Below are positions 1 through 64,000 of a DNA stretch of 64,000 nt, piece by piece. The translations under genes were made by a program, and so were the position numbers. The stretch's first letter is position 1; each line of letters starts with the position of its first letter. The stretch lies in contig NZ_JNKR01000008.1 in assembly GCF_000702905.1 (NCBI RefSeq), positions 1 to 64,000 of the forward strand, written 5' to 3'. The DNA comes from Mitsuokella jalaludinii DSM 13811 (GTDB taxonomy: Bacteria > Bacillota > Negativicutes > Selenomonadales > Selenomonadaceae). Below the pieces are notes generated by a model. That model saw nothing but the letters and a program-made list of their open reading frames with translations, was not told the DNA's origin and did no database searches.

Positions 1-4
1 AACA

Positions 5-280
5 TTGAACCATACTGTATGGGAAGATTTGAAAAACAGAATTATTGATTTGCATTGTTTTGAATATACGGACGAAGGTGAAATTCTTTATGATGGGGAT
101 TGTTTTCCGGTAGAAACTTTTTCGGGTAAAGGAAGAATTGAGGAAATAGAGGTTTCCTGTATTGAACCATATAGTCAAGTAATGTTCCATCTGGGATACG
201 AGTTTGATGAAAATGATGCACATGATGTGAAGTTATTGTGTGAGACACTTCATATCGAAATTCCAAATGAGTATAGATAA
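5..280 (+). CDS. Hypothetical protein, probably cut by the window edge
   Basis: A 91-residue acidic reading frame starts at a TTG close to the window edge. The frame stays open to base 2, so the true start may lie outside the window. The protein is rich in Glu and Asp, has no membrane segment and no motif that I recognise. It runs towards the polysaccharide genes on the opposite strand. No Shine-Dalgarno sequence can be assessed because of the edge. The family is unknown; it could be a small immunity-like or orphan protein, but nothing in the sequence decides this. Confidence 0.5.
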   Translation: MNHTVWEDLKNRIIDLHCFEYTDEGEILYDGDCFPVETFSGKGRIEEIEVSCIEPYSQVMFHLGYEFDENDAHDVKLLCETLHIEIPNEYR

Positions 281-297
281 CTGCAAATAACAGTTTG

Positions 298-321
298 TAG
301 GGGAGTTCTGATACTCCCCTA
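298..321. terminator. Hairpin between convergent genes
   Basis: An 8-bp perfect stem (TAGGGGAG/CTCCCCTA) with an 8-base loop lies between the convergent small plus-strand gene and the neuD-type gene. No clear U tract follows on either strand, so a terminator role is only plausible. Confidence 0.35.
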
Positions 322-416
322 TAAAAATGGCTATTTATCAACTGTTTGTTGTGACATAGCCTTTTCTAATATCCTTAGTATTCATGATACCCTTTATCTC
401 CCTTCCGGACTCAGTA

Positions 417-1073
417 TCAGGTATGAAATACCTCCCCCGTCGCACTCTTACGCAAAACATGAGCAGGATTGCCAACCATGACTGAGTCACAGTCCACATC
501 GTGCAATACCACAGCCCCCATACCAATGATGGCACGAGCGCCGATTGTCAGATTCTCGCGGACAACGGATCCCAGACCGAAATAGCATTCTTCTCCGATC
601 TGGAGCTTTCCGCCTAAAGCAACGTTTGCAGAGAAAACCGAATTTGCACCGACATGGACATCATGTGGAATATGTACATATGGCTGGATTAACGTGTTTT
701 CTCCTACAACAGCATCACTGGAAACCCTCGAGTAAGGAAGGATTGAAATTCCCCCCCCAGTGAACATTGCAGAAGGTGAGATGATGACAGACGGATCAAT
801 CAGGTTTGTCAATGATATACCTGCTTCGCGAAGAATCACTGCCATTTTTTTGCGGTTCTTCGGCGTACCATTGGCCACCAAAGCTTCTACAGGCTCATCC
901 ATCTGCTGTACTTCAGTCAGACGGTGAACGCGGCTCAGATAAAATTGACGCTCCTGACGAATATCATCGATAAAAAAAATATCCGTCCACCGGCGATCTT
1001 GTTCATTGACACGCAGGGCAACATCATATAATTGTTTGCCCAGACTGCCTGCACCATATATTGCTAATTGCAT
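417..1073 (-). CDS. NeuD/PglD-type sugar O- or N-acetyltransferase (left-handed beta helix)
   Basis: The 218-residue protein has the PglD-type N-terminal nucleotide-binding fold (IYGAGSLGKQLYD at about residues 5-17) followed by hexapeptide repeats from about residue 90. The segment HIPHDVHVGANSVFSANVAL resembles the active region of NeuD enzymes, and the C-terminus carries the usual VGNPAHVLRK end. It would use acetyl-CoA to acetylate a sugar of the surface polysaccharide. The start is supported by GGGAGG seven bases upstream and overlaps the end of the preceding gene by 10 bases, which suggests translational coupling. An uninterrupted run of eight G encodes Gly-Gly-Gly near residue 107, and a one-base slip there would truncate the enzyme. 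The substrate is not determined. Confidence 0.8.
   Translation of the reverse strand: MQLAIYGAGSLGKQLYDVALRVNEQDRRWTDIFFIDDIRQERQFYLSRVHRLTEVQQMDEPVEALVANGTPKNRKKMAVILREAGISLTNLIDPSVIISPSAMFTGGGISILPYSRVSSDAVVGENTLIQPYVHIPHDVHVGANSVFSANVALGGKLQIGEECYFGLGSVVRENLTIGARAIIGMGAVVLHDVDCDSVMVGNPAHVLRKSATGEVFHT
751..758 (-). repeat. G8 homopolymer inside the neuD-type gene
   Basis: Eight consecutive G on the coding strand (C on the plus strand) lie in a moderate-GC gene. As sequenced the reading frame is open through the tract (ON). This is the longest G/C homopolymer I found in the window. Slipped-strand phase variation is an inference. Confidence 0.6.
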
Positions 1074-1633
1074 TCTTGCGCCTCCCTACGTAACTGTACT
1101 TGCTCAATAAACTCATGTTGAAACTCTGACTTTGACATGACATGAACATCCTTATACAAATATCGTTTCAAATCACTCAAGCCAAATTTACCCTTCGCCC
1201 TGAAACGATTATTGATTCTTTCTCTATCCACTGTCTTCGGATCATCATTAGGATTGTTCCAGACTAAGATGAGGTCGATGTTTTCCCGAGAGAAGGAGAC
1301 GTTTCCACGAAAATCAGCTCTCCGCCATTCCAGCCCCATATCATGGTCAAAGAGAACGAGAAGACTATCATAGGCCTTCTGGATAACGTTCTTTGGCTCT
1401 ACCTTGCCATTCTTGAACTCAATAAAGGTAATTCGCTCATTGTCGATATAAAGTGCATCATTCGAATAAGGTGTATATTGAAGCTGTTCACGCGACGTAT
1501 ACTCTCCCGTCACACCATCGTAATCATAGATCGATATCGCCTCATCTTCTACCATGTATTCTTTCTTGGCGCTATCATAAGAAGCCTGCTTTAATGTTGA
1601 TCGATGTTTCAGATAGATATCTCCAGCAGCCAT
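1064..1633 (-). CDS. Putative partner of the AAA ATPase with a PD-(D/E)XK-like ExK motif
   Basis: I chose the ATG at 1633, which lies one base past the ATPase stop and has AAAGGA ten bases upstream; an ATG at 1654 would overlap the ATPase by 20 bases. The product is 189 residues with no membrane segment. The stretch ITFIEFKNGKV contains Glu72-Phe-Lys74, preceded by Asp59 and Asp64 and followed by a helix-like VIQKAYDSLLVLF. This order (Asp, then ExK on a strand, then a helix) matches the PD-(D/E)XK nuclease core. The family itself is unknown to me. It is co-transcribed with the ATPase and overlaps the neuD-type gene. A two-gene defence role is inferred; a non-nuclease accessory protein is the alternative. 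Confidence 0.55.
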   Translation of the reverse strand: MAAGDIYLKHRSTLKQASYDSAKKEYMVEDEAISIYDYDGVTGEYTSREQLQYTPYSNDALYIDNERITFIEFKNGKVEPKNVIQKAYDSLLVLFDHDMGLEWRRADFRGNVSFSRENIDLILVWNNPNDDPKTVDRERINNRFRAKGKFGLSDLKRYLYKDVHVMSKSEFQHEFIEQVQLRREAQECN

Positions 1634-1634
1634 A

Positions 1635-2918
1635 TCAGCACCATCCTTTGCCATTCTTCACTGCATCCAGTTTATCAAACGGCTCGGCGAGGAGATGGTA
1701 AATCCTGGCAGTATCATCAGTCACATCGTCGAAAGTAGCATAGCCATCCTGCATATGGGCCAGATAGTACCTTGTCTTTTCCTTCAGGCCGTGCTTCTCC
1801 GAGAAGACTTCGATTGCTTCAAGGAAGTACGGGCTATGGGTCGTCAAGAGAATGGTCAGATTGAATGTCTTTTGCAGCAGCACGATCAACTCTGCGTAGA
1901 TAAGCTGCCATTCTGGGTGAAGATGAATCTCCGGCTCATCGAGGATCAGGACGTCCTGCTCGTTGAGGTTGTGAGAGTCAAGCAAGCGTTTAATAATCGC
2001 AAACGCCTTCAGGCCAGCTGATAAATTGCCGACCGACAGGTCATCAAGCAAGCCCTTTTGACGAAAAGACAAGCCATCCCTTGTATCGACAAACTCTCCA
2101 GCAAGAACTTGATGAAGAGAATTTGTAATCTGTTCCGTTTTGTCCTTTCGCATTTGGTTAGAAAGAGAATCTGTCTCCTTTGAATATCTCATCTTCTCCA
2201 GTAAATCATCTGCCATGATGCTTCTCCACGTTATAAGATGATTATCCACAAAATCATCAATAACAAAAGGATCATCGATATATGTTGCAGAGTGCAGAAT
2301 TGTTATTTCTGCAGAAGTATCTTGACATATTTCATCTTTTATGTTGATACGAATGGGCTTATTTTTTATCGTCAGCCATAAATCAGCAGGAGATGTATTT
2401 CGCTTCGAATTAGCTTGCCTAGTGAATACAGTATTAAAATCTGTGGTCAATATTGTATTCTGAATCTGCTGATTCGAATATTGATAAACAGCATTAATGT
2501 CTTTTTGGATTGCATCACGAAGATCATCCGATAAGACTACCTGTCCTTTCAAATCTGTTTTTATATATTCTTCAACAACAGTGAAACAATCTTGTGCATT
2601 ATCGATTTCCTTACTATGTATAAGTCTATTTCGAATAGCTTTTCTACGCCTCCATCTTGCACTGTTAAGAAGCCTCTCACCTGGCTGGATTGTTATATCC
2701 ATACTCTCATCAATATTCTGAGACACTTTATTGGCAATCGCCTCCCAGCGATTGCTTTGAATCTTCTCCTGCATATTATAAAATCCATGGAACAATGAAA
2801 AGAGTATCTTGCCTACGGTACTCTTACCGGCATTATTCTCACCTGCAATCACGGTGATACCATCAAACTGGATATCAGCTTCTCGGATTGCAGCAAAGTT
2901 CTTGATCTGGAGTCTCAT
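1635..2918 (-). CDS. AAA ATPase of the AAA_21/OLD-like ABC-ATPase group
   Basis: The 427-residue protein shows a complete ABC/SMC-like ATPase head: Walker A GENNAGKST near residue 26, a signature region NLSAGLKAFAIIKRL, Walker B VLILDEPEIHLHPEW and the H-loop TTHSPYFLEAIE. The central insertion of about 200 residues is variable, as in stand-alone phage-defence and OLD-type ATPases. No TOPRIM domain is visible at the C-terminus, so it is not a full OLD nuclease. It is directly followed by a small gene with an ExK motif, like ATPase-effector pairs of defence systems such as PARIS, Septu and AbiL, though the partner here differs. It sits inside polysaccharide genes, which suggests insertion as accessory DNA. 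Confidence 0.85.
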   Translation of the reverse strand: MRLQIKNFAAIREADIQFDGITVIAGENNAGKSTVGKILFSLFHGFYNMQEKIQSNRWEAIANKVSQNIDESMDITIQPGERLLNSARWRRRKAIRNRLIHSKEIDNAQDCFTVVEEYIKTDLKGQVVLSDDLRDAIQKDINAVYQYSNQQIQNTILTTDFNTVFTRQANSKRNTSPADLWLTIKNKPIRINIKDEICQDTSAEITILHSATYIDDPFVIDDFVDNHLITWRSIMADDLLEKMRYSKETDSLSNQMRKDKTEQITNSLHQVLAGEFVDTRDGLSFRQKGLLDDLSVGNLSAGLKAFAIIKRLLDSHNLNEQDVLILDEPEIHLHPEWQLIYAELIVLLQKTFNLTILLTTHSPYFLEAIEVFSEKHGLKEKTRYYLAHMQDGYATFDDVTDDTARIYHLLAEPFDKLDAVKNGKGWC

Positions 2919-2959
2919 CCTGCACCTTCCTTTCTTCTATATCTCCCATACAATCTATA

Positions 2960-4411
2960 TCAACCAATTTTTCGTGCGATAAGCGGCTTGATGACCTGGA
3001 ATAGGTACAGTAGCGAATCAACATGGAACAGATACGACAAGGCGAGATAGGTTACAGCTCCGACAATGACCTGCAGAGCGATGACGAGCGCTAAGTGTAT
3101 CGGCAGCTGCATCATGCCGATACCATACGCCACAACCCCTGCAATCACTGCCAGCACAATGCTTGGCAACAGGTCACGTAGCTGATGAAGATATCCATAC
3201 CCCAGCAGCTTGCGGTTCGGCCACGAGTTGATAATCTGGCTCAGCACGCCCGTCAAGAGCATGCCATATGCCATGGCCATGACACCGTACTGCATCGTGA
3301 AGAACAGGACACTGAGTCCTACTGCTTTTTTGATAATCTCCAGTTTCAGGAAGATATCACTGCGTCCCAGCGCATTGATAGCGTTGAGATTTGCCGTATG
3401 AACAGGCCAGAACATGTAGTTGATGCAGAAGATGCAAAGGAACGGCACGCACGGCAGCCACTTCTCCGTCAGCACGAGCGTCACGACGTTCGTCGACGAA
3501 AACGCCAGGACCATCATCATCGGCGCCATGATGAAGATACTCGTCTTGATAGCCCGCCGCGTCATATCACGCACCCGCTCACGATGATCCTGCTCACTTG
3601 CCATCGTCGGGAGCAGGATACTGTCAATCGAGGCGTTGATGTTGGTGACGATGACCTGTGGAAATTTTTGACCTTGATTGAAGAAAGCCAAACTGGAAGG
3701 AGAATATATCTTACCGATGACCAACTGCCAAAGCTGATCATAAGCATTTGATATCAACATTGCCACCAACAATTTCGAACCAAAAGAAAACAATTCCTTC
3801 AAGCGAGAAAAGGAATACGAAAAAATAGGTCGCCAAGGAACAGTCCACCATAAAACAATTGTAGCAATCAATCCATTCGACAGCTGTTGAGCCACTAATG
3901 CCCACATACCAAAACCAGCATACGCCATGCTGATACCAATTACAGCAGAAAGAACAGACGCCGTTAATGTCGAATAAAAGAATCGCTTAAATATCATATG
4001 CTTAGAGACATATGACTGCTGTACATTACGCAACCCATTAATCAGCAAAACTAAGCTGAGTACACGTATCAACCCCACTAAATCTGGCATTGAATAAAAA
4101 ATTGCAATCAAAGGAGCCAGCAGATACATTATTATATACAGGCCTACTGCAAGAAAGATATTTGTATAAAAGACAGTAGAAAAATCTAAGTCATCGGGAT
4201 CTTTCTTTTGTATTAACGCCGTTCCCAAGCCACTATCTGCAAAAACTTGTAAGATAGAGATAAAGACCATACACAAAGCAATGATACCATAATCTGCTGG
4301 CATCAACAATCGTGCTAAGATGATTGAAACGATGAAGGAAATTAATTGTGATCCTGTTCGTTCCATAAATTTCCATATAAAATTAACAATTACCTGATTT
4401 GTTGAAATCAT
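2960..4411 (-). CDS. wzx: Wzx-type polysaccharide flippase (MOP superfamily)
   Basis: The 483-residue protein is hydrophobic from end to end, with roughly 12-14 predicted membrane segments and the family-typical N-terminus (IWKFMERTGSQLISFIVSIILARLL). This fits the MOP exporter group of lipopolysaccharide/teichuronic acid translocases (WzxC/TuaB-like). It would flip the undecaprenyl-linked repeat unit to the outer face of the inner membrane. It is the only flippase candidate in the window, yet it is separated by about 6 kb from the main polysaccharide cluster. Its neighbours on the same strand are a glycosyltransferase upstream and the ATPase pair downstream. The exact substrate cannot be read from the sequence. 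Confidence 0.85.
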   Translation of the reverse strand: MISTNQVIVNFIWKFMERTGSQLISFIVSIILARLLMPADYGIIALCMVFISILQVFADSGLGTALIQKKDPDDLDFSTVFYTNIFLAVGLYIIMYLLAPLIAIFYSMPDLVGLIRVLSLVLLINGLRNVQQSYVSKHMIFKRFFYSTLTASVLSAVIGISMAYAGFGMWALVAQQLSNGLIATIVLWWTVPWRPIFSYSFSRLKELFSFGSKLLVAMLISNAYDQLWQLVIGKIYSPSSLAFFNQGQKFPQVIVTNINASIDSILLPTMASEQDHRERVRDMTRRAIKTSIFIMAPMMMVLAFSSTNVVTLVLTEKWLPCVPFLCIFCINYMFWPVHTANLNAINALGRSDIFLKLEIIKKAVGLSVLFFTMQYGVMAMAYGMLLTGVLSQIINSWPNRKLLGYGYLHQLRDLLPSIVLAVIAGVVAYGIGMMQLPIHLALVIALQVIVGAVTYLALSYLFHVDSLLYLFQVIKPLIARKIG

Positions 4412-4430
4412 ATATGCGTATTACTCCGGC

Positions 4431-5372
4431 TTACGACAAATGAAAACATTTCTTACAGAGATTAATAAAACTTATAGTGTTCTCAAGATTAGATGATAAC
4501 ATCCGATCAATCCTGTCAGCAACTTTCTCCTGTGTTTGAATAGCATACTCTATCTCTTCACGATTTTCGCCATAAGCTACTCCGCAACTATGATCATCTT
4601 TTTTTAAATAATCTTTTCTGGTTTTTCCAGGTTCGGGGACGACAATAGAAATGCAACCACATAGTGCTGCGATTGATGCATAAAAAGTCTGCGTATCATA
4701 TAAATAGCACTTTTCACATTTATTGAGGATACGAACTTTTTCGGTTTCTGGAAGAAGATCCAGAACAGGCCCATCAAAATGCTTCGGCAAATCTGTACGC
4801 TTACTTCCTTTGCGGATAAAATAACAGACACCATTTCGTTCTCCGTAGTTTGTTCTCTTATATAGTTCTCTATCAAAGCTAAATATCTTCAATAAATTTC
4901 CATCTGGATTTAATTGCGAATCATTAAACTGTTCACGATATGCAACAAATAAATCCGTATCAGAATACCATGTGCTATCATTGGGAAATCGATTATGATA
5001 TAGCAACCATCTTACCACATGCTTGGCATGCAAAGGATTACCACGCAGAATCTCCGGATAAATGACGACCGTATCATCATCTACTACAGGAAGATATTTC
5101 TTTCTGCATCCTCGCACCGGAAGATATGCATACCCCTGATAATGACGTTTGGTAAAGTTGGATTTTGGAAATAATTTTACTAAAGAATATTTAATCGACT
5201 CTTTTGCATCATATTTCAACTGTTTATAGTAAAATTCAATTCGGTTATCCGATACTCCACCAATATTAAAAACAGACGCATCATACCCTTGTTCTTGTAA
5301 AGTCTTAGCAAGCTTATACAATACAATAGGACCGCCACCGGTTTGTTTAGGAGAAACAATAACAAATTTCAT
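4431..5372 (-). CDS. Putative glycosyltransferase of the polysaccharide locus
   Basis: The 313-residue soluble protein begins with a Gly-rich loop (VSPKQTGGGPIVLYKLAKTL), the type seen at the start of GT-B glycosyltransferases. A C-terminal half with KCEKCYLYDTQTFYASIAALCGCISIVVPEPG resembles the donor-binding region of such enzymes, where a small residue is followed by an acidic or proline motif. It reminds me of WavQ-like lipopolysaccharide proteins, but that match is from memory only. It lies just upstream of wzx on the same strand with 19 bases between the genes. Base composition is AT-richer than in the housekeeping genes, as is common for glycan loci. Substrate unknown. Confidence 0.55.
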   Translation of the reverse strand: MKFVIVSPKQTGGGPIVLYKLAKTLQEQGYDASVFNIGGVSDNRIEFYYKQLKYDAKESIKYSLVKLFPKSNFTKRHYQGYAYLPVRGCRKKYLPVVDDDTVVIYPEILRGNPLHAKHVVRWLLYHNRFPNDSTWYSDTDLFVAYREQFNDSQLNPDGNLLKIFSFDRELYKRTNYGERNGVCYFIRKGSKRTDLPKHFDGPVLDLLPETEKVRILNKCEKCYLYDTQTFYASIAALCGCISIVVPEPGKTRKDYLKKDDHSCGVAYGENREEIEYAIQTQEKVADRIDRMLSSNLENTISFINLCKKCFHLS

Positions 5373-5454
5373 AAATCATATTGACAGGAACATAAATAAC
5401 ATCAAGTTATACTCCTGCCACTCCTTTCGTATATCAATTCCTTACAGCTATACA

Positions 5455-6738
5455 TCATATATAATCTGGATAATATAACTTCTTATATGTTCTCGATGCA
5501 TACTGATCTGTCATACCACCGATATGATCTGCAATTAGGCGAATAAAAAGACTATCTTTCTGCATTTCTTCTATCACCTTATCATTCAACAAATCGCGGT
5601 TAAAATCCTTGATATCAGAAGATAACCGGAAATAGCGACTCAAAACATAATCAGGCAACTCAAGAGGATGCTGATAAAAGGCCCTAAACATTTGACGGAT
5701 GATGTATTCCGATTTCGAATCCGAAATGCTGATTTCTTCAGAATGGATAATTTTATCGCTCACCCATTTCTGTAATTTCTTCCGGTTTACATCAACCTCG
5801 TCGGAGAATACAATGCAGGGTTCGGTAAACCAATAGTCACCATCTTTTTTGCTAGTCTGCTCAATATATGACTTTATCTTCTTCTCAGAAGCCTTGTCGA
5901 CATCCGAAATCAGGAAGCCGACAAGATGCTTGATGATGAATGAGCGTGTTTCATAGGCTGGCGTATTAGTATGCTCGTTTGCTTTAATGCCATATTGGCT
6001 CATAAAATCCTTTACAAGAGGCTGTTCAAGCAGTTCACGGAAGTCAATGATACCACTGCGCACACCATCTTCGAGATCATGGGTGCACTGCGCAATCTCG
6101 TCTGCAATTGCTACGGTCTGTCCCTCTAACGTAATAGACGGCTTATCCATTTCAATACCGTCTAGATTCAGGTTGTCACCATACTGATATGGCTTGCCTG
6201 TCTTCTTGTTTAAGCATTTCGTATGCTTCAAAATGCCTTCTCGCGTTGCAAAGGTCAGGTTGATGCCCATATACGCCTCACAACGGGATTCCTGTGTATC
6301 TAGGACGCGAAGCGACTGGAAGTTATGCTTGAAATCTTCCTGAATGGCACATACTTTTCCATCACGCAATTCAATCCCCTCGGTCAGGATCTTGCCTAAA
6401 GTCCGTTCCCCGATATGACCGAACGGCGTATGGCCCACGTCATGCCCCAATGCAATTGCTTCGACAAGCTCATCATTGAGTCCTAAATCCTTGCCGATAG
6501 AACGAGCAATCTGATTGACTTCCAGCGTGTGCGTCAGGCGGTTACGGTAATGATCCCCCTTATTCGCATTGAAGATCTGCGTCTTGTGCATCATCCTGCG
6601 GAATGCGCGGGAATGCAAGATTCTGTCGCGATCCCGCTGAAATGGATCGCGATGAACAGTCCCAGATGGATCGTTTTCCTCGGTATGCAGTCGCTGCGTC
6701 AAAAAAACCGAATCATTCCGTGCTGCATAATCTTTCAT
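5455..6738 (-). CDS. dgt: Deoxyguanosinetriphosphate triphosphohydrolase-like protein
   Basis: The 427-residue protein contains the HD phosphohydrolase signature: RNRLTHTLEVNQIARSI supplies the first His and ALGHDVGHTPFGHIGE the His-Asp pair, with later metal and substrate residues such as ADEIAQCTHDLEDG. This is the dGTPase family, which hydrolyses dNTP to nucleoside and triphosphate and so controls dNTP pools. The length is normal. GGGGGAAG lies seven bases before the ATG. A sigma-70-like promoter is visible upstream. The gene separates the small polysaccharide block from the DnaA-box module and is not an obvious part of either. Confidence 0.9.
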   Translation of the reverse strand: MKDYAARNDSVFLTQRLHTEENDPSGTVHRDPFQRDRDRILHSRAFRRMMHKTQIFNANKGDHYRNRLTHTLEVNQIARSIGKDLGLNDELVEAIALGHDVGHTPFGHIGERTLGKILTEGIELRDGKVCAIQEDFKHNFQSLRVLDTQESRCEAYMGINLTFATREGILKHTKCLNKKTGKPYQYGDNLNLDGIEMDKPSITLEGQTVAIADEIAQCTHDLEDGVRSGIIDFRELLEQPLVKDFMSQYGIKANEHTNTPAYETRSFIIKHLVGFLISDVDKASEKKIKSYIEQTSKKDGDYWFTEPCIVFSDEVDVNRKKLQKWVSDKIIHSEEISISDSKSEYIIRQMFRAFYQHPLELPDYVLSRYFRLSSDIKDFNRDLLNDKVIEEMQKDSLFIRLIADHIGGMTDQYASRTYKKLYYPDYI

Positions 6739-6782
6739 GGCTATACTTCCCCCTCAAAAAGGCACCAGTATCTCCCCTTTTG

Positions 6783-6794
6783 ATACTAAAGTAT
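6783..6794. promoter_or_regulatory. Short palindrome in the dgt leader
   Basis: ATACT-AA-AGTAT lies between the dgt -10 box and its Shine-Dalgarno sequence. It may be an operator; the sequence gives no regulator. Confidence 0.3.
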
Positions 6795-6803
6795 TATGTT
6801 TTT

Positions 6804-6832
6804 ATTATACTCCAAAACCCTATGCATTACAA
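6804..6832 (-). promoter_or_regulatory. Sigma-70-like promoter of dgt
   Basis: On the minus strand a TTGTAA -35 box (6827-6832), a 17-bp spacer and a perfect TATAAT -10 box (6804-6809) precede dgt by about 65 bases. Confidence 0.6.
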
Positions 6833-6883
6833 CAGGGTACGGATAGCGGCGTGTTGCCGGGCGTCAATCCTCTGCGGGTATCC

Positions 6884-6935
6884 TGTGGATATCCTGTGGA
6901 CAATATGTGGATATCTACCGTGTAGCTGTGGATAA
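6884..6935 (+). promoter_or_regulatory. In-phase array of four DnaA boxes
   Basis: Four 9-mers in the same orientation match the DnaA box (TGTGGATAA read on the plus strand): TGTGGATAT at 6884, TGTGGACAA at 6895, TGTGGATAT at 6906 and the perfect TGTGGATAA at 6927. The start-to-start distances are 11, 11 and 21 bases, so all lie on one helix face. A fifth, weaker box TGTGGATAG is at 7008-7016. An AT-rich tract lies just to the left at about 6780-6830. No dnaA, dnaN or rnpA gene is near, so this is not shown to be the chromosomal origin. Confidence 0.7.
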
Positions 6936-7016
6936 ATATGGGGAGTGCTCCGCTTTGTGTGTCAGGTTGTGCGCGTTCTGTGTCCGCTCTGTGTTCTGCT
7001 CAGGCACTGTGGATAG

Positions 7017-7199
7017 CCGTCAGGCGTTGGCGCGGCTGGCTTCCGGGCGCTCTTAAGACGTAGCTCAAGCAAGAAACAAAGAAAAGTAACGTAGTACGGC
7101 GCGCTCCTCTGCTCATCTTCCCGTCCTTCGGCAGCGTCATCTTGCTCTCTCGTTTCTTCGAGTTGCCTCGCGATTCTGCCCGTTTTCTCTGTCTTTTCG
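7017..7199. other. Non-coding stretch between the DnaA boxes and the module promoter
   Basis: I see no supported gene here. Reading frames on both strands have an amino-acid composition unlike a protein and no Shine-Dalgarno sequence. Confidence 0.5.
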
Positions 7200-7268
7200 C
7201 ATGTGTCAAAAATTTTTCTCGAATGGCTGTCGCGCCATGTCTGGCAAGGGTTGACACATGTTTGACAC
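7200..7268. promoter_or_regulatory. TTGACAC/GTGTCAA operator-like cluster upstream of the HTH genes
   Basis: A 10-bp inverted repeat (CATGTGTCAA at 7200-7209 and TTGACACATG at 7251-7260) is followed by another TTGACAC at 7262-7268. The two TTGACAC copies start 11 bases apart, one helical turn. The same heptamer recurs before the DUF1659 gene. This suggests binding by a regulator or initiator, possibly one encoded in the module. Confidence 0.55.
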
Positions 7269-7301
7269 TTCGCCTGTCTGCGTCCCGTGGGCAATCTTCT
7301 C

Positions 7302-7330
7302 TTGACAGAATCATACTCTCTCGGTATACT
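7302..7330 (+). promoter_or_regulatory. Sigma-70 promoter of the HTH-amidase module
   Basis: A perfect TTGACA -35 box (7302-7307), a 17-bp spacer and TATACT (7325-7330) lie about 190 bases upstream of the first gene of the module. Confidence 0.75.
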
Positions 7331-7520
7331 AGGAGCATAGCACGACAAAACGCGCGGAAACGCGGAACACACCTTTGCACGACCACAATCAAGACGTATG
7401 AGCTTGCTTGTCTCTCTGTAGCAGATCGGCGGCTCTATGTTCTTGAGGCCGGTCTGCGGAGGGGCGGCAAGCTCTTTTGTCTGTGCGAGGAGCATTTCAT
7501 GGACTCGAAGGAGGGATTCG

Positions 7521-7958
7521 ATGGCAAAAGAGGCGATGACGGGCTTCATCACGGAGTTCCGTTTCTTTCACCAGATGCAGCCGGTGCGGCCGGTCTCGGC
7601 CTGTGCGCAGGCGCTCTGGCACTACTTGTTCTACCGGGCAAACGCCGCGTTCTGGCAATTTCCCCTGAAGATCCAGGCCAACGAAATTGCCGGGGCGCTG
7701 CGGATCTCGCGGTCGGCGTTCATGCGCTCGCGCGAGGAGCTCCGCAGCGCGGGCTATCTGCTCTACGAGCATGACCCGGGCACGCGGACGGTCAAGTACT
7801 ACCTCGTCAGCAATGTGCGGCCGCACATGCTCGTGACGCCGGCTGAGATGCTGGCGGGCACGAAGTCTTATCAGGATTTTCTCTCAGGAACACCAGTGCA
7901 GAAGGAGGTAAACCATGTTGCTTACGAATCATGCCCAGAAGCTGTATCGGGGAATTGA
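7521..7958 (+). CDS. Winged-helix-like DNA-binding protein, phage replisome-organiser type N-terminus
   Basis: AAGGAGG six bases before the ATG at 7521 fixes the start, giving 145 residues. The core, from about residue 20, has an ALWHYLFYRANAAFWQFPLK segment followed by a helix-turn-helix (IQANEIAGALRISRSAFMRSREEL) and a wing-like YYLVSN strand. This layout resembles N-terminal domains of phage and plasmid replication-organiser proteins in Firmicutes, by family recollection rather than search. The C-terminal 44 bases overlap the next gene. The gene lies downstream of a strong promoter with TTGACAC repeats and of DnaA boxes. It could be an initiator-like protein or a transcription regulator. 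Confidence 0.65.
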   Translation: MAKEAMTGFITEFRFFHQMQPVRPVSACAQALWHYLFYRANAAFWQFPLKIQANEIAGALRISRSAFMRSREELRSAGYLLYEHDPGTRTVKYYLVSNVRPHMLVTPAEMLAGTKSYQDFLSGTPVQKEVNHVAYESCPEAVSGN

Positions 7959-8550
7959 GGCGCTCGGCGGCGGCGTGATCCGCGAGCAGGTGCTGCGCGC
8001 GAAGGCAGGCGGCATCTCGCACGGGACGTTCATCGCGGCGCGGCAGGAGCTCTGCAAGGCGGGCTTCCTCGCCATCGAGCGCACGGCGCGCAAGCCGCAC
8101 TACCGCCTCATCGACACGGAGCGCGCGGCAAAGGTCATCGCGGAGTCGGAGGCCATCTACGCGCAGGGCGAGGTCGCCGTCTTCGAGGCAAAGGCGAAAG
8201 AGTCGGCCGCCCGGGCAGAGGCACCGCCGCCGCGCAAGGTGATCCCGATCCGGATTGCTCTGGCAAAGAAGGTATCGGAAAATTCCCGGGATTCTCGCGA
8301 TACGACAGACAAGATGGACGGCGTAGCGCTGAAGCTCGTGCCGATCGCGATCTTCGAGGATGGCCTGCCGCACATCGCGGGCCACTTTGCGGATTTTGCG
8401 GACTGGCACGAGGCGCTCGCGGAGGCGTTCGGCGACTTCGACCTCGATGAGGGCGCGGCGCCGCGGACGTACATCCTCTACGTGCCCGCGCGGCGCAGAG
8501 AGGACCACTACGAGGTCTGGCCGATGCCGGACGGCCTCATGGTACTTTAG
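7915..8550 (+). CDS. Second helix-turn-helix protein of the module
   Basis: AGAAGGAGGT lies just before the ATG, so the 44-base overlap with the preceding gene is real coupling. The 211-residue protein starts with a winged-helix-like domain (ALGGGVIREQVLRAKAGGIS, then HGTFIAARQELCKAGFL). A charged Ala/Glu-rich linker follows around residues 70-110, and then a C-terminal domain of unknown type (about residues 120-211) ending in PDGLMVL. The N-terminal part parallels the first protein, including the helix that precedes a GFL/GYL turn, so the two may be distant paralogues. Function is not known; DNA binding is inferred. Confidence 0.6.
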   Translation: MLLTNHAQKLYRGIEALGGGVIREQVLRAKAGGISHGTFIAARQELCKAGFLAIERTARKPHYRLIDTERAAKVIAESEAIYAQGEVAVFEAKAKESAARAEAPPPRKVIPIRIALAKKVSENSRDSRDTTDKMDGVALKLVPIAIFEDGLPHIAGHFADFADWHEALAEAFGDFDLDEGAAPRTYILYVPARRREDHYEVWPMPDGLMVL

Positions 8551-8651
8551 CATTCATAGATTCGATAGTTGATGGGATGGGATGGAATTTGTGCAAGGTC
8601 CATCCTTTCTTTATCCCTATCCCCCACCACCTCTCTAGAAAGGAGTCTATC

Positions 8652-9290
8652 ATGCGAATCTTCATCAACCCAGGTCATGCGCTCGGCGGCCGTCCGGACC
8701 CCGGCGCAGTCAACTGCGAGCACGGCGTGACGGAGGCGGCGATCAACGCGCGCGTCGCGGAGAATGCGCGCATCGCGCTCGAGCGCTGCGGCTACGAGAC
8801 GAAGGTCGTGCAGAGCCACAACCTGCGCGGCGAGGCGCCGGGCTACCCGAATGTCACAGGCCTCGCCAACAGCTGGCCCGCCGATGTCTTCGTCTCGATC
8901 CACGCTAATGCCGGCGGCGGCCGCGGCTGCGAGACGTACGCGTTCAGCACGCACTCGTGGGGCCACGCGCTCGCGACGACGGTGCAGCAGACGCTCTGGC
9001 GCGCCGTCAGCCGCATCGACAAGAGCTTTCCGAACCGCGGCGTCAAGGTCAACCCCGACTTCACGGTGCTGCGGCGCACGGCCATGCCCGCCATCCTCGT
9101 CGAGACGGCCTTCCTCGACACGGAGGAGGACTTCCAGCTGCTCGTCAGCCACGCCGCCGTCTTCGGCCACGCCATCGCCAGCGCCATCGACCAGTTCCTG
9201 CGCGCCCACATCACGCCGGAGGGCGATCTCATTTTCGAAGAAGACGAGCCCGCACCGTTGATGTGGCGGTATGTGCCCGCTACTATATAA
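8652..9290 (+). CDS. N-acetylmuramoyl-L-alanine amidase (Amidase_3)
   Basis: AAAGGAG six bases upstream supports the ATG at 8652 and a 212-residue protein. The Amidase_3 zinc site is visible: FINPGHALGGRPDPGAVN gives the first His, ITEAAINARVA-like VTEAAINARVAENAR carries the Glu, and SIHANAGGGRGCETY the second His. The catalytic Glu lies in LVETAFLDTEED. It cleaves the amide between MurNAc and the stem peptide. No signal peptide or wall-binding domain is present, so it would need a holin-like or other route if it acts outside the cytoplasm. It is followed by DUF1659, DUF2922 and YvrJ genes on the same strand, a grouping seen in other Firmicutes. Confidence 0.88.
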   Translation: MRIFINPGHALGGRPDPGAVNCEHGVTEAAINARVAENARIALERCGYETKVVQSHNLRGEAPGYPNVTGLANSWPADVFVSIHANAGGGRGCETYAFSTHSWGHALATTVQQTLWRAVSRIDKSFPNRGVKVNPDFTVLRRTAMPAILVETAFLDTEEDFQLLVSHAAVFGHAIASAIDQFLRAHITPEGDLIFEEDEPAPLMWRYVPATI

Positions 9291-9308
9291 TAGGAAGGAA
9301 ATCGTCAA

Positions 9309-9331
9309 TGACGTGTCAATTTAAGTGTCAA
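9309..9331. promoter_or_regulatory. Second TTGACAC/GTGTCAA cluster
   Basis: GTGTCAA occurs at 9313-9319 and again at 9325-9331, 12 bases apart. The first copy also forms TGAC-GT-GTCA (9309-9318). The same heptamer stands upstream of the first HTH gene, so both transcription units of the module may share a regulator. Confidence 0.5.
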
Positions 9332-9351
9332 AACTTTCTTATAAATACCCC

Positions 9352-9380
9352 TTGCTTTTGACATGTCAATCCCGTACAAT
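9352..9380 (+). promoter_or_regulatory. Promoter with embedded palindrome, driving DUF1659-DUF2922-YvrJ
   Basis: TTGCTT (9352-9357), a 17-bp spacer and TACAAT (9375-9380) form a sigma-70-like promoter. The perfect palindrome TTGACATGTCAA (9358-9369) fills the spacer directly after the -35 box, a position where a bound protein would block RNA polymerase. Confidence 0.65.
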
Positions 9381-9481
9381 AAAATCAAGGCAAGGGAAAA
9401 CGCTCCTGAGCCTCGGGCAGCTGCCCGGCCTCGCGGCTGCCTGCTGAGGCCCCCACCCTCTCACCTGAAAGGAGAACTATC

Positions 9482-9706
9482 ATGGCTACGCAGCGCACGA
9501 ACATCACGACTTCCCTCAAGATCAAGGTGGAGAACGGCACGACGGATGCCGGTGCCGTCAAGTACGCGACGCGCACGTTCAGCTCCATCAACCCGGAGAT
9601 CAGCGACGAGGACCTGCTCGCCGTCGGCCAGGGCCTCGCCGCCCTGCAGTCGCACGACGTCGGCGACATCCAGCGCGCCGAGAACGCAACGCTTGTCACG
9701 GCCTGA
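9482..9706 (+). CDS. DUF1659 domain protein
   Basis: The 74-residue protein follows AAAGGAG with good spacing. Its sequence (NITTSLKIKVENGT, then ATRTFSSINPEISDEDLLAV) matches my recollection of the DUF1659 family, small Firmicute proteins usually next to DUF2922 and YvrJ. No membrane segment, cysteine or catalytic pattern is visible. It is the first gene after the promoter with the embedded palindrome. Function in the family is not established; the context with an amidase hints at a cell-wall or phage-derived role. Confidence 0.75.
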   Translation: MATQRTNITTSLKIKVENGTTDAGAVKYATRTFSSINPEISDEDLLAVGQGLAALQSHDVGDIQRAENATLVTA

Positions 9707-9812
9707 ACAGCTGACTCGCACTCACCCCTGCACCGGCCGCCGCGGCAGCAGCCGTGACCCTGGCCGGATGAACGGATGAACCATCGCTCACGCATCGAAA
9801 GGAGTCACCACC

Positions 9813-10025
9813 ATGAAACGCACGCTTGAAATCGAATTCCTGCTCGACAACGCCAAGACGAAGACGCTCTCCCTGACCGACCCGAAAGATGACATCTCGG
9901 CCACCGCCGTCCAGACCTGGGCCGAGAACGTCGTCGCCAAGAAGGCCTTCCTGATTGGCGGCGCCTTCCCCGTCGCCTACAAGGGCGCCAGCATCCGCAA
10001 GGTCGACGTCGAAGAGCTCGCCTGA
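9813..10025 (+). CDS. DUF2922 domain protein
   Basis: The 70-residue protein begins after CGAAAGGAG. The pattern of an N-terminal strand (RTLEIEFLLDNAKTKTLSL), the PKDDIS loop and the closing GASIRKVDVEELA are typical of DUF2922, a short Firmicute family that accompanies DUF1659. It is soluble by appearance. About 107 bases separate it from DUF1659 and no terminator intervenes, so the two are likely co-transcribed. Function unknown. Confidence 0.75.
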   Translation: MKRTLEIEFLLDNAKTKTLSLTDPKDDISATAVQTWAENVVAKKAFLIGGAFPVAYKGASIRKVDVEELA

Positions 10026-10150
10026 TCCAATTTCCCCAGCTGACGGCAGCCGGGCTTCCCATCTCCGGCTGCCGCAGCTTTGCCCCACGGCTCAATCGCC
10101 CCACTTTGCCACGCCTCCGGCAATCGCCCCCTGACAAGAAGGTGACCCGC

Positions 10151-10309
10151 ATGGAACAGAACCTCCTGACCGCAATCTCCAGCGTCGGCTTCCCCATCGT
10201 CGTGACGCTCTACCTGCTGACCAGCTTCCAGCGCTCCATGGACCGCTTCACCGAACAGCTCAGCGAGCTCGTCAAAGAGCTCCAGCACCAGCGCCACCTC
10301 ACCCACTGA
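10151..10309 (+). CDS. YvrJ family small membrane protein
   Basis: The ATG at 10151 has AAGGTGA upstream and yields 52 residues. An N-terminal membrane segment (ISSVGFPIVVTLYLLTSF) is followed by an amphipathic charged helix (MDRFTEQLSELVKELQHQ), which is the YvrJ layout. It is the last gene of the plus-strand module and is followed by a strong terminator. A holin-like role next to a signal-less amidase is conceivable, but the single membrane segment and the family's unknown function leave this open. Confidence 0.75.
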   Translation: MEQNLLTAISSVGFPIVVTLYLLTSFQRSMDRFTEQLSELVKELQHQRHLTH

Positions 10310-10326
10310 CCCCTCCCCATAAAAAA

Positions 10327-10358
10327 GCCGTCCTGCAGCATCGTACCTGCAGGGCGGC
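10327..10358. terminator. Bidirectional terminator between YvrJ and rfbA
   Basis: GCCGTCCTGCAG pairs with CTGCAGGGCGGC with one wobble and an 8-base loop. Six A stand to the left and five T to the right, so the hairpin can end both converging transcripts. Confidence 0.85.
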
Positions 10359-10418
10359 TTTTTGCGCCTATACGCCTATATATAGGAAGCTTTTTGTTCC
10401 GTTTTGCTGCGGTAGACC

Positions 10419-11282
10419 TCAGAGGCTCAGCAGATACTTGCCGTAGTCGTTCTTCTTGAGCGGCTTGGCGAGCTCGTGGACCTGGTCGCGCGTGATGTAG
10501 CCCATGCGGTAGGCGATCTCTTCGAGGCAGGCGATCTTGAGGCCCTGGCGGGACTGGATGGTCTGGACGAAGGCGGCTGCCTGCAGCAGGGAGTCGTGGG
10601 TGCCGGTGTCGAGCCAGGCGTAGCCGCGGCGCATGGTCTCGACGTGGAGTTTGTGGCGCGCGAGGTAGGCTTTGTTGACGTCGGTGATCTCGAGCTCACC
10701 GCGCGCCGACGGCTTGACCTGCTTCGCGATATCGACGATGTCCTTGTCGTAGAAGTAGAGGCCCGTCACGGCGAAGTTGGACTTCGGCGCGGCTGGCTTT
10801 TCCTCGAGGCTCACGGCCTCGCCCTGCTCGTCAAACTCGACGACGCCGTAGCGCTCCGGGTCGCTGACGTAGTAGGCGAAGACCGTCGCGCCGTCCGTCT
10901 GTGCGGCCGCGCGCTGCATCATCACGGCGAGGTCGGAGCCGTAGAAGATGTTGTCGCCCAGGACGAGCGCACAGCCCTCGCCCGCAAGGAACTCCTCGCC
11001 GATCAGGAACGCCTGTGCGAGTCCCTTCGGCTCCGGCTGCACGGCGTACGAGATGGATATGCCCCACTGCGAGCCGTCGCCGAGCAGCCGCCGGAAGTTC
11101 GCATTGTCCTCCGGCGTCGTGATCACGAGGATGTCCCGGATGCCCGCGAGCATCAGCGTCGACAGCGGGTAGTAGATCATCGGCTTGTCGTAGACCGGCA
11201 TCAGCTGCTTCGACACCGCGATCGTCAGCGGGTAAAGACGCGTCCCCGAGCCGCCCGCCAAGATAATTCCCTTAGTTATCAT
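10419..11282 (-). CDS. rfbA: Glucose-1-phosphate thymidylyltransferase
   Basis: The 287-residue enzyme starts with the nucleotidyltransferase loop [16 protein letters not shown], followed by [16 protein letters not shown]. It joins glucose 1-phosphate to dTTP to form dTDP-glucose, the first step towards dTDP-rhamnose. [10 protein letters not shown] and [20 protein letters not shown] are typical of RmlA. It is the last gene of the minus-strand polysaccharide block, downstream of rfbC. rfbB and rfbD, needed to complete dTDP-L-rhamnose, are not in this window. Confidence 0.95.
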
Positions 11283-11298
11283 ATATTCTCCCCCTAAA

Positions 11299-11350
11299 AG
11301 CCTTCCCCGCGCACGAGGAAGGTGGCAGCCACAGGCTGACGGAAGGGGTC
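11299..11350. repeat. Dispersed palindromic intergenic repeat, copy 1
   Basis: A GC-rich inverted element between rfbA and rfbC: CCTTCC near the left end and GGAAGGGGTC at the right, with GGTGGCAGCCACAGGCTGAC between them. A related copy in the opposite orientation lies at 29300-29346. Similar intergenic repeats are common in Negativicutes and Clostridia (recollection). Confidence 0.55.
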
Positions 11351-11378
11351 GCCTCTCGTCAGCTGCGCATTTCCCTCA

Positions 11379-11948
11379 TCATTTCTCTCCGTAGACGAAG
11401 TTCAGCGACGTCGCCACGCGCTCCTTGAGCGATGGCGCCTTCGTGTCCTTGTCCGACAGGATCACCGGCTCAAGCGGCCACGCGACGCCAATGTCCGGGT
11501 CATCCCAGCGGATGTTGCCGTCGCACTCCGGCGCGTAGTAGTTGTCCGCCTTGTACTGCACCTCGACGTCATCCGTCAGCGTGATGAAGCCGTGCGCAAA
11601 GCCGCGCGGGATGAAGAGCTGCTTCTTGTTCTCCGCCGACAGCTCCACCCCGACCCACTGGCCGAACTGCGGCGAACCCTTGCGGATGTCCACTGCCACA
11701 TCAAAGATCGCCCCGCGCGTCGCCCGCAGGAGCTTCGCCTGGCACATCGGGTTGAGCTGGTAGTGCAGCCCGCGCAGCGTCCCCTTCTGAGCCGAGTACG
11801 ACTGATTGTCCTGCACAAAATCCACCGAGATGCCAGCCGCCTCCATCTTGCGCTTCGACCAGCTCTCCATGAACCATCCGCGCGCATCCCCAAACACCTG
11901 CGGCTCCAGCATAAATACACCCTTGAGTTTCGTTTCTGTTACTTTCAC
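11379..11948 (-). CDS. rfbC: dTDP-4-dehydrorhamnose 3,5-epimerase
   Basis: The 189-residue cupin enzyme shows the RmlC pattern: FMLEPQVFGDARGWFMESW, VQDNQSYSAQKGTLRGLHYQ (catalytic His in the GLHYQ motif) and IPRGFAHGFITL. It epimerises carbon 3 and 5 of dTDP-4-keto-6-deoxyglucose during dTDP-L-rhamnose synthesis. Length is normal. It stands between galU and rfbA on the same strand, with a promoter-like sequence upstream. Together with rfbA it suggests rhamnose in the glycan. Confidence 0.95.
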   Translation of the reverse strand: MKVTETKLKGVFMLEPQVFGDARGWFMESWSKRKMEAAGISVDFVQDNQSYSAQKGTLRGLHYQLNPMCQAKLLRATRGAIFDVAVDIRKGSPQFGQWVGVELSAENKKQLFIPRGFAHGFITLTDDVEVQYKADNYYAPECDGNIRWDDPDIGVAWPLEPVILSDKDTKAPSLKERVATSLNFVYGEK

Positions 11949-11982
11949 GATAAAGGCCCCTTTACAAACATAATGATACCTT

Positions 11983-12010
11983 ATTATAGCACGATGAGCA
12001 TGGCAATCAA
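11983..12010 (-). promoter_or_regulatory. Possible promoter of rfbC-rfbA
   Basis: On the minus strand TTGATT (12005-12010), a 16-bp spacer and TATAAT (11983-11988) precede rfbC by about 35 bases and overlap the 3' end of galU. Confidence 0.45.
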
Positions 12011-12885
12011 AGGCGCAGTATCAAATCCGCCAGATACGCCTGGAACGGTGCGCCGAGGTCTTTGCGGCGCAGGGCGAATTCGACGGTGGCTTTGAGAAAG
12101 CCGAGTTTGTCGCCGAGGTCGTAGCGGATGCCTTCGAAGTCATAGGCGTAGACGGGCTGACGGTTGGCGAGCACCTGCAGGGCGTCGGTCAGCTGGATCT
12201 CGCCGCCTTTGCCGGGCAGTGTATGCGCGAGGATGTCAAAGATCGCCGGTGTGATGATGTAACGGCCCAGTACCGCCATGCGGCTCGGCGCATTCTCTAC
12301 GGCAGGCTTCTCCACCATATCAAGCACCCGCATCGTGCGCGCATCATCCGTCGGCTCTCCCTTGATGATGCCATATGAAGACACCTTGTCCTCCGGTACC
12401 GTCTGGCAGCCAAGGACAGATGAACCTGTCGCATTGTAGACATCGATGAGCTGCTTCAGCGCCGGTCGGCCCTCGCCGTTGTAAACAACATCATCGCCAA
12501 GTAGCACGGCAAACGGCTCATCCTGCACGAACGCGCGCGCACAGAGAACGGCATCGCCGAGGCCCCGCATATGCTGCTGACGGATGTAATGGATATCAAT
12601 GGCCCCCGTCTCGCGCACCATCTTCAGAAGCTCGGTTTTCCCCTTCTTCTCGAGCTCCATCTCCAGCGCCGGTGCCGAATCGAAGTGATCTTCGATGGCC
12701 CGCTTCGCATGGCCGCTGATGATCAGGATCTCCTCAATCCCGCTCGCCAGAGCCTCCTCCACGATGTACTGGATTGTCGGCTTGTCTACGATCGGCAGCA
12801 TCTCCTTCGGCGTCGCCTTCGTCGCCGGTAAAAATCGCGTGCCAAAGCCAGCTGCCGGAATGACTGCCTTGCGAATCCTCTGCAT
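12007..12885 (-). CDS. galU: UTP-glucose-1-phosphate uridylyltransferase
   Basis: The 292-residue protein starts with [20 protein letters not shown] and continues with [19 protein letters not shown], the GalU nucleotide-binding and active-site region. It makes UDP-glucose, the donor for glucose and, after epimerisation, galactose. Its neighbour glf uses UDP-galactopyranose, so the supply fits. A degraded copy of the galU 5' end lies at 15666-15793, showing that this region was rearranged. The intact gene has no visible defect. Confidence 0.95.
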
Positions 12886-12937
12886 AATAAATTTCCCTCA
12901 CCTTCTAAAACACGATATTCCCTTGTACTTGTAATTG

Positions 12938-13318
12938 TCACAAATCAAACACATGCTCAAAATTCTTCCGGATAACGGCAAACTTCTTTTTTGCCGCCGC
13001 CTCGTCCTTCTCGACAAGCGAGCAGTACATCTTGAGCTTCGGCTCAGTGCCGGACGGGCGGATGGCAATCCAGGAGCCGTTCTTCATCTTGTACTTGAGC
13101 AGGTTCGTCGCCTGGAGACCTGCGATGCCCTGGAGCTTGTACGAGGCCTGCGCGTCGTAGTAGTAGCCGTACTCCGTGTAGAGCTCGTGCAGGCGGTCGC
13201 AGAGCGTCTTGCCCTGCTTCTTGCAGCAGGCGGCCATCTCGGCGACGAGCAGGAAGTCCGCGAGCTGCAGGCCGAGCGCCAGCGCGCTCTTCTCCTCCGG
13301 GTTCGGCGACTCCGCTCT
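12938..13318 (-). pseudogene. 3' remnant of a phosphoglucomutase/phosphomannomutase gene
   Basis: The open frame reads NPEEKSALALGLQLADFLL, then VAEMAACCKKQGKTLCDRL, and ends with the phosphate-binding loop IAIRPSGTEPKLKMY and a normal C-terminus. This is the last quarter of the alpha-D-phosphohexomutase family only; the catalytic Ser, metal and sugar-binding domains are absent. Upstream, at about 13320-13336, the sequence changes abruptly into the 3' end of the acyltransferase gene. An internal ATG at 13237 could give a 99-residue peptide, but this would not be an enzyme. It marks a recombination junction. Confidence 0.75.
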
Positions 13319-13335
13319 GCGTAAAAGCGATTCCC

Positions 13336-14256
13336 TTACTTTCGCACTCCCAAAATCAGGAATCTCAGCCAGCTGTTCTTACGTATCAAGTGCTCACTGA
13401 TCCAGATGGAAAGGACAATTGCCAGTACTGTACATAGAACAAAGCTGAGCGTATAGAGATGCAGCTTATTCCAAAGGACGACGCGGCAAGGGATCTTGAT
13501 AATGTCGCTGAGGATGTAGATATCCATCGACAAGATACCCCAATGCTCCAAGAGGCGGCTGAGAGACGTGAAGGCTGACTCCTGGCGGCTCAGGATGAGG
13601 GAGAGCCACAGGACCAGCACCGTGCCGCTTGTAGCGGTCAAGAGGAAGCAGGCATGCTCTTTCAGTCCCAACAGGCCATAGAGGCCAAGCAAGAATACTG
13701 TCACGGCCGCCAGGACGTGCCGAGCAGTCAGGTGAAGAACAAAATCTTTCTGCTCCCGCCGCATGTAAATGCCTAAGAGGAAGAAGAACAGGAAATTCGT
13801 AATGATGCCCCAGGGATTCCAGATCAGCAAAGCCGCGGCCGCCACGAGTCCCAGCAACGAAATGCGGAAAGCGAACAAAGCTGCTATGACGGTAATCACA
13901 AATAACGCATAGAGGAACCAGAGCTCACCGTCTGGGTTGACGCCAATGAGGATCTGCCAAATTGTGCTGATGTCATACGGCTTGTTGGCGAAGTTCGACA
14001 GCAGCATCTTGAACGGTGCATAGCAAAGACCGACAAAGACATACGGCACTAGCAAACGCGAGATGCGCTTGCGCACTAAGTCCAGCGGCTTCTGCGCCCG
14101 CGCCAGCATCTTCTGGCGCGACACCATGAAGCCCGCTAAGAAGAAGAACAGCGGCATATGGAAGGAATAAATCACGTCATGCAACCAGCGATACGCCGGT
14201 ATCGATATCCCGGTTGGACTTGTCGCATCTGGGATACAATGGCCAACGACCACCAA
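13336..14256 (-). CDS. Membrane acyltransferase (Acyl_transf_3/OafA type), start disrupted by a G7 tract
   Basis: About 306 residues are open from a TTG at 14256. The body has many membrane segments and the family-typical YSFHMPLFFFLAGFMVSRQ, which includes the conserved FHMPLFF region. It would O-acylate a sugar of the polysaccharide. In the same frame the sequence continues upstream as KRLTYIDVAKGIGIVL, the normal N-terminus, until a TAG just before seven G (14308-14314). An ATG at 14345 with AGAGGAG upstream would be in frame with eight G, and another ATG at 14338 with six G. As sequenced the natural start is therefore out of frame. Phase variation or a sequencing error in the tract are both possible. 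Confidence 0.7.
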   Translation of the reverse strand: MVVVGHCIPDATSPTGISIPAYRWLHDVIYSFHMPLFFFLAGFMVSRQKMLARAQKPLDLVRKRISRLLVPYVFVGLCYAPFKMLLSNFANKPYDISTIWQILIGVNPDGELWFLYALFVITVIAALFAFRISLLGLVAAAALLIWNPWGIITNFLFFFLLGIYMRREQKDFVLHLTARHVLAAVTVFLLGLYGLLGLKEHACFLLTATSGTVLVLWLSLILSRQESAFTSLSRLLEHWGILSMDIYILSDIIKIPCRVVLWNKLHLYTLSFVLCTVLAIVLSIWISEHLIRKNSWLRFLILGVRK

Positions 14257-14307
14257 AACGATGCCAATGCCCTTCGCGACATCAATATACGTCAGACGCT
14301 TGCTTGT

Positions 14308-14314
14308 CCCCCCC
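14308..14314 (-). repeat. G7 homopolymer at the acyltransferase start
   Basis: Seven G on the coding strand separate the Shine-Dalgarno/ATG region from the acyltransferase body. Adding or removing one base would bring one of two upstream ATG codons into frame. Confidence 0.6.
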
Positions 14315-14362
14315 TAGGAGACAAAATTTCCTGCTCATTCTGCATCAGTACATACACTCCTC

Positions 14363-15460
14363 TTACTTCTTCATTTCGACCTTGACGCGCTCCAGGGCGC
14401 TCTTAATGACATCGTCCATGTCGTAGTACTTGTACTCCGCCAGACGGCCGCCGAAGATGATGTTCTCCTCCTGCTCGGCCAGGGCGGCGTACTGCTGGTA
14501 GAGCTTCTGGTTGCGGTCGTTGTTGACCGGGTAATACGCTTCTTCGCCGCGGTGCCAATCGGCCGGATATTCGCGCGTGATGTAGGTGACGGGCTGCGTG
14601 CCGAACTCAAAGTGCTTGTGCTCGATGATGCGGGTGTACGGGACTTCGCGCTCTGTGTAGTTGACGACGGCGCCCCCCTGATGATTCTCCTCCTCAAGGC
14701 GCTCCGTCTCGAAGTGCAGGCCGCGGTACTCGAGCTGGCCGAGCTTGTAATCGAAATACTCGTCAATCGAGCCCGTGTAGACGACCTTCCTGGCCATGGC
14801 CTGATAGGCGGCGCGCTCCTTGAGGTAATCCACACCGGTGCGGACCTCAATGCCGTCAAGCAGAGCCTCAATCAGCTTGTTGTAGCCGCCGACCGGGATG
14901 CCCTGGTAGCGGTCATTGAAGTAGTTGTTGTCGAACGTGTAGCGGACCGGCAAGCGCTTGATGATGAAGGCTGGCAGCTCCGTGCAGCTGCGGCCCCACT
15001 GTTTCTCCGTGTAGCCCTTGATGAGCTTCGTGTAGATGTCCGTGCCGACGAGCGAGATAGCCTGCTCCTCGAGGTTCTGCGGCTCGCCCTTGACGGCCTG
15101 GCGCTGCTCCGCGATGATGGCCTTCGCCTGTGCTGGCGTCACGATGTCCCAGAGCTCGCGGAACGTGTTCATGTTGAACGGCAGGTTGTAGAGATGGCCC
15201 TGATAATTCGCGACCGGCGAATTGATGAAGTTGTTGAACGTGACGAACTGATTGACATACGCCCAGACATCTTCATAGCTCGTGTGGAAGATGTGCGCGC
15301 CGTACTTGTGGATGTTGATGCCATCCTTTTTCTCGCAGTAGACATTGCCCCCCACATGATCCCGGCGCTCCAGCACCAGCACCGACTTGCCCGACTTCTT
15401 CGCCTCATGCGCAAAGACCGCGCCAAACAGGCCGCTGCCAACAATCAGATAATCATACAT
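14363..15460 (-). CDS. glf: UDP-galactopyranose mutase
   Basis: The 365-residue flavoenzyme begins with the FAD-binding motif YLIVGSGLFGAVFAHEA and continues with VLVLERRDHVGGNVYCE. The active-site region KYGAHIFHTSYEDVWAYVNQF and the later WHRGEEAYYPVNNDRN segment fit Glf. It converts UDP-galactopyranose into UDP-galactofuranose, so the glycan may contain galactofuranose. Codon use and GC content are high, unlike the AT-rich glycosyltransferases upstream. It is followed by the acyltransferase on the same strand. Confidence 0.95.
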   Translation of the reverse strand: MYDYLIVGSGLFGAVFAHEAKKSGKSVLVLERRDHVGGNVYCEKKDGINIHKYGAHIFHTSYEDVWAYVNQFVTFNNFINSPVANYQGHLYNLPFNMNTFRELWDIVTPAQAKAIIAEQRQAVKGEPQNLEEQAISLVGTDIYTKLIKGYTEKQWGRSCTELPAFIIKRLPVRYTFDNNYFNDRYQGIPVGGYNKLIEALLDGIEVRTGVDYLKERAAYQAMARKVVYTGSIDEYFDYKLGQLEYRGLHFETERLEEENHQGGAVVNYTEREVPYTRIIEHKHFEFGTQPVTYITREYPADWHRGEEAYYPVNNDRNQKLYQQYAALAEQEENIIFGGRLAEYKYYDMDDVIKSALERVKVEMKK

Positions 15461-15665
15461 GATAATACCCCTCTCTCAACAAAAGCCCCTGTCGGCAAGC
15501 ACGCATCACAGCTGCGGCACAAGCTCTTCAGATACTGCTTGGACTTCTTGCTATGATCTGAATAGAGCCTGCCAAACTGTACAATAAAACTTTATATCCA
15601 GCACCCTAAAACTGCTTTGTATGAGCGCTGATGAACGGAAGCTCGTTTATCCCACGCGCCGATGC

Positions 15666-15793
15666 CTATTCTACAATATACTGAATCGTCGATTTGTCCA
15701 CGATTGGCAGCATCTTCTTCGGTATAGCTTTCGTCACTGATAGAAACGTACACCAATATCAGCTACCAGAATGGCTACCTTGCTCAATCTCAC
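15666..15793 (-). pseudogene. Degraded 5' fragment of a second galU
   Basis: Read on the minus strand, one frame gives KKMLPIVDKSTIQYIV, almost the same as GalU residues about 27-42 ([16 protein letters not shown]). The bases upstream align with the galU start region through a frameshift and a stop. The fragment covers about 125 bases and then breaks off. Its 5' edge touches the stop codon of the adjacent glycosyltransferase. The remaining 15461-15665 holds no gene I can support. Confidence 0.8.
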
Positions 15794-16807
15794 TTATTTT
15801 TCATACAATTTATCTTTTTGATGATATTCAAAATAGCCAGCAGTGTACCTCTCTTTTTGTACAGGAAAAATAATTAAAAACTTCAGAATCTGAAAAGCAA
15901 AAGCAAAATCACCTTCTAAAAATCTTTTTATAGATCTCAACCACCATAAAAAGTATATTTTCTTTATTTTTTTAGGATAATATTCTTCAATAAACAAAAA
16001 ACGACTTCTCAGCATACAAAATCTGGACAGTGGAGATTGATACGAAGCTGTTGCACCTTCTTTGTGGTAAACAATTGACCTATTAGCCATAAGAATTTTA
16101 AATTTTTTTCTACTTCGAATTGTCCAATCAAGCTCTTCAAAATATAAAAAATATTTTTCATTCATTAGCCCAATCGTCTCTATAAATTTTCTCGTAATAA
16201 AAAAAGCCATTCCTGTATATTTATATAAATATTTCGGCAAAGAAATATGTCCTTTTGTAACAATCTTTTCATTGCCAGTATCGGGATTAAAATAAGCAAG
16301 CTTCCATGCTGATTGATTCGGATTATCATAATATTTGACATTCGTACTACAAATACCAGCATTCACTTCTTCTTGTAGCTTAGTAACACCTTCATAAATT
16401 GTTGTTCTTGTCACAACAGTATCATTGTTTAAAATAAACAAATAATCACAATCTATCTGTCGTAATGCAATTCTTATTCCTACGTTATTTCCAGCAGCAA
16501 ACCCCCTATTATCGCCTGTTTCTACTAACAGAAGAGGTGAGTTATATTGTATATCTTTTTCTCTATCCCAATAAATATATGGAGGCCTTTCGTTAAGATG
16601 TTGTTTAAGAAAAGGCGTAGGATTTATATCTGTCAATTTAAGATTTCCATCTAACCACGATCTTATATATAGCACTGAATTGTCTTTTGAGTTATTATCA
16701 CATACGATAACCTTATAATCTATATTAGTAGTCTGAAAAATAGAATCTAAGCATTCTACTGTATCTTTCCATCCATTATAATTGAGAATAATAATATAAC
16801 AAGACAT
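15794..16807 (-). CDS. Glycosyltransferase family 2 (rhamnosyltransferase-like)
   Basis: The 337-residue protein has the GT2 (GT-A) start YIIILNYNGWKDTVECLDSI with VIVCDNNSKDNS, and the metal-binding region FILNNDTVV in place of DxD. The acceptor part includes the large aromatic FEELDWTIRSRKKF motif found in rhamnosyltransferase-like enzymes. It would add one sugar to the lipid-linked unit at the cytoplasmic face. The gene is clearly AT-rich compared with glf, consistent with horizontal origin. Its stop abuts the galU remnant. The transferred sugar cannot be read from the sequence. Confidence 0.88.
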   Translation of the reverse strand: MSCYIIILNYNGWKDTVECLDSIFQTTNIDYKVIVCDNNSKDNSVLYIRSWLDGNLKLTDINPTPFLKQHLNERPPYIYWDREKDIQYNSPLLLVETGDNRGFAAGNNVGIRIALRQIDCDYLFILNNDTVVTRTTIYEGVTKLQEEVNAGICSTNVKYYDNPNQSAWKLAYFNPDTGNEKIVTKGHISLPKYLYKYTGMAFFITRKFIETIGLMNEKYFLYFEELDWTIRSRKKFKILMANRSIVYHKEGATASYQSPLSRFCMLRSRFLFIEEYYPKKIKKIYFLWWLRSIKRFLEGDFAFAFQILKFLIIFPVQKERYTAGYFEYHQKDKLYEK

Positions 16808-16863
16808 AATATCCCCCTTAATATTCCCCTATTGAACTATATTCACAAAATAAAAGTGTGTGT

Positions 16864-18270
16864 TTAACGATTTCTAGTGGATTTAATCAAAAAATCACGA
16901 CGCAACATCATTACAATAAAAATAGATGGTAGTGTTATAATCCATAACCAAATCCCCACCAGTATATGCGGGATAATCAAAAAAAACAAAACTAATAATT
17001 TATCATAATTTTCTTCCGCAAAAAGCATCTTAAACCATAGGTATACTCCAAGCAATCCAGTATAAGATAAAAAAGTCATCCAACCGCTATGACAAGATTC
17101 TACGCTGAGCCCCACTCCCAGCAAGGGCCTGTCTAAAAAGTCCAATCCTGTTTCATAAATACTCATAAATCGTGGTAAAGCCGATGACAAACCACCAACC
17201 CCACGCAATCCATCTGTCGACAATAACGACAAAACTAAAAATGATGCATTTATTCGACGTCCCAAATAGGAATCATCATCTAAACCTACTGTTGCTAGAT
17301 ACGCAATTCCTCCCAATATAGAAATGAATAACGCAACATAGAAAACAAATCGCTTCTTTTTTGATAAAAAAGCCAGTTTATAGGCTATCAGCATACATAA
17401 GAATGAAAAAATATAAATCAATGCTGCAAAAGAGCCACTCAAAAGCATAATAAGGAACGTTATTATAATTGTAAGAACTTCCCTTTTAAAAAAAGGTTTT
17501 CTTGATAAGTATTGTTCCTTTACAAAAATAAATGTTAAAAATAAGAACAATGAAAATACATAATGAGAAGGTTCTCTTGAAAATCCCTGTAAAGCTTCAA
17601 AACTTCCGCGTTCCATTGAAGCTGTATATGTACTACTGCCGGTCCCTAAAAGCCCCCCGATTAAAGTAAATAATATCTGATTATTTATGAAGTTCTTTAT
17701 GATGAACTCGAATATTCCATAGAAAAACAAAATATATAAAAATTTTATAACTTTACCAGTTATATACTGATAGTCATCAATCGTCAATTTATCTCGAATA
17801 ATTACTACACTTAATAATCCTTCTAAAAAATACATTAAAGCAAAGAAAATAGTTCCATAATGTAATACTGGAAGCCCTTCAACATTTGCCCCAGCAGCAT
17901 AATCATCCCACGAGTATCCTACAGTACTATAAACAACATAGCCATGAAAAGGATCTATCGTGAAATAAACTAAACCTAAAAAGATTGATAAAAAGAACAA
18001 ACCTGCCCATGTAAATGTTTTGAAGTGAACTTCTGAAATGTATTTGCGGAAATAATTTATCGATATCAAAGTGAAGAATATATTCATAACTAAATCATAT
18101 GGTCGTTCGTTTCCTCCTATATATACAAAATATCCCTGCATATATAGAGCATTTATTACAATTGTTAAAATCAAAAAGTTAATATAGCACGTTTTTTCAT
18201 CTTTCGATACATACATTATATATCCAATTATACACACTAATATTATCGAAAATGGATTCATCAATTGCAT
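16864..18270 (-). CDS. wzy: Putative Wzy-type polysaccharide polymerase
   Basis: The 468-residue protein has about 11-13 hydrophobic segments and a large loop in the second half, the pattern of O-antigen polymerases. Sequence conservation in this family is low, so the call rests on topology and on its place between two glycosyltransferases in a locus with Wzx and Wzz. A loop with QGFSREPSHYVFSLFLFL and a late GVGLSVESCHSGWMTFLSYTG are typical of Wzy/O-antigen ligase-like proteins. A WaaL-type ligase is the alternative. The gene is AT-rich. Confidence 0.7.
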   Translation of the reverse strand: MQLMNPFSIILVCIIGYIMYVSKDEKTCYINFLILTIVINALYMQGYFVYIGGNERPYDLVMNIFFTLISINYFRKYISEVHFKTFTWAGLFFLSIFLGLVYFTIDPFHGYVVYSTVGYSWDDYAAGANVEGLPVLHYGTIFFALMYFLEGLLSVVIIRDKLTIDDYQYITGKVIKFLYILFFYGIFEFIIKNFINNQILFTLIGGLLGTGSSTYTASMERGSFEALQGFSREPSHYVFSLFLFLTFIFVKEQYLSRKPFFKREVLTIIITFLIMLLSGSFAALIYIFSFLCMLIAYKLAFLSKKKRFVFYVALFISILGGIAYLATVGLDDDSYLGRRINASFLVLSLLSTDGLRGVGGLSSALPRFMSIYETGLDFLDRPLLGVGLSVESCHSGWMTFLSYTGLLGVYLWFKMLFAEENYDKLLVLFFLIIPHILVGIWLWIITLPSIFIVMMLRRDFLIKSTRNR

Positions 18271-18318
18271 ATAACATACTCCTATACGAAGAACAATCCT
18301 GCAAAATACCTTCCTGTA

Positions 18319-19359
18319 TTATTTCTTTTTATAAAATATATACCCAACCCGCATCAATAGTACAACATACTTAAATTTCTTAAATAGAATAAATTTTAGC
18401 CTATCTTTATAAGACAATTTACGAATATATTTCTTTTTATCAAAAAAGGAATATTCCGGCTTGGAAATCTCCTTTTGAAAATTTTCTGTAGCGCATTTTA
18501 ACGAAAATGGATATTTCTTATTGGCATATTTTTGGCGTAGTAGTTCCGCTATGCATTGAAGTGTCTTACTCAACAGCACTTGTCCATATTTTTCATCTCT
18601 GCCAATTATCCGTTCTAAAATTATCAATCGTCTTCGTTCTTCTTCCTCTATGTTGTCACGATATTGAACGGTTGCAGAGTTGATATTATGAACATAATAA
18701 TACCAAACAGCAGGAAAAAACATGATTTTTGTTGCGCACTTGGCAATAAGTATATTCCATATCTCATCTTCCCCCAATCGCAAATCCGTCCCAAAAGGAA
18801 TCTGAATCGCTATTGCTCTAGAAACAAATCGTGCTACTGGGCCACGACTCAAATATCCATATCCTGAACGACTAAAGGTAGGTTGTCCTAATGAAATAAG
18901 TTGCTGTAGTAAAATACATTTTAAATCATCAGTAATTAATATAGGAGATACCTGCATCGACATCTCAGATGGGGAGATCGATAAGTGTCGTTTTTCAAAT
19001 TTTACTAATCCATAAAGAATATCCGGTTTATGTAATTCTAAAACAGGAAGTCCATCAGATAGCATTCTAGGACTAATTAAGTCATCCGCATCTACAAATA
19101 CAATGTAATCACCAGATGACACTTTCACACCATAGTTTCGAGCAGCCGATACGCCTCGATTTCGCGTATGATAAACTATACATACCGTATGCAACTTTGC
19201 AATACCATCTAGATACATCGCACAATCTCTATTGCTTCCATCATCAATAATGATAATCTCAATGGCTGAATATTGCGTAGATAAAATTGACTCTATACAC
19301 CGTTCAATCAAATCCACTTCAGTATTATATACCGGAACAATAAAGCTAATTTTAATCAT
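18319..19359 (-). CDS. Glycosyltransferase family 2
   Basis: The 346-residue enzyme opens with KISFIVPVYNTEVDLIERCI and IIIIDDGSNRDC, and has the metal-binding DADD in DYIVFVDADDLISPRM, so the GT-A catalytic core is complete. A C-terminal region of about 100 residues with charged, lysine-rich stretches may contact the membrane. It stands between the epimerase gene and the wzy-like gene on the same strand. It would transfer a hexose or amino sugar to the growing repeat unit. AT-rich like its neighbours. Confidence 0.9.
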   Translation of the reverse strand: MIKISFIVPVYNTEVDLIERCIESILSTQYSAIEIIIIDDGSNRDCAMYLDGIAKLHTVCIVYHTRNRGVSAARNYGVKVSSGDYIVFVDADDLISPRMLSDGLPVLELHKPDILYGLVKFEKRHLSISPSEMSMQVSPILITDDLKCILLQQLISLGQPTFSRSGYGYLSRGPVARFVSRAIAIQIPFGTDLRLGEDEIWNILIAKCATKIMFFPAVWYYYVHNINSATVQYRDNIEEEERRRLIILERIIGRDEKYGQVLLSKTLQCIAELLRQKYANKKYPFSLKCATENFQKEISKPEYSFFDKKKYIRKLSYKDRLKFILFKKFKYVVLLMRVGYIFYKKK

Positions 19360-19370
19360 TAAAGTAATCC

Positions 19371-20438
19371 TTATTCTGCAGTTAAAATCATGCGAGAAAA
19401 CATCTCATCTAAACTATACCTTGCGTACCAACCGGTTGTCCTTAATTTTAAAGTATCCAACTTCATATAAAGTTCCGGTGGATATAGCTTGCCATCATTC
19501 TTTGATTCATCGATGACAACCGATACCGGGCCATTAAATTTCTCTCGAATGATAGGCAGATTTGCTACAGTTTCTGCCATTTCTTTAATAGAGCAATAGG
19601 TATGTTCATTGGCAGCGTTATATGCTTCGCCATCTTTACCAAGCAAAAGGACGGTCAAGATAGCGGTGACAGCATCTGCCGTATAGAGGTACATGTGTTC
19701 TGTTCCTCCACGCGTAAACATAACGATATCTTCGTGATTCATGGCAGATCGTGCAAACTGCGCAAAGACACGATTGTCTTCTTTGCGCACGCCGGCACCA
19801 AAGGTCTGCGTCAGTCGAATGACCTTCGCTGGCACATGGTATTCCTCTGCATAGCAAGCACACAGAGATTCTACCATACGCTTTACTTCCGGATAGCTGC
19901 TACGCGGTACCATCGTATCAATGAAACTTGCATGATGCTCATCGACTTTCTCATGTTGATGAATCCCACCGTATACTTCCATACTGGACAGGAATAAGAA
20001 GCTCTCTGTCTTATTTTCCTTCGCCAGTTCAAGTAAATGCAGCGCACCATTCAGATTCGCTGTAATCGTCTCGACAGGATGCTCTGCAAAATATTTGCTG
20101 GCTGTCGGACTGCCTCCGTGAACAATATAATCCACATGTGCATCGATCTCTGGAATATGATCTAAGTCACCTACGACAAATTCCAGCGGCGCACCTGCCT
20201 CCAAGATCTCCTGAAAGCGGTTCTCTGCTTTTTCATGGTTGCGAACCAATGCCAATATTTTCAGCGGAATATTCTTATAGAGGTGTGCATAAGCCAGAGC
20301 AGAAACAAGATTGAAACCAATCAAGCCGGTAGCCCCCGTCACGAGAATCGTCTTGTTACGTAACTTTGCCCACGGAATATACGAAGCCTCTGTGATAGTC
20401 TCCATATCCTCTTGAAAGATTTTATTTTCTATCCACAT
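19371..20438 (-). CDS. NAD-dependent epimerase/dehydratase (extended SDR)
   Basis: The 355-residue protein carries the Rossmann motif TGATGLIG at residues 34-41 and the catalytic Ser/Tyr-x3-Lys region in SSMEVYGG and RSSYPEVKRMVE. This is the extended SDR family acting on nucleotide-activated sugars. It is directly preceded by a cytidylyltransferase gene and a licD gene, so its substrate may be a CDP-linked sugar or polyol. Only 12 bases separate it from the cytidylyltransferase. A UDP- or dTDP-sugar 4-epimerase or 4,6-dehydratase is also possible. Confidence 0.85.
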   Translation of the reverse strand: MWIENKIFQEDMETITEASYIPWAKLRNKTILVTGATGLIGFNLVSALAYAHLYKNIPLKILALVRNHEKAENRFQEILEAGAPLEFVVGDLDHIPEIDAHVDYIVHGGSPTASKYFAEHPVETITANLNGALHLLELAKENKTESFLFLSSMEVYGGIHQHEKVDEHHASFIDTMVPRSSYPEVKRMVESLCACYAEEYHVPAKVIRLTQTFGAGVRKEDNRVFAQFARSAMNHEDIVMFTRGGTEHMYLYTADAVTAILTVLLLGKDGEAYNAANEHTYCSIKEMAETVANLPIIREKFNGPVSVVIDESKNDGKLYPPELYMKLDTLKLRTTGWYARYSLDEMFSRMILTAE

Positions 20439-20450
20439 ATCAAAATCCCC

Positions 20451-21173
20451 TTAAACACCAACAATCTGCATATTTTCTTTTGCATCCAGCATCGCTCGGA
20501 ACAAATAAAAGTCCATAGGTGTAGTAATCTTGATATTTTCCACCGGACCATCTACAGTATACAGTTTTGCACCGTAATGCTGCATGAGCATCGCAGAATC
20601 AATAAAATCCGCCTTTCCCTCTGCTTTTGCCTTTTGATGTGCTGCATAGATATCCTTAAGATAGAAGCACTGCGGCGCACGTGCCATTGTGCATCGCGAG
20701 CGGTTAAAGATCTCACCAACCTGACCGTCCTGCCCATTAACAAAGATTGTCTCAATAGCAGGAGTCGTAGTGACAGCATTACCATTCTTACGTACACAAG
20801 ATAAACAAGAAGTGATGGTATCCTCATCAATCATCGGACGGACACCATCATGAATCAAGACAATGTCCGAAGCACTTGATGAATGACGGTGCGCAGCTAC
20901 GAGTCCGTTATAGATAGATTCCTGACCTGTCTTTCCGCCGGGAATTACATCCACTACTTTTGTAATCTGAAATTTCGCCAAAAGTTTTTTCGCATATGGA
21001 ATCCAGGGTTCCAAGCAAACCAGTACAATCTGATCAATCTCAAGATGGTTATCAAATTTTTCTAATGTGTAAATGATCACTGGTTTACCATGTAACTCCA
21101 AGAACTGTTTTGGCACAGACTTTGTATTCATACGTTTGCCAGTTCCACCGGCAAAAATGACCGCAGTATTCAT
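20451..21173 (-). CDS. IspD/TarI-family cytidylyltransferase
   Basis: The 240-residue protein has the nucleotide loop FAGGTGKRMNTKSVPKQFLE and the downstream VLIHDGVRPMIDEDTI and SRCTMARAPQCF motifs. This family uses CTP to activate 2-C-methyl-erythritol 4-phosphate or ribitol 5-phosphate. Its place between licD and an SDR gene in a polysaccharide locus argues for a polyol or sugar phosphate (TarI-like) rather than isoprenoid synthesis. The start of licD's end overlaps by four bases. The true substrate must be tested. Confidence 0.8.
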   Translation of the reverse strand: MNTAVIFAGGTGKRMNTKSVPKQFLELHGKPVIIYTLEKFDNHLEIDQIVLVCLEPWIPYAKKLLAKFQITKVVDVIPGGKTGQESIYNGLVAAHRHSSSASDIVLIHDGVRPMIDEDTITSCLSCVRKNGNAVTTTPAIETIFVNGQDGQVGEIFNRSRCTMARAPQCFYLKDIYAAHQKAKAEGKADFIDSAMLMQHYGAKLYTVDGPVENIKITTPMDFYLFRAMLDAKENMQIVGV

Positions 21174-22039
21174 TTTTCCCCTCCAGTGAAATTATTCCAA
21201 TATGCAATAAATCCATGATGCGTCACACGATTTTCCTTTGGAGGTAACTTCATATAATCATGATATAAATTCTTCAAATAAAGATCATAGCAACCCATTA
21301 CATTAAAATCGCGAGTTTCAAATTTGAATTTAACCATTCTTTCAAATTCATTTTTTGGCATGACTTCACGGTTTGTGTCTCGATAGCAAGAGATATTTAC
21401 TGCAATATCTGAGGAACGATTATATGGTGCAATTTTTTTTGATAGCCAATTCATCAAATAGACAATCTTCGAAGTAGGAAATATACGAAACAATGTTATA
21501 GCGATATATTTTATAAATGTACGTATAATTCCTTTTGCAGGATTAGTATTTATATCAGCATAATGTATACTTTGGGTATAGGTCAAAATTGAGCCACAAT
21601 AGATGACATTCAATATTTTTAACACATTGAACAGGATCTGCCTTTTCCACATACTTTTAGGAACACCATCTATAGGAAAGACATCTAAAAAAACATGCAT
21701 ATTATTAATTCTGAAATTTTTATAATCTATAGTAGTACGCATATCATAGACTTGTGCAGACTTAATCTTGTAATTAGGATTATTCTCGATTGAATGTACA
21801 CGATAATACCTATGATTACCATTATACGTATGAACAAATCGTTCATAATCAGGTCTTGGCATCATAATGTCCACATCATCATCCCAAGGAATGAATCCTT
21901 GATGACGTACGGATCCCAATAATGTTCCTGCGCTTAAAGAATATCTTAAATCATTTTTTTCACAAAAAGTTGCAACATCAACTAACATAGCATATGCGAT
22001 TTTTTTTAAATCATACTCAGCTATTTCTATCAAAGCCAT
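21170..22039 (-). CDS. licD: LicD-family phosphotransferase
   Basis: The 289-residue protein contains the LicD signature: SLSAGTLLGSVRHQGFIPW followed by DDDVDIMMPRPDYERF. Members transfer a CDP-activated alcohol such as phosphocholine or ribitol phosphate to a glycan. The next gene encodes a CTP-dependent activating enzyme and overlaps it by four bases, so the pair should act on one product. No LicA/LicC choline genes are near, which speaks against phosphocholine. The gene is AT-rich and lies upstream of the cytidylyltransferase on the same strand. Confidence 0.85.
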   Translation of the reverse strand: MALIEIAEYDLKKIAYAMLVDVATFCEKNDLRYSLSAGTLLGSVRHQGFIPWDDDVDIMMPRPDYERFVHTYNGNHRYYRVHSIENNPNYKIKSAQVYDMRTTIDYKNFRINNMHVFLDVFPIDGVPKSMWKRQILFNVLKILNVIYCGSILTYTQSIHYADINTNPAKGIIRTFIKYIAITLFRIFPTSKIVYLMNWLSKKIAPYNRSSDIAVNISCYRDTNREVMPKNEFERMVKFKFETRDFNVMGCYDLYLKNLYHDYMKLPPKENRVTHHGFIAYWNNFTGGEK

Positions 22040-22118
22040 TATATTCTCAATCCCTCAATTATTTATTATCTGCATTATTATAGGATATCCAAAAGCTTTA
22101 TATTTCTCATTAGTGCCA

Positions 22119-23462
22119 TTAAGACTTTTTATACGCCACGAATGAATACCCAATTGCGGCAAGCCAACCTATCACAAAACCTAATGCTGTCATAAGCTTT
22201 GGTCTAGGCCATACAGGTTTCTCTGCAAATGGTAAGTTAGCTGAATCTACAACTTGAATATCCATAGAATCCATTGCCTGCTGAACGCGGCTCTGCTCGC
22301 ACTGTTTGACAAGGTTGACATAGACTTCATTCTTGATCTTTGCGTCACGTTCTAGTTCCAGATAGTCGACGACACCACTTGGCAGGTCACCGAGTTCCTT
22401 CTGTTTGCTGTCACGCTGCGACTTGATAGCAGCTTCACTAGCCTGGGCTGTGGCTACTGTTGCCTGTGCCTGAGCCTGCGTCTTCAGGAGCTCTGCCTGG
22501 GCAGGGTTCAGGCTCGTTGCATTGGAAGATACGACCGCATTGACTTCGTTAGCCAAACTCTGTTGCAGCTTACTGAGCTGGTCTTGTGCAGCGATGACAC
22601 TTGGATGGTTCTCGGTATATTTCTGTTCGAGCCCGACGAGTTCGACCTGTTTTGCTACGATCTGCTTGCGGATTCCCTGAACAGTCTCATTATCGTTGAT
22701 GTTATAGGCCTGACTGCCTGCCTTCATTTCATTGAGTTTCGCATTGGCTGTGTCCAGCTGTGCCTGTCCGGATTCGGCCTGGACCTGCATCTTGCTGATT
22801 GCATCATCATATGCTTGTAACTGCCCGATTAATCCTTTCGCTTGGGTCTCAGGGGCATAAATTTTGTGCTCTTTCTGATACGCAGCAAACTTTTTAGCAG
22901 CATCATCCGACTCTTGCTTGGCCTGGTCGATGCGCTCATTCAGGAACTGGACGAGGAGGCTCTGCGTCTCTTTGTTCATGCCCGTCATCATGTCGAGGAA
23001 GTTGTTCACGACATCCTGCGAGATTTTCTGCGCTTCCTCCGGGGTCTTGCCCTTAGCCGTTACCTTGATGAGATTCGTCTGCTTCGTATTCTCGATCTTG
23101 AGGTTCGACTTCGCAAAGGATTCCGGCGTCAAGAACTTTTTCTTGTCTTCTGGCCAGTCGAGATCATCAATGATCGGTTGCAGGACTGTATTGCTCTTCA
23201 TGAGCTCCACATACGTGAGCGTGGGCGAGCTCACATTGCCGATTCCCAGGGCTGCAGCGGCGGCCGCTGCGCCACCGCTGGCCAGCTGTGAGCCCGTCAT
23301 GCGGGTCTGGACGGTGGTGGTGGATTCGTACGTCTTTGGCCAGACGAGACCGGCCACGAGTGCGACGGCTGTGCAGCCCACTACGATGCCGCCGACCACT
23401 TTCTTGCGCTGCAGCATGATGTCTTTGAGGCGGCCAAAGTCGATGGATTCTTCTTTTTCCAA
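22119..23462 (-). CDS. wzz: Wzz-type chain-length/co-polymerase protein
   Basis: The 447-residue protein has a membrane segment near each end (GGIVVGCTAVALVAGLVWP and LMTALGFVIGWLAAIGYSFV) and a large, coiled-coil-rich middle with Ala/Gln-rich heptads at about residues 170-350. The second segment is preceded by a Pro-rich PFAEKPVWPRPK stretch, as in polysaccharide co-polymerases. No Walker motifs of a BY-kinase follow, and no separate kinase or phosphatase gene is nearby. It would control polymer length together with Wzy and the export protein. Confidence 0.9.
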   Translation of the reverse strand: MEKEESIDFGRLKDIMLQRKKVVGGIVVGCTAVALVAGLVWPKTYESTTTVQTRMTGSQLASGGAAAAAAALGIGNVSSPTLTYVELMKSNTVLQPIIDDLDWPEDKKKFLTPESFAKSNLKIENTKQTNLIKVTAKGKTPEEAQKISQDVVNNFLDMMTGMNKETQSLLVQFLNERIDQAKQESDDAAKKFAAYQKEHKIYAPETQAKGLIGQLQAYDDAISKMQVQAESGQAQLDTANAKLNEMKAGSQAYNINDNETVQGIRKQIVAKQVELVGLEQKYTENHPSVIAAQDQLSKLQQSLANEVNAVVSSNATSLNPAQAELLKTQAQAQATVATAQASEAAIKSQRDSKQKELGDLPSGVVDYLELERDAKIKNEVYVNLVKQCEQSRVQQAMDSMDIQVVDSANLPFAEKPVWPRPKLMTALGFVIGWLAAIGYSFVAYKKS

Positions 23463-23511
23463 GGTGTTCTCTCCTATCTATGCCTGTAATGATTCCGGAT
23501 ATGATGCAATA

Positions 23512-24282
23512 TTAATGCGAAGTCGTCAGACCGAGCTTGCGCGCGACGAAGAGGCCGCCCTTGCGCACCCAGTTCTGTTTCTCGAGGAAGGATACATTCT
23601 GTTCACGGTACGGGACCCTGTTCTTCTCCAGCCAGATGTCGAGCATCAGCTCGCTGACGAACCCGTAGATACGGGCTTCATAGGCAGAATAGCTGCTGAT
23701 GTCCACCCTGTCCTCAATCTTGAACAGGATGTCGAACATCCACTGGCAGTAGGCGTCGTAGAGGTCTTTGCGCATGACGAACATGTTGAACATATGCGCC
23801 CAGGTGCGCTTCATGACGGTATCATGTGCCTCGATGTATTCAGGATAATCCGCGCGGATGATTTCGTCAAGGGCCTGCAGGCCTTCTGCATGATGGGCGT
23901 GCAGGTAATGGGATTTGTTCGATTCGATGTAATAGCGACGTTTGTCGGCCACGATGACCGGTGTCTCAGCCAGCAGTCTCTCCCAATCCGCCCGGGACAG
24001 GATTGCCGCCCGCTTGCCCTCGATCGAGCGCGCTTCCTTATTGGTGAAGTAGCGGCGGTAATGGACAAGCCCCGTATAATCCGCCTGGAGGTTCTTCCAC
24101 GCCCAGTACAAGGCCGTCAGTTCGCAGTAATGCGGATTCTTGGCGCTGATGTTATCGCCGGTATTGTCACCGGTGAAGCCGATGCTTTCTTTGCCCTCAC
24201 AGCCAACGTGAATCGGCATGTAGACATCATCCTGCGGCATCCAGTACGGCTTGTGCGCCGCGACCATGATTTTTATATCCAC
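23512..24282 (-). CDS. DUF4422 glycosyltransferase-like protein
   Basis: I chose the GTG at 24282 because AAGGAG lies seven bases upstream; the product is 256 residues. The start VDIKIMVAAHKPYWMP, the NISAKNPHYCELTALYWAWKN segment and GLVHYRRYF are the hallmarks of DUF4422, a family found in capsule and exopolysaccharide loci and generally regarded as glycosyltransferases. It lies between wbaP and wzz on the same strand. It may add the second sugar onto the WbaP product. GC content is high, unlike the downstream AT-rich genes. Confidence 0.8.
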   Translation of the reverse strand: MDIKIMVAAHKPYWMPQDDVYMPIHVGCEGKESIGFTGDNTGDNISAKNPHYCELTALYWAWKNLQADYTGLVHYRRYFTNKEARSIEGKRAAILSRADWERLLAETPVIVADKRRYYIESNKSHYLHAHHAEGLQALDEIIRADYPEYIEAHDTVMKRTWAHMFNMFVMRKDLYDAYCQWMFDILFKIEDRVDISSYSAYEARIYGFVSELMLDIWLEKNRVPYREQNVSFLEKQNWVRKGGLFVARKLGLTTSH

Positions 24283-24408
24283 AAAATCTCTCCTTATGAA
24301 ACGAATCCTCAAGAACTATTTTTCTTTCTTATGAATGAGGTTATATGCTACAGCACAATCCTCATGGAATACGAAAATATTCATGCGCCCCCAATAAAAC
24401 AAACTGGA

Positions 24409-25860
24409 TCAATAGGCGCCTTTCTTGCCGCAGACGACGCCGATGGTCTTGAAGAGCAGGACGATGTCCTGCCAGAGGCTCCAATTGCGGACGTACCAGG
24501 AATCGAGCTGGAGGCGGCCGTTGAAGCTGATGTCGTTGCGGCCACTGACCTGCCAGAGGCCCGTGATGCCGGGCGTGGTCATGCAGATGACGGGCAGGAA
24601 GTTGCCAATCTTCTCTTTTTCACGCGGCAGGTACGGGCGCGGGCCGACGAGGCTCATCTCGCCCTTGATGACATTGAAGATCTGCGGCAGCTCATCGAGG
24701 CTGTACTTGCGGATGAACTTGCCGACTTTCGTGACGCGCGGGTCGTCGCCGCGGAGCTTCTGGAATTCTTTCCACTCCTGCTCGGCTTCGGGATGCTTGC
24801 CGAGGAAGTCTAAGAGAATCCTGTCGGCGTTCTGGTACATCGAACGGAACTTGTAGCACTTGAATGTCCTGCCGCCCTTGCCGATGCGCGCGGCGTTGTA
24901 GAAGGCCGGGCCATTGGAATCGAGTCGGATCATGATGGCGATCACGGCGAGGACGGGCAGGATGCAGATGGCGATGGCGGAACCGACGATGAGGTCGAAG
25001 GCGCGCTTGAGGATCTGGTTGCCGCGGCTCTTGAGGTTGTTGCTCGTCTTGAGCACGAGCAGCTTATCGTCAAGGCTGCTCTCGATGTCGACGTTGCCGA
25101 TCGGCACGCCGAAGATGTTCGGGATGACCGAGACGTTGCGGACAAACGGCTGCACGCGGTAGAAGATCTTGACCTGCTCTTTCTTGGAAAGGCCCGGCGT
25201 CGCGAGGATGACTTCCTGCACGGGGTGTTCCCGCAGGATCTGCTCTGCCTCATCGAAGTTGCCGAGATGCGGGTACTTCTGCAGGAGCGGACGCGTCGTG
25301 TCGTCCTCGACAAAGCCGACGATGTTGTAGTTCATCGAGAAGGCCTTGACGAATTTCTCGGCTGTCTTGCCCGCACCGATGACGATAGCGGTGCTCTGCC
25401 AGATGCCGATCCGGCGCAAGATGATGCGCGCGATGAAGCGGTCGAGGCAGATCATGGTATAGCTCAGGGCCCAGTAGCACATCAGGAAGCCACGCGAGAT
25501 CATGCCATTATTGCTGTGAACGATGTAGTCGAGCACGATGACGGTCACGATTGTGTAGAAGGACGCCTTGAAGATGCGTCCGGCGCACTCGCGGAAGATG
25601 CGCCGCGTGCGGTAGAGGCGCGACGGCACCATGTACAGGATGTAGATGCATGGCAGGAGCGTATACCAGGCGCGGCCAACGTGGAGCGTTTTCCCCAAGA
25701 TAGGCTCCATGATGGCGACGGACAGGTAGACGGCACCGTAACAGACGAGAACGTCCAGGATGAGCAGCACGACGGGTGTGACGTACTGGTTCAGGCTGAT
25801 TCGCCAATTCTGTTTATTCAATGACATGGAAGCAGTTCCCCTCATTTCTTCTTCGAGCAT
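24409..25860 (-). CDS. wbaP: Undecaprenyl-phosphate sugar phosphotransferase (WbaP-type)
   Basis: The 483-residue protein has four to five N-terminal membrane segments, a CoA-binding-like middle (VIGAGKTAEKFVKAF), and the C-terminal bacterial sugar transferase domain (KRAFDLIVGSAIAICILPVL, KCYKFRSMYQNADRIL and MSLVGPRPYLPREKE). It transfers a sugar phosphate, typically galactose 1-phosphate, to undecaprenyl phosphate and so starts repeat-unit assembly at the inner membrane. The start at 25860 has GGGGGA ten bases upstream; an ATG at 25827 is also possible. It follows the export gene. Confidence 0.92.
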   Translation of the reverse strand: MLEEEMRGTASMSLNKQNWRISLNQYVTPVVLLILDVLVCYGAVYLSVAIMEPILGKTLHVGRAWYTLLPCIYILYMVPSRLYRTRRIFRECAGRIFKASFYTIVTVIVLDYIVHSNNGMISRGFLMCYWALSYTMICLDRFIARIILRRIGIWQSTAIVIGAGKTAEKFVKAFSMNYNIVGFVEDDTTRPLLQKYPHLGNFDEAEQILREHPVQEVILATPGLSKKEQVKIFYRVQPFVRNVSVIPNIFGVPIGNVDIESSLDDKLLVLKTSNNLKSRGNQILKRAFDLIVGSAIAICILPVLAVIAIMIRLDSNGPAFYNAARIGKGGRTFKCYKFRSMYQNADRILLDFLGKHPEAEQEWKEFQKLRGDDPRVTKVGKFIRKYSLDELPQIFNVIKGEMSLVGPRPYLPREKEKIGNFLPVICMTTPGITGLWQVSGRNDISFNGRLQLDSWYVRNWSLWQDIVLLFKTIGVVCGKKGAY

Positions 25861-25894
25861 GTCTCAAAAATCCCCCTATTTCTTCTGCCTGCCG

Positions 25895-26767
25895 TCAGTC
25901 GGTCAGGTTTTTGTAGAGCGCCCAGGCGTTGACGTACGGCAGGATGTCGGTGTCGAGCTTGATGCCGTTGGAGCGCGGCACGTAGAGAATGTCGCCGTCC
26001 TCGATCTCGACGTTCTGGGTGAGGTCGTGGCGGACGGTGTAGGCTTTCATGTTGAGCGTGCGGTAGTACATGGTGCCGTCGACGACGCGCATGATCTGGA
26101 TGCGGGTGCTGCGGCCCTTGCGCGCCCAGCCGCCCGCGGTGGCGAGTGCGGCGTAGGCGTTCATGTTGTCGATGCCCATGGTCTGGACGCCGGGCTTGTT
26201 GACCTCGCCCATGACGTAGACCTTGCGCGGGCCGTAGCTCGTGATGACGAGCGAGAGGTCCGGGATGCGCAGGTACTGGGTCAGGGAGTCCATGAGGACG
26301 GCCTTGGCCTCGTCGAGCGTCAGGCCCTCCATCTTGACGCTGCCGACGTACGGCAGCTGGACGTAGCCGTCGAGGCCGACGGTCAGGCTGTTGATGCCGA
26401 TGCCATCGGGAAAGCCGACGGCGAGGATGCTCAGCGTGTCGCCGCGGAAGAGGCGGTAGCTCGGCGAGACGGTCGTGTGGCGCAGGGATGCCGTCTTGAA
26501 CATCTCCTTGGACTCGACGTAGCGCGCGCTGTCATCCTCGTCGTCGGCGGCAGCCTCGCGGACGGCGGACGGCTCTGCCTGCACGGCGGACGGCGCTGCC
26601 GGTCTGGACTTGGATACGCGTGTCGGCGCCGCCGCAGGAGCCGCGAGCGTGCCCGCAGCCGTCTGCGCCGCGACGTCCGCGGCCGTCGGAGCCGCAGGCG
26701 CGGCAAAAACGGCACTTCCAGACAGCAGGAGCGCCGTGATGGTGAAAGCCGGAAGGCTGTACTTCAT
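25895..26767 (-). CDS. Wza-like polysaccharide export protein with SLBB domain
   Basis: The ATG at 26767 gives a clear signal peptide (KYSLPAFTITALLLSGSAVF) and AAGGGG lies ten bases upstream; an earlier ATG at 26791 lacks one. The 290-residue protein then has an Ala/Pro-rich linker, the Poly_export domain (YRLFRGDTLSILAVGFPDGI to LPYVGSVKMEGLTLDEA) and an SLBB domain (VYVMGEVNKPGVQTMG). It exports polymer through the periplasm and outer membrane, evidence for a diderm cell. No lipobox Cys is seen after the signal. It is the first gene of the minus-strand locus. Confidence 0.9.
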   Translation of the reverse strand: MKYSLPAFTITALLLSGSAVFAAPAAPTAADVAAQTAAGTLAAPAAAPTRVSKSRPAAPSAVQAEPSAVREAAADDEDDSARYVESKEMFKTASLRHTTVSPSYRLFRGDTLSILAVGFPDGIGINSLTVGLDGYVQLPYVGSVKMEGLTLDEAKAVLMDSLTQYLRIPDLSLVITSYGPRKVYVMGEVNKPGVQTMGIDNMNAYAALATAGGWARKGRSTRIQIMRVVDGTMYYRTLNMKAYTVRHDLTQNVEIEDGDILYVPRSNGIKLDTDILPYVNAWALYKNLTD

Positions 26768-26883
26768 GATTCCAAAACCCCTTGTTTTCATATTTTCGTA
26801 ATCGATGCTAGATATACGATATCAGTTTAACACTTTGTGCTAAGAATGGCAAGACAGGCAGGCAAAAACAGGACGTATCCACA

Positions 26884-26918
26884 AAAAGCCCTCCCGTGCC
26901 ATGCATGGGAAGGCTTTT
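26884..26918 (-). terminator. Terminator after queA
   Basis: Arms AAAAGCCCTCCCGTGC and GCATGGGAAGGCTTTT pair with two wobbles and a short loop, with a T run on the minus strand. It separates the housekeeping operon from the polysaccharide locus. Confidence 0.8.
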
Positions 26919-26926
26919 CTGTTGCC

Positions 26927-28033
26927 TTATTCTTTTTTCTCGGCTTCGCGCTGGCGGTCGAGTTCTTCGAGCTCTTTGAGCTCTTCTGTGCGCTCGGCGA
27001 GGGGCTGGGGGCGCTGGAGGAACATGGCGTCGCCGAAGGAGAAGAAGCGATACTTCTGTTCGACGGCTGTCTTGTAGGCGCTGAGGATGAAGCTGCGGCC
27101 GGCGAAGGCGCTGATGAGCATGATGAGTGTGGATTTTGGCAGGTGGAAGTTGGTGATGATGGCGTCGACGATCTTGAAGTCGTAGCCGGGGTAGATGAAG
27201 ATGCCGGTCCAGCCGCTCTTGCCGGCGATCTCGTTTTTGGCGGTGGCGGCGGACTCGAGGGTGCGGATGCTCGTCGTGCCGACAGCGATGACGCGGTGGC
27301 CGGCCTTCTTGGTCTCCATGATGAGCTTGGCGGTCTCGTCGGGGATGCAGTAGTACTCCTTGTGCATCTCGTGCTCTTCGATGTTGTCGACGCTGACGGG
27401 GCGGAAGGTGCCGAGGCCGACGTGCAGGGTGACGAAGCCGAGGTTGACGCCCATCTCGCGCAGTTCCTGCATCTGCTCTTTGGTGAAGTGCAGGCCGGCG
27501 GTCGGGGCGGCGGCGGAGCCCTCCTCGCGGTTGTAGACGGTCTGGTAGCGCTCCTTATCCTCGAGTTTCTCGTGGATGTAGGGCGGCAGCGGCGTCTCGC
27601 CGAGGCGGTCGAGGATCTCCTCGAAGATGCCGTCGTAGTGGAACTCGACGATGCGGCCGCCGAAGTCGGTGTGCTCGGTGACGGTGCACGAGAGCTCCGC
27701 GCCGAAGCGGATGACGTTGCCGGGCTTGGCTTTCTTGCCGGGCTTGACGAGCGTCTCCCAGTGATTGGCGTCGAGGCGGCGCAAGAGGAAGACTTCGACT
27801 TTACCGCCCGTCTGGTCGCGGTGGCCGATGAGGCGGGCCGGCATGACGCGCGTGTCGTTGAAGATCAGGGTGTCGCCGGGCTCGAGGTATTCCTTGAGGT
27901 CGTAAAAGTGGCGGTGCTCGATGGTCTTCTCTACGGGGTCGAGGACCATGAGGCGCGAGGCGTTGCGCGGCTCGATTGGCACCTGGGCGATGCGCTCTTC
28001 TGGCAGGTCGTAATCAAAATCGGATAATAACAT
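26927..28033 (-). CDS. queA: S-adenosylmethionine:tRNA ribosyltransferase-isomerase
   Basis: The 368-residue protein has the QueA N-terminus ([18 protein letters not shown]), the [12 protein letters not shown] segment and the [15 protein letters not shown] and [12 protein letters not shown] motifs. It transfers the ribosyl part of S-adenosylmethionine to 7-aminomethyl-7-deazaguanine in tRNA, giving epoxyqueuosine. queH, which completes the reduction to queuosine, lies two genes upstream in the same run. A terminator follows the stop. Length is normal. Confidence 0.95.
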
Positions 28034-28063
28034 GGTAAAAACCTCTCTGTCTATCTCTATATA

Positions 28064-29272
28064 TTAGTAGGAATCGGTCTGCAGGGTGACGCCGGTATAG
28101 TAGTGGTGCAGGATGTCGGCATAGGATTTGCCCGTCTCGGCCAGCCGCTTTGCACCCCACTGGGAGATGCCGAGGCCGTGGCCGGCGCCAAAGCCCGTGA
28201 AGGTGACGCTGTCTTTGGTGAGCTTGGCATCGAAAAGCGCGCTCTTGAGGCCGAGCAGGCTGCGCCAGGCGGTGCCGGAAAGCGTGACACTCCCCTTCGT
28301 GCCCGTCACGGTCATCGCCTTGACGCGGCCAGAGGCCGTGCGGTCCTTGGCGGCGCGGCCGACGGCGAGCGGCGAGAGCTCGATGGCGCGCAGCCTGCCG
28401 ATATTGTGGCCCTTGGCGGAGAGCTTCTTTTCGAGGTCGGCGGTGCTCATGGTCTTGGTCCAGGGCATGGTGCCCAGCGGCGTATCGCAGACGGCGCGCA
28501 GGTACGGCACACGGCTCCCCCAGACGTCTTCGCTCGACTCGGTCATGCCGCCGCTGTCGGTGTGGAACAGGGCTTCGATGGGCTGGCCGCCGTACGTCAG
28601 CACCTCTCCCCTCGTCGCGCGGACGGCGGCCGTCGAGGCTGTCTTTTCGGAGGCAATGCCCTTGTAGAGCTGGCAGTGCGTCGTCGTGCAGAGGTCGTAG
28701 CCCTCAGCGGCATGGCGACCGCGGCTCTTGAGGGCAAAGCTGCGCGCGGCGACGCTCTGCGCCTTGAGGGCCTCGGCGGGCCAGTCGGTCGGCATCTCCT
28801 CGGGCACGACGCTCAGGAGATAGTCGTCGACCGGCACGATGTTGACGGCGATCAGGCCCGCGCCCCTGTGGCGCAGCTCGAGCACGCCGCGGTAGCGGCG
28901 GCCGTCGAGCGCCAATCCCCCATCCGACTTGTCGGATGGGCGGATGATCAGTATCTCGCCGCGCAGCTTCTCGCGGCCGACGAGGAAGGCACCGTTCTGC
29001 CAGCGAATCTCATACGATGCCGTGGCGGTGAGCGCGACGGGCTTGGCGGACTCGGTCCGGGCTTCTGCCCTGCCGCCCGCTGCGACGGTGACGCTCGGCT
29101 GGCCGCTCGTGAGGCCGATGCGCAGGAGAGGCGCCTGCTCTGCGGGCTGGGCCGCTGCTGCGGAGGCTTTATCCGCCTTCGGTGCGGCGGGCGCATGATG
29201 GCGGGCCATGGCCGGGGTGGCGGCGGACAGCACGAGTGCGGCGGCCAGCAGGGCTGACAAAAATCTTCGCAT
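28064..29272 (-). CDS. SpoIID/LytB domain protein, secreted
   Basis: The ATG at 29272, with AAGGGAG upstream, starts a signal peptide (RRFLSALLAAALVLSAATPAMA); the frame extends to 29356 but that part lies in a dispersed repeat. The 402-residue mature region contains the SpoIID/LytB core: VVPEEMPTDWPAEALKAQSV, ARSFALKSRGRHAA, TTHCQLYKG and FHTDSGGMTES. SpoIID is a lytic transglycosylase that cuts denuded glycan strands. No sporulation genes are seen here, so a general peptidoglycan or divisome role is likely. It sits between queA and queH. Confidence 0.88.
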   Translation of the reverse strand: MRRFLSALLAAALVLSAATPAMARHHAPAAPKADKASAAAAQPAEQAPLLRIGLTSGQPSVTVAAGGRAEARTESAKPVALTATASYEIRWQNGAFLVGREKLRGEILIIRPSDKSDGGLALDGRRYRGVLELRHRGAGLIAVNIVPVDDYLLSVVPEEMPTDWPAEALKAQSVAARSFALKSRGRHAAEGYDLCTTTHCQLYKGIASEKTASTAAVRATRGEVLTYGGQPIEALFHTDSGGMTESSEDVWGSRVPYLRAVCDTPLGTMPWTKTMSTADLEKKLSAKGHNIGRLRAIELSPLAVGRAAKDRTASGRVKAMTVTGTKGSVTLSGTAWRSLLGLKSALFDAKLTKDSVTFTGFGAGHGLGISQWGAKRLAETGKSYADILHHYYTGVTLQTDSY

Positions 29273-29299
29273 TCTAGACACTCCCTTCACGATTGCATG

Positions 29300-29346
29300 G
29301 ACCCCTTCCGCCTCGGGGGCTTGGCACCTTCCCCAGAGGGGAAGGC
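29300..29346. repeat. Dispersed palindromic intergenic repeat, copy 2
   Basis: GACCCCTTCCG, GGGGGCTTGGCACC and a perfect CCTTCCCC-AGA-GGGGAAGG hairpin. It is similar, in reverse orientation, to the copy at 11299-11350. Confidence 0.55.
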
Positions 29347-29372
29347 GGCGCTTCATAGCGAGGCTCCTGCTT

Positions 29373-30014
29373 TCAGGGGTTGCCGGCGGCTTCTCTTGCC
29401 GCGCGGGCTTCTCGTTCGAGGCGGGCGCGCTTCTTGGCTTTGTTCTCTTTCTTGCGCTGCTTGCGGATCTCGCGGGAGTAGCGCTCTTCTTCGCTGAAGA
29501 TGCAGCCGCAGTAGGGCTGGCGGTAGAGGCCTAAATCGTGGCTGATGTCGATGCCCTCCTGCCAGCCGGGGCGGAAGTCTTCGTAGTGGAAGGCGACGCC
29601 GTACTCTGCCGCAAAATGTTCTGCGGTGCGGCGCATGAGGTCGTGCTGCTGGTAGATGCTGTAGAAGAGCGTCGAGGTGAAGGCGTCGAAGCCGTGCTCC
29701 GCGGCAAAGCGGGCCGTCTCCTCGAGGCGCCAGGTGTAGCACATGGTGCAGCGGCCGTTCGGCAGGGCTTCTGCGGGCAGGGCTTTCTTGAGGAAGTCGC
29801 GCAGGCGGTAGTGCTCGTCGGCGTGGAATTCCATGCCGACTTTCTCAGCGAACTCTTTAGCGGTCTTGAGACGCATGTCCCACTCCTTGTAGGGGTGGAT
29901 GTTGGGGTTGAAGAAATAACCGGTGGGCTCGATGCCCTCTTCCCGCAGTTTCTTGACGGGATAGCAGGAGCACGGGCCGCAGCACATATGGAGTAACAGT
30001 TTCAAGTGGCTCAC
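29373..30014 (-). CDS. queH: Epoxyqueuosine reductase QueH
   Basis: The 213-residue protein has the QueH Cys motifs: LHMCCGPCSCYPVKKL at the N-terminus, GRCTMCYTWRLEETA in the middle and QPYCGCIFSEEERYS near the end. These bind an iron-sulfur cluster and another metal; the enzyme reduces epoxyqueuosine to queuosine in tRNA. The C-terminus is a Lys/Arg/Ala-rich tail of about 30 residues. Its neighbours spoIID and queA lie downstream, ruvB upstream on the same strand. Confidence 0.92.
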   Translation of the reverse strand: MSHLKLLLHMCCGPCSCYPVKKLREEGIEPTGYFFNPNIHPYKEWDMRLKTAKEFAEKVGMEFHADEHYRLRDFLKKALPAEALPNGRCTMCYTWRLEETARFAAEHGFDAFTSTLFYSIYQQHDLMRRTAEHFAAEYGVAFHYEDFRPGWQEGIDISHDLGLYRQPYCGCIFSEEERYSREIRKQRKKENKAKKRARLEREARAAREAAGNP

Positions 30015-30024
30015 CTCTCTTATC

Positions 30025-31044
30025 TTATTTTTCGGGATATGGGATGCCCAGATGGCGGTAGCCGGCCTCGGTGACGACGCGGCCGCGCGGCGTGCGGTTG
30101 ATGAAGCCGAGCTGGATGAGGTACGGCTCGTAGACGTCCTCGATGGTGTCGCGCGCCTCGCTGATGGCGGCGGCGAGGGTGTCGAGGCCGACGGGGCCGC
30201 CTGCGAACTTCTCGATCATCGTGCGCAGCATGCGGCGGTCGGTGTGGTCGAGGCCGGCCTCGTCGACTTCGAGCATGCGCAGGGCCTTGTCGGCGATGGC
30301 GTTCGTGATGACGCCGGAGCCCTCGATCTGGGCGACGTCGCGCACGCGCTTCAAGAGGCGGTTGGCGACGCGCGGGGTGCCGCGGCTGCGGCGCGCGATC
30401 TCGAGCGCCCCCTCGTCCTCGATGGCGATCTCGAGGATCTCAGCCGCGCGCTTGATGATGTGCACGAGGGCGTCGGGCGTGTAGTACTCGAGGCGCGAGA
30501 TGACGCCGAAGCGGTCGCGCAGCGGCGCGGCGAGGGCGCCGGCCTTCGTCGTCGCGCCGATGAGCGTAAAGGGCGCGATGTCGAGGCGGATGGAGCGGGC
30601 GCTCGGCCCCTTGCCGATGATGATGTCGAGCGCGAAGTCCTCCATCGCGGAGTAGAGCACCTCTTCGACGCTGTGCGAGAGGCGGTGGATCTCGTCGATG
30701 AAGAGCACGTCGTGCTCCTGCAGATTCGTCAGGAGTGCGGCGAGGTCGCCGCTCCTTTCAATCGCGGGGCCGGACGTCTGGCGGAAGTTGACGCCGAGCT
30801 CGTTGGCGATGATGCCGGCGAGCGTCGTCTTGCCGAGGCCCGGCGGCCCGTAGAGCAGGACGTGGTCAAGCGCCTCGCCGCGCGAGAGCGCCGCCTGGAT
30901 GAAGATGGAGAGGTTCGCCTTGACCTTCTCCTGGCCGATGTACTCGCCGAGCTTGCGCGGGCGCAGGCTGTACTGCCAGTCGTCGCTGTGCTGCTCGTCC
31001 ATGGAGACGATGCGGTCCTCGTCGTAGGAATCGAATCCGTCCAA
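30025..31044 (-). CDS. ruvB: Holliday junction branch migration ATPase RuvB
   Basis: The 339-residue AAA+ protein shows [18 protein letters not shown], Walker [13 protein letters not shown], Walker [16 protein letters not shown], and the sensor region [21 protein letters not shown]. The C-terminal winged helix ends with [15 protein letters not shown]. It forms hexamers that drive branch migration with RuvA. ruvA lies 15 bases upstream and ruvC beyond it, so the three form one unit. Confidence 0.97.
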
Positions 31045-31059
31045 AATGACACTCCCTTC

Positions 31060-31659
31060 TTACATGTGGCTTAGTTCCTTCAAAGAAGCCTTGATGATGG
31101 CTTCTGTCGTCTTGTACTTGGCCGTCTTGCGGATGACGGGCGCGATCTCAGAGGGCGTGTAGCCGAGCGACTGCAGCGCGGCCATGGCCTCCGAGGCGGC
31201 ATCGTCGCCGACTTCTTCGTCATTCTCGATGGTCAGGAGCTCCTCCTCCCCGCTGTCCCTGAAGGCGACCTTGTCCTTGAGCTCGAGGATCAGGCGCTCG
31301 GCCGACTTCTTGCCGATGCCGGGCAGCTTCGTCAGGACGCTCGCCTGCTTGTTCTGGATGGCGCGGCAGAGCCCTTCGACCGTGATGGCGGAGAGGATGC
31401 CGAGCGCGACCTTCGGGCCGATGCCGGAGACGCCGATAAGCTGCAGAAATAGGTCATATTCTTCTTCGGTGGCAAAGCCGTAGAGCACGATGGCGTCCTC
31501 GCGCACGCTCGTGTAGACGAAGAGGCTCGCCTCCTCCTTGAGGCGCAGCTTCGTCCGCGTCGAGTTCGCGATGAAGACGCGATAGCCGACGCCGTGGACG
31601 TCGAGCAGGCAGTGGTCCGTGTAGAGCGCGATGACCCTGCCGTGAAGATATCCGATCAT
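31060..31659 (-). CDS. ruvA: Holliday junction DNA helicase subunit RuvA
   Basis: The ATG at 31659 is preceded by GGAGG and overlaps the ruvC stop as ATGA; the 199-residue product starts MIGYLHGRVIALYTD. Two helix-hairpin-helix motifs are seen (QLIGVSGIGPKVALGILSA and LTKLPGIGKKSAERLILEL). A linker leads to the C-terminal RuvB-binding domain (AMAALQSLGYTPSEIAPVIR). It binds four-way junctions as a tetramer and guides RuvB. Confidence 0.96.
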   Translation of the reverse strand: MIGYLHGRVIALYTDHCLLDVHGVGYRVFIANSTRTKLRLKEEASLFVYTSVREDAIVLYGFATEEEYDLFLQLIGVSGIGPKVALGILSAITVEGLCRAIQNKQASVLTKLPGIGKKSAERLILELKDKVAFRDSGEEELLTIENDEEVGDDAASEAMAALQSLGYTPSEIAPVIRKTAKYKTTEAIIKASLKELSHM

Positions 31660-32150
31660 AGCTGATTCCTCCAAGTGATGCTATTCAGGCAGTGCGTCGT
31701 GCAGATGGCGATGGCCAGCGCGTCGGCCGTGTCGTCGGGCTTCGGCGGCTCGGGCAGGTGCAGGATCTTCGTGACCATGTAGATGACCTGGTTCTTGTCG
31801 GCCTTGCCGTAGCCCGTGACATCCTGCTTGATCTGCATCGGCGTGCGCTCGACGAGCCGCAGGTTGTTCTTGGCGGCCGTCAGGAGCACGATGCCGCGCG
31901 CCTGGCCGACGGGGATGGCCGTCGTGACGTTGCGGTTGAAGAAGAGCTTCTCGACGCCCATGACGTCGGGCTGGTACTTCTTGATCAGCGCGTCGAGCTC
32001 ATCGTAGATCTTCATGAGGCGGTCCTCCATCTTCATCTTCGGCGAGGTGAAGATGGAGCCGTACGCGTGCGGGATCAGCCGGCTGCCGCGCGACTCGACG
32101 AAGCCGTAGCCGCAGATGGCCGTGCCGGGGTCAATTCCTAGTGCTAACAT
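31656..32150 (-). CDS. ruvC: Crossover junction endodeoxyribonuclease RuvC
   Basis: The ATG at 32150 has AGGGGA upstream and gives 164 residues beginning MLALGIDPGTAICGYG, whose Asp is the first catalytic acid. GVEKLFFNRNVTTAIPVGQA supplies the Glu, and KPDDTADALAIAICTTH the last two acids. RuvC resolves Holliday junctions by paired nicks. Its stop overlaps ruvA, so the ruvC-ruvA-ruvB unit is translationally coupled. Confidence 0.96.
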   Translation of the reverse strand: MLALGIDPGTAICGYGFVESRGSRLIPHAYGSIFTSPKMKMEDRLMKIYDELDALIKKYQPDVMGVEKLFFNRNVTTAIPVGQARGIVLLTAAKNNLRLVERTPMQIKQDVTGYGKADKNQVIYMVTKILHLPEPPKPDDTADALAIAICTTHCLNSITWRNQL

Positions 32151-32188
32151 AAATTCCCCTAACATAAAACGTATGAGAAATGCGAAAA

Positions 32189-32237
32189 CAAGCCCCTACA
32201 AATCAAACGTTCGAATCGTTCGAATCGTAGAGGCTTG
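32189..32237 (-). terminator. Hairpin between yebC and ruvC
   Basis: CAAGCCCCTAC pairs with GTAGAGGCTTG with one mismatch; a TTTT run follows on the minus strand. It probably ends the yebC transcript. Confidence 0.5.
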
Positions 32238-32261
32238 CCTCAAAAGCCCGTCCCCAGTCTA

Positions 32262-32996
32262 TTACTCTTCGTCGTCCGACTCGTAGTTGCTGTAGACGTT
32301 CTGGACATCGTCGTTCTCTTCGAGGGCGTCGATGAGGTTCTGCATCTTCTCGGCATCCTTGCCGGCGAGGTGGACAGTCGTGTCCGGGACCATCGTGACT
32401 TCGGCCGAAGCCGTCTCGATGCCCTTCTCGCCCAGTGCCTTCTCGATGTCGTCGAAGGCGTCCGGCTCAGCCGTGATCTCGAAGACCTCGTCCTCTGCCT
32501 TCATGTCCTCGGCGCCGGCGTCGAGGACGATCTCCATCAGGACGTCCTCGTCGTCGAACGTCTCCTTCTCGACGATGAAGACGGCCTTCTTCTTGAACAT
32601 CCAGGCAACGCAGCCGTCCTGGCCGAGGTTGCCGCCGAACTTCGAGAAGAGGTGGCGCACATCGGCAGCCGTGCGGTTGCGGTTGTCCGTCAGGATGTCG
32701 AGCATGACAGCCGTGCCGCCCGGGCCGTAGCCCTCGTACATGAGCTCTTCATACGTGCCGCTCTCCGTGTTGCCGAGACCTTTCTCGATTGCACGCTTGA
32801 TGTTGTCCTTCGGGATGTTGTTGGATTTCGCCTTCGAAAGAGCCAGCTTCAGGCGCATGTTGCCCGTGGGATCTGCGCCGCCCATGCGGACTGCGATCGT
32901 GATCTCACGGCCGATCTTCGTCGTGATCTTGCCGCGGATGGCATCGTTGGCACCTTTCTTGCGCTTGATATTGGCCCATTTAGAATGTCCTGACAT
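32262..32996 (-). CDS. YebC/PmpR family regulatory or translation factor
   Basis: The ATG at 32996 starts the invariant MSGHSKWANIKRKKGANDA sequence, with AAGGAG upstream. The 244-residue protein has the three-domain YebC fold, with GGADPTGNMRLKLALSKAK and YEGYGPGGTAVMLDILTDN as conserved blocks and an acidic tail. Family members were described as DNA-binding regulators and, more recently, as factors that help ribosomes through proline stretches. It stands alone between two terminators, upstream of ruvCAB. Confidence 0.92.
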   Translation of the reverse strand: MSGHSKWANIKRKKGANDAIRGKITTKIGREITIAVRMGGADPTGNMRLKLALSKAKSNNIPKDNIKRAIEKGLGNTESGTYEELMYEGYGPGGTAVMLDILTDNRNRTAADVRHLFSKFGGNLGQDGCVAWMFKKKAVFIVEKETFDDEDVLMEIVLDAGAEDMKAEDEVFEITAEPDAFDDIEKALGEKGIETASAEVTMVPDTTVHLAGKDAEKMQNLIDALEENDDVQNVYSNYESDDEE

Positions 32997-33061
32997 AAAA
33001 GAACACCGCTCCTTCAAACTAGATTACACGCTATCGTGTGATAACTTACTTATCTTATCAT

Positions 33062-33096
33062 AAAACGCGCCATCCCACAAGCGTCTGGCGCGTTTT
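33062..33096 (-). terminator. Terminator after tyrS
   Basis: A perfect 10-bp stem AAAACGCGCC/GGCGCGTTTT with a 15-base loop lies just after the tyrS stop on the minus strand. Confidence 0.8.
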
Positions 33097-33117
33097 TCTC
33101 ATCTCAGATCACTCGGC

Positions 33118-34326
33118 TCACTTCACGAGCTTGAAGTACTTCTTCTTGCCCTTCTTGACGATGGCCTCGCCGTCCGTGAAGTCGCTCTCCTGCAGGATGT
33201 AGTCGACATCCTTGACCTTCTCGTCATTGAGGGAGAGGCCGTTCTGCTGGATCAGGCGGCGGCCCTCGCTCTTGGAGGCGAAGACTTTGCCGGCCGTCAG
33301 GACATCGAGGAGCTTCTTGCCCGTCTCGGCGGCGATCGTCGGCATGTCGGCCGTGTTGCCGGCACCGCCGAAGAGCGCCTCGGCGGCCTTCTTGGCCTTG
33401 TTGGCCTCTTCTTCGCCGTGGACGATCTTCGTGACCTCGTAGGCGAGCACGCTCTTGGCCTCGTTGATGGCGGAGCCCTCGAGGCTGCCGAGGCGGCGGA
33501 CCTCGTCCATCGGCAGGAAGGTCAGAAGCGCGAGGCACTTCTCGACGTCGGCGTCATCGACGTTGCGCCAGTACTGGTAGAACTCGTACGGCGAGGTCTT
33601 CTCGGCGTCGAGCCAGAGGGCGCCGCCCGCCGTCTTGCCCATCTTCTTGCCGTCGCTCTTCGTCAGGAGCTTGTTCGTCAGGCCGTAGACGGCCACGTTG
33701 TTCTTGCGGCGGTTGAGCTCGACGCCGGCGATGATGTTCGACCACTGGTCGTCACCGCCCATCTCGAGCTTGCAGCCGTAGCGGCGGTTGAGCTCGAGGA
33801 AGTCGTAGGCCTGCATGACCATGTAGTTGAACTCGAGGAAGGTCAGGCCCTTCTCCCAGCGCTGCTTGTAGCACTCGGCGGCGAGCATGCGGTTGACGGT
33901 GAAACAAGCGCCGACGTCGCGCAGGAGGTCGATGTAGTTGAGCTTCCGGAGCCAGTCGCCGTTGTTGACCATGATGGCCTTGCCGTCCGAGAAGTCGATG
34001 AAGCGCGCAATCTGCTTCTTGAAGCACTCGCAGTTGTGCTCGATGTCCTCGTCCGTCAGCATCTTGCGCATGTCGGTGCGGCCCGTCGGGTCGCCGACCG
34101 TGCCCGTGCCGCCGCCGACGAGGCAGATCGGGCGATGGCCGGCGCGCTGCATGTGCGCCATCGCCATCAGGGCGATGAAGTGGCCGGCGTGGAGGCTGTC
34201 GGCCGTCGGGTCGAAGCCGATGTAGAAGGTCACGCGCTCCTTGTCGAAGAGCTCGCGAAGCTCTGCCTCATTCGTGCACTGGGCGATGAAGCCTCTCTCT
34301 TTCAGGGTGTCAAATACATTTGCCAA
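33118..34326 (-). CDS. tyrS: Tyrosyl-tRNA synthetase
   Basis: The 402-residue class I synthetase has the HIGH-like motif in [16 protein letters not shown] and the KMSKS-like loop [10 protein letters not shown]. The tyrosine site includes [15 protein letters not shown] and GGDDQWSNI. The C-terminal S4 RNA-binding domain ([19 protein letters not shown]) is complete. It charges tRNA-Tyr. The 106 bases upstream of the start are too short for a T-box leader and show no T-box sequence, so regulation of that type is unlikely. Confidence 0.96.
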
Positions 34327-34373
34327 AGATCTCTCTCCTTTGTACAGGTGTTATCTGCTTATCCGGTTATCGG

Positions 34374-34398
34374 AAAACAGCACCGTCATGCGATGCTG
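34374..34398 (-). terminator. Likely terminator after the PBP1A gene
   Basis: CAGCATCG and CGGTGCTG (minus strand) form an 8-bp stem with one wobble and a 5-base loop, followed by TTTT. Confidence 0.5.
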
Positions 34399-34432
34399 CT
34401 CTCTCATTCTATGCTGTTAGGCAGCTCTGCGG

Positions 34433-36568
34433 TCAGTTGCGTCCCTTGGAGACGCTGCTGCCCGGCTCAGGCGCGGCACCGCCGCCACCGCCGGCAGAGG
34501 CCGGAGCACTCGCCGGGGCCTGGCCCTGCGGCGCTGCGGGCTGCTGGCCCGGCTGCTTCTTGCCTTCGTCCTTGGACTTCTTCTCGGCGGGCTTCTCTTC
34601 CTTCTTGGCCGGTGCGGCGCTCTTCTTGGTGACGGCCGTGCTCTTGTCGTCCTCGAGCGAGCCGATGGAATCGCCGCCTGACGACTCGGAGCCGTCGAAG
34701 TCCTTGGCCGGCGTGCCCTTCAGGGCCTCGGTCATGAAGTCCTTCCAGATGGTGGCCGGCACTGTGCCGCCGTAGATGCCGCCCAAGGAGGTGTTGTCGT
34801 CGTTGCCGATCCAGACGCTCGCGACGAGGTCGGGCGTGTAGCCGACGAACCACGCGTCGTGGTAGTCACTCGTCGTGCCCGTCTTGCCGGCTGCCGGGCG
34901 GCCGATGCTGGCGCGGCGGCCCGTGCCGGCGCGGATGACATCCTGCAACATGCTCGTGAGGTCGGCCGCGCTCGACTCGCTGATGACATTGTGCTGCTCG
35001 GGGTTCGCCTCGTCGATGACCTTGCCGTTGCGGTCGAGGACCTTGACGATGACGACGGGGTCGACGTGGACGCCCTTATTGGCAAAGGTGCCGTAGGCGC
35101 TCGTGAGCTCGAGGGGCGTCACGCCCTTCGTCAGGCCGCCGAGGGCCGAGGCGAGGTTCTTGTCGTTGTGCGGGCCGTCCATGACGAGCGTCGAGATGCC
35201 CATCTCCTGCGCGTAGTAGAGCACCTTCTCGATGCCGAGCTTCTGCGCGATCTTGACGGTCGGGACGTTCATCGAGTGCTGGGCGACCTGGCGCATCGTG
35301 ACGGGGCCGCTGAAGGTGTGCTCGTCGTTCTGCGGCTCCCAGTCGCCGATCTTTATCGGGCTGTCGTTGATGACGGTCGACGGGGAGAACTTGTTCTCGA
35401 GCGCCGCCGCAAAGACGAACGGCTTGAAGGCAGAGCCCGGCTGGCGCTCGGCCATCGTCGCGCGGTTGAACTGGTCCGTGCCGCGGCCGCCGACCATCGC
35501 CTTGACGTAGCCCGTGTGCGGGTCGAGGGCGACGAGGGCGCCCTGCGGCTGCACGACGCCGTTTGCGTCCTTGCGGCCGTTCGGCAGGCCCTTCATCGCC
35601 TTCTCGGCGGCGCGCTGCATGTCCATGTCGATCGTTGTGTAGACCTGCAGGCCGTCCTTGTAGACGGCGTCAGCGCCGTACTTGTCGATGAGCTTCTGGG
35701 TGACGTAGTCGACGAAGTACGAGGCCTCGCCCTTGTCGTCTTTCGCCGGGTCCGGCTTGACGAGGTCGGGCTTCTCCTGCTTCGTCTTCTCCGCCGTGGC
35801 CGAGTCGAGGTAGCCGTACTTGACCATCTGGTCGAGCACGGTCGCCTTGCGCTCCTGCGCGGCCTGCAGGTTGTTGAGCGGCGAGTAGTAGTTCGGGCTC
35901 TTCGGGATGCCGGCGAGCATCGCGCACTCGTTGAGCGTCAGGTCCTCGACGTCCTTGCCGAAGTACGTGCGGGCTGCGGCCTGCACGCCGTAGGCGCCCT
36001 GGCCGAAGTAGATCTGGTTGAGGTAGAGCTCTAGGATCTCGGACTTCGTGTACTGGTGCTCGAGCCGCAGTGCCAGGAAGACCTCCTGGATCTTGCGCTT
36101 CAGCGTGCGGTCCTGCGTCAGGTACGCGTTCTTGGCGAGCTGCTGCGTGATGGTCGAGCCGCCCTCTGAGACGGTGCGGCCGCGCAGGTTGGCCCAGATG
36201 GCGCGGGCGATGCCGCGCGGGTCTACGCCGATGTGGTCGTAGAAGCGGTTGTCCTCGACGGCGACAAAGGCGTCCTGCAGGTTCTTCGGGACCTGGTCGA
36301 GCTTGACGGGCATGCGGTTCTCCGCCGCGTGGATCGTCGCGATCTCGTTGCCGTCGCTGTCGTAGACGAGCGAGGATGCCGGCGGGCGGATGTCGTCCGC
36401 CAGGTCGGATTTCGTATTCATGCTAGCGGTCAGGAAACCGCAGCCGATGCCGGTCAGCATGACCAGGAAGACAATCGCAATGCCGATGAGAGTCTTGTGC
36501 TTGGCGGTGTTGCCGCCCTTCTTCGGACTGCGTTGTTGTTGATGGCTTCGTTGGGAACGTTTTTCCAT
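34433..36568 (-). CDS. Class A penicillin-binding protein (PBP1A type)
   Basis: The 711-residue protein has a short cytoplasmic tail, one membrane anchor (LIGIAIVFLVMLTGIGCGFL), a GT51 glycosyltransferase domain (VAVEDNRFYDHIGVDPRGIA, GGSTITQQLAKNAYL) and a transpeptidase domain with the serine in QPGSAFKPFVF, a SMN motif and AGKTGTTSDYHDAW. It polymerises and cross-links peptidoglycan in the periplasm. The last 80 residues are a Lys/Glu- then Pro/Gly/Ala-rich low-complexity tail. It lies between mutS2 and tyrS on the same strand. Confidence 0.94.
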   Translation of the reverse strand: MEKRSQRSHQQQRSPKKGGNTAKHKTLIGIAIVFLVMLTGIGCGFLTASMNTKSDLADDIRPPASSLVYDSDGNEIATIHAAENRMPVKLDQVPKNLQDAFVAVEDNRFYDHIGVDPRGIARAIWANLRGRTVSEGGSTITQQLAKNAYLTQDRTLKRKIQEVFLALRLEHQYTKSEILELYLNQIYFGQGAYGVQAAARTYFGKDVEDLTLNECAMLAGIPKSPNYYSPLNNLQAAQERKATVLDQMVKYGYLDSATAEKTKQEKPDLVKPDPAKDDKGEASYFVDYVTQKLIDKYGADAVYKDGLQVYTTIDMDMQRAAEKAMKGLPNGRKDANGVVQPQGALVALDPHTGYVKAMVGGRGTDQFNRATMAERQPGSAFKPFVFAAALENKFSPSTVINDSPIKIGDWEPQNDEHTFSGPVTMRQVAQHSMNVPTVKIAQKLGIEKVLYYAQEMGISTLVMDGPHNDKNLASALGGLTKGVTPLELTSAYGTFANKGVHVDPVVIVKVLDRNGKVIDEANPEQHNVISESSAADLTSMLQDVIRAGTGRRASIGRPAAGKTGTTSDYHDAWFVGYTPDLVASVWIGNDDNTSLGGIYGGTVPATIWKDFMTEALKGTPAKDFDGSESSGGDSIGSLEDDKSTAVTKKSAAPAKKEEKPAEKKSKDEGKKQPGQQPAAPQGQAPASAPASAGGGGGAAPEPGSSVSKGRN

Positions 36569-36668
36569 AAGGCGCCTCCTTCAAACATATACGGCTCCTA
36601 TTTTACCACACTTTCGCGGAAAAGCCTATGCCTGATGTCATTTCCGTCCATCTGCCGCATACCGCGCA

Positions 36669-39053
36669 TCACTTGAGCTCGACGACGGTCGCGCCTGTGC
36701 CGCCCTCGGTGATGTCGGCGAACTGGAAGCTCTGGACATTCCGGTGATGCTTGAGATACGCGTGGATGCCCTTGCGGAGCGCGCCCGTCCCCTTGCCGTG
36801 GATGATGAGGACCTGCGAGAGGCCGGCCATGACGGCATCGTCGAGGAACTTGCCGACTGCGACCTCGGCCTCGTCGACCATCATGCCGCGGATGTCGATC
36901 TCGCGGCCGATTGTCTGCGTCTTCTGCATGAAGGCGTTGGACTGGCGGCGCGAAGATGAAGCGGCCGGCGCGCCCGCCGCCTTTGTCTCTTTGGGCGCAT
37001 GGTCGAGGAAGCGGCAGGCGGAGGCCTTGACCTTCGTGTGGAGGCTGCCGATCTGGACGGTCAGTTCCTTGCCCTGGACGGAAAGGACCGTACCCTTCTG
37101 GTCGAGCTTCTTGACGTAGACGATGTCGCCGGGCTGTATCGTCTTGAGGCTCACGGCCTTGCCGACGCCCTTCTGGGCCATGATGCCGGGGCGCGACTTC
37201 TCGAAGGCCTCGTTGAGCTTCGCGCGGGCGTCCTGGATGGCCTGCTGGCGGCGCTTGATGCCCTGGTCGTCGAACTGCTCTTTGAGCTCCTTGATGATGG
37301 CCTCGGACTCGCGGCGCGTGCGGCGCACCATCGCGGCGCTCTGCTCGCGCGCCTTGCGGATGAAGTCGCCCTTCTTCTTGGCGAGCTCTTCCTTCGTGCG
37401 CGCGACTTTCGCCTCGAGCTCGGTGACGCGCTGCTGGCGCTCGAGGATGTCGGCGTTGCGCTGCTCGTACATCATCTTCTCGTTCTCGAGCTCGTTGATG
37501 ACGTGCTCGAACTGCGCGTGGTCGGCCTTGACGAGCTGCTGCGCGCGGAGGATCAGGGATTCTGAGAGGCCGAGGCGGCGGCTGATGGCAAAGGCGTTGC
37601 TCGCGCCCGGCATGCCGATGAGCAGCCGGTACGTCGGCCGCAGTGTCTTGACGTCGAACTCGACGCAGGCATTCTCGATGCCCTCGCGCGAGTAGGCAAA
37701 CGTCTTGAGCTCGGAGTAATGCGTCGTGGCGACGGTCGTCGCGCGCAACTGCAGGAGCTTCTCGAGGATGGCCATGGCGAGCGCCGCGCCCTCCTCGGGG
37801 TCGGTGCCCGCGCCGAGCTCGTCTAAGAGCACGAGGTCGTCCTCCTCGACGCGCTTCAGGATGCGCACGATGTGCGTCATGTGCGCGGAGAAGGTCGAGA
37901 GGCTCTGCTCGATGCTCTGCTCGTCGCCGATGTCGGCGTAGATGTTCGGGTAAACGGCGATGACGGGGTCCGGCGCCGTCGGCAGATAGCAGCCCGACTG
38001 GGCGAGCAGCACCATCATGCCGAGCGTCTTCATGCTGACCGTCTTGCCGCCCGTGTTCGGGCCGGTGATGAGCAGCATGCGGTAGTCCTCGCCGATGCGG
38101 ATGTCTATCGGCACGACTTTGTCCTTCGCGATGAAGGGATGGCGCGCCTCGCGAAGATCCGTGCGGCCCTCGCGGTTGAGCTCCGGGCGGTTTGCCTCCA
38201 TCATCTGCGCGAGGCGCGCCTTGGCGAAGGCGAAGTCGAGGTCGCCGAGGATGCGGCAGTTCTCGGCGAGCGTCCCGCTGTTCTTGTTGATCTCGGCGGA
38301 CAGGTGGCGCAGGATGCGCTGGATCTCCTGCTGCTCGGCGAGCGTCAGCTGCTTGACGTCGTTGTTGAGCTCGACGACGGCCATCGGCTCGATGAAGAGC
38401 GTCGCGCCCGTGGCCGACTGGTCGTGGACGATGCCCGGGAAGCGCGAGCGGTACTCCTGCTTGACGGGGATGACGTAGCGCTCGTCGCGCACGGTGACGA
38501 TGGCGTCCTGGAAGAATTTCTGGTACTCGGCATTGTGGAGGATGCTCGAGATGCGCTCCTTGATGTGCGCCTGGGCGGCGTGAAGCTCGCGGCGGATGCG
38601 CCGCAGCTCGACGCTCGCGTCCTCGCGCATGGCGCCGTGCTCGTCGACGGTGTTGTCGAGCAGGCGCTCGAGCTGGCCGAGGATCTCGATGCTCCTCGCC
38701 CACGAGCGGAGCGTCGGCGCCTCCACCTCGCTGTCGCGGAAGAAGTGCTTGATATTTCGCATCGCGTAGAGGGTGCTCATGATGCTCGTGATCTCGTCGA
38801 GGTCGAGCACGGCCCCCATCTTCACTTTCTTCAGATGCGGCCGGATGTCGAAGATGCCGCCGAACGGCGGTGTGGCCGTCGCGAGGACGGTCACGGCCTC
38901 TGTCGTCTGCTGGATCCACTCGACGGCTTCGTCGAAGTCGCTCGTCGGCAGCATCGTCTGGGCGCGCTCCTTGCCGATCAGCGAGGAGGCACAGCCCGCG
39001 AGCATCTCCCGGACCCTGTCGTATTCCATGATCTTATAGGTTTCTTGTTCCAT
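36669..39053 (-). CDS. mutS2: Endonuclease MutS2
   Basis: The 794-residue protein has the MutS2 clamp and core, the ATPase with Walker A LLITGPNTGGKTVSMKT, the Walker B region LVLLDELGAGTDPEEGA and THYSELKTFAYSREG, a long coiled coil at about residues 510-640, and the C-terminal Smr nuclease domain (EIDIRGMMVDEAEVAVGKFL, LIIHGKGTGALRKGIH). MutS2 acts in anti-recombination or ribosome rescue and lacks the mismatch-recognition domain. Length is normal. It follows the large U32 gene. Confidence 0.96.
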   Translation of the reverse strand: MEQETYKIMEYDRVREMLAGCASSLIGKERAQTMLPTSDFDEAVEWIQQTTEAVTVLATATPPFGGIFDIRPHLKKVKMGAVLDLDEITSIMSTLYAMRNIKHFFRDSEVEAPTLRSWARSIEILGQLERLLDNTVDEHGAMREDASVELRRIRRELHAAQAHIKERISSILHNAEYQKFFQDAIVTVRDERYVIPVKQEYRSRFPGIVHDQSATGATLFIEPMAVVELNNDVKQLTLAEQQEIQRILRHLSAEINKNSGTLAENCRILGDLDFAFAKARLAQMMEANRPELNREGRTDLREARHPFIAKDKVVPIDIRIGEDYRMLLITGPNTGGKTVSMKTLGMMVLLAQSGCYLPTAPDPVIAVYPNIYADIGDEQSIEQSLSTFSAHMTHIVRILKRVEEDDLVLLDELGAGTDPEEGAALAMAILEKLLQLRATTVATTHYSELKTFAYSREGIENACVEFDVKTLRPTYRLLIGMPGASNAFAISRRLGLSESLILRAQQLVKADHAQFEHVINELENEKMMYEQRNADILERQQRVTELEAKVARTKEELAKKKGDFIRKAREQSAAMVRRTRRESEAIIKELKEQFDDQGIKRRQQAIQDARAKLNEAFEKSRPGIMAQKGVGKAVSLKTIQPGDIVYVKKLDQKGTVLSVQGKELTVQIGSLHTKVKASACRFLDHAPKETKAAGAPAASSSRRQSNAFMQKTQTIGREIDIRGMMVDEAEVAVGKFLDDAVMAGLSQVLIIHGKGTGALRKGIHAYLKHHRNVQSFQFADITEGGTGATVVELK

Positions 39054-39087
39054 CAGTTACCTCTATCTCAATCTACATCTGGGGAAA

Positions 39088-41571
39088 TCAGAGCACGCCG
39101 CGGAAGTAGTGGCCGCGCGTGATGTCTTTGCCCTCCTGCTCGTGGATCCAGGAGAGCTGGGCCTCCGCGGGCTCTTCGGGGAAGGCCATCGCCTTCCGGT
39201 AGGCCTTGACGATGGCCGCGATCTCTTTCTCCCCCATGGCCTTGGCCTCAATCTGCATCGTCTCGATGCCCGCGGCGCGAAACTTCATCGCGTGCGGCAT
39301 CATCGAGAGCACCTTGCTGTTGAGCACGTGCATGTGGCAGAACTGGTCCATCGCGAGCGGGAAGAGCGCATCCTTGCGGTCCTTGAGCGCGAAGTGGCCG
39401 CGCGTGCACGGCTGGGTGCAGGGGCCCTCGCCACAGCCGCCTAAAAAGCTGCCTGTCACGCAGTAGTTCGAGACCATGAGCTCGAGGCGGCCGTGCACGA
39501 TGCACGTGAGCGGCAGCGGGCTCTCCTTGGCGAGCTGCCGGATCTCCTTGGCCGTGAGCTCCGGCGAGAGCGTCGCGCCAGAGGCGCCGTAGTCCTTGAG
39601 GAAGGCGAGCGTCTGCTTGTTGTAGGAGATCAGCGAGTAGTCGGCGTGGATGGCGAAATCCGTCAGGCGGCGCACGAGCGCGAGCATGGCGATGTTGTGG
39701 ACGTGGACGGCGTCGGGCGGGAAGGCGGCAAAGGCGGCGAGCAGGCGCTCAACGTGCTTCTGCTGGCCGTCATGCACGATGCGCGGCGTGTTGAAATCGA
39801 TGCGCGCGCCGGCCTCTCTGGCCATCTGCCAGGCCCGCTCGTACTCCTCCGGGGCGATGACGCGGTGCTCGTACGACTCGCCGCCGAAGAGGATGCCGTC
39901 GGCGCCGGCCGCGAGGGCCGCCTCTGCCTTGCCGAGCGTGTCGACGGCGACGAGGAAGTCGGCCTTCTTGGGGATCGGGCGCGCGATGCGGTCGGTGAAC
40001 TTTGGCTCGGGGCGATGCTCACGCGCTTCGATCTCCTTGAGGCGCAGCGCGTCGAGCGCTTCGACGGCCTTGCGGCGCGCCTCGTTGATCTCGCTCATTG
40101 GCACCATGACCTCACCCGCGATCTCGCAGGTGAGGCTCTGCATCTCATAGACGCTAGTGCCAAGGCGGCTGACCTGCTTGCGGATAATCTCCTCCGAGAG
40201 CGGCCGCTTGCGCGCGCTCTCGCCGATGAAGTCGGTCCTGCCTTTCCCCCGATGCCCCTCTGCATCGCAGAGGGTGACGGTCAAGGGCTCGCCGATGGCG
40301 GCGCGGACCTCGATCGCGACGGGGATGCGGCGCACAGGAGCGCCCGACGCATACGTTTCTTTCGCGCGCTCCATCAGCCTTGCGTCGTAGACCTTGAAGA
40401 CGCGGTCGTGGTCGCGCACGGCCGAAGGGATGGCAAAGGAGACGGTGTCGCCCGCCTGCCCCTCCTCGACTGCGCGCCCTTTCGCATCGGTCAGGGCGGA
40501 GATGGTCGCCGTCACGCGGCCGCCGACCTTGACCCAGAAGTCGACCTGGTCGCCGAGGCCGAGGCGGCCGCTGAGCTTCACGGTGACGATGCGCGCGTCC
40601 CAGTCGTAGGCCGTGACGCGGCCGATGAGCAGGCCACGGTTGTTCGGGCGGCGGTCGCTCATCATCGCCTTGCCCGGGCGTCCCTCAAGGTAGGCCGTCG
40701 TGAAGTCGCGGTTGAAGATCTGCGCGAGATCGTCGCGCTCTTCCTGCGTGACGGCATAGCCCTTGCCCGCATAGTACGTGTCGATGGCCTCGCGGTAGGT
40801 GCGCACGACGGTCGCGACGTACTCGGGGCGCTTCATGCGGCCCTCGATCTTGAGCGACGAGACGCCGGCCTCGATGAGGTCGGGGATGACGTCGATCGTG
40901 CTGAGGTCGCGCGGCGAGAGCAGGTAGGAGCCGGCCTTGTCGCCGAGCACGTCCTGCCCCTTCTCGTCGACGAGCGTGTACGGCAGGCGGCAGGGCTGCG
41001 CGCAGCGGCCGCGGTTGCCGCTGCGGCCGCCGATCATGCTGCTCATCAGGCACTGGCCCGAGTAGCAGACGCAGAGCGCGCCGTGCATGAACGTCTCGAT
41101 CTCGACGGGCGCATGGGCGCAGATATGGCGGATCTCCTTGAGCGAGAGCTCGCGCGCGAGCACGACGCGCGTGAAGCCGAGCTCCGCGAGCGCCCGCACG
41201 CCCTCGAGGCTGCTGACCGACATCTGCGTGCTCGCGTGGAGCGGCAGGTCGGGCACCGTCTCATGGGCGACACGCGCGACGCCGAGGTCCTGCACGAGCA
41301 CGGCGTCGGCCCCTGCCTCGTAGAGGAAGCGCAGGTAGTCCCTGAGGGGTCCCATTTCCTCGTCTGCCACGATCGTGTTGACCGTCACGTGAATGGCGAC
41401 CTTTCGCAGGTGTGCGAAGTGGATGGCCTCGCGCAGCGCCTCGCGGTCGAAGTTACTTGCATAGGCGCGCGCGCCGAAGGCATTGCCCGCCAGATAGATG
41501 GCATTGGCACCGTTCTCCACCGCAGCCACGAGTGCCTCGCGGCTGCCGGCGGGTGCTAAGAGTTCTACCAA
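39088..41571 (-). CDS. Large U32-family protein (RlhA-like, with DUF3656-type region)
   Basis: The 827-residue protein starts with MVELLAPAGSREALVAAVE and has the U32 signature FMHGALCVCYSGQCLMSS, GRSGNRGRCAQPCR with its conserved cysteines. U32 proteins such as RlhA and TrhP take part in hydroxylation of rRNA or tRNA bases. A second part from about residue 380 (DUF3656-like) and a further barrel-like repeat (PKKADFLVAVDTLGKAEAAL, CIVHGRLELMVSNYCVTG, GCGEGPCTQPC) make it longer than bacterial TrhP. A smaller U32 protein is encoded at 57453-58685. The target nucleotide is not known. Confidence 0.85.
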   Translation of the reverse strand: MVELLAPAGSREALVAAVENGANAIYLAGNAFGARAYASNFDREALREAIHFAHLRKVAIHVTVNTIVADEEMGPLRDYLRFLYEAGADAVLVQDLGVARVAHETVPDLPLHASTQMSVSSLEGVRALAELGFTRVVLARELSLKEIRHICAHAPVEIETFMHGALCVCYSGQCLMSSMIGGRSGNRGRCAQPCRLPYTLVDEKGQDVLGDKAGSYLLSPRDLSTIDVIPDLIEAGVSSLKIEGRMKRPEYVATVVRTYREAIDTYYAGKGYAVTQEERDDLAQIFNRDFTTAYLEGRPGKAMMSDRRPNNRGLLIGRVTAYDWDARIVTVKLSGRLGLGDQVDFWVKVGGRVTATISALTDAKGRAVEEGQAGDTVSFAIPSAVRDHDRVFKVYDARLMERAKETYASGAPVRRIPVAIEVRAAIGEPLTVTLCDAEGHRGKGRTDFIGESARKRPLSEEIIRKQVSRLGTSVYEMQSLTCEIAGEVMVPMSEINEARRKAVEALDALRLKEIEAREHRPEPKFTDRIARPIPKKADFLVAVDTLGKAEAALAAGADGILFGGESYEHRVIAPEEYERAWQMAREAGARIDFNTPRIVHDGQQKHVERLLAAFAAFPPDAVHVHNIAMLALVRRLTDFAIHADYSLISYNKQTLAFLKDYGASGATLSPELTAKEIRQLAKESPLPLTCIVHGRLELMVSNYCVTGSFLGGCGEGPCTQPCTRGHFALKDRKDALFPLAMDQFCHMHVLNSKVLSMMPHAMKFRAAGIETMQIEAKAMGEKEIAAIVKAYRKAMAFPEEPAEAQLSWIHEQEGKDITRGHYFRGVL

Positions 41572-41599
41572 GATAATTCCTCCTGAAAATCCGAAAAAA

Positions 41600-41621
41600 C
41601 AGCACGGGAAACCGCGTGCCG
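41600..41621 (-). terminator. Terminator after scpB
   Basis: On the minus strand CGGCACG pairs with CGTGCTG (one wobble) around an inner GG/CC, followed by TTTTTT. Confidence 0.6.
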
Positions 41622-41635
41622 CTTTTCAGTCGATG

Positions 41636-42271
41636 TTATTCGTGTTGTTCGTTTTCGTGTTGCGCGCTGCCGCCTCCAGGCGACGGCTCTGCTGGCTCTT
41701 CTGGCCCGTCTGCTTGCCCGGGCTGCTCGGGCTGCTCGGGAACATCCGGCAGCTGCGGCAGGTCGTCGAGCGAGTCGAGGCCGAAGCAGCGCAGAAAGGT
41801 CGCCGTCGTGCCGTAGAGGATGGGGCGGCCGATGACCTGCTTGCGGCCGAGCTCGCAGATGAGGTCGAGCTCCAGGAGCTTGGCGAGGGCGCGCTCGACG
41901 CGCACGCCGCGCAGCTGCTCGATCTCGGGCTTGGTGATGGGCTGCTTGAAGGCGATAATGGAGAGCGTCTCCATCGTCGGCGCCGAGAGGTGGCGGTCCG
42001 TGACCTGGCTCAGCCGCTCGACCGTCGCATAGGTCTCGGGCCGCGTGACGAGCTGGTAGCCGCCCGCGACGCGCTGGACGGTCAGGCCGCTGCCTTCGGA
42101 GGTCAGCTTTGCCTGCAGGTCACGTGCGAGCTCGACCACGTCTGGCTCTTCGCAGTCCATGATGGCGGCCAGGCTCGCGAGCGGCAGGGGATTGCCCGCA
42201 GCAAACAGCACGGCCTCAAGCGTCGCCTCGCGGCTCAGTTCCGCCTGACGGTCGGCTTCATTCTCTTTCAT
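41636..42271 (-). CDS. scpB: Segregation and condensation protein B
   Basis: The ATG at 42271 lies inside the scpA end and gives 211 residues; an upstream ATG at 42304 would make a larger overlap. The two winged-helix domains show LEAVLFAAGNPLPLASLAAIM, GYQLVTRPETYATVERLSQ and ETLSIIAFKQPITKPEIEQL-type blocks. ScpB binds ScpA and Smc to form the bacterial condensin. The tail of about 40 residues is Pro/Gln/Glu-rich. Co-transcribed with scpA. Confidence 0.93.
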   Translation of the reverse strand: MKENEADRQAELSREATLEAVLFAAGNPLPLASLAAIMDCEEPDVVELARDLQAKLTSEGSGLTVQRVAGGYQLVTRPETYATVERLSQVTDRHLSAPTMETLSIIAFKQPITKPEIEQLRGVRVERALAKLLELDLICELGRKQVIGRPILYGTTATFLRCFGLDSLDDLPQLPDVPEQPEQPGQADGPEEPAEPSPGGGSAQHENEQHE

Positions 42272-43025
42272 CCTCTTCCACTCTCCTTTCGTTCCGCCAG
42301 ACAATGGTGATTGTCCCGAAGAGATGCGACTGCTGGGCTGTGACGCTCTGCTGCTTCATAAGCTCAAGCAGGGCCAGAAATGTCACGACAAGCTCGCCGC
42401 GCGTGCCGCGCTCAAAGGCATCCTCGAAGCGCATGCGTCCGCCGCGCTCCCGCAGCAGCGCCTCGATCTCTTCCATCTTGTCCTCGATATGGTAGGGCTC
42501 GGGCCGGACAATGGCGGCCGGCAGCCCTGCCTCCTCTTCTTTTACATGCATGACCTCGCGAAAGGCCGTCAGGAGCAAGTTGAGGTCGAGGCTCTCCGGC
42601 GGCAGATGGCGCACGGGCAGGTCGAGCGGCGCGCGGCCGACGAAGTGCTCCTGCAGGTCGGCCATCGAGCCGAGGACCTCGCTGATCTCCTTGAAGCGCC
42701 GATACTCGAGCAGGCGCTCGACGAGCTCCTGGCGCGGGTCTTCCTCGCTCTCCTCTTCCTTCGCCTTCTTCGGCAGCATCATGCGCGACTTGATCTGCAG
42801 CAGCGTCGCGGCCATGACGAGGAAGGCGCTCGTGACCTCCATGTCCATCTCGCGCATCGCCTCGAGGTAGTCGAGGTACTGGCGCGTGAGCTCCGCGATC
42901 GGGATGTCGTAGATGTCGATCTTGTTCTTCTCGATGAGGTGCATCAGGAGCTCTAAGGGGCCGTTGAAGGCGGCGAGGTGAAACGTATAGTCTTTCTTTG
43001 CGTTCGTGTCGTTTATAACGTCCAT
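42258..43025 (-). CDS. scpA: Segregation and condensation protein A
   Basis: The 255-residue kleisin has the N-terminal FNGPLELLMHLIEKNKIDIY and PIAELTRQYLDYLEAM blocks, the LVMAATLLQIKSRMMLPK region and a C-terminal winged helix (RGTRGELVVTFLALLELMKQ). It bridges the Smc heads and recruits ScpB. The scpB start lies inside its end, so the two are coupled. The M50 protease gene is upstream with 33 bases between. Confidence 0.94.
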   Translation of the reverse strand: MDVINDTNAKKDYTFHLAAFNGPLELLMHLIEKNKIDIYDIPIAELTRQYLDYLEAMREMDMEVTSAFLVMAATLLQIKSRMMLPKKAKEEESEEDPRQELVERLLEYRRFKEISEVLGSMADLQEHFVGRAPLDLPVRHLPPESLDLNLLLTAFREVMHVKEEEAGLPAAIVRPEPYHIEDKMEEIEALLRERGGRMRFEDAFERGTRGELVVTFLALLELMKQQSVTAQQSHLFGTITIVWRNERRVEEDERE

Positions 43026-43058
43026 GCTATCTCAACTATCTCAATCCGCTCAAGGCGC

Positions 43059-43685
43059 TCAGAAGAACGGCATCAGGAGCAGCACGAAGATCTGCCAGAT
43101 GAGGCGCTGCAGCGGGATGAAGATCATGCTGAGGACCGGCGTCATGATGAGCGCGATGAGGATGAGGAAGCTGTAGCGCTCGAGGCGCGCGTAGCGGTAG
43201 GCCAGCCTCGGCGGCAGCAGCTGCATCAGGACGTGCGAGCCGTCGAGCGGCGGCAGCGGGATGAGGTTGAAGATGGCGAAGTTGATGTTGTAGATGATGA
43301 TGAGCTGGAAGACCTGGTAGACGCCGAAGCTCAGGTGGCCCATGGTGCTCTTGAGGACGAGCAACGCGACGAGCGCGAGGAAGGCCGTCACGAGGTTGGC
43401 CGCGGGGCCTGCGAGCGAGACGAGGATGTCGTCGCGGCGCGGCTTCCTGAAGTTGCGCGGGTCGATGATGACGGGCTTGGCCCAGCCGAAGCGCACGAGG
43501 AAGAGCATGATGAGGCCGACCGGGTCGATGTGGGCCGCGGGGTTGAGCGTCAGGCGGCCCATGAGCATCGGCGTCCTGTCGCCGAGGGCGACGGCCACGC
43601 GCGCGTGCGCGTACTCGTGGATGACCATCGCGATGATCAGGCCCGGGATGCCCGCGATGAGGTCGAGCGGATTGAAATCAAACAT
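43059..43685 (-). CDS. Site-2 protease family (M50) membrane metalloprotease
   Basis: The 208-residue protein has about five membrane segments and the zinc motif MVIHEYAHARVAVALGD (HExxH), with the third ligand region NLIPLPPLDGSHVL. This is the small YwhC/RseP-like group of intramembrane proteases without PDZ domain. Its substrate is unknown. It stands between a NUDIX gene and scpA on the same strand, an arrangement common in Firmicutes. Confidence 0.9.
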   Translation of the reverse strand: MFDFNPLDLIAGIPGLIIAMVIHEYAHARVAVALGDRTPMLMGRLTLNPAAHIDPVGLIMLFLVRFGWAKPVIIDPRNFRKPRRDDILVSLAGPAANLVTAFLALVALLVLKSTMGHLSFGVYQVFQLIIIYNINFAIFNLIPLPPLDGSHVLMQLLPPRLAYRYARLERYSFLILIALIMTPVLSMIFIPLQRLIWQIFVLLLMPFF

Positions 43686-43704
43686 AGATTCTCCTTTACT
43701 TGCT

Positions 43705-44256
43705 TCACTTGGCGGCTTTCTGCTGGGCGGCGAGCATCAGGATGGAGATGACGGACTTCGCGTCGACGATGCGGCCGTCCTGCGCCATGGCCACGGCTTC
43801 TTCCAAGGGCACCTTGACGACGTTGATGAACTCGTCCTCGTCCGTGTGCTGCTTGCCGGCCGTCAGGCCCTCGGCCGCGTAGAGGTGGATCTTCTCGTTC
43901 GAGAAGCCGACCGTCGTCGCGATCGTCGTGAGCTTCGTGATGCGCGCGGCCGTGTAGCCCGTCTCCTCCGAGAGCTCGCGCTCGGCGCAGACGAGCGGGT
44001 CTTCGTCGGGTGCGTCGAGCTTGCCGGCCGGCACCTCGAGCGTCACCTCGCCAATCGGGTAGCGGTACTGGCGCACGAGGATGATGCGGCCGTCCGGCAG
44101 GATGGGGATGACAGACGATGCCCCCGGATGCTTGATCCACTCGCGCGTCGCCTCCTTGCCGTTCGGCAGCTCGACCGTGTCGCGCTTGACGTGGAGCAAG
44201 ACGCCGTCAAAGATATCTTCGCTGCTGACTTTCTTCTCGATCAGATCCTCATACAT
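43705..44256 (-). CDS. NUDIX hydrolase, ADP-ribose pyrophosphatase type
   Basis: AGGAGG nine bases before the ATG at 44256 sets the start (183 residues); ATGs further up are too close to it. The Nudix box reads GKLDAPDEDPLVCAERELSEETGY, interrupted here only by listing limits (it starts at about residue 85). The preceding VRQYRYPIGEVTLEVPAG is typical of ADP-ribose pyrophosphatases. It would clear ADP-ribose or related compounds. It precedes the M50 protease. Confidence 0.9.
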   Translation of the reverse strand: MYEDLIEKKVSSEDIFDGVLLHVKRDTVELPNGKEATREWIKHPGASSVIPILPDGRIILVRQYRYPIGEVTLEVPAGKLDAPDEDPLVCAERELSEETGYTAARITKLTTIATTVGFSNEKIHLYAAEGLTAGKQHTDEDEFINVVKVPLEEAVAMAQDGRIVDAKSVISILMLAAQQKAAK

Positions 44257-44370
44257 AACCATTGACCTCCTAAACAAGACTATCTATCTTACTTATCAAT
44301 CTATCAATCATGCTTCACATGACTCATTGCCCGTATCATACCATCGCAAGATGAGAAAAAGCGGGAAAAC

Positions 44371-46089
44371 TCACGAGCTGGCCTCCCGGCGGAAGGCGTC
44401 CTTCTTCATCTTCGCGTGCGAGACCATCTCGCGCGCGTTGTCGAGCGAGGCGGTCGTCATGTCGGCGCCTGAGGCCATGCGCGCGATCTCGCTGATGCGC
44501 TCGCGCTCGGAGAGCGGGCGGATCTGCGTCGCCGTCGTGCCCTCCTCGGTGCGCTTCGAGATGTAGAGATGCGCGTCGGCCATGCAGGCGATCTGCGGCA
44601 GGTGCGTGATGCAGAGCACCTGCTTGTACTGCGCGACGAGGGCGATGCGCTCGGCGACCATCTGGGCCGTGCGGCCGCCGATGCCCGTGTCGATCTCATC
44701 GAAGACCATGCTCGGCACGGACGAGTCGCGCGAGGAGGCGACCGTCTTGATGGCGAGCGCGATGCGCGAGAGCTCGCCTCCGGAGGCGACTCTCTGCAGT
44801 GGCTTTTCCGCCTCGCCGGGGTTGGCCGAGAAGAACATGGCGACTTCGTCGCGCCCCCGGGGGCCGTAGTCTGCGGCCGGCTCCACGCGGATGGCGAGCT
44901 GTGCCTTCGGCATGCCGAGCGCGAAGAGCTGCTCTTCGATGGCCGAGGAAAGGTCCTTGGCCGCGGCTCTGCGCAGCTCCGTCAGGGCAGCCGCCTTCTT
45001 CCCCAGCTCCTTCTCGAGCACGGCGATCTCCTTTTCGAGCGCGGCGATGTCCTCGTCGTAGTTCTCGATCTCTGAAAGCTCGCGCTCGACTTTTTCCTGA
45101 TGCGCGAGCACATCGCCAAGCGTCGCGCCGTACTTCTTGCAGAGGCGGTAGATGACGTCCATGCGGCTCTGCAGCTGGTCGAGGCGCGCGGGGCTGAACT
45201 CGACGCTCTCGCCGTAGTCGCGCAGCTCGTACGAGGCCTCCTGCAGGGAGATGTAGGCCTCCTCGACCATCTTCTGGGCATTCGCGAGCGCATCGTCGAA
45301 GCGGCTGATGTCCTCGAGGTCCTTCTTGACCTGCGAGAGCGCGGGCAGGACGCCGAGACCGCTGCCGCCGCCCCCCTCGAGGAGCTCGTACGATTCCTCG
45401 ATGGAGCCGACGATCTTCTCGGCGTGCGAGAGCTTGCGGATCTCCGCCTCGAGCGCTTCGTCCTCGCCCGCCTTGAGGTTGGCCTCGGAGATCTCCTTGT
45501 CCTGCCAGTGCAGCATATCGAGGCGCTGCGCGTACTCGCGCGAGGCCTGCTGCTTCTCCTCGTAGGCCTTCTTCTTCTCGCGCCACTCGCGGTAGGCGCA
45601 CTCATAGGCGGCCAGCGCCTCGGCGACGTCGGGGTCGTAGCCGTCGAGCAGATGGAACTGGTTCTCCTCCTTGAGAAGCGCGAGGTTCTCGTTCTGCCCG
45701 TGGATATCGACGAGGTAGGCGCCGATCTGGCGCAGGATGGCCAGCGTGACGTGGCAGCCGTTGACGAGCGCCGTGCTGCGGCCCGCCCGCGTGAGCTGCC
45801 GCGTGATGATGAGCTCCTTGTCCGAGTCGTCGATGGCCTGCTGCGTCAAAAGCTCGTGCAGGCCGAGCGACTCGTCCTCGAGTGAGAATACCGCCTCAAC
45901 GCGCAGCCAGTCGCAGCCGGAGCGCACCATGTCGGCCGACATGCGCGCGCCGAGCACGGCGCCGAGCGAGTCGATGAGGATGGACTTGCCCGCGCCCGTC
46001 TCGCCGGTCAGGATGTTGAGGCCGGACTGGAACTCCACCTGCACGTGCTCGAGCAGCGCGAAGTTCCAGACCGTCAGTGATTTCAACAT
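44371..46089 (-). CDS. recN: DNA repair protein RecN
   Basis: The 572-residue SMC-like protein has Walker A LTGETGAGKSILIDSL at the N-terminus and RVASGGELSRIALAIK signature plus Walker B VFDEIDTGIGG at the C-terminus, with a coiled coil between (about residues 160-380). It holds broken DNA ends during recombination repair. A GGGGSG stretch near residue 240 breaks the coil. It lies downstream of argR, the usual Firmicute neighbour. Confidence 0.96.
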   Translation of the reverse strand: MLKSLTVWNFALLEHVQVEFQSGLNILTGETGAGKSILIDSLGAVLGARMSADMVRSGCDWLRVEAVFSLEDESLGLHELLTQQAIDDSDKELIITRQLTRAGRSTALVNGCHVTLAILRQIGAYLVDIHGQNENLALLKEENQFHLLDGYDPDVAEALAAYECAYREWREKKKAYEEKQQASREYAQRLDMLHWQDKEISEANLKAGEDEALEAEIRKLSHAEKIVGSIEESYELLEGGGGSGLGVLPALSQVKKDLEDISRFDDALANAQKMVEEAYISLQEASYELRDYGESVEFSPARLDQLQSRMDVIYRLCKKYGATLGDVLAHQEKVERELSEIENYDEDIAALEKEIAVLEKELGKKAAALTELRRAAAKDLSSAIEEQLFALGMPKAQLAIRVEPAADYGPRGRDEVAMFFSANPGEAEKPLQRVASGGELSRIALAIKTVASSRDSSVPSMVFDEIDTGIGGRTAQMVAERIALVAQYKQVLCITHLPQIACMADAHLYISKRTEEGTTATQIRPLSERERISEIARMASGADMTTASLDNAREMVSHAKMKKDAFRREASS

Positions 46090-46122
46090 AGAATGTACTT
46101 CCTCCTACTATGCCCTGCCCGC

Positions 46123-46584
46123 TCAGTCCTGCAGCATGTCGAGGATGCGCTTGCGGACGACGGGGGCCGTCTCCTTGGGCTTGATGACGACGAGGATGCT
46201 GTCGTCGCCGGCGACCGTGCCGATGATCTCCGGCCACTTGCAGTAGTCGAGCGCGGCGGCCACGGTGTTCGCGCCGCCCGGCAGCGTGCGCACGACGAGG
46301 ATGTTCTCGCTGTAGTCGCAGTCGACGATCGTGTCGTTGAAGACGCGGCGCATGCGCTCCTTCGTGAAGGCGTAATTCTCCTGCGCCGGCAGCGCGTAGC
46401 GGTAGCGGCCGTCGCCCGTCGGCACCTTAATGAGCATGAGCTCCTTGATATCGCGCGAGACCGTCGCCTGCGTGACGGCGATGCGCCGCTTGCGCAGCTG
46501 TGCCGCCAGCTCGTCCTGCGTCTCGATGATCTCATGGCGGATGATCTCGCGGATCAGCTCCAGTCGTCTTTCTTTCATCAACAT
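46123..46584 (-). CDS. argR: Arginine repressor
   Basis: The 153-residue protein has the N-terminal winged helix (RRLELIREIIRHEIIETQDE, with VTQATVSRDIKELMLIKV as recognition region) and the C-terminal hexamer domain with GTVAGDDSILVVIKPKE, which binds arginine. It represses arginine synthesis genes and may activate catabolism. No ARG box was searched for here. The start at 46584 follows GGAAGG; the next ATG at 46578 is also possible. It lies between nadK and recN. Confidence 0.95.
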   Translation of the reverse strand: MLMKERRLELIREIIRHEIIETQDELAAQLRKRRIAVTQATVSRDIKELMLIKVPTGDGRYRYALPAQENYAFTKERMRRVFNDTIVDCDYSENILVVRTLPGGANTVAAALDYCKWPEIIGTVAGDDSILVVIKPKETAPVVRKRILDMLQD

Positions 46585-46656
46585 ACCTGCCTTCCTTCTT
46601 TATGCTTTATGCATTTTCTTTACGCACTTTACGCAATCTTGCGCAGTCACAGGGGT

Positions 46657-47511
46657 CTACTCGCCTGCGGGACGCCAGAGCTTCGTGCGCAGGATCTGGT
46701 AGTAGTCCTTGTCCTCGAACTTGATGATCTCCGCCTGTGCCTCCGACTTCCTGACGACGACCTCGTCGCCCGGCAGCAGCCGGTAGCAGACCTGCCCGTC
46801 GAAGGTGACGATGATGTCCTGCGGGATGGAGGCGATCGCGACGTGCACGGCGTCGTCCTCCTGGATGATCAGCGGGCGGATGTTGAAGGTGTGCGCGCAG
46901 ATCGGGGTGACGATGAGCGCGCGGACATTCGGGTTCACGATGGGGCCGCCGGCCGACAGCGAGTAGGCCGTCGAGCCCGTCGGCGACGAGATGATGATGC
47001 CGTCGGCCTTGCAGTCGAGCAGATGGCTCTCGTTGATCGAGAGGCCGAGGTGCAGCATGCGCGCGACGCCGCCCTTGACGACGATGTCGTTGATGGCGTG
47101 GCCGAGGAAGCGCTCCTTGCCGCCCGAGATGACGGAGCCCGCGAGCAGCAGGCGGTGCTCGATGCGGTAGTCGCCGTCGAGGAGTTTCTGCAATTTCTTC
47201 TCGAGCTCGTGGAGCTCGATGTCGGCCATGAAGCCGAGCGTGCCGATGTTGACGCCGCAGACGGGCACGGCGTGGTGGCTGTAGCGCCGGCAGACGCCCA
47301 AGAGCGTGCCATCGCCGCCGATGCTCAGCGCGATGTCTGTCTTGATGTTCTCGATGTCGGTGACGCCGTAGCCCGCGTGCTGGAAGATGCGCGCCTCCTC
47401 CACCGGCATGATGATGCGCACCGCCTTGTCCGCATAGAAGTCGAGGATGCGCTGCAGGACCCGCGGGGCCTCCGGCTTATTCGTATTCGGGAAAACTGCT
47501 ATCGTCAGCAT
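46657..47511 (-). CDS. nadK: NAD kinase
   Basis: The 284-residue protein shows the NadK motifs SIGGDGTLLGVCRRYS, NIGTLGFMADIELHE and SSPTGSTAYSLSAGGPIV. It phosphorylates NAD to NADP in the cytosol. The end DKDYYQILRTKLWRPAGE closes a complete domain. It stands between tlyA and argR, 51 bases after tlyA, in the conserved recN-argR-nadK-tlyA run. Confidence 0.95.
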   Translation of the reverse strand: MLTIAVFPNTNKPEAPRVLQRILDFYADKAVRIIMPVEEARIFQHAGYGVTDIENIKTDIALSIGGDGTLLGVCRRYSHHAVPVCGVNIGTLGFMADIELHELEKKLQKLLDGDYRIEHRLLLAGSVISGGKERFLGHAINDIVVKGGVARMLHLGLSINESHLLDCKADGIIISSPTGSTAYSLSAGGPIVNPNVRALIVTPICAHTFNIRPLIIQEDDAVHVAIASIPQDIIVTFDGQVCYRLLPGDEVVVRKSEAQAEIIKFEDKDYYQILRTKLWRPAGE

Positions 47512-47562
47512 AGAATCTCCTCTCTGCCATGGCCCAGCTCCGCTTGGGCGTCTGGCAATGGA

Positions 47563-48369
47563 TTAATGATCCAGGTCCGCATGGGCCTCGGCGACGACTT
47601 CCTGCAGCCGCTCCTCTGTCACCGTGTCTTCGCCTGCTGCGCGCGTGAGGTAGATGAGGTACTCGATATTGCCCTCGGGCCCCTTGACGGGCGAGTACGT
47701 CAGCGCGAGCGGGCAGAAGCCAATCTCTCGCGCGAAGGCCGTGACCTTGCGGATGACTTCCTCGTGGACGGCGGGGTCGCGCACGACGCCCTTCTTGCCG
47801 ACGTTCTCGCGGCCCGCCTCGAACTGCGGCTTGATGAGCGCAACGATCTCGCCCGTCTCCTTGAGCAGGGTGTAGGCGACGGGCAGGACCTTCGTCAGCG
47901 AGATGAAGGCGACGTCGATGGAGGCAAAGTCGAGGGGCTCGCCGATCATCTCCGGCGTGACTGTGCGGATGTTCGTGCGCTCCATGTTGCGGACGCGCGC
48001 GTCGGTGCGCAGCTTCCAGGCCAGCTGGCCGTAGCCGACATCGATGGCGTAGACCTTCTTCGCGCCGTTCTGCAGCATGCAGTCAGTGAAGCCGCCCGTC
48101 GAGGCGCCTATGTCGGCCGCTGCCTTGTCCTGCAGCCGCACGCCGAATTCCTTCATCGCCTTCTCGAGCTTGAGGCCGCCGCGGCTGACGTAGGGGATGT
48201 CGTGGCCGAGCAGCCGTATCTCGGCCTCGGCCTTGACCGTCGTGCCGGCCTTGTCGATCTTCTGCCCGTCGACGAGGACCTCGCCCGCCATGATCATGCG
48301 CTTCGCGCGCTCGCGGCTGCCGGCCAGTCCCCGCTCAACGAGCAGGATATCCAATCGTTCTTTTGCCAT
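47563..48369 (-). CDS. tlyA: TlyA-family rRNA 2'-O-methyltransferase
   Basis: The 268-residue protein begins with an S4 RNA-binding domain (RLDILLVERGLAGSRERAKR) and continues with an FtsJ-like methyltransferase (AADIGASTGGFTDCMLQNGA, the SAM site, with KVYAIDVGYGQLAWKLR). Members methylate ribose in rRNA and were first named as haemolysins. It follows dxs with 46 bases between. Confidence 0.94.
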   Translation of the reverse strand: MAKERLDILLVERGLAGSRERAKRMIMAGEVLVDGQKIDKAGTTVKAEAEIRLLGHDIPYVSRGGLKLEKAMKEFGVRLQDKAAADIGASTGGFTDCMLQNGAKKVYAIDVGYGQLAWKLRTDARVRNMERTNIRTVTPEMIGEPLDFASIDVAFISLTKVLPVAYTLLKETGEIVALIKPQFEAGRENVGKKGVVRDPAVHEEVIRKVTAFAREIGFCPLALTYSPVKGPEGNIEYLIYLTRAAGEDTVTEERLQEVVAEAHADLDH

Positions 48370-48415
48370 TCGCTTACCCTTCTCTTTCTCTCAACTATCC
48401 TGTATCATGCCTGTA

Positions 48416-50305
48416 TCATGCGTTCTCGTCCAGCTGGCTCAGCCGCTCGCGGATGCGCTCGGCCATCTCATCGGGCTGCAGGCCGCAGAGCGATAAGAGC
48501 TCACAGCGCGTGCCCTGCTCGATGAAGCGGTCGGGGATGCCGAAGCGCAAAAGCGGCACCTCGATGCCGTGATCCGCGAGGTATTCGGCCACGGCCGAGC
48601 CGAAGCCGCCCGCGAGCACATTCTCCTCGGCCGTGATGAGGAGCCTTTTCGTCCGGGCCATCTCGCCGAGCAGCTCTGTATCGAGCGGCTTGATGAAGCG
48701 CATGTTGACGACGGCCGCCTCGATGCCCTCCTCTTTGAGGATGGCGGCTGCTTCCTTTGCCTTCTCGACCATCGTGCCGACGGCCAGGAAGGCGATTGTG
48801 CCCTCCTCCTGCAGCACTTCGGCCTTGCCGACGGGCAAGGTCTCTAGCGAGTCCGTGAGCGGCACGCCGAGGCCGGCGCCGCGCGGGTAGCGCACGGCAG
48901 CGGGCCCCTCTATCGCGATGGCTGTCGCGAGCATATGGCGAAGCTCCTCCTCGTCCTTTGGCGCCATGACGCACATGTTGGGCATCTGGCGCAGGTACGA
49001 GAGGTCGAAGACGCCGTGATGCGTCGGGCCGTCCTCGCCGACGAGGCCGGCGCGGTCGAGGCAGAGCGTCACGGGCAGGTTCTGCAGGCAGACATCGTGG
49101 ATGAGCTGGTCGTAGGCGCGCTGCGCGAACGTCGAGTAGAGCGCGATGACGGGGTGCATGCCCGCGGCCGCCATGCCGGCGGCCAGCGTCATCGCGTGCT
49201 CCTCGGCGATGCCGACGTCGAAGAAGCGCTTCGGGTACGCCTGGCCGAAGGCCTTGAGGCCCGTGCCCGACGGCATGGCCGCCGTGATGGCGAGGATGTC
49301 GGGGCGGTCCTTCGCGAGGTCAATCAGCGCCTTGCTGAAGACAGAGGTGTAGGAAGGCGCACAGCCCGCCTTCTTCGCGGACTTGCCCGTGCTCGGGTCG
49401 AAGCAGCCGACGCCGTGGAACTTCTCGGGCGCCTGCTCGGCCGGCTTGTATCCCTTGCCCTTGACGGTGTGGATGTGGATGAGCACGGGGCCCTCCATCT
49501 CCTTGGCGCTCGCCAGCACTTCCTCTAAGAGGCCGATGTTGTGGCCGTCGATCGGGCCGATGTAGTGGAAGCCCATCTCCTCGAACAGGCTGCCCGGCAC
49601 GAGCACGGAGCGCACGCCGTCCTTGAGGTGGCTCGCCGTCTTGTAGACCTTGTCGCCGATGTGCGGGATGCTCATGAGCAGGCTGCCCATGTCGCGCTTG
49701 GCGCGCGCGTACTGCGGCGCGATGCGGATGCGCGAGAGGTACTCGCTCATGGCGCCGACATTGGCGTCGATGGACATCTCGTTGTCGTTGAGGATGACGA
49801 TGAGCTTCGTGCCGAGGTCGCCGGCATTGTTGAGCGCCTCGAACGACTCGCCGCCCGTCAGCGCGCCGTCGCCGATGACGGCGATGACCTGGTTCTTCTC
49901 CCCCTTGGCATCGCGCGCGAGGGCCATGCCGAGGGCCGCCGAGATGGAGGTGCTCGCATGGCCGACGCCGAAGGCGTCGTAGACGGACTCTGAGCGGTTC
50001 GGGAAGCCGGTGATGCCGCCCTTCTTGCGCAGTGTCTTGAACGCATCCCTGCGGCCCGTGAGGATCTTGTGGGTGTAGGCCTGATGGCCGACATCCCAGA
50101 CGAGCTTGTCCTCGGGGAACGAAAAGACGCTGTAGAGCGCGAGCGTCAGTTCCACCGTGCCGAGGTTCGGCGCGAGGTGGCCGCCGTTCTGCGAGACGGT
50201 ATCAATGATGAAATGGCGCAGTTCGGATGCCAGCTGCTCGAGCTCGCGGACCGTGAGCGCCTTGACATCCTCGGGTTTCTCTATGCGGTTGAGCAATGCA
50301 TACAT
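48416..50305 (-). CDS. dxs: 1-deoxy-D-xylulose-5-phosphate synthase
   Basis: GGGGAG seven bases before the ATG at 50305 gives 629 residues. The thiamine diphosphate site is seen in AVIGDGALTGGESFEALNNA, with HLAPNLGTVELTLAL and the transketolase-like LDRAGLVGEDGPTHHGVFD. It condenses pyruvate and glyceraldehyde 3-phosphate, the first step of the non-mevalonate isoprenoid pathway. ispA lies directly upstream, so precursor and prenyl chain synthesis are linked. The undecaprenyl carrier of peptidoglycan and capsule depends on this path. Confidence 0.97.
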   Translation of the reverse strand: MYALLNRIEKPEDVKALTVRELEQLASELRHFIIDTVSQNGGHLAPNLGTVELTLALYSVFSFPEDKLVWDVGHQAYTHKILTGRRDAFKTLRKKGGITGFPNRSESVYDAFGVGHASTSISAALGMALARDAKGEKNQVIAVIGDGALTGGESFEALNNAGDLGTKLIVILNDNEMSIDANVGAMSEYLSRIRIAPQYARAKRDMGSLLMSIPHIGDKVYKTASHLKDGVRSVLVPGSLFEEMGFHYIGPIDGHNIGLLEEVLASAKEMEGPVLIHIHTVKGKGYKPAEQAPEKFHGVGCFDPSTGKSAKKAGCAPSYTSVFSKALIDLAKDRPDILAITAAMPSGTGLKAFGQAYPKRFFDVGIAEEHAMTLAAGMAAAGMHPVIALYSTFAQRAYDQLIHDVCLQNLPVTLCLDRAGLVGEDGPTHHGVFDLSYLRQMPNMCVMAPKDEEELRHMLATAIAIEGPAAVRYPRGAGLGVPLTDSLETLPVGKAEVLQEEGTIAFLAVGTMVEKAKEAAAILKEEGIEAAVVNMRFIKPLDTELLGEMARTKRLLITAEENVLAGGFGSAVAEYLADHGIEVPLLRFGIPDRFIEQGTRCELLSLCGLQPDEMAERIRERLSQLDENA

Positions 50306-50326
50306 GGAAACACTCCCCATCAATTC

Positions 50327-51205
50327 TCAATTCTTTCGCTCGAGCATGTAGCGGACGAGCTGGCGCAGGAAATCGGCTTCAGGGCCGAAAACGGCGAGCG
50401 CCTTGACCGCCTTGTCCACGGTCTCTTCGGCGAGGCGCTGGGCCTCGTCAAGCGAGGTCAGCGTCACGTACGTCGACTTCTCGTTGCGGATGTCGCTGCC
50501 GACCGGCTTGCCGATGAGCTTCTCGTCGCCCGTCACATCGAGGATGTCATCCGTGATCTGGAAGGCAAGGCCGAAGCCCTCGGCATACGAGGTCAGGGCC
50601 GCGAGCTGACCTTCCGTGGCGCCCGCGAGGATGGCGCCGCTTCTTAGGGCGGCGCGGAAGAGCGCGCCCGTCTTGCCCATGTGCATCTTCTGGAGCTCTT
50701 GCATCGGGATGCGGTGGCCCTCCGACTCGAGGTCGATGGCCTGGCCGCCGACCATGCCGTTCATGCCGGCCGCCGTGCTGATCTCCTGCACGACGCGCAA
50801 AAGAGTTGCCGGGTCCGTGTGCTTCTGGCGTGCGATGACCTCGAAGGCGAGCGTCAGGAGCGCATCGCCGGCGAGCACGGCCATGCCGTCGCCGTAGACC
50901 TTGTGGTTCGTCAGCTTGCCGCGGCGGTAGTCGTCGTTGTCCATCGCCGGCAGGTCGTCGTGGATCAGGGAGTACGTGTGGATCATCTCGAGGGCGCAGG
51001 CCGCCGTCAGGTAGTCCGTGCCCTTCGCGCCGACGGCATCGGCCGCCGCCATCAAGAGGATCGGGCGCAGGCGCTTGCCGCCCGCCATGAGGCTGTAGCG
51101 CATCGACTCGGCGAGGCGCGCGTCGAGAGGCGGCTCCTGCTCCAGTTCACGGACGAGCTGCTCTTCGACCAGCTGCTGACGCTCTTTCCAAAGTTCCTTC
51201 AACAT
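50327..51205 (-). CDS. ispA: Farnesyl/geranylgeranyl diphosphate synthase
   Basis: The ATG at 51205 follows GGGGA by eight bases; 292 residues. The two Asp-rich motifs are present: LIHDDLPAMDNDDYRRG and ITDDILDVTGDEKLIGK, along with MAGGKRLRPILLMAAADAVG. It makes C15 or C20 prenyl diphosphate from isopentenyl and dimethylallyl diphosphate. It lies between xseB and dxs with short gaps, as in many Firmicutes. Confidence 0.94.
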   Translation of the reverse strand: MLKELWKERQQLVEEQLVRELEQEPPLDARLAESMRYSLMAGGKRLRPILLMAAADAVGAKGTDYLTAACALEMIHTYSLIHDDLPAMDNDDYRRGKLTNHKVYGDGMAVLAGDALLTLAFEVIARQKHTDPATLLRVVQEISTAAGMNGMVGGQAIDLESEGHRIPMQELQKMHMGKTGALFRAALRSGAILAGATEGQLAALTSYAEGFGLAFQITDDILDVTGDEKLIGKPVGSDIRNEKSTYVTLTSLDEAQRLAEETVDKAVKALAVFGPEADFLRQLVRYMLERKN

Positions 51206-51218
51206 ATCATCATTCCCC

Positions 51219-51461
51219 TTATCCCTCAATATCAAGCTTGCTCTCTTCGACCTTGCCCGTCGCTTCATTCTCCTTGACGAGCAGGTCCATCGTCTGCTCG
51301 GCGCGCTCGAGGGCGCCCATGCAGTTCTTGGCGAGGCCGACGCCCTCGGAGTAATGGCTCATGAGGTCCTTGAGCGTCAGGTCGCCGCCCTCCATCTCCT
51401 TGACGATGGCCTCGAGCTTTTCCAGTGATTCCTCAAACGAGAGCTCTTTCTTTCTTGGCAT
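51219..51461 (-). CDS. xseB: Exodeoxyribonuclease VII small subunit
   Basis: The 80-residue protein has the XseB block LSFEESLEKLEAIVKEMEGG and the coiled second helix (LMSHYSEGVGLAKNCMGALE). AAGGAAG lies nine bases before the ATG at 51461. It binds XseA to form exonuclease VII, which cuts single-stranded DNA. It is located between xseA and ispA, with 13 bases to the latter. Confidence 0.94.
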   Translation of the reverse strand: MPRKKELSFEESLEKLEAIVKEMEGGDLTLKDLMSHYSEGVGLAKNCMGALERAEQTMDLLVKENEATGKVEESKLDIEG

Positions 51462-51492
51462 ATGCAACTTCTTCCTTTCTTTTCCCGCCGGC

Positions 51493-52704
51493 TCACTGCT
51501 CCTGGTTGTCCTCTCCCTGCACCTTTACGGCGCGCGCCGGGATGCGGCCGTCCTTCAGGGTGATGGTGAGGAGGTCGCCTGCCTTTACGGCGCGGACGCT
51601 CGTCAGGGGCGCCCCCTCCTTCTCGACGATGCCGTAGCCCTGGCGCAGGATGTGCACGGGGTTCAGGTAGTCGAGCTGCTGCAGCACGATCTCGAGCGCG
51701 TGGCGCTTCTCCTTCATCTGGCCCTTCATCTGCGACTCGAGCGCGGCAATTGCGCGGTCAAGGCGCTGGGAGCGGCCTGCGAGCAGGAGCTGCGGGTTCT
51801 GCAGGGCGGCGCTGCGGAGGCAGGCCGCGAGGCGCAGGCGCTTCTCCTGCAGCTGGCGCCTCTCCTGCTGCGAGAGGCGCGCCATCAGGCTCTCCGTGTA
51901 GCGCAGGAGCTCTGCTCTGTCCGGCACGGCGAGCTCGGCCGCCTGCGAGGGCGTCGCGGCCCGCTGGTCGCTCGCAAAGTCGGCGAGCGTGAAGTCCGTC
52001 TCGTGGCCGACGGCCGAGATGACGGGAATCTTCGAGGCGTAGATGGCGCGCACGACGGGCTCCTCGTTGAAGGCCCATAGGTCCTCCATCGAGCCGCCGC
52101 CGCGGCCGACGATCAGCACGTCGACGGGGTACTTCTCGTTGAAGAAGGCGATGGCCGCGGCAATCTGCGCGGCTGCCTCCTCGCCCTGGACGAGCACGGG
52201 GCGCAGGACGAGCTGCACCGCGGGCCAGCGGCGCTTCGAGACGTGGTAGATGTCACGCAGCACGGCGCCCGAGATCGAGGTGACGATGCCGATGCGCTTT
52301 GGGAAGCGCGGCAGGGGCTTCTTGTGCGCATCGTCGAAGAGCCCCTCAGATGCGAGTCTCGCCTTGAGCTGCTCGAAGGCGAGCGCAAGGTCGCCCGCGC
52401 CCTCCGGCATCATGTGGTCAGCGTAGAGCTGGTAGACACCGTCGCGCTCGTAGACCGAGATGCTGCCGCTGACGACGACCTGCATGCCGTTCTCCGGTCG
52501 GAAGCGCAGGCCCTGCGCGCGGCTCCGGAACATCACGCACTTGATGGCCGACGCGGCGTCCTTCAGCGTGAAGTAGCAGTGGCCCGAGGCGTAGCAGCGG
52601 AAGTTCGACAGCTCCCCGCGGACCTGGATGCAGCCGAGCACGGGCTCGCGCTGGAACATCCGCTTGATATAGTTCGTGACCTCACTGACGTTGTGTATCC
52701 CCAC
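51493..52704 (-). CDS. xseA: Exodeoxyribonuclease VII large subunit
   Basis: The 403-residue protein starts with the OB-fold domain (VSEVTNYIKRMFQREPVLGC, VRGELSNFRCYASGHCYFTL) and has the nuclease domain GIVTSISGAVLRDIYHVSKR, with IVGRGGGSMEDLWAFNEEP and SAVGHETDFTLADFASD. A coiled coil follows, and the end GDLLTITLKDGRIPARAV is normal. It pairs with XseB. nusB lies upstream across a weak terminator. Confidence 0.95.
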   Translation of the reverse strand: MGIHNVSEVTNYIKRMFQREPVLGCIQVRGELSNFRCYASGHCYFTLKDAASAIKCVMFRSRAQGLRFRPENGMQVVVSGSISVYERDGVYQLYADHMMPEGAGDLALAFEQLKARLASEGLFDDAHKKPLPRFPKRIGIVTSISGAVLRDIYHVSKRRWPAVQLVLRPVLVQGEEAAAQIAAAIAFFNEKYPVDVLIVGRGGGSMEDLWAFNEEPVVRAIYASKIPVISAVGHETDFTLADFASDQRAATPSQAAELAVPDRAELLRYTESLMARLSQQERRQLQEKRLRLAACLRSAALQNPQLLLAGRSQRLDRAIAALESQMKGQMKEKRHALEIVLQQLDYLNPVHILRQGYGIVEKEGAPLTSVRAVKAGDLLTITLKDGRIPARAVKVQGEDNQEQ

Positions 52705-52770
52705 GGCAGCAATCCCCCTTCTCCTGCCTTCTCCTGTCTTTCTTCAGATTCCCGTATTACAAGAAAGAAG

Positions 52771-52791
52771 CCAGACAAAAAGTCTGGCTCC
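52771..52791 (-). terminator. Hairpin between nusB and xseA
   Basis: AGCCAGAC-AAAAA-GTCTGGCT, an 8-bp perfect stem with a 5-base loop; the minus-strand tail TCTTTCTTG is only partly T-rich, so read-through into xseA is likely. Confidence 0.5.
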
Positions 52792-52799
52792 TGTCTGCG

Positions 52800-53240
52800 T
52801 CACTCTGCGCTCTTCGCGCTTTTCATGATCGCGCCGAGAATCCCGTTCACATAGCGGCTGGAGTCATCCGTACCATACTTCTTTGCCAGTTCTACCGCCT
52901 CGTTGATGGCGATGTTCGGTGTGAGCTTCTCTTCGGCAAAGCACATCTCATACGTTGCCATGCGCGTGAGGTTGCGGTCGACGGCCGCCATGCGCTCCAC
53001 CTTCCACTCGCGCGAGTTCGCGGCGATCTGGGCATCGATGGCCTCTACGTTTGCGCGCGTGCCGTGCACGAGCTGCGCGGCGAACGCGCGGTCATGCGCA
53101 CTCATCGCCTCGGCCTCGCCGAGCGCCGTGTCGAGGGCGAGCGTCTCCTGCATCTCTTCCTGAGCGGCCGTTTCCGCCGGGTTCAGGTCTAACTGGAAGA
53201 GCGCCTGCAGCGCGACTTCCCTTGCTTGTCTACGACTCAT
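52800..53240 (-). CDS. nusB: Transcription antitermination factor NusB
   Basis: The 146-residue all-helical protein begins MSRRQAREVALQALFQLDLN and ends with AINEAVELAKKYGTDDSSRYVNGILGAI-type sequence, both typical of NusB. It binds boxA RNA with NusE during rRNA transcription. An acidic insert at about residues 20-50 is slightly longer than in E. coli. It follows the DUF2273-amaP-asp23 group. Confidence 0.94.
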   Translation of the reverse strand: MSRRQAREVALQALFQLDLNPAETAAQEEMQETLALDTALGEAEAMSAHDRAFAAQLVHGTRANVEAIDAQIAANSREWKVERMAAVDRNLTRMATYEMCFAEEKLTPNIAINEAVELAKKYGTDDSSRYVNGILGAIMKSAKSAE

Positions 53241-53308
53241 TCCTAACCTTTCCTAACCTTCCTAACCTTCCTAAAATCATGTATCGTGATGGCCGTTTCC
53301 GCCGCCCG

Positions 53309-53554
53309 CTAGCCGCGCAAGCGGTTGATGCGGTCGAGCAGGTCATCGGCAATCCTGCCGAAAAAGTCCTCTTCGCGGTCGGCTTTCCTGCCGATGCAGA
53401 GGCCGACGACGCCGCACAGCACGATGAAGGCCGTGCGCCAGAAGCCGATCAGCAGGATCATCAGGGCCAGGATGATGCCGGAGGCGAGGCCGAGGCACTG
53501 CCCCCGGTCCTCCTGCCAGATCATCGCCAGCCATTCCTTGAATTCTTCTTTCAT
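53309..53554 (-). CDS. DUF2273 small membrane protein
   Basis: The 81-residue protein has two adjacent membrane segments (CLGLASGIILALMILLIGFW and TAFIVLCGVVGLCIGRK), the DUF2273 pattern. It usually accompanies amaP and asp23 and is thought to help place the Asp23 complex at the membrane. A cytoplasmic acidic tail follows. It is 19 bases after amaP and 68 bases before nusB. Confidence 0.82.
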   Translation of the reverse strand: MKEEFKEWLAMIWQEDRGQCLGLASGIILALMILLIGFWRTAFIVLCGVVGLCIGRKADREEDFFGRIADDLLDRINRLRG

Positions 53555-53573
53555 TTTTCCACCGCCTCACGCC

Positions 53574-54149
53574 TCAGACCACGCGGCGCTTGCCCGCAGG
53601 CACAGCGTCCGAGAACGCCGTGATGTGCGACTCGACGGCGACGTCCTCGAGTCCCATCGTCTCGCGGAGTTCCGTGCGGATGGCCGCGGCGGCTGCCTCC
53701 GTGAGCGATGCGACGGGCGTGCCGCGGCTGACCGTCAGGTCGAGCACGAGGCGCAGAGTCTCAGGTGCGTTCTTCGAGGCCCTGACGCGCTGGACGCGCA
53801 CCTTCGCCATGCGAATGCCGTGCAACGAAAGGAGCGTCCGCTCGGCCATCGCGCGGATGGCGGGCAGGGCGACGCGGACGCCGCCCTCTGCCCCCTGCAG
53901 CAGGATGAAGTCGCCGCGCTCGTGCGTGCGCTCCGCACGCCCCCGCAGGGAGACGCCGAGCAGGTGGAGCGCGACCAGAAGGAGGACGACCGAGACGGCG
54001 ACCGTCTCGCGGCGGGACAGGATGTAGTGGATCTCATTGAGCCAGACCGACTCCGGCAGGACTCCCATGCAGAGCACGAGCACGAGCACGGAGAGCAGGG
54101 CCAGGCCAATCATCGAGACAAACAGCAAAAAACGGTTGATAATCCCCAT
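53574..54149 (-). CDS. amaP: Alkaline shock response membrane anchor protein AmaP
   Basis: The 191-residue protein has two N-terminal membrane segments (NRFLLFVSMIGLALLSVLVL, then VAVSVVLLLVALHLLGVSL) and an Asp23-like soluble domain. AmaP anchors Asp23 at the membrane in Staphylococcus. Here it lies between asp23 and DUF2273 with short gaps. The Asp23-like part (VALPAIRAMAERTLLSLHGI) supports the family call. The role in cell-envelope stress is inferred from orthologues. Confidence 0.85.
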   Translation of the reverse strand: MGIINRFLLFVSMIGLALLSVLVLVLCMGVLPESVWLNEIHYILSRRETVAVSVVLLLVALHLLGVSLRGRAERTHERGDFILLQGAEGGVRVALPAIRAMAERTLLSLHGIRMAKVRVQRVRASKNAPETLRLVLDLTVSRGTPVASLTEAAAAAIRTELRETMGLEDVAVESHITAFSDAVPAGKRRVV

Positions 54150-54169
54150 AGTATCCGCCTCGCTCCAGA

Positions 54170-54571
54170 TCAGCGCACGCGTACCTCATCGGCCTTCGCA
54201 TTCTCCTCCGGGAAGCCGACGCCCTGTACGTGGACGTTGACCTCGACGACGGAGAGGCCCGTCATCGTCTCGATGGCCTGCTTGACGTTTTCCTGCACCG
54301 CGAGGGCGATGTCCGGGATGCGCACGCCGTACTTGACGATGATGTAGAGGTCGACAGCGGCTTCCTTCTCGCCGACTTCGACCTTGACGCCCTTGGCGAA
54401 GTTCTTGCGGCCGAGCATCTCGGCAATGCCGCCCGCAATGCCGCCGCTCATGCCGGCGATGCCGTCGACTTCCGTAGCAGCCAGGCCCGCGATGATGCTG
54501 ACGACCTCATCCGCGATGCGGATCGCGCCGAGACTCGAATCTTTTTTGACGATTTCTTTTTCGTTTGCCAT
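54170..54571 (-). CDS. asp23: Asp23/Gls24 family envelope stress protein
   Basis: AAGGAGG eight bases before the ATG at 54571 fixes the start (133 residues). The sequence GAIRIADEVVSIIAGLAATE, GVKVEVGEKEAAVDLYIIVK and VVEVNVHVQGVGF are conserved Asp23 blocks. These proteins form a membrane-near network through AmaP and respond to cell-wall stress. The next genes are amaP and DUF2273. It is the first gene of this small unit. Confidence 0.9.
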   Translation of the reverse strand: MANEKEIVKKDSSLGAIRIADEVVSIIAGLAATEVDGIAGMSGGIAGGIAEMLGRKNFAKGVKVEVGEKEAAVDLYIIVKYGVRIPDIALAVQENVKQAIETMTGLSVVEVNVHVQGVGFPEENAKADEVRVR

Positions 54572-54742
54572 GATAAAGGCCTCCTTGCCTGGGGCAGCCC
54601 ATGGGACTGCGCATAAACGGTAATCCGCACGAGAGGGCGTATAACATGCCTCTCCCATGCATATTTATACTGTACTATTCGCGGACTCGAACGCTTTTTC
54701 CTGCCAAGAACGAAAATAAAACAAAATAAAAATGAAAGAAAT

Positions 54743-54788
54743 GCAGCTGCTGTACCAGTTGCATGAACATGCCTGGCGCAGCAGCTGC
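54743..54788 (-). terminator. Long terminator after efp
   Basis: Nested arms GCAGCTGCTG/CAGCAGCTGC, CCAG/CTGG and GCATG/CATGC form a stem of about 20 bp with small bulges and a 2-base loop. The minus-strand tail is T-rich. It is unusually long for a simple terminator. Confidence 0.75.
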
Positions 54789-54807
54789 CAAGAGAAGCAG
54801 ATGTTTC

Positions 54808-55365
54808 TTATGCGCGCTCGATGTAGTTGCCCGTGCGCGTATCGATGCGGAGCGTATCGCCCTCGTTGACGAAGAGCGGCACGCGGACTTCGTAGCCCGT
54901 CTCGACCTTGGCGATCTTCGTGGCGCCCGTAGCCGTGTTGCCCTTGACGCTCGGCTCGCACTCGACAACCTTGAGGTTGACGGAGTTCGGCAGCTGGATG
55001 CCGATGATGCGGCCCTTGAACGTCTGCAGCGAGACTTCCATGTTCTCCATGAGGTAGTTCAGCGCATCGCCGAGCTGGTCCTTGTTGAGCTCCGTCTGCT
55101 CGTACGTCTCCGTGTCCATGAACGTGTACATGCCATCAGCCTCGTAGAGGTACTGCATGTTGCGCGTCTCGAGGTGAGCTGCCGGCATCTTTTCATTCGG
55201 ATTGAAGGTACGTTCTACCACTGCACCCGTCTCAACATTCTTGATCTTCGTGCGTACGAAAGCAGCGCCCTTGCCCGGCTTTACGTGCTGGAAATCCACG
55301 ATCTGCCAGACACCGCCATCAATTTCAATCGTTAAGCCCGTGCGGAAATCAGTACTGTTAATCAT
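54808..55365 (-). CDS. efp: Elongation factor P
   Basis: The 185-residue protein starts with an KOW-like domain (GLTIEIDGGVWQIVDFQHVK, then PGKGAAFVRTKIKN) whose loop Lys is the site that is modified in many bacteria. Two OB folds follow and the end EGDTLRIDTRTGNYIERA is complete. It relieves ribosome stalling at proline stretches. No modification gene (epmA or ymfI type) is next to it. The M24 peptidase gene lies upstream. Confidence 0.96.
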   Translation of the reverse strand: MINSTDFRTGLTIEIDGGVWQIVDFQHVKPGKGAAFVRTKIKNVETGAVVERTFNPNEKMPAAHLETRNMQYLYEADGMYTFMDTETYEQTELNKDQLGDALNYLMENMEVSLQTFKGRIIGIQLPNSVNLKVVECEPSVKGNTATGATKIAKVETGYEVRVPLFVNEGDTLRIDTRTGNYIERA

Positions 55366-55413
55366 TCTACGCCCTCCAAAAACTTCATTATTTCATTTCT
55401 GATTCAAATTCAA

Positions 55414-55428
55414 GATACGAAACGTATC
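55414..55428. promoter_or_regulatory. Palindrome upstream of efp
   Basis: GATACG-AAA-CGTATC lies 49 bases before the efp start in an AT-rich leader. It may be an operator; no regulator is evident. Confidence 0.3.
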
Positions 55429-55479
55429 ATAACATTCTTTATTATAATCAACTTGCGGCCCATCGTCAAGCACTGCGCA

Positions 55480-56553
55480 TCAGCGGATCTCGACGAGCTG
55501 CTTGGAGGACTTCGTCAGGCGCTCGCTGCCCGTCGCGGTGACGAGCACTGTGTCCTCGATGCGCAGGCCGCCCCAGCCCGGCAGGTAGACACCCGGCTCG
55601 TCGGTGATGAGCATGCCCACCGCGAGGTGCTCGCAGGTGCTCGACGGCGAAAGGCGCGGCTCCTCGTGGATCTCGAGGCCGAGGCTGTGGCCGAGCCCGT
55701 GGCCGAAGTACTGCGCGAGGTCGTACTTCTTGAGGAATTCGCGCGAGGCGGCGTCGATCTCTTTGCCGGATTTCCCCGGCGCGATGAGCGAGAGCACGAG
55801 CTCCTGCGCACCGAGCACGGCCCCGTAGACCTCGCGCTGGCGCGCCGTCGCCTCGCCGACGCAGACGGTGCGCGTGATGTCGGAGCAGTAGCCCTGGTAC
55901 TTCGCGCCGTAGTCCATCGTCACGAAGTCGCCCGCCTCGATGACCTTCTCCGTCGCCGTGCCGTGCGGCATGCTGCCGCGCAGGCCCGAGGCGACGATCG
56001 TGTCGAAGGACGGCTTCTCGGAGCCCGCTTCGCGCATGACCTGCTCGAGGCGCGCGGCCACCTCAATCTCCGTGCGGCCCGGGCGGATGAAGTGGACGAT
56101 GTCCTCAAAGGCCTTGTCGGCAAAGGAGCAGGCGCGGCGGATGCAGGCGATCTCCTCCTCGTCCTTGACCTGGCGCAGAGCGTCGAGGTCGAGCATCGTG
56201 CCGAAGTCGATGCCCGCGAGCATGTCCTTGAGCGCTCGATAGTCGGCGTAGACCATCGAGCAGCCCTCGAAGCCGACGCTGCGGCAACCGAGCTTTGCGA
56301 TGAGCTCCGCCGTCTTCTTCAAGAGTCCATGACGGTGCTCGACGACGGTGAAGAGCGGCGCCTGCTTCTCGGCCTGCTCCGTGTAACGGTTGTCGGTGAC
56401 GAGCAGCGCCTCGTCCTTCGTGATGACGAGCGTCGTGTCATCGCCGCGGAAGCCGCTGAAGTAATGAAGGTTCACGTATTTTGTCACGACGACTGCGTCG
56501 AGCCCCTTCTCCTGCAGGAGGCTGCGCAGTGCGGTCAAACGGTTTTCATTCAA
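55480..56553 (-). CDS. Xaa-Pro peptidase (M24 family)
   Basis: The 357-residue enzyme has the creatinase-like N-terminal domain and the M24 metal site: FVTMDYGAKYQGYCSDITRT (two Asp), YFGHGLGHSLGLEIHEEPR (His) and MLITDEPGVYLPGWGG plus the final GGLRIEDTVL (two Glu). It removes N-terminal residues before proline in the cytosol. aroQ lies upstream and efp downstream, a frequent Firmicute order. Aminopeptidase P and prolidase activity cannot be told apart here. Confidence 0.92.
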   Translation of the reverse strand: MNENRLTALRSLLQEKGLDAVVVTKYVNLHYFSGFRGDDTTLVITKDEALLVTDNRYTEQAEKQAPLFTVVEHRHGLLKKTAELIAKLGCRSVGFEGCSMVYADYRALKDMLAGIDFGTMLDLDALRQVKDEEEIACIRRACSFADKAFEDIVHFIRPGRTEIEVAARLEQVMREAGSEKPSFDTIVASGLRGSMPHGTATEKVIEAGDFVTMDYGAKYQGYCSDITRTVCVGEATARQREVYGAVLGAQELVLSLIAPGKSGKEIDAASREFLKKYDLAQYFGHGLGHSLGLEIHEEPRLSPSSTCEHLAVGMLITDEPGVYLPGWGGLRIEDTVLVTATGSERLTKSSKQLVEIR

Positions 56554-56574
56554 AGGATCATCCCCCTAATCTGA

Positions 56575-57018
56575 TTACTCCGCCCGGTTGAGCTTGTAGA
56601 TGATGGCCTCGAGCGCGGCGAGATAGCTCTCGACGCCGAGGCCGCAGATCTGGCCCATCGCCACTGGCGCGAGCACCGACGTGTGGCGGAATTCCTCGCG
56701 CTGGTGGATGTTCGAGATGTGCACCTCGATGACCGGCACGTCGATGGCCGCGATGGCATCGCGGATGGCGATGCTGTAATGCGTGAAGGCCGCCGCGTTG
56801 AAGATAATGAAGTCGAACTTGTGGTTGGCCTGCTGGATGGCGTCGACGAGGTCGCCCTCGTGGTTCGACTGGTAGAACGCCGTCTCGATGCCGGCCTCAG
56901 CCGCACGCTCCGCGATCATCTCGTTGATGTCGTCGAGCGTCGTCGAGCCGTAGATCTCCGGCTCGCGCGTGCCGAGCAGGTTGAGGTTCGGCCCATGGAG
57001 TACAAGGATGCGTGGCAT
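56575..57018 (-). CDS. aroQ: Type II 3-dehydroquinate dehydratase
   Basis: The 147-residue protein begins with [20 protein letters not shown] (catalytic Tyr in the flexible loop) and has [18 protein letters not shown] and [20 protein letters not shown]. It dehydrates 3-dehydroquinate in the shikimate path. The end [17 protein letters not shown] is typical. It is upstream of the M24 peptidase gene, 21 bases apart. Confidence 0.95.
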
Positions 57019-57065
57019 GAGGATTCCTCCCTTTCAATGTGTAGACGTTTCTATAAAAAAATAAA

Positions 57066-57100
57066 GCGGGTCAGAAGACGGCTGCGCCGGCTCTTCCCGC
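57066..57100 (-). terminator. Terminator after acyP
   Basis: GCGGG/CCCGC plus AGACGGC/GCCGGCTCT form a stem with small bulges; seven T follow on the minus strand. Confidence 0.65.
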
Positions 57101-57126
57101 CTCAAATCCTGGCCAATGGCATGTGC

Positions 57127-57417
57127 TCAGTAACGGACGACAAAGCGCGTCTCATCGGGCACCGTCTCGACTGGCTCAAACTTCAGTTCTTTTACCTTGA
57201 TGAAGTAATTGCCCTCGCGGATCAGTACTGAGAGCTTGTCGACTTTCTCGGGGTCACCCTGGATCTCCATCTCGACGCTGCCGTCCTCCATATTGCGCAC
57301 CCAGCCCGTCAGGCCGAGCTCCGATGCGTGCTGCTGCACGAACATGCGGAAGCCCACGCCCTGGACGCGTCCAGTAGCTCTGCCAAAGTAACGGACGGAT
57401 GTTTTGGATTCTGCCAT
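57127..57417 (-). CDS. acyP: Acylphosphatase
   Basis: The 96-residue protein has the catalytic loop GRVQGVGFRMFVQQHASELG (Arg) and the Asn in LTGWVRNMEDGSVEMEIQG. It hydrolyses acyl phosphates. It lies between the trhP and aroQ genes and is followed by a terminator. Length and both catalytic residues are normal. Confidence 0.94.
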   Translation of the reverse strand: MAESKTSVRYFGRATGRVQGVGFRMFVQQHASELGLTGWVRNMEDGSVEMEIQGDPEKVDKLSVLIREGNYFIKVKELKFEPVETVPDETRFVVRY

Positions 57418-57452
57418 AGAAAAGACCTTCTTTCCTCTGCCCTGCGCGCGCC

Positions 57453-58685
57453 TCAGGCCTTGGCCGGGATATCGCGGCGCAGGATCGTATACGGTTCAAC
57501 CGGCTTGTCCATGCGGATCTTGACGATCTGCTGGGCATGAGGAGCAACCGCGATGGGATTGCCCTCTTCGTCAAGCATATCAGAAAGTACCTGGCGATAC
57601 AAGGGGGCATTTGGCTGGAATACCTCAATTTCCTGACCGATCTTCATATTATTGCGCTGCTCGACCGTGGCGTATTGCGTGGTCGTGTCGTAGTCGCGCA
57701 CGAGGCCGATGAACTCGGACGTCTGCTGGTATGACGAGGTGCCGTAGAGCTGGTCGTCCGCCGTCGGCTGGTGGTAGTAGAAGCCCGTCGTGTACGGGCG
57801 GTGCGAGACTTTCTCGAGCTCGTCGAGCCACTCCTGCTGGACCTTGAAGTGCGCGGGGTCCTCGAAGTAGGCGTCAATGGCCAGGCGGTAGGCGCGCACG
57901 ACGCTCGCCGCGTAGTGGACGCTCTTCATGCGGCCCTCGATCTTGAGGCTATCGACGCCGCTCTCGATGACGTCGGCGATGTGCGGCAGGAGGCACATGT
58001 CCTTCGAGTTCATGATGTAGGTGCCGCGCTCGTCCTCCTCGATTGGAAAGTACTTGCCCGGACGCGTCTCCTCGACGAGCGCGTACTTCCAGCGGCACGA
58101 CTGCGCACAGCTGCCGCGGTTGGAATCGCGGCCCGTGAAGTAGTTCGAGAGCAGGCAGCGGCCCGAGTACGAGATGCACATCGCGCCGTGGACGAACATC
58201 TCGAGGTCGGCTTGCGTCTTTTCGCGGATCTCGCGCACTTCCTGCAGCGACATCTCGCGCGCGAGCACGACGCGCTTCGCGCCGAGCTTCTGCCAGGCGT
58301 TGACCGTCGCCCAGTTCGTGTTGTTCGCCTGCGTGCTGATGTGGAGCTCCATATCAGGGATGTACTCTTTCGCCATCATAAAGACGCCGAGGTCGGCAAC
58401 GAGCAGTGCGTCGACGCCGATCTCCTGCAGGTAGCGCAGGTAGTCGGGCAGGCCGCGAAGGTCGCTGTTGTGCGGGAAGATATTGACCGTCACATAGACC
58501 TTCTTCTTGAGCTTGTGGGCGAACCCGACCGCCTCGCGCAGCTCTTCTCGCGTGAAGTTGCCGCCGAGCGCGCGCAGGCCGTAAAGCTTGCCGCCGAGGT
58601 AGACGGCGTCGGCGCCGTAGAGCAGCGCCATCTTCATCTTCTCGAGATTCCCTGCTGGGGCCAGGAGCTCAGGCTTTTTCATCAT
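57453..58685 (-). CDS. trhP: U32 protein, tRNA hydroxylation (TrhP type)
   Basis: The 410-residue protein has the U32 start PELLAPAGNLEKMKMALLYG and the Cys motif FVHGAMCISYSGRCLLSN, GRDSNRGSCAQSCRW. TrhP, with prephenate as helper, hydroxylates U34 of tRNA to 5-hydroxyuridine. The O-methyltransferase gene for the next step overlaps its start by four bases, as the yrrM-yrrN-yrrO order in Bacillus predicts. Only one subunit gene is present here, unlike the two in Bacillus. Confidence 0.88.
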   Translation of the reverse strand: MMKKPELLAPAGNLEKMKMALLYGADAVYLGGKLYGLRALGGNFTREELREAVGFAHKLKKKVYVTVNIFPHNSDLRGLPDYLRYLQEIGVDALLVADLGVFMMAKEYIPDMELHISTQANNTNWATVNAWQKLGAKRVVLAREMSLQEVREIREKTQADLEMFVHGAMCISYSGRCLLSNYFTGRDSNRGSCAQSCRWKYALVEETRPGKYFPIEEDERGTYIMNSKDMCLLPHIADVIESGVDSLKIEGRMKSVHYAASVVRAYRLAIDAYFEDPAHFKVQQEWLDELEKVSHRPYTTGFYYHQPTADDQLYGTSSYQQTSEFIGLVRDYDTTTQYATVEQRNNMKIGQEIEVFQPNAPLYRQVLSDMLDEEGNPIAVAPHAQQIVKIRMDKPVEPYTILRRDIPAKA

Positions 58686-59332
58686 GTATGGTATTCCTCC
58701 GATAATCTGTTTGATTCGTTTGCTGCGGGGCAGCGGCGCGAGACGGCCAGGCCGTCGCCGCGCTCGAAGATCTCCGTCTCGTAGCCTGCCGCATGGCTCG
58801 TGAGCTCGATGTAGCGGCGCAGCCGCTTGACAATCGTGCGGTAGCGGCGCGGGGCCTTCTCCTCGCCCATGACGTAGCCGCGGAACAGGACATTGTCGGC
58901 CACGATGGTCGCATCCGCTGTCAGGAGCGGCTGCACCTTCTCGAAGTAGTCGACGTACTGGCCCTTGGCCGCGTCGATAAAGACAAAGTCATACGGGCCC
59001 GAGAGCGTCGTCAAGAGCTCGCCCGCGTCGCCCTGCAGGATCTCGATGCGGTCCGCGTAGGGCGAGCGCGCGATAAAGCTATGAGCGAGCGCAGCGCGCT
59101 CCTCGGAGAGCTCGAGCGTCGTGACATGTGCGTCCGCCGCGCCGTTGGCGGCGAGCAACAGCGCCGAGTAGCCGATGGCCGTGCCGATCTCGAGCACGCG
59201 GTGCGGCCGCAAGTCGCGGATGACCGAGAGGAAGACCTGGCGGCCGTTCTCGTTGATGATCGGGACATGGTGCTCGGCCGCATACGCCTCCATCTCCCGC
59301 AGAAGTCTTTCAAAATCGCTTGTATCTGTCAT
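58682..59332 (-). CDS. trmR: tRNA 5-hydroxyuridine methyltransferase (TrmR type)
   Basis: The 216-residue SAM-dependent O-methyltransferase has motif I VLEIGTAIGYSALLLAANGA, the acidic loop TTLELSEERAALAHSF and the metal site YDFVFIDAAKGQYVDYF. By position next to trhP and mltG it matches YrrM/TrmR, which methylates 5-hydroxyuridine to 5-methoxyuridine in tRNA. Generic catechol-type O-methyltransferase activity is the alternative. The end overlaps trhP by four bases. Confidence 0.86.
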   Translation of the reverse strand: MTDTSDFERLLREMEAYAAEHHVPIINENGRQVFLSVIRDLRPHRVLEIGTAIGYSALLLAANGAADAHVTTLELSEERAALAHSFIARSPYADRIEILQGDAGELLTTLSGPYDFVFIDAAKGQYVDYFEKVQPLLTADATIVADNVLFRGYVMGEEKAPRRYRTIVKRLRRYIELTSHAAGYETEIFERGDGLAVSRRCPAANESNRLSEEYHT

Positions 59333-59357
59333 ATCTGTCCTTGCCTTCCGCGCCGCC

Positions 59358-60872
59358 TCAGCGCACCTGCTCGACGATGGCCAGGTGCTCGTCGTACGTC
59401 TGCGAGTAATGGTTGTGGCCCTGACGGTCGGCTACGAAGTAGAGGTAGTCGGTGCTCGCGGGGTTCAGCACCGCCAGGATGGACTTCATGCCCGGGCTCG
59501 CAATCGGTCCGGGCGGCAGGCCCGCGTGCTGATACGTGTTGTAGGGCGAGTCGATCTTTGTGTCCTCGATCGAGACGTCCTCCTTCGGGCCCGCCATGAG
59601 GTACTGCAGCGTCGTGTCCGACTGCAGCGGCATGCCCATCTGCAGGCGCTTGAAGAAGACCTGCGCGATGATTGGGCGGTCCTCATCGTAGCGCGCCTCC
59701 TTCTCGACGAGCGAGGCCAGCGTGATGAGGTCGTGGATCGAGAGGTTCTTCGCCGCCGCCTGCTGGCGCAGCGCCGGCGTCAGGCGCGTGTCGAAGTCCT
59801 CGGCCATCATCTTCATGATGGCCTCAGGCGTGACCTCGCTGTGGATCTCGTACGTGTCCGGGAAGAGGTAGCCCTCCGCCGCATAGCGCTCATTCGGGCG
59901 CTTCTTCATGTAATCGTACGGCGCGAAGTCCTTCGCCTCGGCGAGAAACTCCTGCTCGTCGACGAGGCCCTCGTCCGCGAGGCGCTTCGCGATCTCCTTG
60001 ATGCCGAAGCCCTCGGGGATCGTGAACCGCACGACCGTCGTGTCGCCCGAGACGAGCTTGTCAAGCACGGCCTGCTCGTCCATGTGCGGCGCGAAGGCGT
60101 ACGTGCCCGTCTTGAACTTCTGGGCATCGCCCTGGAGCTTCATGAGCCACCAGAAGCGCAGGCGGCTGTCGATGACGCCGAGCCGCATCAGGTGGTCCGA
60201 GATCTCCGACGCCGTCGTGCCCGGCTTGACGACCATGTAGATGTTCTCCTTGGCATCACGGTCCGAGCGCTCGATGACATGCGTCGTGCCAAAGGCCAGG
60301 AAGAGCCCCGCCCCCAGCAGGACGGCAAAGACTGCCGCAATCGCCGCCCACTTCTTCCAGCCAAGGCGGCCGACGGCCGCGCGCAGCTTCTCCCTAGCAG
60401 ATGGCTCTAAAAGATTGGAAGGCTCGGAAAGCTTGGAAGGCGGCTCGGAAGGCTCGGAAGGCTCGGATGGCTTGGAAGGCGCCCTCGACTCCGCTGCAGG
60501 CGATGGGCTGCCGCCCGTTCCTGACTCCTGCGCCTTCTCCGCGTTCTCGGCTTTCCCCTCCTGCTCCGATTTCTCGGGCTTCTCGTTTTCCTCGTGTTTC
60601 TCACCTTCGGCAGCCGTATCTGCTTTTGATGCGACGGACTTCACCGCAGCGCCCTCTGCTGCTGTATCCTTCGCGGACTCTGCGGCTCCTGCAGCGCCAT
60701 TATCTTCAGTGCCATCGTTTACAGATGGAGCCTCTTCTCTTTCCGGCAACGTCTTCGGCGCCGAAACGTCCTGCGGCTTGCTTTCTGGCACAGCTGCGTT
60801 CTCCTGCTGCTTCACCGTCTCAGCGGGCTGCGGCGCCTGCTTCGGCGCGCGCTCTTTCTTATTCCCATGCAT
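59358..60872 (-). CDS. mltG: Endolytic murein transglycosylase with long N-terminal low-complexity region
   Basis: GGAG eight bases before the ATG at 60872 gives 504 residues. The first 150 or so are Glu/Ala/Lys/Ser/Pro-rich with SEPSEPSEPPSKLSEPS repeats and no fold. A membrane segment (WAAIAAVFAVLLGAGLFLAF) and the YceG domain follow, with the catalytic Glu in LASLVEKEARYDEDRPIIAQ and the LQSDTTLQYLMAG motif. MltG ends new glycan strands. The long cytoplasmic tail is unusual. It lies between DUF1292 and trmR. Confidence 0.92.
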   Translation of the reverse strand: MHGNKKERAPKQAPQPAETVKQQENAAVPESKPQDVSAPKTLPEREEAPSVNDGTEDNGAAGAAESAKDTAAEGAAVKSVASKADTAAEGEKHEENEKPEKSEQEGKAENAEKAQESGTGGSPSPAAESRAPSKPSEPSEPSEPPSKLSEPSNLLEPSAREKLRAAVGRLGWKKWAAIAAVFAVLLGAGLFLAFGTTHVIERSDRDAKENIYMVVKPGTTASEISDHLMRLGVIDSRLRFWWLMKLQGDAQKFKTGTYAFAPHMDEQAVLDKLVSGDTTVVRFTIPEGFGIKEIAKRLADEGLVDEQEFLAEAKDFAPYDYMKKRPNERYAAEGYLFPDTYEIHSEVTPEAIMKMMAEDFDTRLTPALRQQAAAKNLSIHDLITLASLVEKEARYDEDRPIIAQVFFKRLQMGMPLQSDTTLQYLMAGPKEDVSIEDTKIDSPYNTYQHAGLPPGPIASPGMKSILAVLNPASTDYLYFVADRQGHNHYSQTYDEHLAIVEQVR

Positions 60873-60935
60873 AAATCGTTCTCCGTACATGAAAAAGCCG
60901 CCATCCAGATGGATAGCAGCCAATCATTTCGTCAT

Positions 60936-61256
60936 TCAGTCCTTTTCGGCTTCGTCGACCAGCGCGTCATACGCCTGCTGGACCGCCTCGAACTCCTCGT
61001 CCGTCGGCTCGACGTACTCATCCTCGCCGTCCTCGTTCGTGACGATTTTCGCGATGATGACGTCCTCGTCATCGTCCTCGCAGCCGCAGCCGCACGTGTG
61101 GGCGTGCTCCTCATCCTCATCGTGGATGCCGACGAGCAGCGCGTATTTCTCATCCTCTACCGGGATGATCATCTCTTCGCGGTAATAGTACTCATTGCCC
61201 GCCTCGTCCGTCATGACGACAACGATGTCGTCCTCATTCATCATATCCTCTGCCAT
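60936..61256 (-). CDS. DUF1292 protein (YrzB type)
   Basis: The ATG at 61256 follows GAGGTGA and gives 106 residues. The sequence is very acidic (DDIVVVMTDEAGNEYYYREE, then DEKYALLVGIHDEDEEHAHT), as in DUF1292. A CGCGCEDDD cluster of three Cys and nearby His could bind metal. It is always near ruvX and mltG in Firmicutes. Function unknown. Confidence 0.88.
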   Translation of the reverse strand: MAEDMMNEDDIVVVMTDEAGNEYYYREEMIIPVEDEKYALLVGIHDEDEEHAHTCGCGCEDDDEDVIIAKIVTNEDGEDEYVEPTDEEFEAVQQAYDALVDEAEKD

Positions 61257-61334
61257 AGGACTCACCTCTTCTTTCTGGTCGTGCCAAAATCTCGATTTTA
61301 CTGGTTTCATTTTATCGTATCGCGGGAAGGCTTG

Positions 61335-61751
61335 TCAACGCTTGCTGTCCAAAAAGCCCTGCAGGATGAAGACAGCCGCCATCTTGTCAATGACCTTCTT
61401 GCGCTTGCGGCGCGAGACATCGGCCTCGATGAGCGAGCGCGTCGCCGCGACCGTCGAGAGGCGCTCATCCCAGAAGAAGACCTCCACCTCAGGATACGCC
61501 TTCTTGACCTCTGCCATGAACTCCTTGACGATGGCGCAGCGGTCGCCCTCCGTGCCGTCCATGTTCTTGGGGAGCCCCGAGACGAGCGACTTCGTCTCGT
61601 ACTGGTCCATGAGCTCGCCGAGGCGCTTGAGGTCGTCTGCGAGCGACTTGCGGCGGATCGTCTCGACGCCCTGCGCCGTCAGGCCCAGGAGGTCGCTGAC
61701 CGCGATGCCGATCGTGCGGTCGCCGATATCGAGTGACATGTATCGCTTCAT
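61335..61751 (-). CDS. ruvX: RuvX/YqgF-type Holliday junction resolvase-like protein
   Basis: The 138-residue RNase H-fold protein starts [20 protein letters not shown] and has [20 protein letters not shown] and [20 protein letters not shown], the conserved acidic sites. Members resolve junctions or process the 5' end of pre-16S rRNA. ireB overlaps its start as ATGA. Length is normal. Confidence 0.94.
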
Positions 61752-62008
61752 CTCTTGCCGCCCTTTTCCAGATACGAGCGCACGAGCTCCTCTAAGAGCT
61801 CATCGCGCTCGAGCGTGCGGATCTTGCTGCGCGCATCATTGTGGCTCGTCACATACGCCGGATCGCCCGAGAGCAGATAGCCGACGAGCTGGTTGATCGG
61901 GTTGTAGCCCTTCTCCTCCATCGCCGCACAGACCGAGCGGATGATCTTCTCCGCCTTATTCTCATCGTTCCCGAAACGGAACATCATGGTTTCTTCGTTG
62001 TTGGCCAT
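61748..62008 (-). CDS. IreB family regulatory protein (DUF965)
   Basis: GGAGG eight bases before the ATG at 62008 gives 86 residues. [20 protein letters not shown] and [20 protein letters not shown] are the DUF965 hallmarks. In Enterococcus IreB is phosphorylated by IreK and controls cephalosporin resistance. Its stop overlaps ruvX. It is the first gene of this run; alaS, its usual upstream partner, is missing here. Confidence 0.93.
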
Positions 62009-62169
62009 ATTGCATACCTCCAAAGCACTCATGCGGGAATCCCCGCTCACTTGCTTCTATCTTACCACATCTTGGCTTTGATGACTATGATACGCCTCAA
62101 TCCTATAGTTTTCCTGAAAGGATGTGCCTCTTCCGTCATGCAACATAGTCAGGCAAATTTCGGCATCAA

Positions 62170-62259
62170 TCATCGCATAGACAGCTTGCGGAACACTTCT
62201 TCCGTCATGCCCGCCCGCTTGGCCGCTTCTTTCACCGTGATGATGCCGTCACGCACCAG
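62170..62259 (-). pseudogene. C-terminal scrap of a transposase/Rpn-like protein
   Basis: The minus strand reads LVRDGIITVKEAAKRAGMTE, then EVFRKLSMR and a stop. This helical tail is common at the end of Rpn-family nuclease-like or transposase proteins in Negativicutes (recollection). No upstream part remains, so it is a remnant. Confidence 0.5.
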
Positions 62260-62261
62260 TA

Positions 62262-62561
62262 TTGAGGCCGACCATGTTGACATCACGACGGAAGGCGCTC
62301 ACCGACGGCAGCAGTTGGCGCGGCTCACTGAACGAAGACAATCAAACCGACAGTGCCTCCATCGCGCTCGACCGATCGAGCAGCTGGGAGCTCACAGCGA
62401 ATTCCTATGTGACTTCCATCAGCGACAAGGATGCCTCCTTTGCCAACATCAAGAGCAACGGCCATAACATCTACTATGATGCAAGCCAGAACAGCGCCCT
62501 TGCTGGCAGGACCATCGACCTGCCCGGCGGCGGCAAGCTCCTGCCACAGACAAAGGGCTGA
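62262..62561 (+). pseudogene. 3' remnant of a large surface adhesin gene
   Basis: From about 62316 the frame reads ASIALDRSSSWELTANSYVT, then FANIKSNGHNIYYDASQNSA and ends DLPGGGKLLPQTKG. This is the C-terminal repeat end typical of large Negativicute adhesin or pectin-lyase-like proteins, as I recall the family. No start region or signal is present and the 5' part is cut off. It lies beside the Rpn-like scrap, in the place where housekeeping genes would be expected. Confidence 0.6.
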
Positions 62562-62629
62562 CAATCGCCTTCCCCAAAAAGCAATAGTTAACTGAACAAA
62601 AGAACAGACGACCTCAATACATCTTATGT

Positions 62630-62650
62630 TGTAAAGTAAATTACTTTACA
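62630..62650. promoter_or_regulatory. Operator palindrome of the toxin-antitoxin genes
   Basis: Perfect 10-bp arms TGTAAAGTAA and TTACTTTACA around one A. It covers the -35 box of the promoter, as is usual for RelB-type autorepression. Confidence 0.75.
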
Positions 62651-62673
62651 TTTTCCTCATTTAGCTTTATAAT
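62645..62673 (+). promoter_or_regulatory. Promoter of the toxin-antitoxin genes
   Basis: TTTACA (62645-62650), a 17-bp spacer and TATAAT (62668-62673) lie just before the AAAGGAG of the antitoxin gene. Confidence 0.75.
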
Positions 62674-62696
62674 ATCAATAAAAGGAGTTGATTCTT

Positions 62697-62966
62697 ATGG
62701 CTGATACAAAAACGCTGAATCTTCGTGTCGATGCAGATTTGAAGCATCAGGCAGAAACTATTTTTGCGAATCTGGGTATCCCGACTTCTACAGCAATCAA
62801 TATGTTCCTGCGCACCGTTGTCCGCTATGGCGGTATCCCGTTCGATTTGCGTATTTCTCCTAATGAGCTAGAGACCTTAAGAGCTGTTGACGATGTAAAT
62901 CATCATCGCAATCTCAGCAAGACTTATGATTCTGTTGAAGATGTCATGGAGGCCCTGAATGCTTAA
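62697..62966 (+). CDS. RelB/DinJ-family antitoxin
   Basis: AAAGGAG precedes the ATG at 62697; 89 residues. The ribbon-helix-helix N-terminus TKTLNLRVDADLKHQAETIF and GIPTSTAINMFLRTVVRYGG are typical of RelB/DinJ antitoxins, which bind operator DNA and block the toxin. The C-terminal part is the toxin-binding tail. The toxin start overlaps its end by eight bases. The pair can stabilise the neighbouring DNA. Confidence 0.9.
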   Translation: MADTKTLNLRVDADLKHQAETIFANLGIPTSTAINMFLRTVVRYGGIPFDLRISPNELETLRAVDDVNHHRNLSKTYDSVEDVMEALNA

Positions 62967-63234
62967 GATCCGCTTCCGCAAACAATTCCGCAAGGATTAC
63001 AAGCGGGTAATCAAGCAGCCTGGGCATACCCCGGAGCTTTTTCAGGAAGTACTTGACTGTCTTGTGATGGAGCAATTGCTTCCTGCCAAGTATCGGGATC
63101 ATGCCCTGTCGGGAAACTACGCCGGTTTCCGTGAATGTCATATTCTGCCGGATTGGTTGCTGATTTACAAAGTCGAAACTGACATTCTAACGTTGACGCT
63201 GACCCGTACGGGGAGTCACAGTGATTTATTCTAA
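62959..63234 (+). CDS. YafQ-family mRNA interferase toxin
   Basis: The 91-residue protein has the RelE/YafQ fold: FRKQFRKDYKRVIKQPGHTP, then KYRDHALSGNYAGFRECHIL, PDWLLIYKVETDILTLTLTR and an end GSHSDLF. His residues in the RDHALSG and ECHILPDWLLIY regions and the last SHSDLF fit the YafQ active site. It cuts mRNA on the ribosome. It is coupled to the antitoxin by an eight-base overlap. Confidence 0.9.
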   Translation: MLKIRFRKQFRKDYKRVIKQPGHTPELFQEVLDCLVMEQLLPAKYRDHALSGNYAGFRECHILPDWLLIYKVETDILTLTLTRTGSHSDLF

Positions 63235-63360
63235 TATCCATCTCATCTGTATGAGCATGGCAGGATTTCACGATGCTGCATCGAAATCTAACGGTAAGAA
63301 ACCTACCAAGGAGGAAACTTAAGCAACCGAAAGGATGCTCAAATATGAACAAAAGTGTAG

Positions 63361-63541
63361 CAATATGCTAAAGACTCAAAGAATCCATTGAGTTAGTTTG
63401 TGCTGACTTTACAGCAGTCGGAACGGCTGGAAATAAGCCAGAGGCGGTTGAAACAGTCCGTCTAACTACGGGGTAGCACCCTGATGGTAGCCGTTGGACA
63501 GTGGTAAATGCGAGAACCAAGCAAGGTTGGCGAACCAATAC
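63361..63541 (+). ncRNA. Structured RNA-like segment, unassigned
   Basis: Several short hairpins follow one another: ACTCAA/TTGAGT (63374-63393), GCTG-ACTTTA-CAGC, GGCT/AGCC around GGAAATA, and AACC/GGTT around AAGCAA. Between them lies unpaired purine-rich sequence and no open frame. The look recalls the guide-RNA end of IS200/IS605 TnpB elements or domain I of a group II intron. Neither an adjacent TnpB nor a reverse transcriptase gene is visible, so it may be a remnant. Confidence 0.35.
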
Positions 63542-63808
63542 GCAAAAACAAAATATTATGAAAGGAGAAAGCTACTAGATGTAATTGGCAGAATATCACA
63601 AACAAGATACTGTCAATATGTACCGATGGCTAATCGGGAATTTACGCCTTTGGAGTATCACTCAAACGTTAGTAGCCTGTCTTTTGACGGCGAGGACGGA
63701 TACGATGAACAAGGAACTACAAATCGTGAGATTGTAGCAAAACATCTTGGCATAGGCACATTTATCTATGTTTTAAGTAGCAGATGCTCTACATGTACAA
63801 GCCGCTGA
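63494..63808 (+). pseudogene. Fragment of an unknown, probably mobile-element protein
   Basis: The frame from about 63555 reads KYYERRKLLDVIGRISQTRY, then CQYVPMANREFTPLEYHSNV and DGEDGYDEQGTTNREIVAKH. It looks like protein but has no start with a Shine-Dalgarno sequence and its 5' part runs into the RNA-like segment. I do not recognise the family. GC content is low, while the next fragment is GC-rich, so the two come from different sources. Confidence 0.35.
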
Positions 63809-63966
63809 CGGTCACTGCGATCTACCCGTTTGACAAGAATCCCACCCGGGAAGAGTGGGAGGATTACGACTACATGATGCGGCGGGCGGGCAGCTCCAAC
63901 AAGTACGCGCTCCCTCTAAAGAATCCAGATCACCTAGAACATTCAGGAATATCCAGGAACATCTAG
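63784..63966 (+). pseudogene. GC-rich gene fragment
   Basis: A 60-residue frame with LTVTAIYPFDKNPTREEWED and YDYMMRRAGSSNKYALPL ends in sequence encoded by a 10-bp tandem repeat, so the natural C-terminus is replaced. No family is recognised. Confidence 0.3.
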
Positions 63967-63977
63967 GAACATCCAGG
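63933..63977 (+). repeat. 10-bp tandem repeat at the window end
   Basis: The unit ATCCAGGAAC is repeated about four and a half times with single changes (ATTCAGGAAT, ATCCAGGAAC, ATCTAGGAAC, ATCCAGG). Confidence 0.7.
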
Positions 63978-64000
63978 CCATGCACAGGCAGCAGAAAAAG

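Follow-up and report, generated by a model that had tools for sequence, protein, structure and literature searches.

A probable immobilized derivative of a small tRNA-integrating island family in Mitsuokella jalaludinii

A module of six genes in Mitsuokella jalaludinii DSM 13811 (contig NZ_JNKR01000008.1) is, in our assessment, likely to descend from a PICI-like family of small Negativicutes islands that integrate at tRNA genes, and to have since been immobilized and probably domesticated. The window, i.e., the whole stretch of DNA analyzed, spans positions 1–64,000 of the contig, and the module occupies positions 6884–10358. This reading draws on homology, synteny, att repeats, DnaA-box arrays, a nested phylogeny and purifying selection.

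Organization of the module

The initial annotation had described a plus-strand unit composed of a DnaA-box leader, two helix-turn-helix (here winged-helix) proteins, a leaderless Amidase_3, DUF1659, DUF2922 and YvrJ proteins and a bidirectional terminator, and this composition was confirmed. According to composition-based gene calling, the other sizeable genes between 0.4 and ~62 kb all lie on the minus strand, with the module as the sole exception. The module splits a polysaccharide locus, as had been proposed, with a flippase gene (PF13440) upstream and rfbA/rfbC/galU downstream. GC3 of the module genes is host-like (0.75–0.92), and the genes upstream of the module (0.4–6.7 kb) are AT-rich.

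The origin-like leader (6884–7096, plus strand) contains five DnaA boxes in a single orientation (TTATNCACA, at most one mismatch) at 6884, 6895, 6906, 6927 and 7008, and combines this array with a conserved tail (GTGGATAGCCG ... CTTAAGACGTAGC ... AAAGTAACGTAGTA). The box cluster is the densest within the first 20 kb; base shuffles gave a mean maximum of 2.4 and a highest value of 4. Identification of the leader as oriC was rejected, as dnaA is found at G000:C30:968 with its own box cluster at C30:456, and so was a generic dispersed repeat, as the genome holds only two copies. Promoter region 1 (7204–7330, plus strand) comprises TGTCAAA (7204), TTTGACA (7261) and a promoter-like TTGACA-N17-TATACT (7302–7330, 11/12 match), the predicted start promoter of the module upstream of orf1. 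The congener G002 keeps TTGACAC / TTTGACAC and the -35/-10 boxes of this region.

All six genes are on the plus strand. The first, orf1 (7521–7958, 145 aa), encodes a winged-helix DNA-binding protein, a putative replication initiator or regulator; its ORF opens at 7437, but 7521 is the conserved start that bears an RBS. The AF2 model (pLDDT 77) has its best PDB fold matches among CodY/MarR-type winged-helix proteins (E 2e-3), and a weak DnaD-like PHROG match was detected (E 0.027). The second winged-helix-like protein, orf2 (7915–8550, 211 aa), has a C-terminal domain that, by alignment, is common to the island homologs; in G002 the gene is truncated and its C-terminal half is missing. The endolysin-like Amidase_3 (8652–9290, 212 aa; PF01520, E 1.2e-29) starts with MRIFINPGH and has no visible signal peptide, in line with its description as signal-less. 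Its PF01520 domain contains the NPGH, SIHAN and VETAF motifs, it matches the endolysin profile phrog_435 (2e-41), and its PDB relatives are Ply, CwlV and autolysins.

Promoter region 2 (9326–9396, plus strand) precedes the three small genes and contains TGTCAAA (9326), the TTTTGACATGTCAA palindrome over the -35 and a TAAAAT -10; the promoter-like TTGACA-N16-TAAAAT at 9358–9385 is an 11/12 match, and a 47 nt block of the region is identical in G002. The DUF1659 protein (9482–9706, 74 aa; PF07872, E 9e-22) has a predicted b-b-a-b fold (AF2 pLDDT 84); its best PDB match, phi29 p6, is not significant (E 0.16), so no functional claim is made from it. The DUF2922 protein (9813–10025, 70 aa; PF11148, E 6e-15) was considered as a paralog of DUF1659, and profile comparison gave no support for this. 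The YvrJ family protein (10151–10309, 52 aa; PF12841, E 1e-8) has one hydrophobic segment and matches the holin profile phrog_4898 (E 2.3e-6); PHROG profile and topology suggest a holin. A literature search on the names DUF1659, DUF2922 and YvrJ returned nothing functional. The module closes with the bidirectional terminator (10327–10358, stem GCCGTCCTGCAG-CATCGTAC-CTGCAGGGCGGC), which has a T-run on each strand and is kept in G002.

Related islands in Negativicutes

To follow the gene order in other Negativicutes, 37 loci with an orf1 homolog were collected from several families, several of them on truncated contigs. One common order recurs, with an integrase in 34 of the 37 loci, xis in 34, XRE in 36, the amidase in 33, YvrJ in 25 and an orf2 homolog in 14: int–XRE, then xis–orf1–(ssb or orf2)–amidase–(cargo)–DUF1659–DUF2922–YvrJ. 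XRE (HTH_3) is a repressor gene divergent from xis, which encodes an excisionase-like HTH protein (HTH_17); the integrases are tyrosine recombinases (PF00589), and orf1 occupies the rep position. The genes were found neither unlinked nor in a fixed core position unrelated to mobile elements. These islands constitute a family of small, chromosome-hopping elements that had not been named before, and they carry endolysin- and holin-like genes together with three families of unknown function.

The islands measure 4.7–14 kb and adjoin tRNA genes. Exact direct repeats of 63, 63 and 75 bp, each a copy of the tRNA 3' end, delimit three Selenomonas islands, including the 13.6 kb island of G075 (63 bp) and the 14.1 kb island of G124 (75 bp). 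In G137 the exact repeat bounds the right end of the island, at a distance of 12.5 kb from its tRNA-Ser. G133, where no orf1 is among the matches listed, has native downstream sequence immediately after the tRNA. Compact standalone islands of ~5–6 kb (L136, L140, L142) carry SSB, and no att repeats of at least 14 nt were found for them. The defense cargo includes R-M and other candidate anti-phage systems.

The DnaA boxes belong to the unit. In nearly all Selenomonas and Anaerovibrio loci an array sits between int and XRE, in many of them with an outlying CTATCCACA box ~80 bp away. The window leader can be aligned to G002, to G000:C1:56241 and to the int–XRE interval of the Selenomonas islands, and its array is homologous to the one in that interval.

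The initial annotation had also suggested a domesticated remnant of a phage or plasmid. It was right that the module is linked, that parts of it look replication-like and others lysis-like, and that it is related to mobile elements. Neither kind of remnant is borne out as such: wherever phage, plasmid and viral-contig collections were queried with orf1, DUF1659 or the amidase, they returned no match. By that test the module derives instead from PICI-like islands and has lost the integrase. An ordinary prophage remnant, consisting of a temperate-phage early region plus lysis genes, would explain why integrase, CI-like repressor, excisionase, SSB, endolysin and holin-like protein are all of phage type, why compact islands have the box array inside the initiator gene, and why the island of L135 has a prophage-like tail/lysis region next to it. 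We nevertheless regard it as improbable. No packaging, head or tail genes were recognized between the att repeats of L110, L112 and L115 or in the compact standalone islands (gene maps; not every ORF profiled), no capsid or conjugation genes were recognizable in the islands read, and a pattern scan of 2.9 million viral contigs found neither orf1 nor the amidase. Phage records contain no orf1, and phage collections gave only two weak matches to YvrJ.

Descent from a plasmid whose origin depended on DnaA would account for the box array and the initiator-like winged-helix protein, but it is very improbable: a search of 72,556 plasmids gave no match for orf1, no partition or mobilization genes were recognized in the islands read, and the islands typically have an integrase and tRNA att sites. 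Instead of an autonomous circular replicon with maintenance genes, the module lies on a chromosomal contig.

Retention and cellular counterparts

The window and G002 nest inside the integrase-bearing island clade (support 0.998), and both have lost int, XRE and xis. No relics of these genes above noise and no terminal direct repeats or att sites were found around the window module. With int, XRE and xis gone, autonomous excision would no longer be possible.

The same loss, leaving no detectable fragment, could mark a decaying, functionless relic drifting to loss, and the truncated orf2 of G002 and the congener G001, which has neither orf1 nor DUF1659, fit such a course. We consider decay unlikely, because all six ORFs are open in two species and dN/dS is 0.18–0.57 across all of them at dS 0.15–0.67, comparable to neighboring galU/glf, values that indicate purifying selection on every module gene. 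The identical block in promoter region 2 and the host-like GC3 likewise speak against it.

DUF1659, DUF2922 and YvrJ also occur outside islands. Four loci, termed type A and belonging to different families of Negativicutes, have them in identical order within ABC-F–sigma-like factor–DUF1659–DUF2922–YvrJ–recD2, fixed between ABC-F and recD2 and without integrase or orf1. Several genomes further have DUF1659–DUF2922 with neither amidase nor YvrJ; this, together with the sigma-like factor, means that the role of the pair need not be lysis. In the window, as in L023, L020, L031, L035, L076 and L083, DUF1659 is found within or next to polysaccharide/LPS genes, and the partners at DUF1659 loci vary (GH25 in L020; Phage_holin_4_1 and an amidase in L026). 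It is therefore conceivable, though we hold it tentatively, that an ancestral regulated envelope cassette was acquired by mobile islands and is back in a cellular role in the window; the initial annotation had likewise named a new cell-wall system as an option. However, the window YvrJ is 58–82% identical to Selenomonas island copies, compared with 22–35% to most copies from other contexts, including the core locus, and its orf1–amidase companions match islands as well. Proximity to polysaccharide genes is weak evidence, because such loci are insertion hot spots.

Comparison with known satellites and proposed function

The islands resemble PICIs (SaPI-like; PMC6092414) in that int and a master repressor diverge from xis, followed by a replication module with ori and late or accessory genes. 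This arrangement was found in 34–36 of the 37 loci; the window module, without int, XRE and xis, does not show it. Further likenesses are tRNA att sites, a size of 12.5–14 kb in Selenomonas, defense cargo and no recognized structural genes. A specific att site was identified in three islands, and not in the compact islands or the window. PICIs are defined in part by having no lytic genes (PMC6092414), whereas the islands carry a conserved endolysin-family amidase (33/37 loci) and a holin-profile YvrJ (25/37). They also differ in having DnaA boxes and a winged-helix protein where PICIs have pri/rep, compact 4.7–6 kb forms, and no recognized terminase or packaging gene. The PICMI satellites of Vibrionaceae (PMC10803314) share a minimal set of int, an HTH_17/AlpA-type gene and a replication gene in ~6 kb, no capsid remodeling genes and a defense hot spot at one end. 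In contrast to their int–AlpA–primase arrangement next to fis, the islands combine int and HTH_17 with tRNA sites, amidase and YvrJ, and no primase domain was found in the proteins scanned.

We infer how replication, lysis, induction and a satellite lifestyle might proceed. In an intact island, relief of repression would allow Xis and integrase to excise the element from the tRNA gene, and replication would start at the box array through the joint action of host DnaA and the orf1 protein. Late in the cycle, holin-like YvrJ may give the leaderless amidase access to the wall, with DUF1659 and DUF2922 as small partners of the amidase. What is left in the window, namely the origin, both DNA-binding proteins, the amidase and the DUF1659–DUF2922–YvrJ cassette with its own conserved promoter, probably forms a stably inherited module. 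As to its present function, the immobilized derivative has most likely been kept for regulated wall opening.

A more far-reaching version, which we offer as a possibility rather than an expectation, is that a new PICI-like family brings its own lysis or wall-opening machinery (amidase and YvrJ, with DUF1659/DUF2922 in a control or accessory role), and that the window host captured it for its own regulated wall opening. If true, release of the element would be independent of the lysis genes of a helper. DUF1659, DUF2922 and YvrJ, widespread families of unknown function, are thereby placed in a defined genetic context and given a function that can be tested, and the islands, through their R-M and other candidate anti-phage systems, are relevant to phage defense in rumen and gut Selenomonadaceae.

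The module in the window and its surroundings

On re-examination, the six ORFs and the terminator of the module (6884-10358, plus strand), like its DnaA-box cluster and promoter-like sites, proved to lie at the positions given in the initial annotation. The first of its two winged-helix(-like) proteins, orf1, most likely starts at 7521, and the refined starts of the amidase and YvrJ are most likely 8652 and 10151. Codon-position composition supports the earlier proposal that the module is the sole plus-strand block before ~62 kb, and it does sit in a polysaccharide locus, with a flippase upstream and rfbA-rfbC-galU downstream. Also upstream is a second, AT-rich dGTPase-like gene (5455-6738); another copy lies in the same genome at G000:C1:88326, and the congeners G001 and G002 have only one matching place each.

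A second promoter-like sequence (9358-9385) precedes DUF1659. Forty-seven nucleotides at this promoter (9349-9396) are identical in the congener G002; the palindrome TTGACATGTCAA, which overlies the -35 element, is part of the identical stretch. The orf1 promoter is likewise flanked by TTTGACA/TGTCAAA motifs.

Integrase-bearing islands and their DnaA-box arrays

Relatives of the module in Negativicutes form a family of islands. Among 37 loci with an orf1 homologue, several of them on truncated contigs, a tyrosine integrase lies upstream in 34, an XRE repressor is present in 36, an excisionase-like HTH_17 gene oriented divergently to the repressor in 34, the amidase in 33 and YvrJ in 25. In Selenomonas islands, tRNA-Ser(CGA) or tRNA-Leu adjoins the integrase, and three of them are closed at the far end by exact repeats of the tRNA 3' portion (63, 63 and 75 bp), located 13.6, 12.5 and 14.1 kb from the tRNA; the 12.5 kb of genome G137 was calculated from where the tRNA lies in locus L104 and where the repeat lies in L112. 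In genome G133, where orf1 is absent among the listed matches, the left flank and tRNA of the G075 island lead straight into the native terminator found past G075's far repeat, so this appears to be an unoccupied integration site. Other families carry compact islands of 4.7-6 kb adjoining tRNA-Arg(ACG) or tRNA-Leu, many with ssb after orf1; no att repeat of at least 14 nt was found for these.

Cargo lies between or past the core island genes and includes Dam/DpnI restriction-modification (L115), Dcm/HNH/Vsr genes (assigned by eye in L069), a nuclease of DUF1016 type (PADLOC PDC-S02), a GIY-YIG protein (PADLOC PDC-S14) and a LysE transporter. In several compact islands a LysE-type transporter gene separates the integrase from XRE (L142:5913-6530, Pfam-tested; L141:8873-9493, L153:4174-4794 and L148:6003-6623, by sequence likeness). 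No capsid, tail, terminase or conjugation genes were recognised among the island ORFs profiled, a part of the total.

The window leader holds five DnaA boxes (6884-7016), one exact and four with one mismatch, a count exceeding that of any shuffle. An oriC was considered and rejected, as dnaA, at G000:C30:968, is accompanied by a separate box cluster (C30:456). The densest cluster, with boxes 11-22 bp apart, falls between integrase and XRE in nearly all islands of Selenomonas/Anaerovibrio; many have a CTATCCACA box ~80 bp beyond it, like the window, and the leader tail motifs GTGGATAGCCG and CTAAGACGTA also align. In compact islands the array overlaps the orf1 3' end, resembling phages with an origin inside the initiator gene, as in lambda O. 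Structure modelling gives orf1 a winged-helix fold. We infer that DnaA and orf1 could initiate replication at the array. The leader (6884-7096) has one further copy in the genome, at G000:C1:56241-56452 (L019:6242-6453; 70% identity), with a PTS-like/dehydrogenase gene on one side and, immediately adjacent on the other, a type I restriction-modification locus; it is possibly another island relic, with only origin and defence cargo kept.

The window module as a probable integrase-less derivative

Around the window module, no fragments of integrase, XRE or xis and no flanking repeat were detected, and the window contains no tRNA. In a tree of orf1, amidase and YvrJ, the window pairs with G002 (support 0.999), and this pair is nested among integrase-bearing islands (0.998); the loss of these three genes in the window lineage is therefore derived. 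Window YvrJ shares 58-82% identity with Selenomonas island copies, versus only 22-35% with most copies from other contexts. The six module genes show dN/dS of 0.18-0.57 at dS of 0.15-0.67, within the range of neighbours such as glf and galU, and host-like GC3. Together with the shared promoter block, the tree nesting, YvrJ identity, dN/dS and GC3 favour, short of proof, long residence under selection rather than recent decay.

Against locus L023, dS is 0.15-0.27 in DUF1659-DUF2922-YvrJ (window 9482-10309) versus 0.55-0.67 in orf1-amidase, a gap that may reflect either recombination or synonymous constraint. Most integrase-less forms bearing orf1/orf2 (window, L023, L035, L076) lie in or beside polysaccharide/LPS genes.

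DUF1659 settings and a putative wall-opening function

Of the 41 Negativicutes genomes sampled, 30 carry DUF1659, nearly always next to DUF2922 and often with YvrJ, in two recurrent settings. Type A (L025, L032, L033, L037) reads sigma-like factor-DUF1659-DUF2922-YvrJ at a fixed position in several Negativicutes families, flanked by genes labelled ABC-F and recD2 by reading the sequences. Type B, the window's kind, reads orf1-(orf2)-amidase-DUF1659-DUF2922-YvrJ; G002 carries the same six genes on the opposite strand, and there too they sit among polysaccharide genes, with galU and glf nearby. Polysaccharide/LPS genes repeatedly contain or adjoin DUF1659-DUF2922 cassettes (window, L023, L020, L031, L035, L076, L083). 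Tandem DUF1659-DUF2922-DUF1659-DUF2922-YvrJ arrays occur at L093/L097:15587-16716 and L034:8075-9219, and in several Selenomonas islands the tandem array is inverted relative to the amidase. A 166-172 aa protein with no Pfam match recurs near sigma-like/DUF1659 loci (L026:10455-10970, L027:11031-11528). DUF1659 is modelled as a b-b-a-b fold, whose best PDB match, phi29 p6, was not significant. The literature search returned no paper on the function of DUF1659, DUF2922 or YvrJ, nor on satellites of Negativicutes.

The islands are PICI-type in layout, yet depart from phage-inducible chromosomal islands in one PICI criterion, the absence of lytic genes, and are at most putative satellites. They are classed here with the small integrative islands, as a variant of these, and outside the PICIs. 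Three core genes are enough for a satellite in the PICMIs of Vibrionaceae (PMC10803314), and satellites are reviewed as being without means of lysing the cell (PMC11389934).

The amidase matches the endolysin profile phrog_435 and YvrJ the holin profile phrog_4898. Independently, DUF2922 and DUF1659 adjoin Phage_holin_4_1 (TcdE-type) and Amidase_3 genes at L026:6319-9143, with a sigma-like factor near, and DUF1659/DUF2922 adjoin a GH25 muramidase in L020. Based on these profile matches and neighbours, the simplest reading is that the genes would form a wall-opening module under the control of the element's own regulators, in which DUF1659 and DUF2922 may act as small cytosolic partners.
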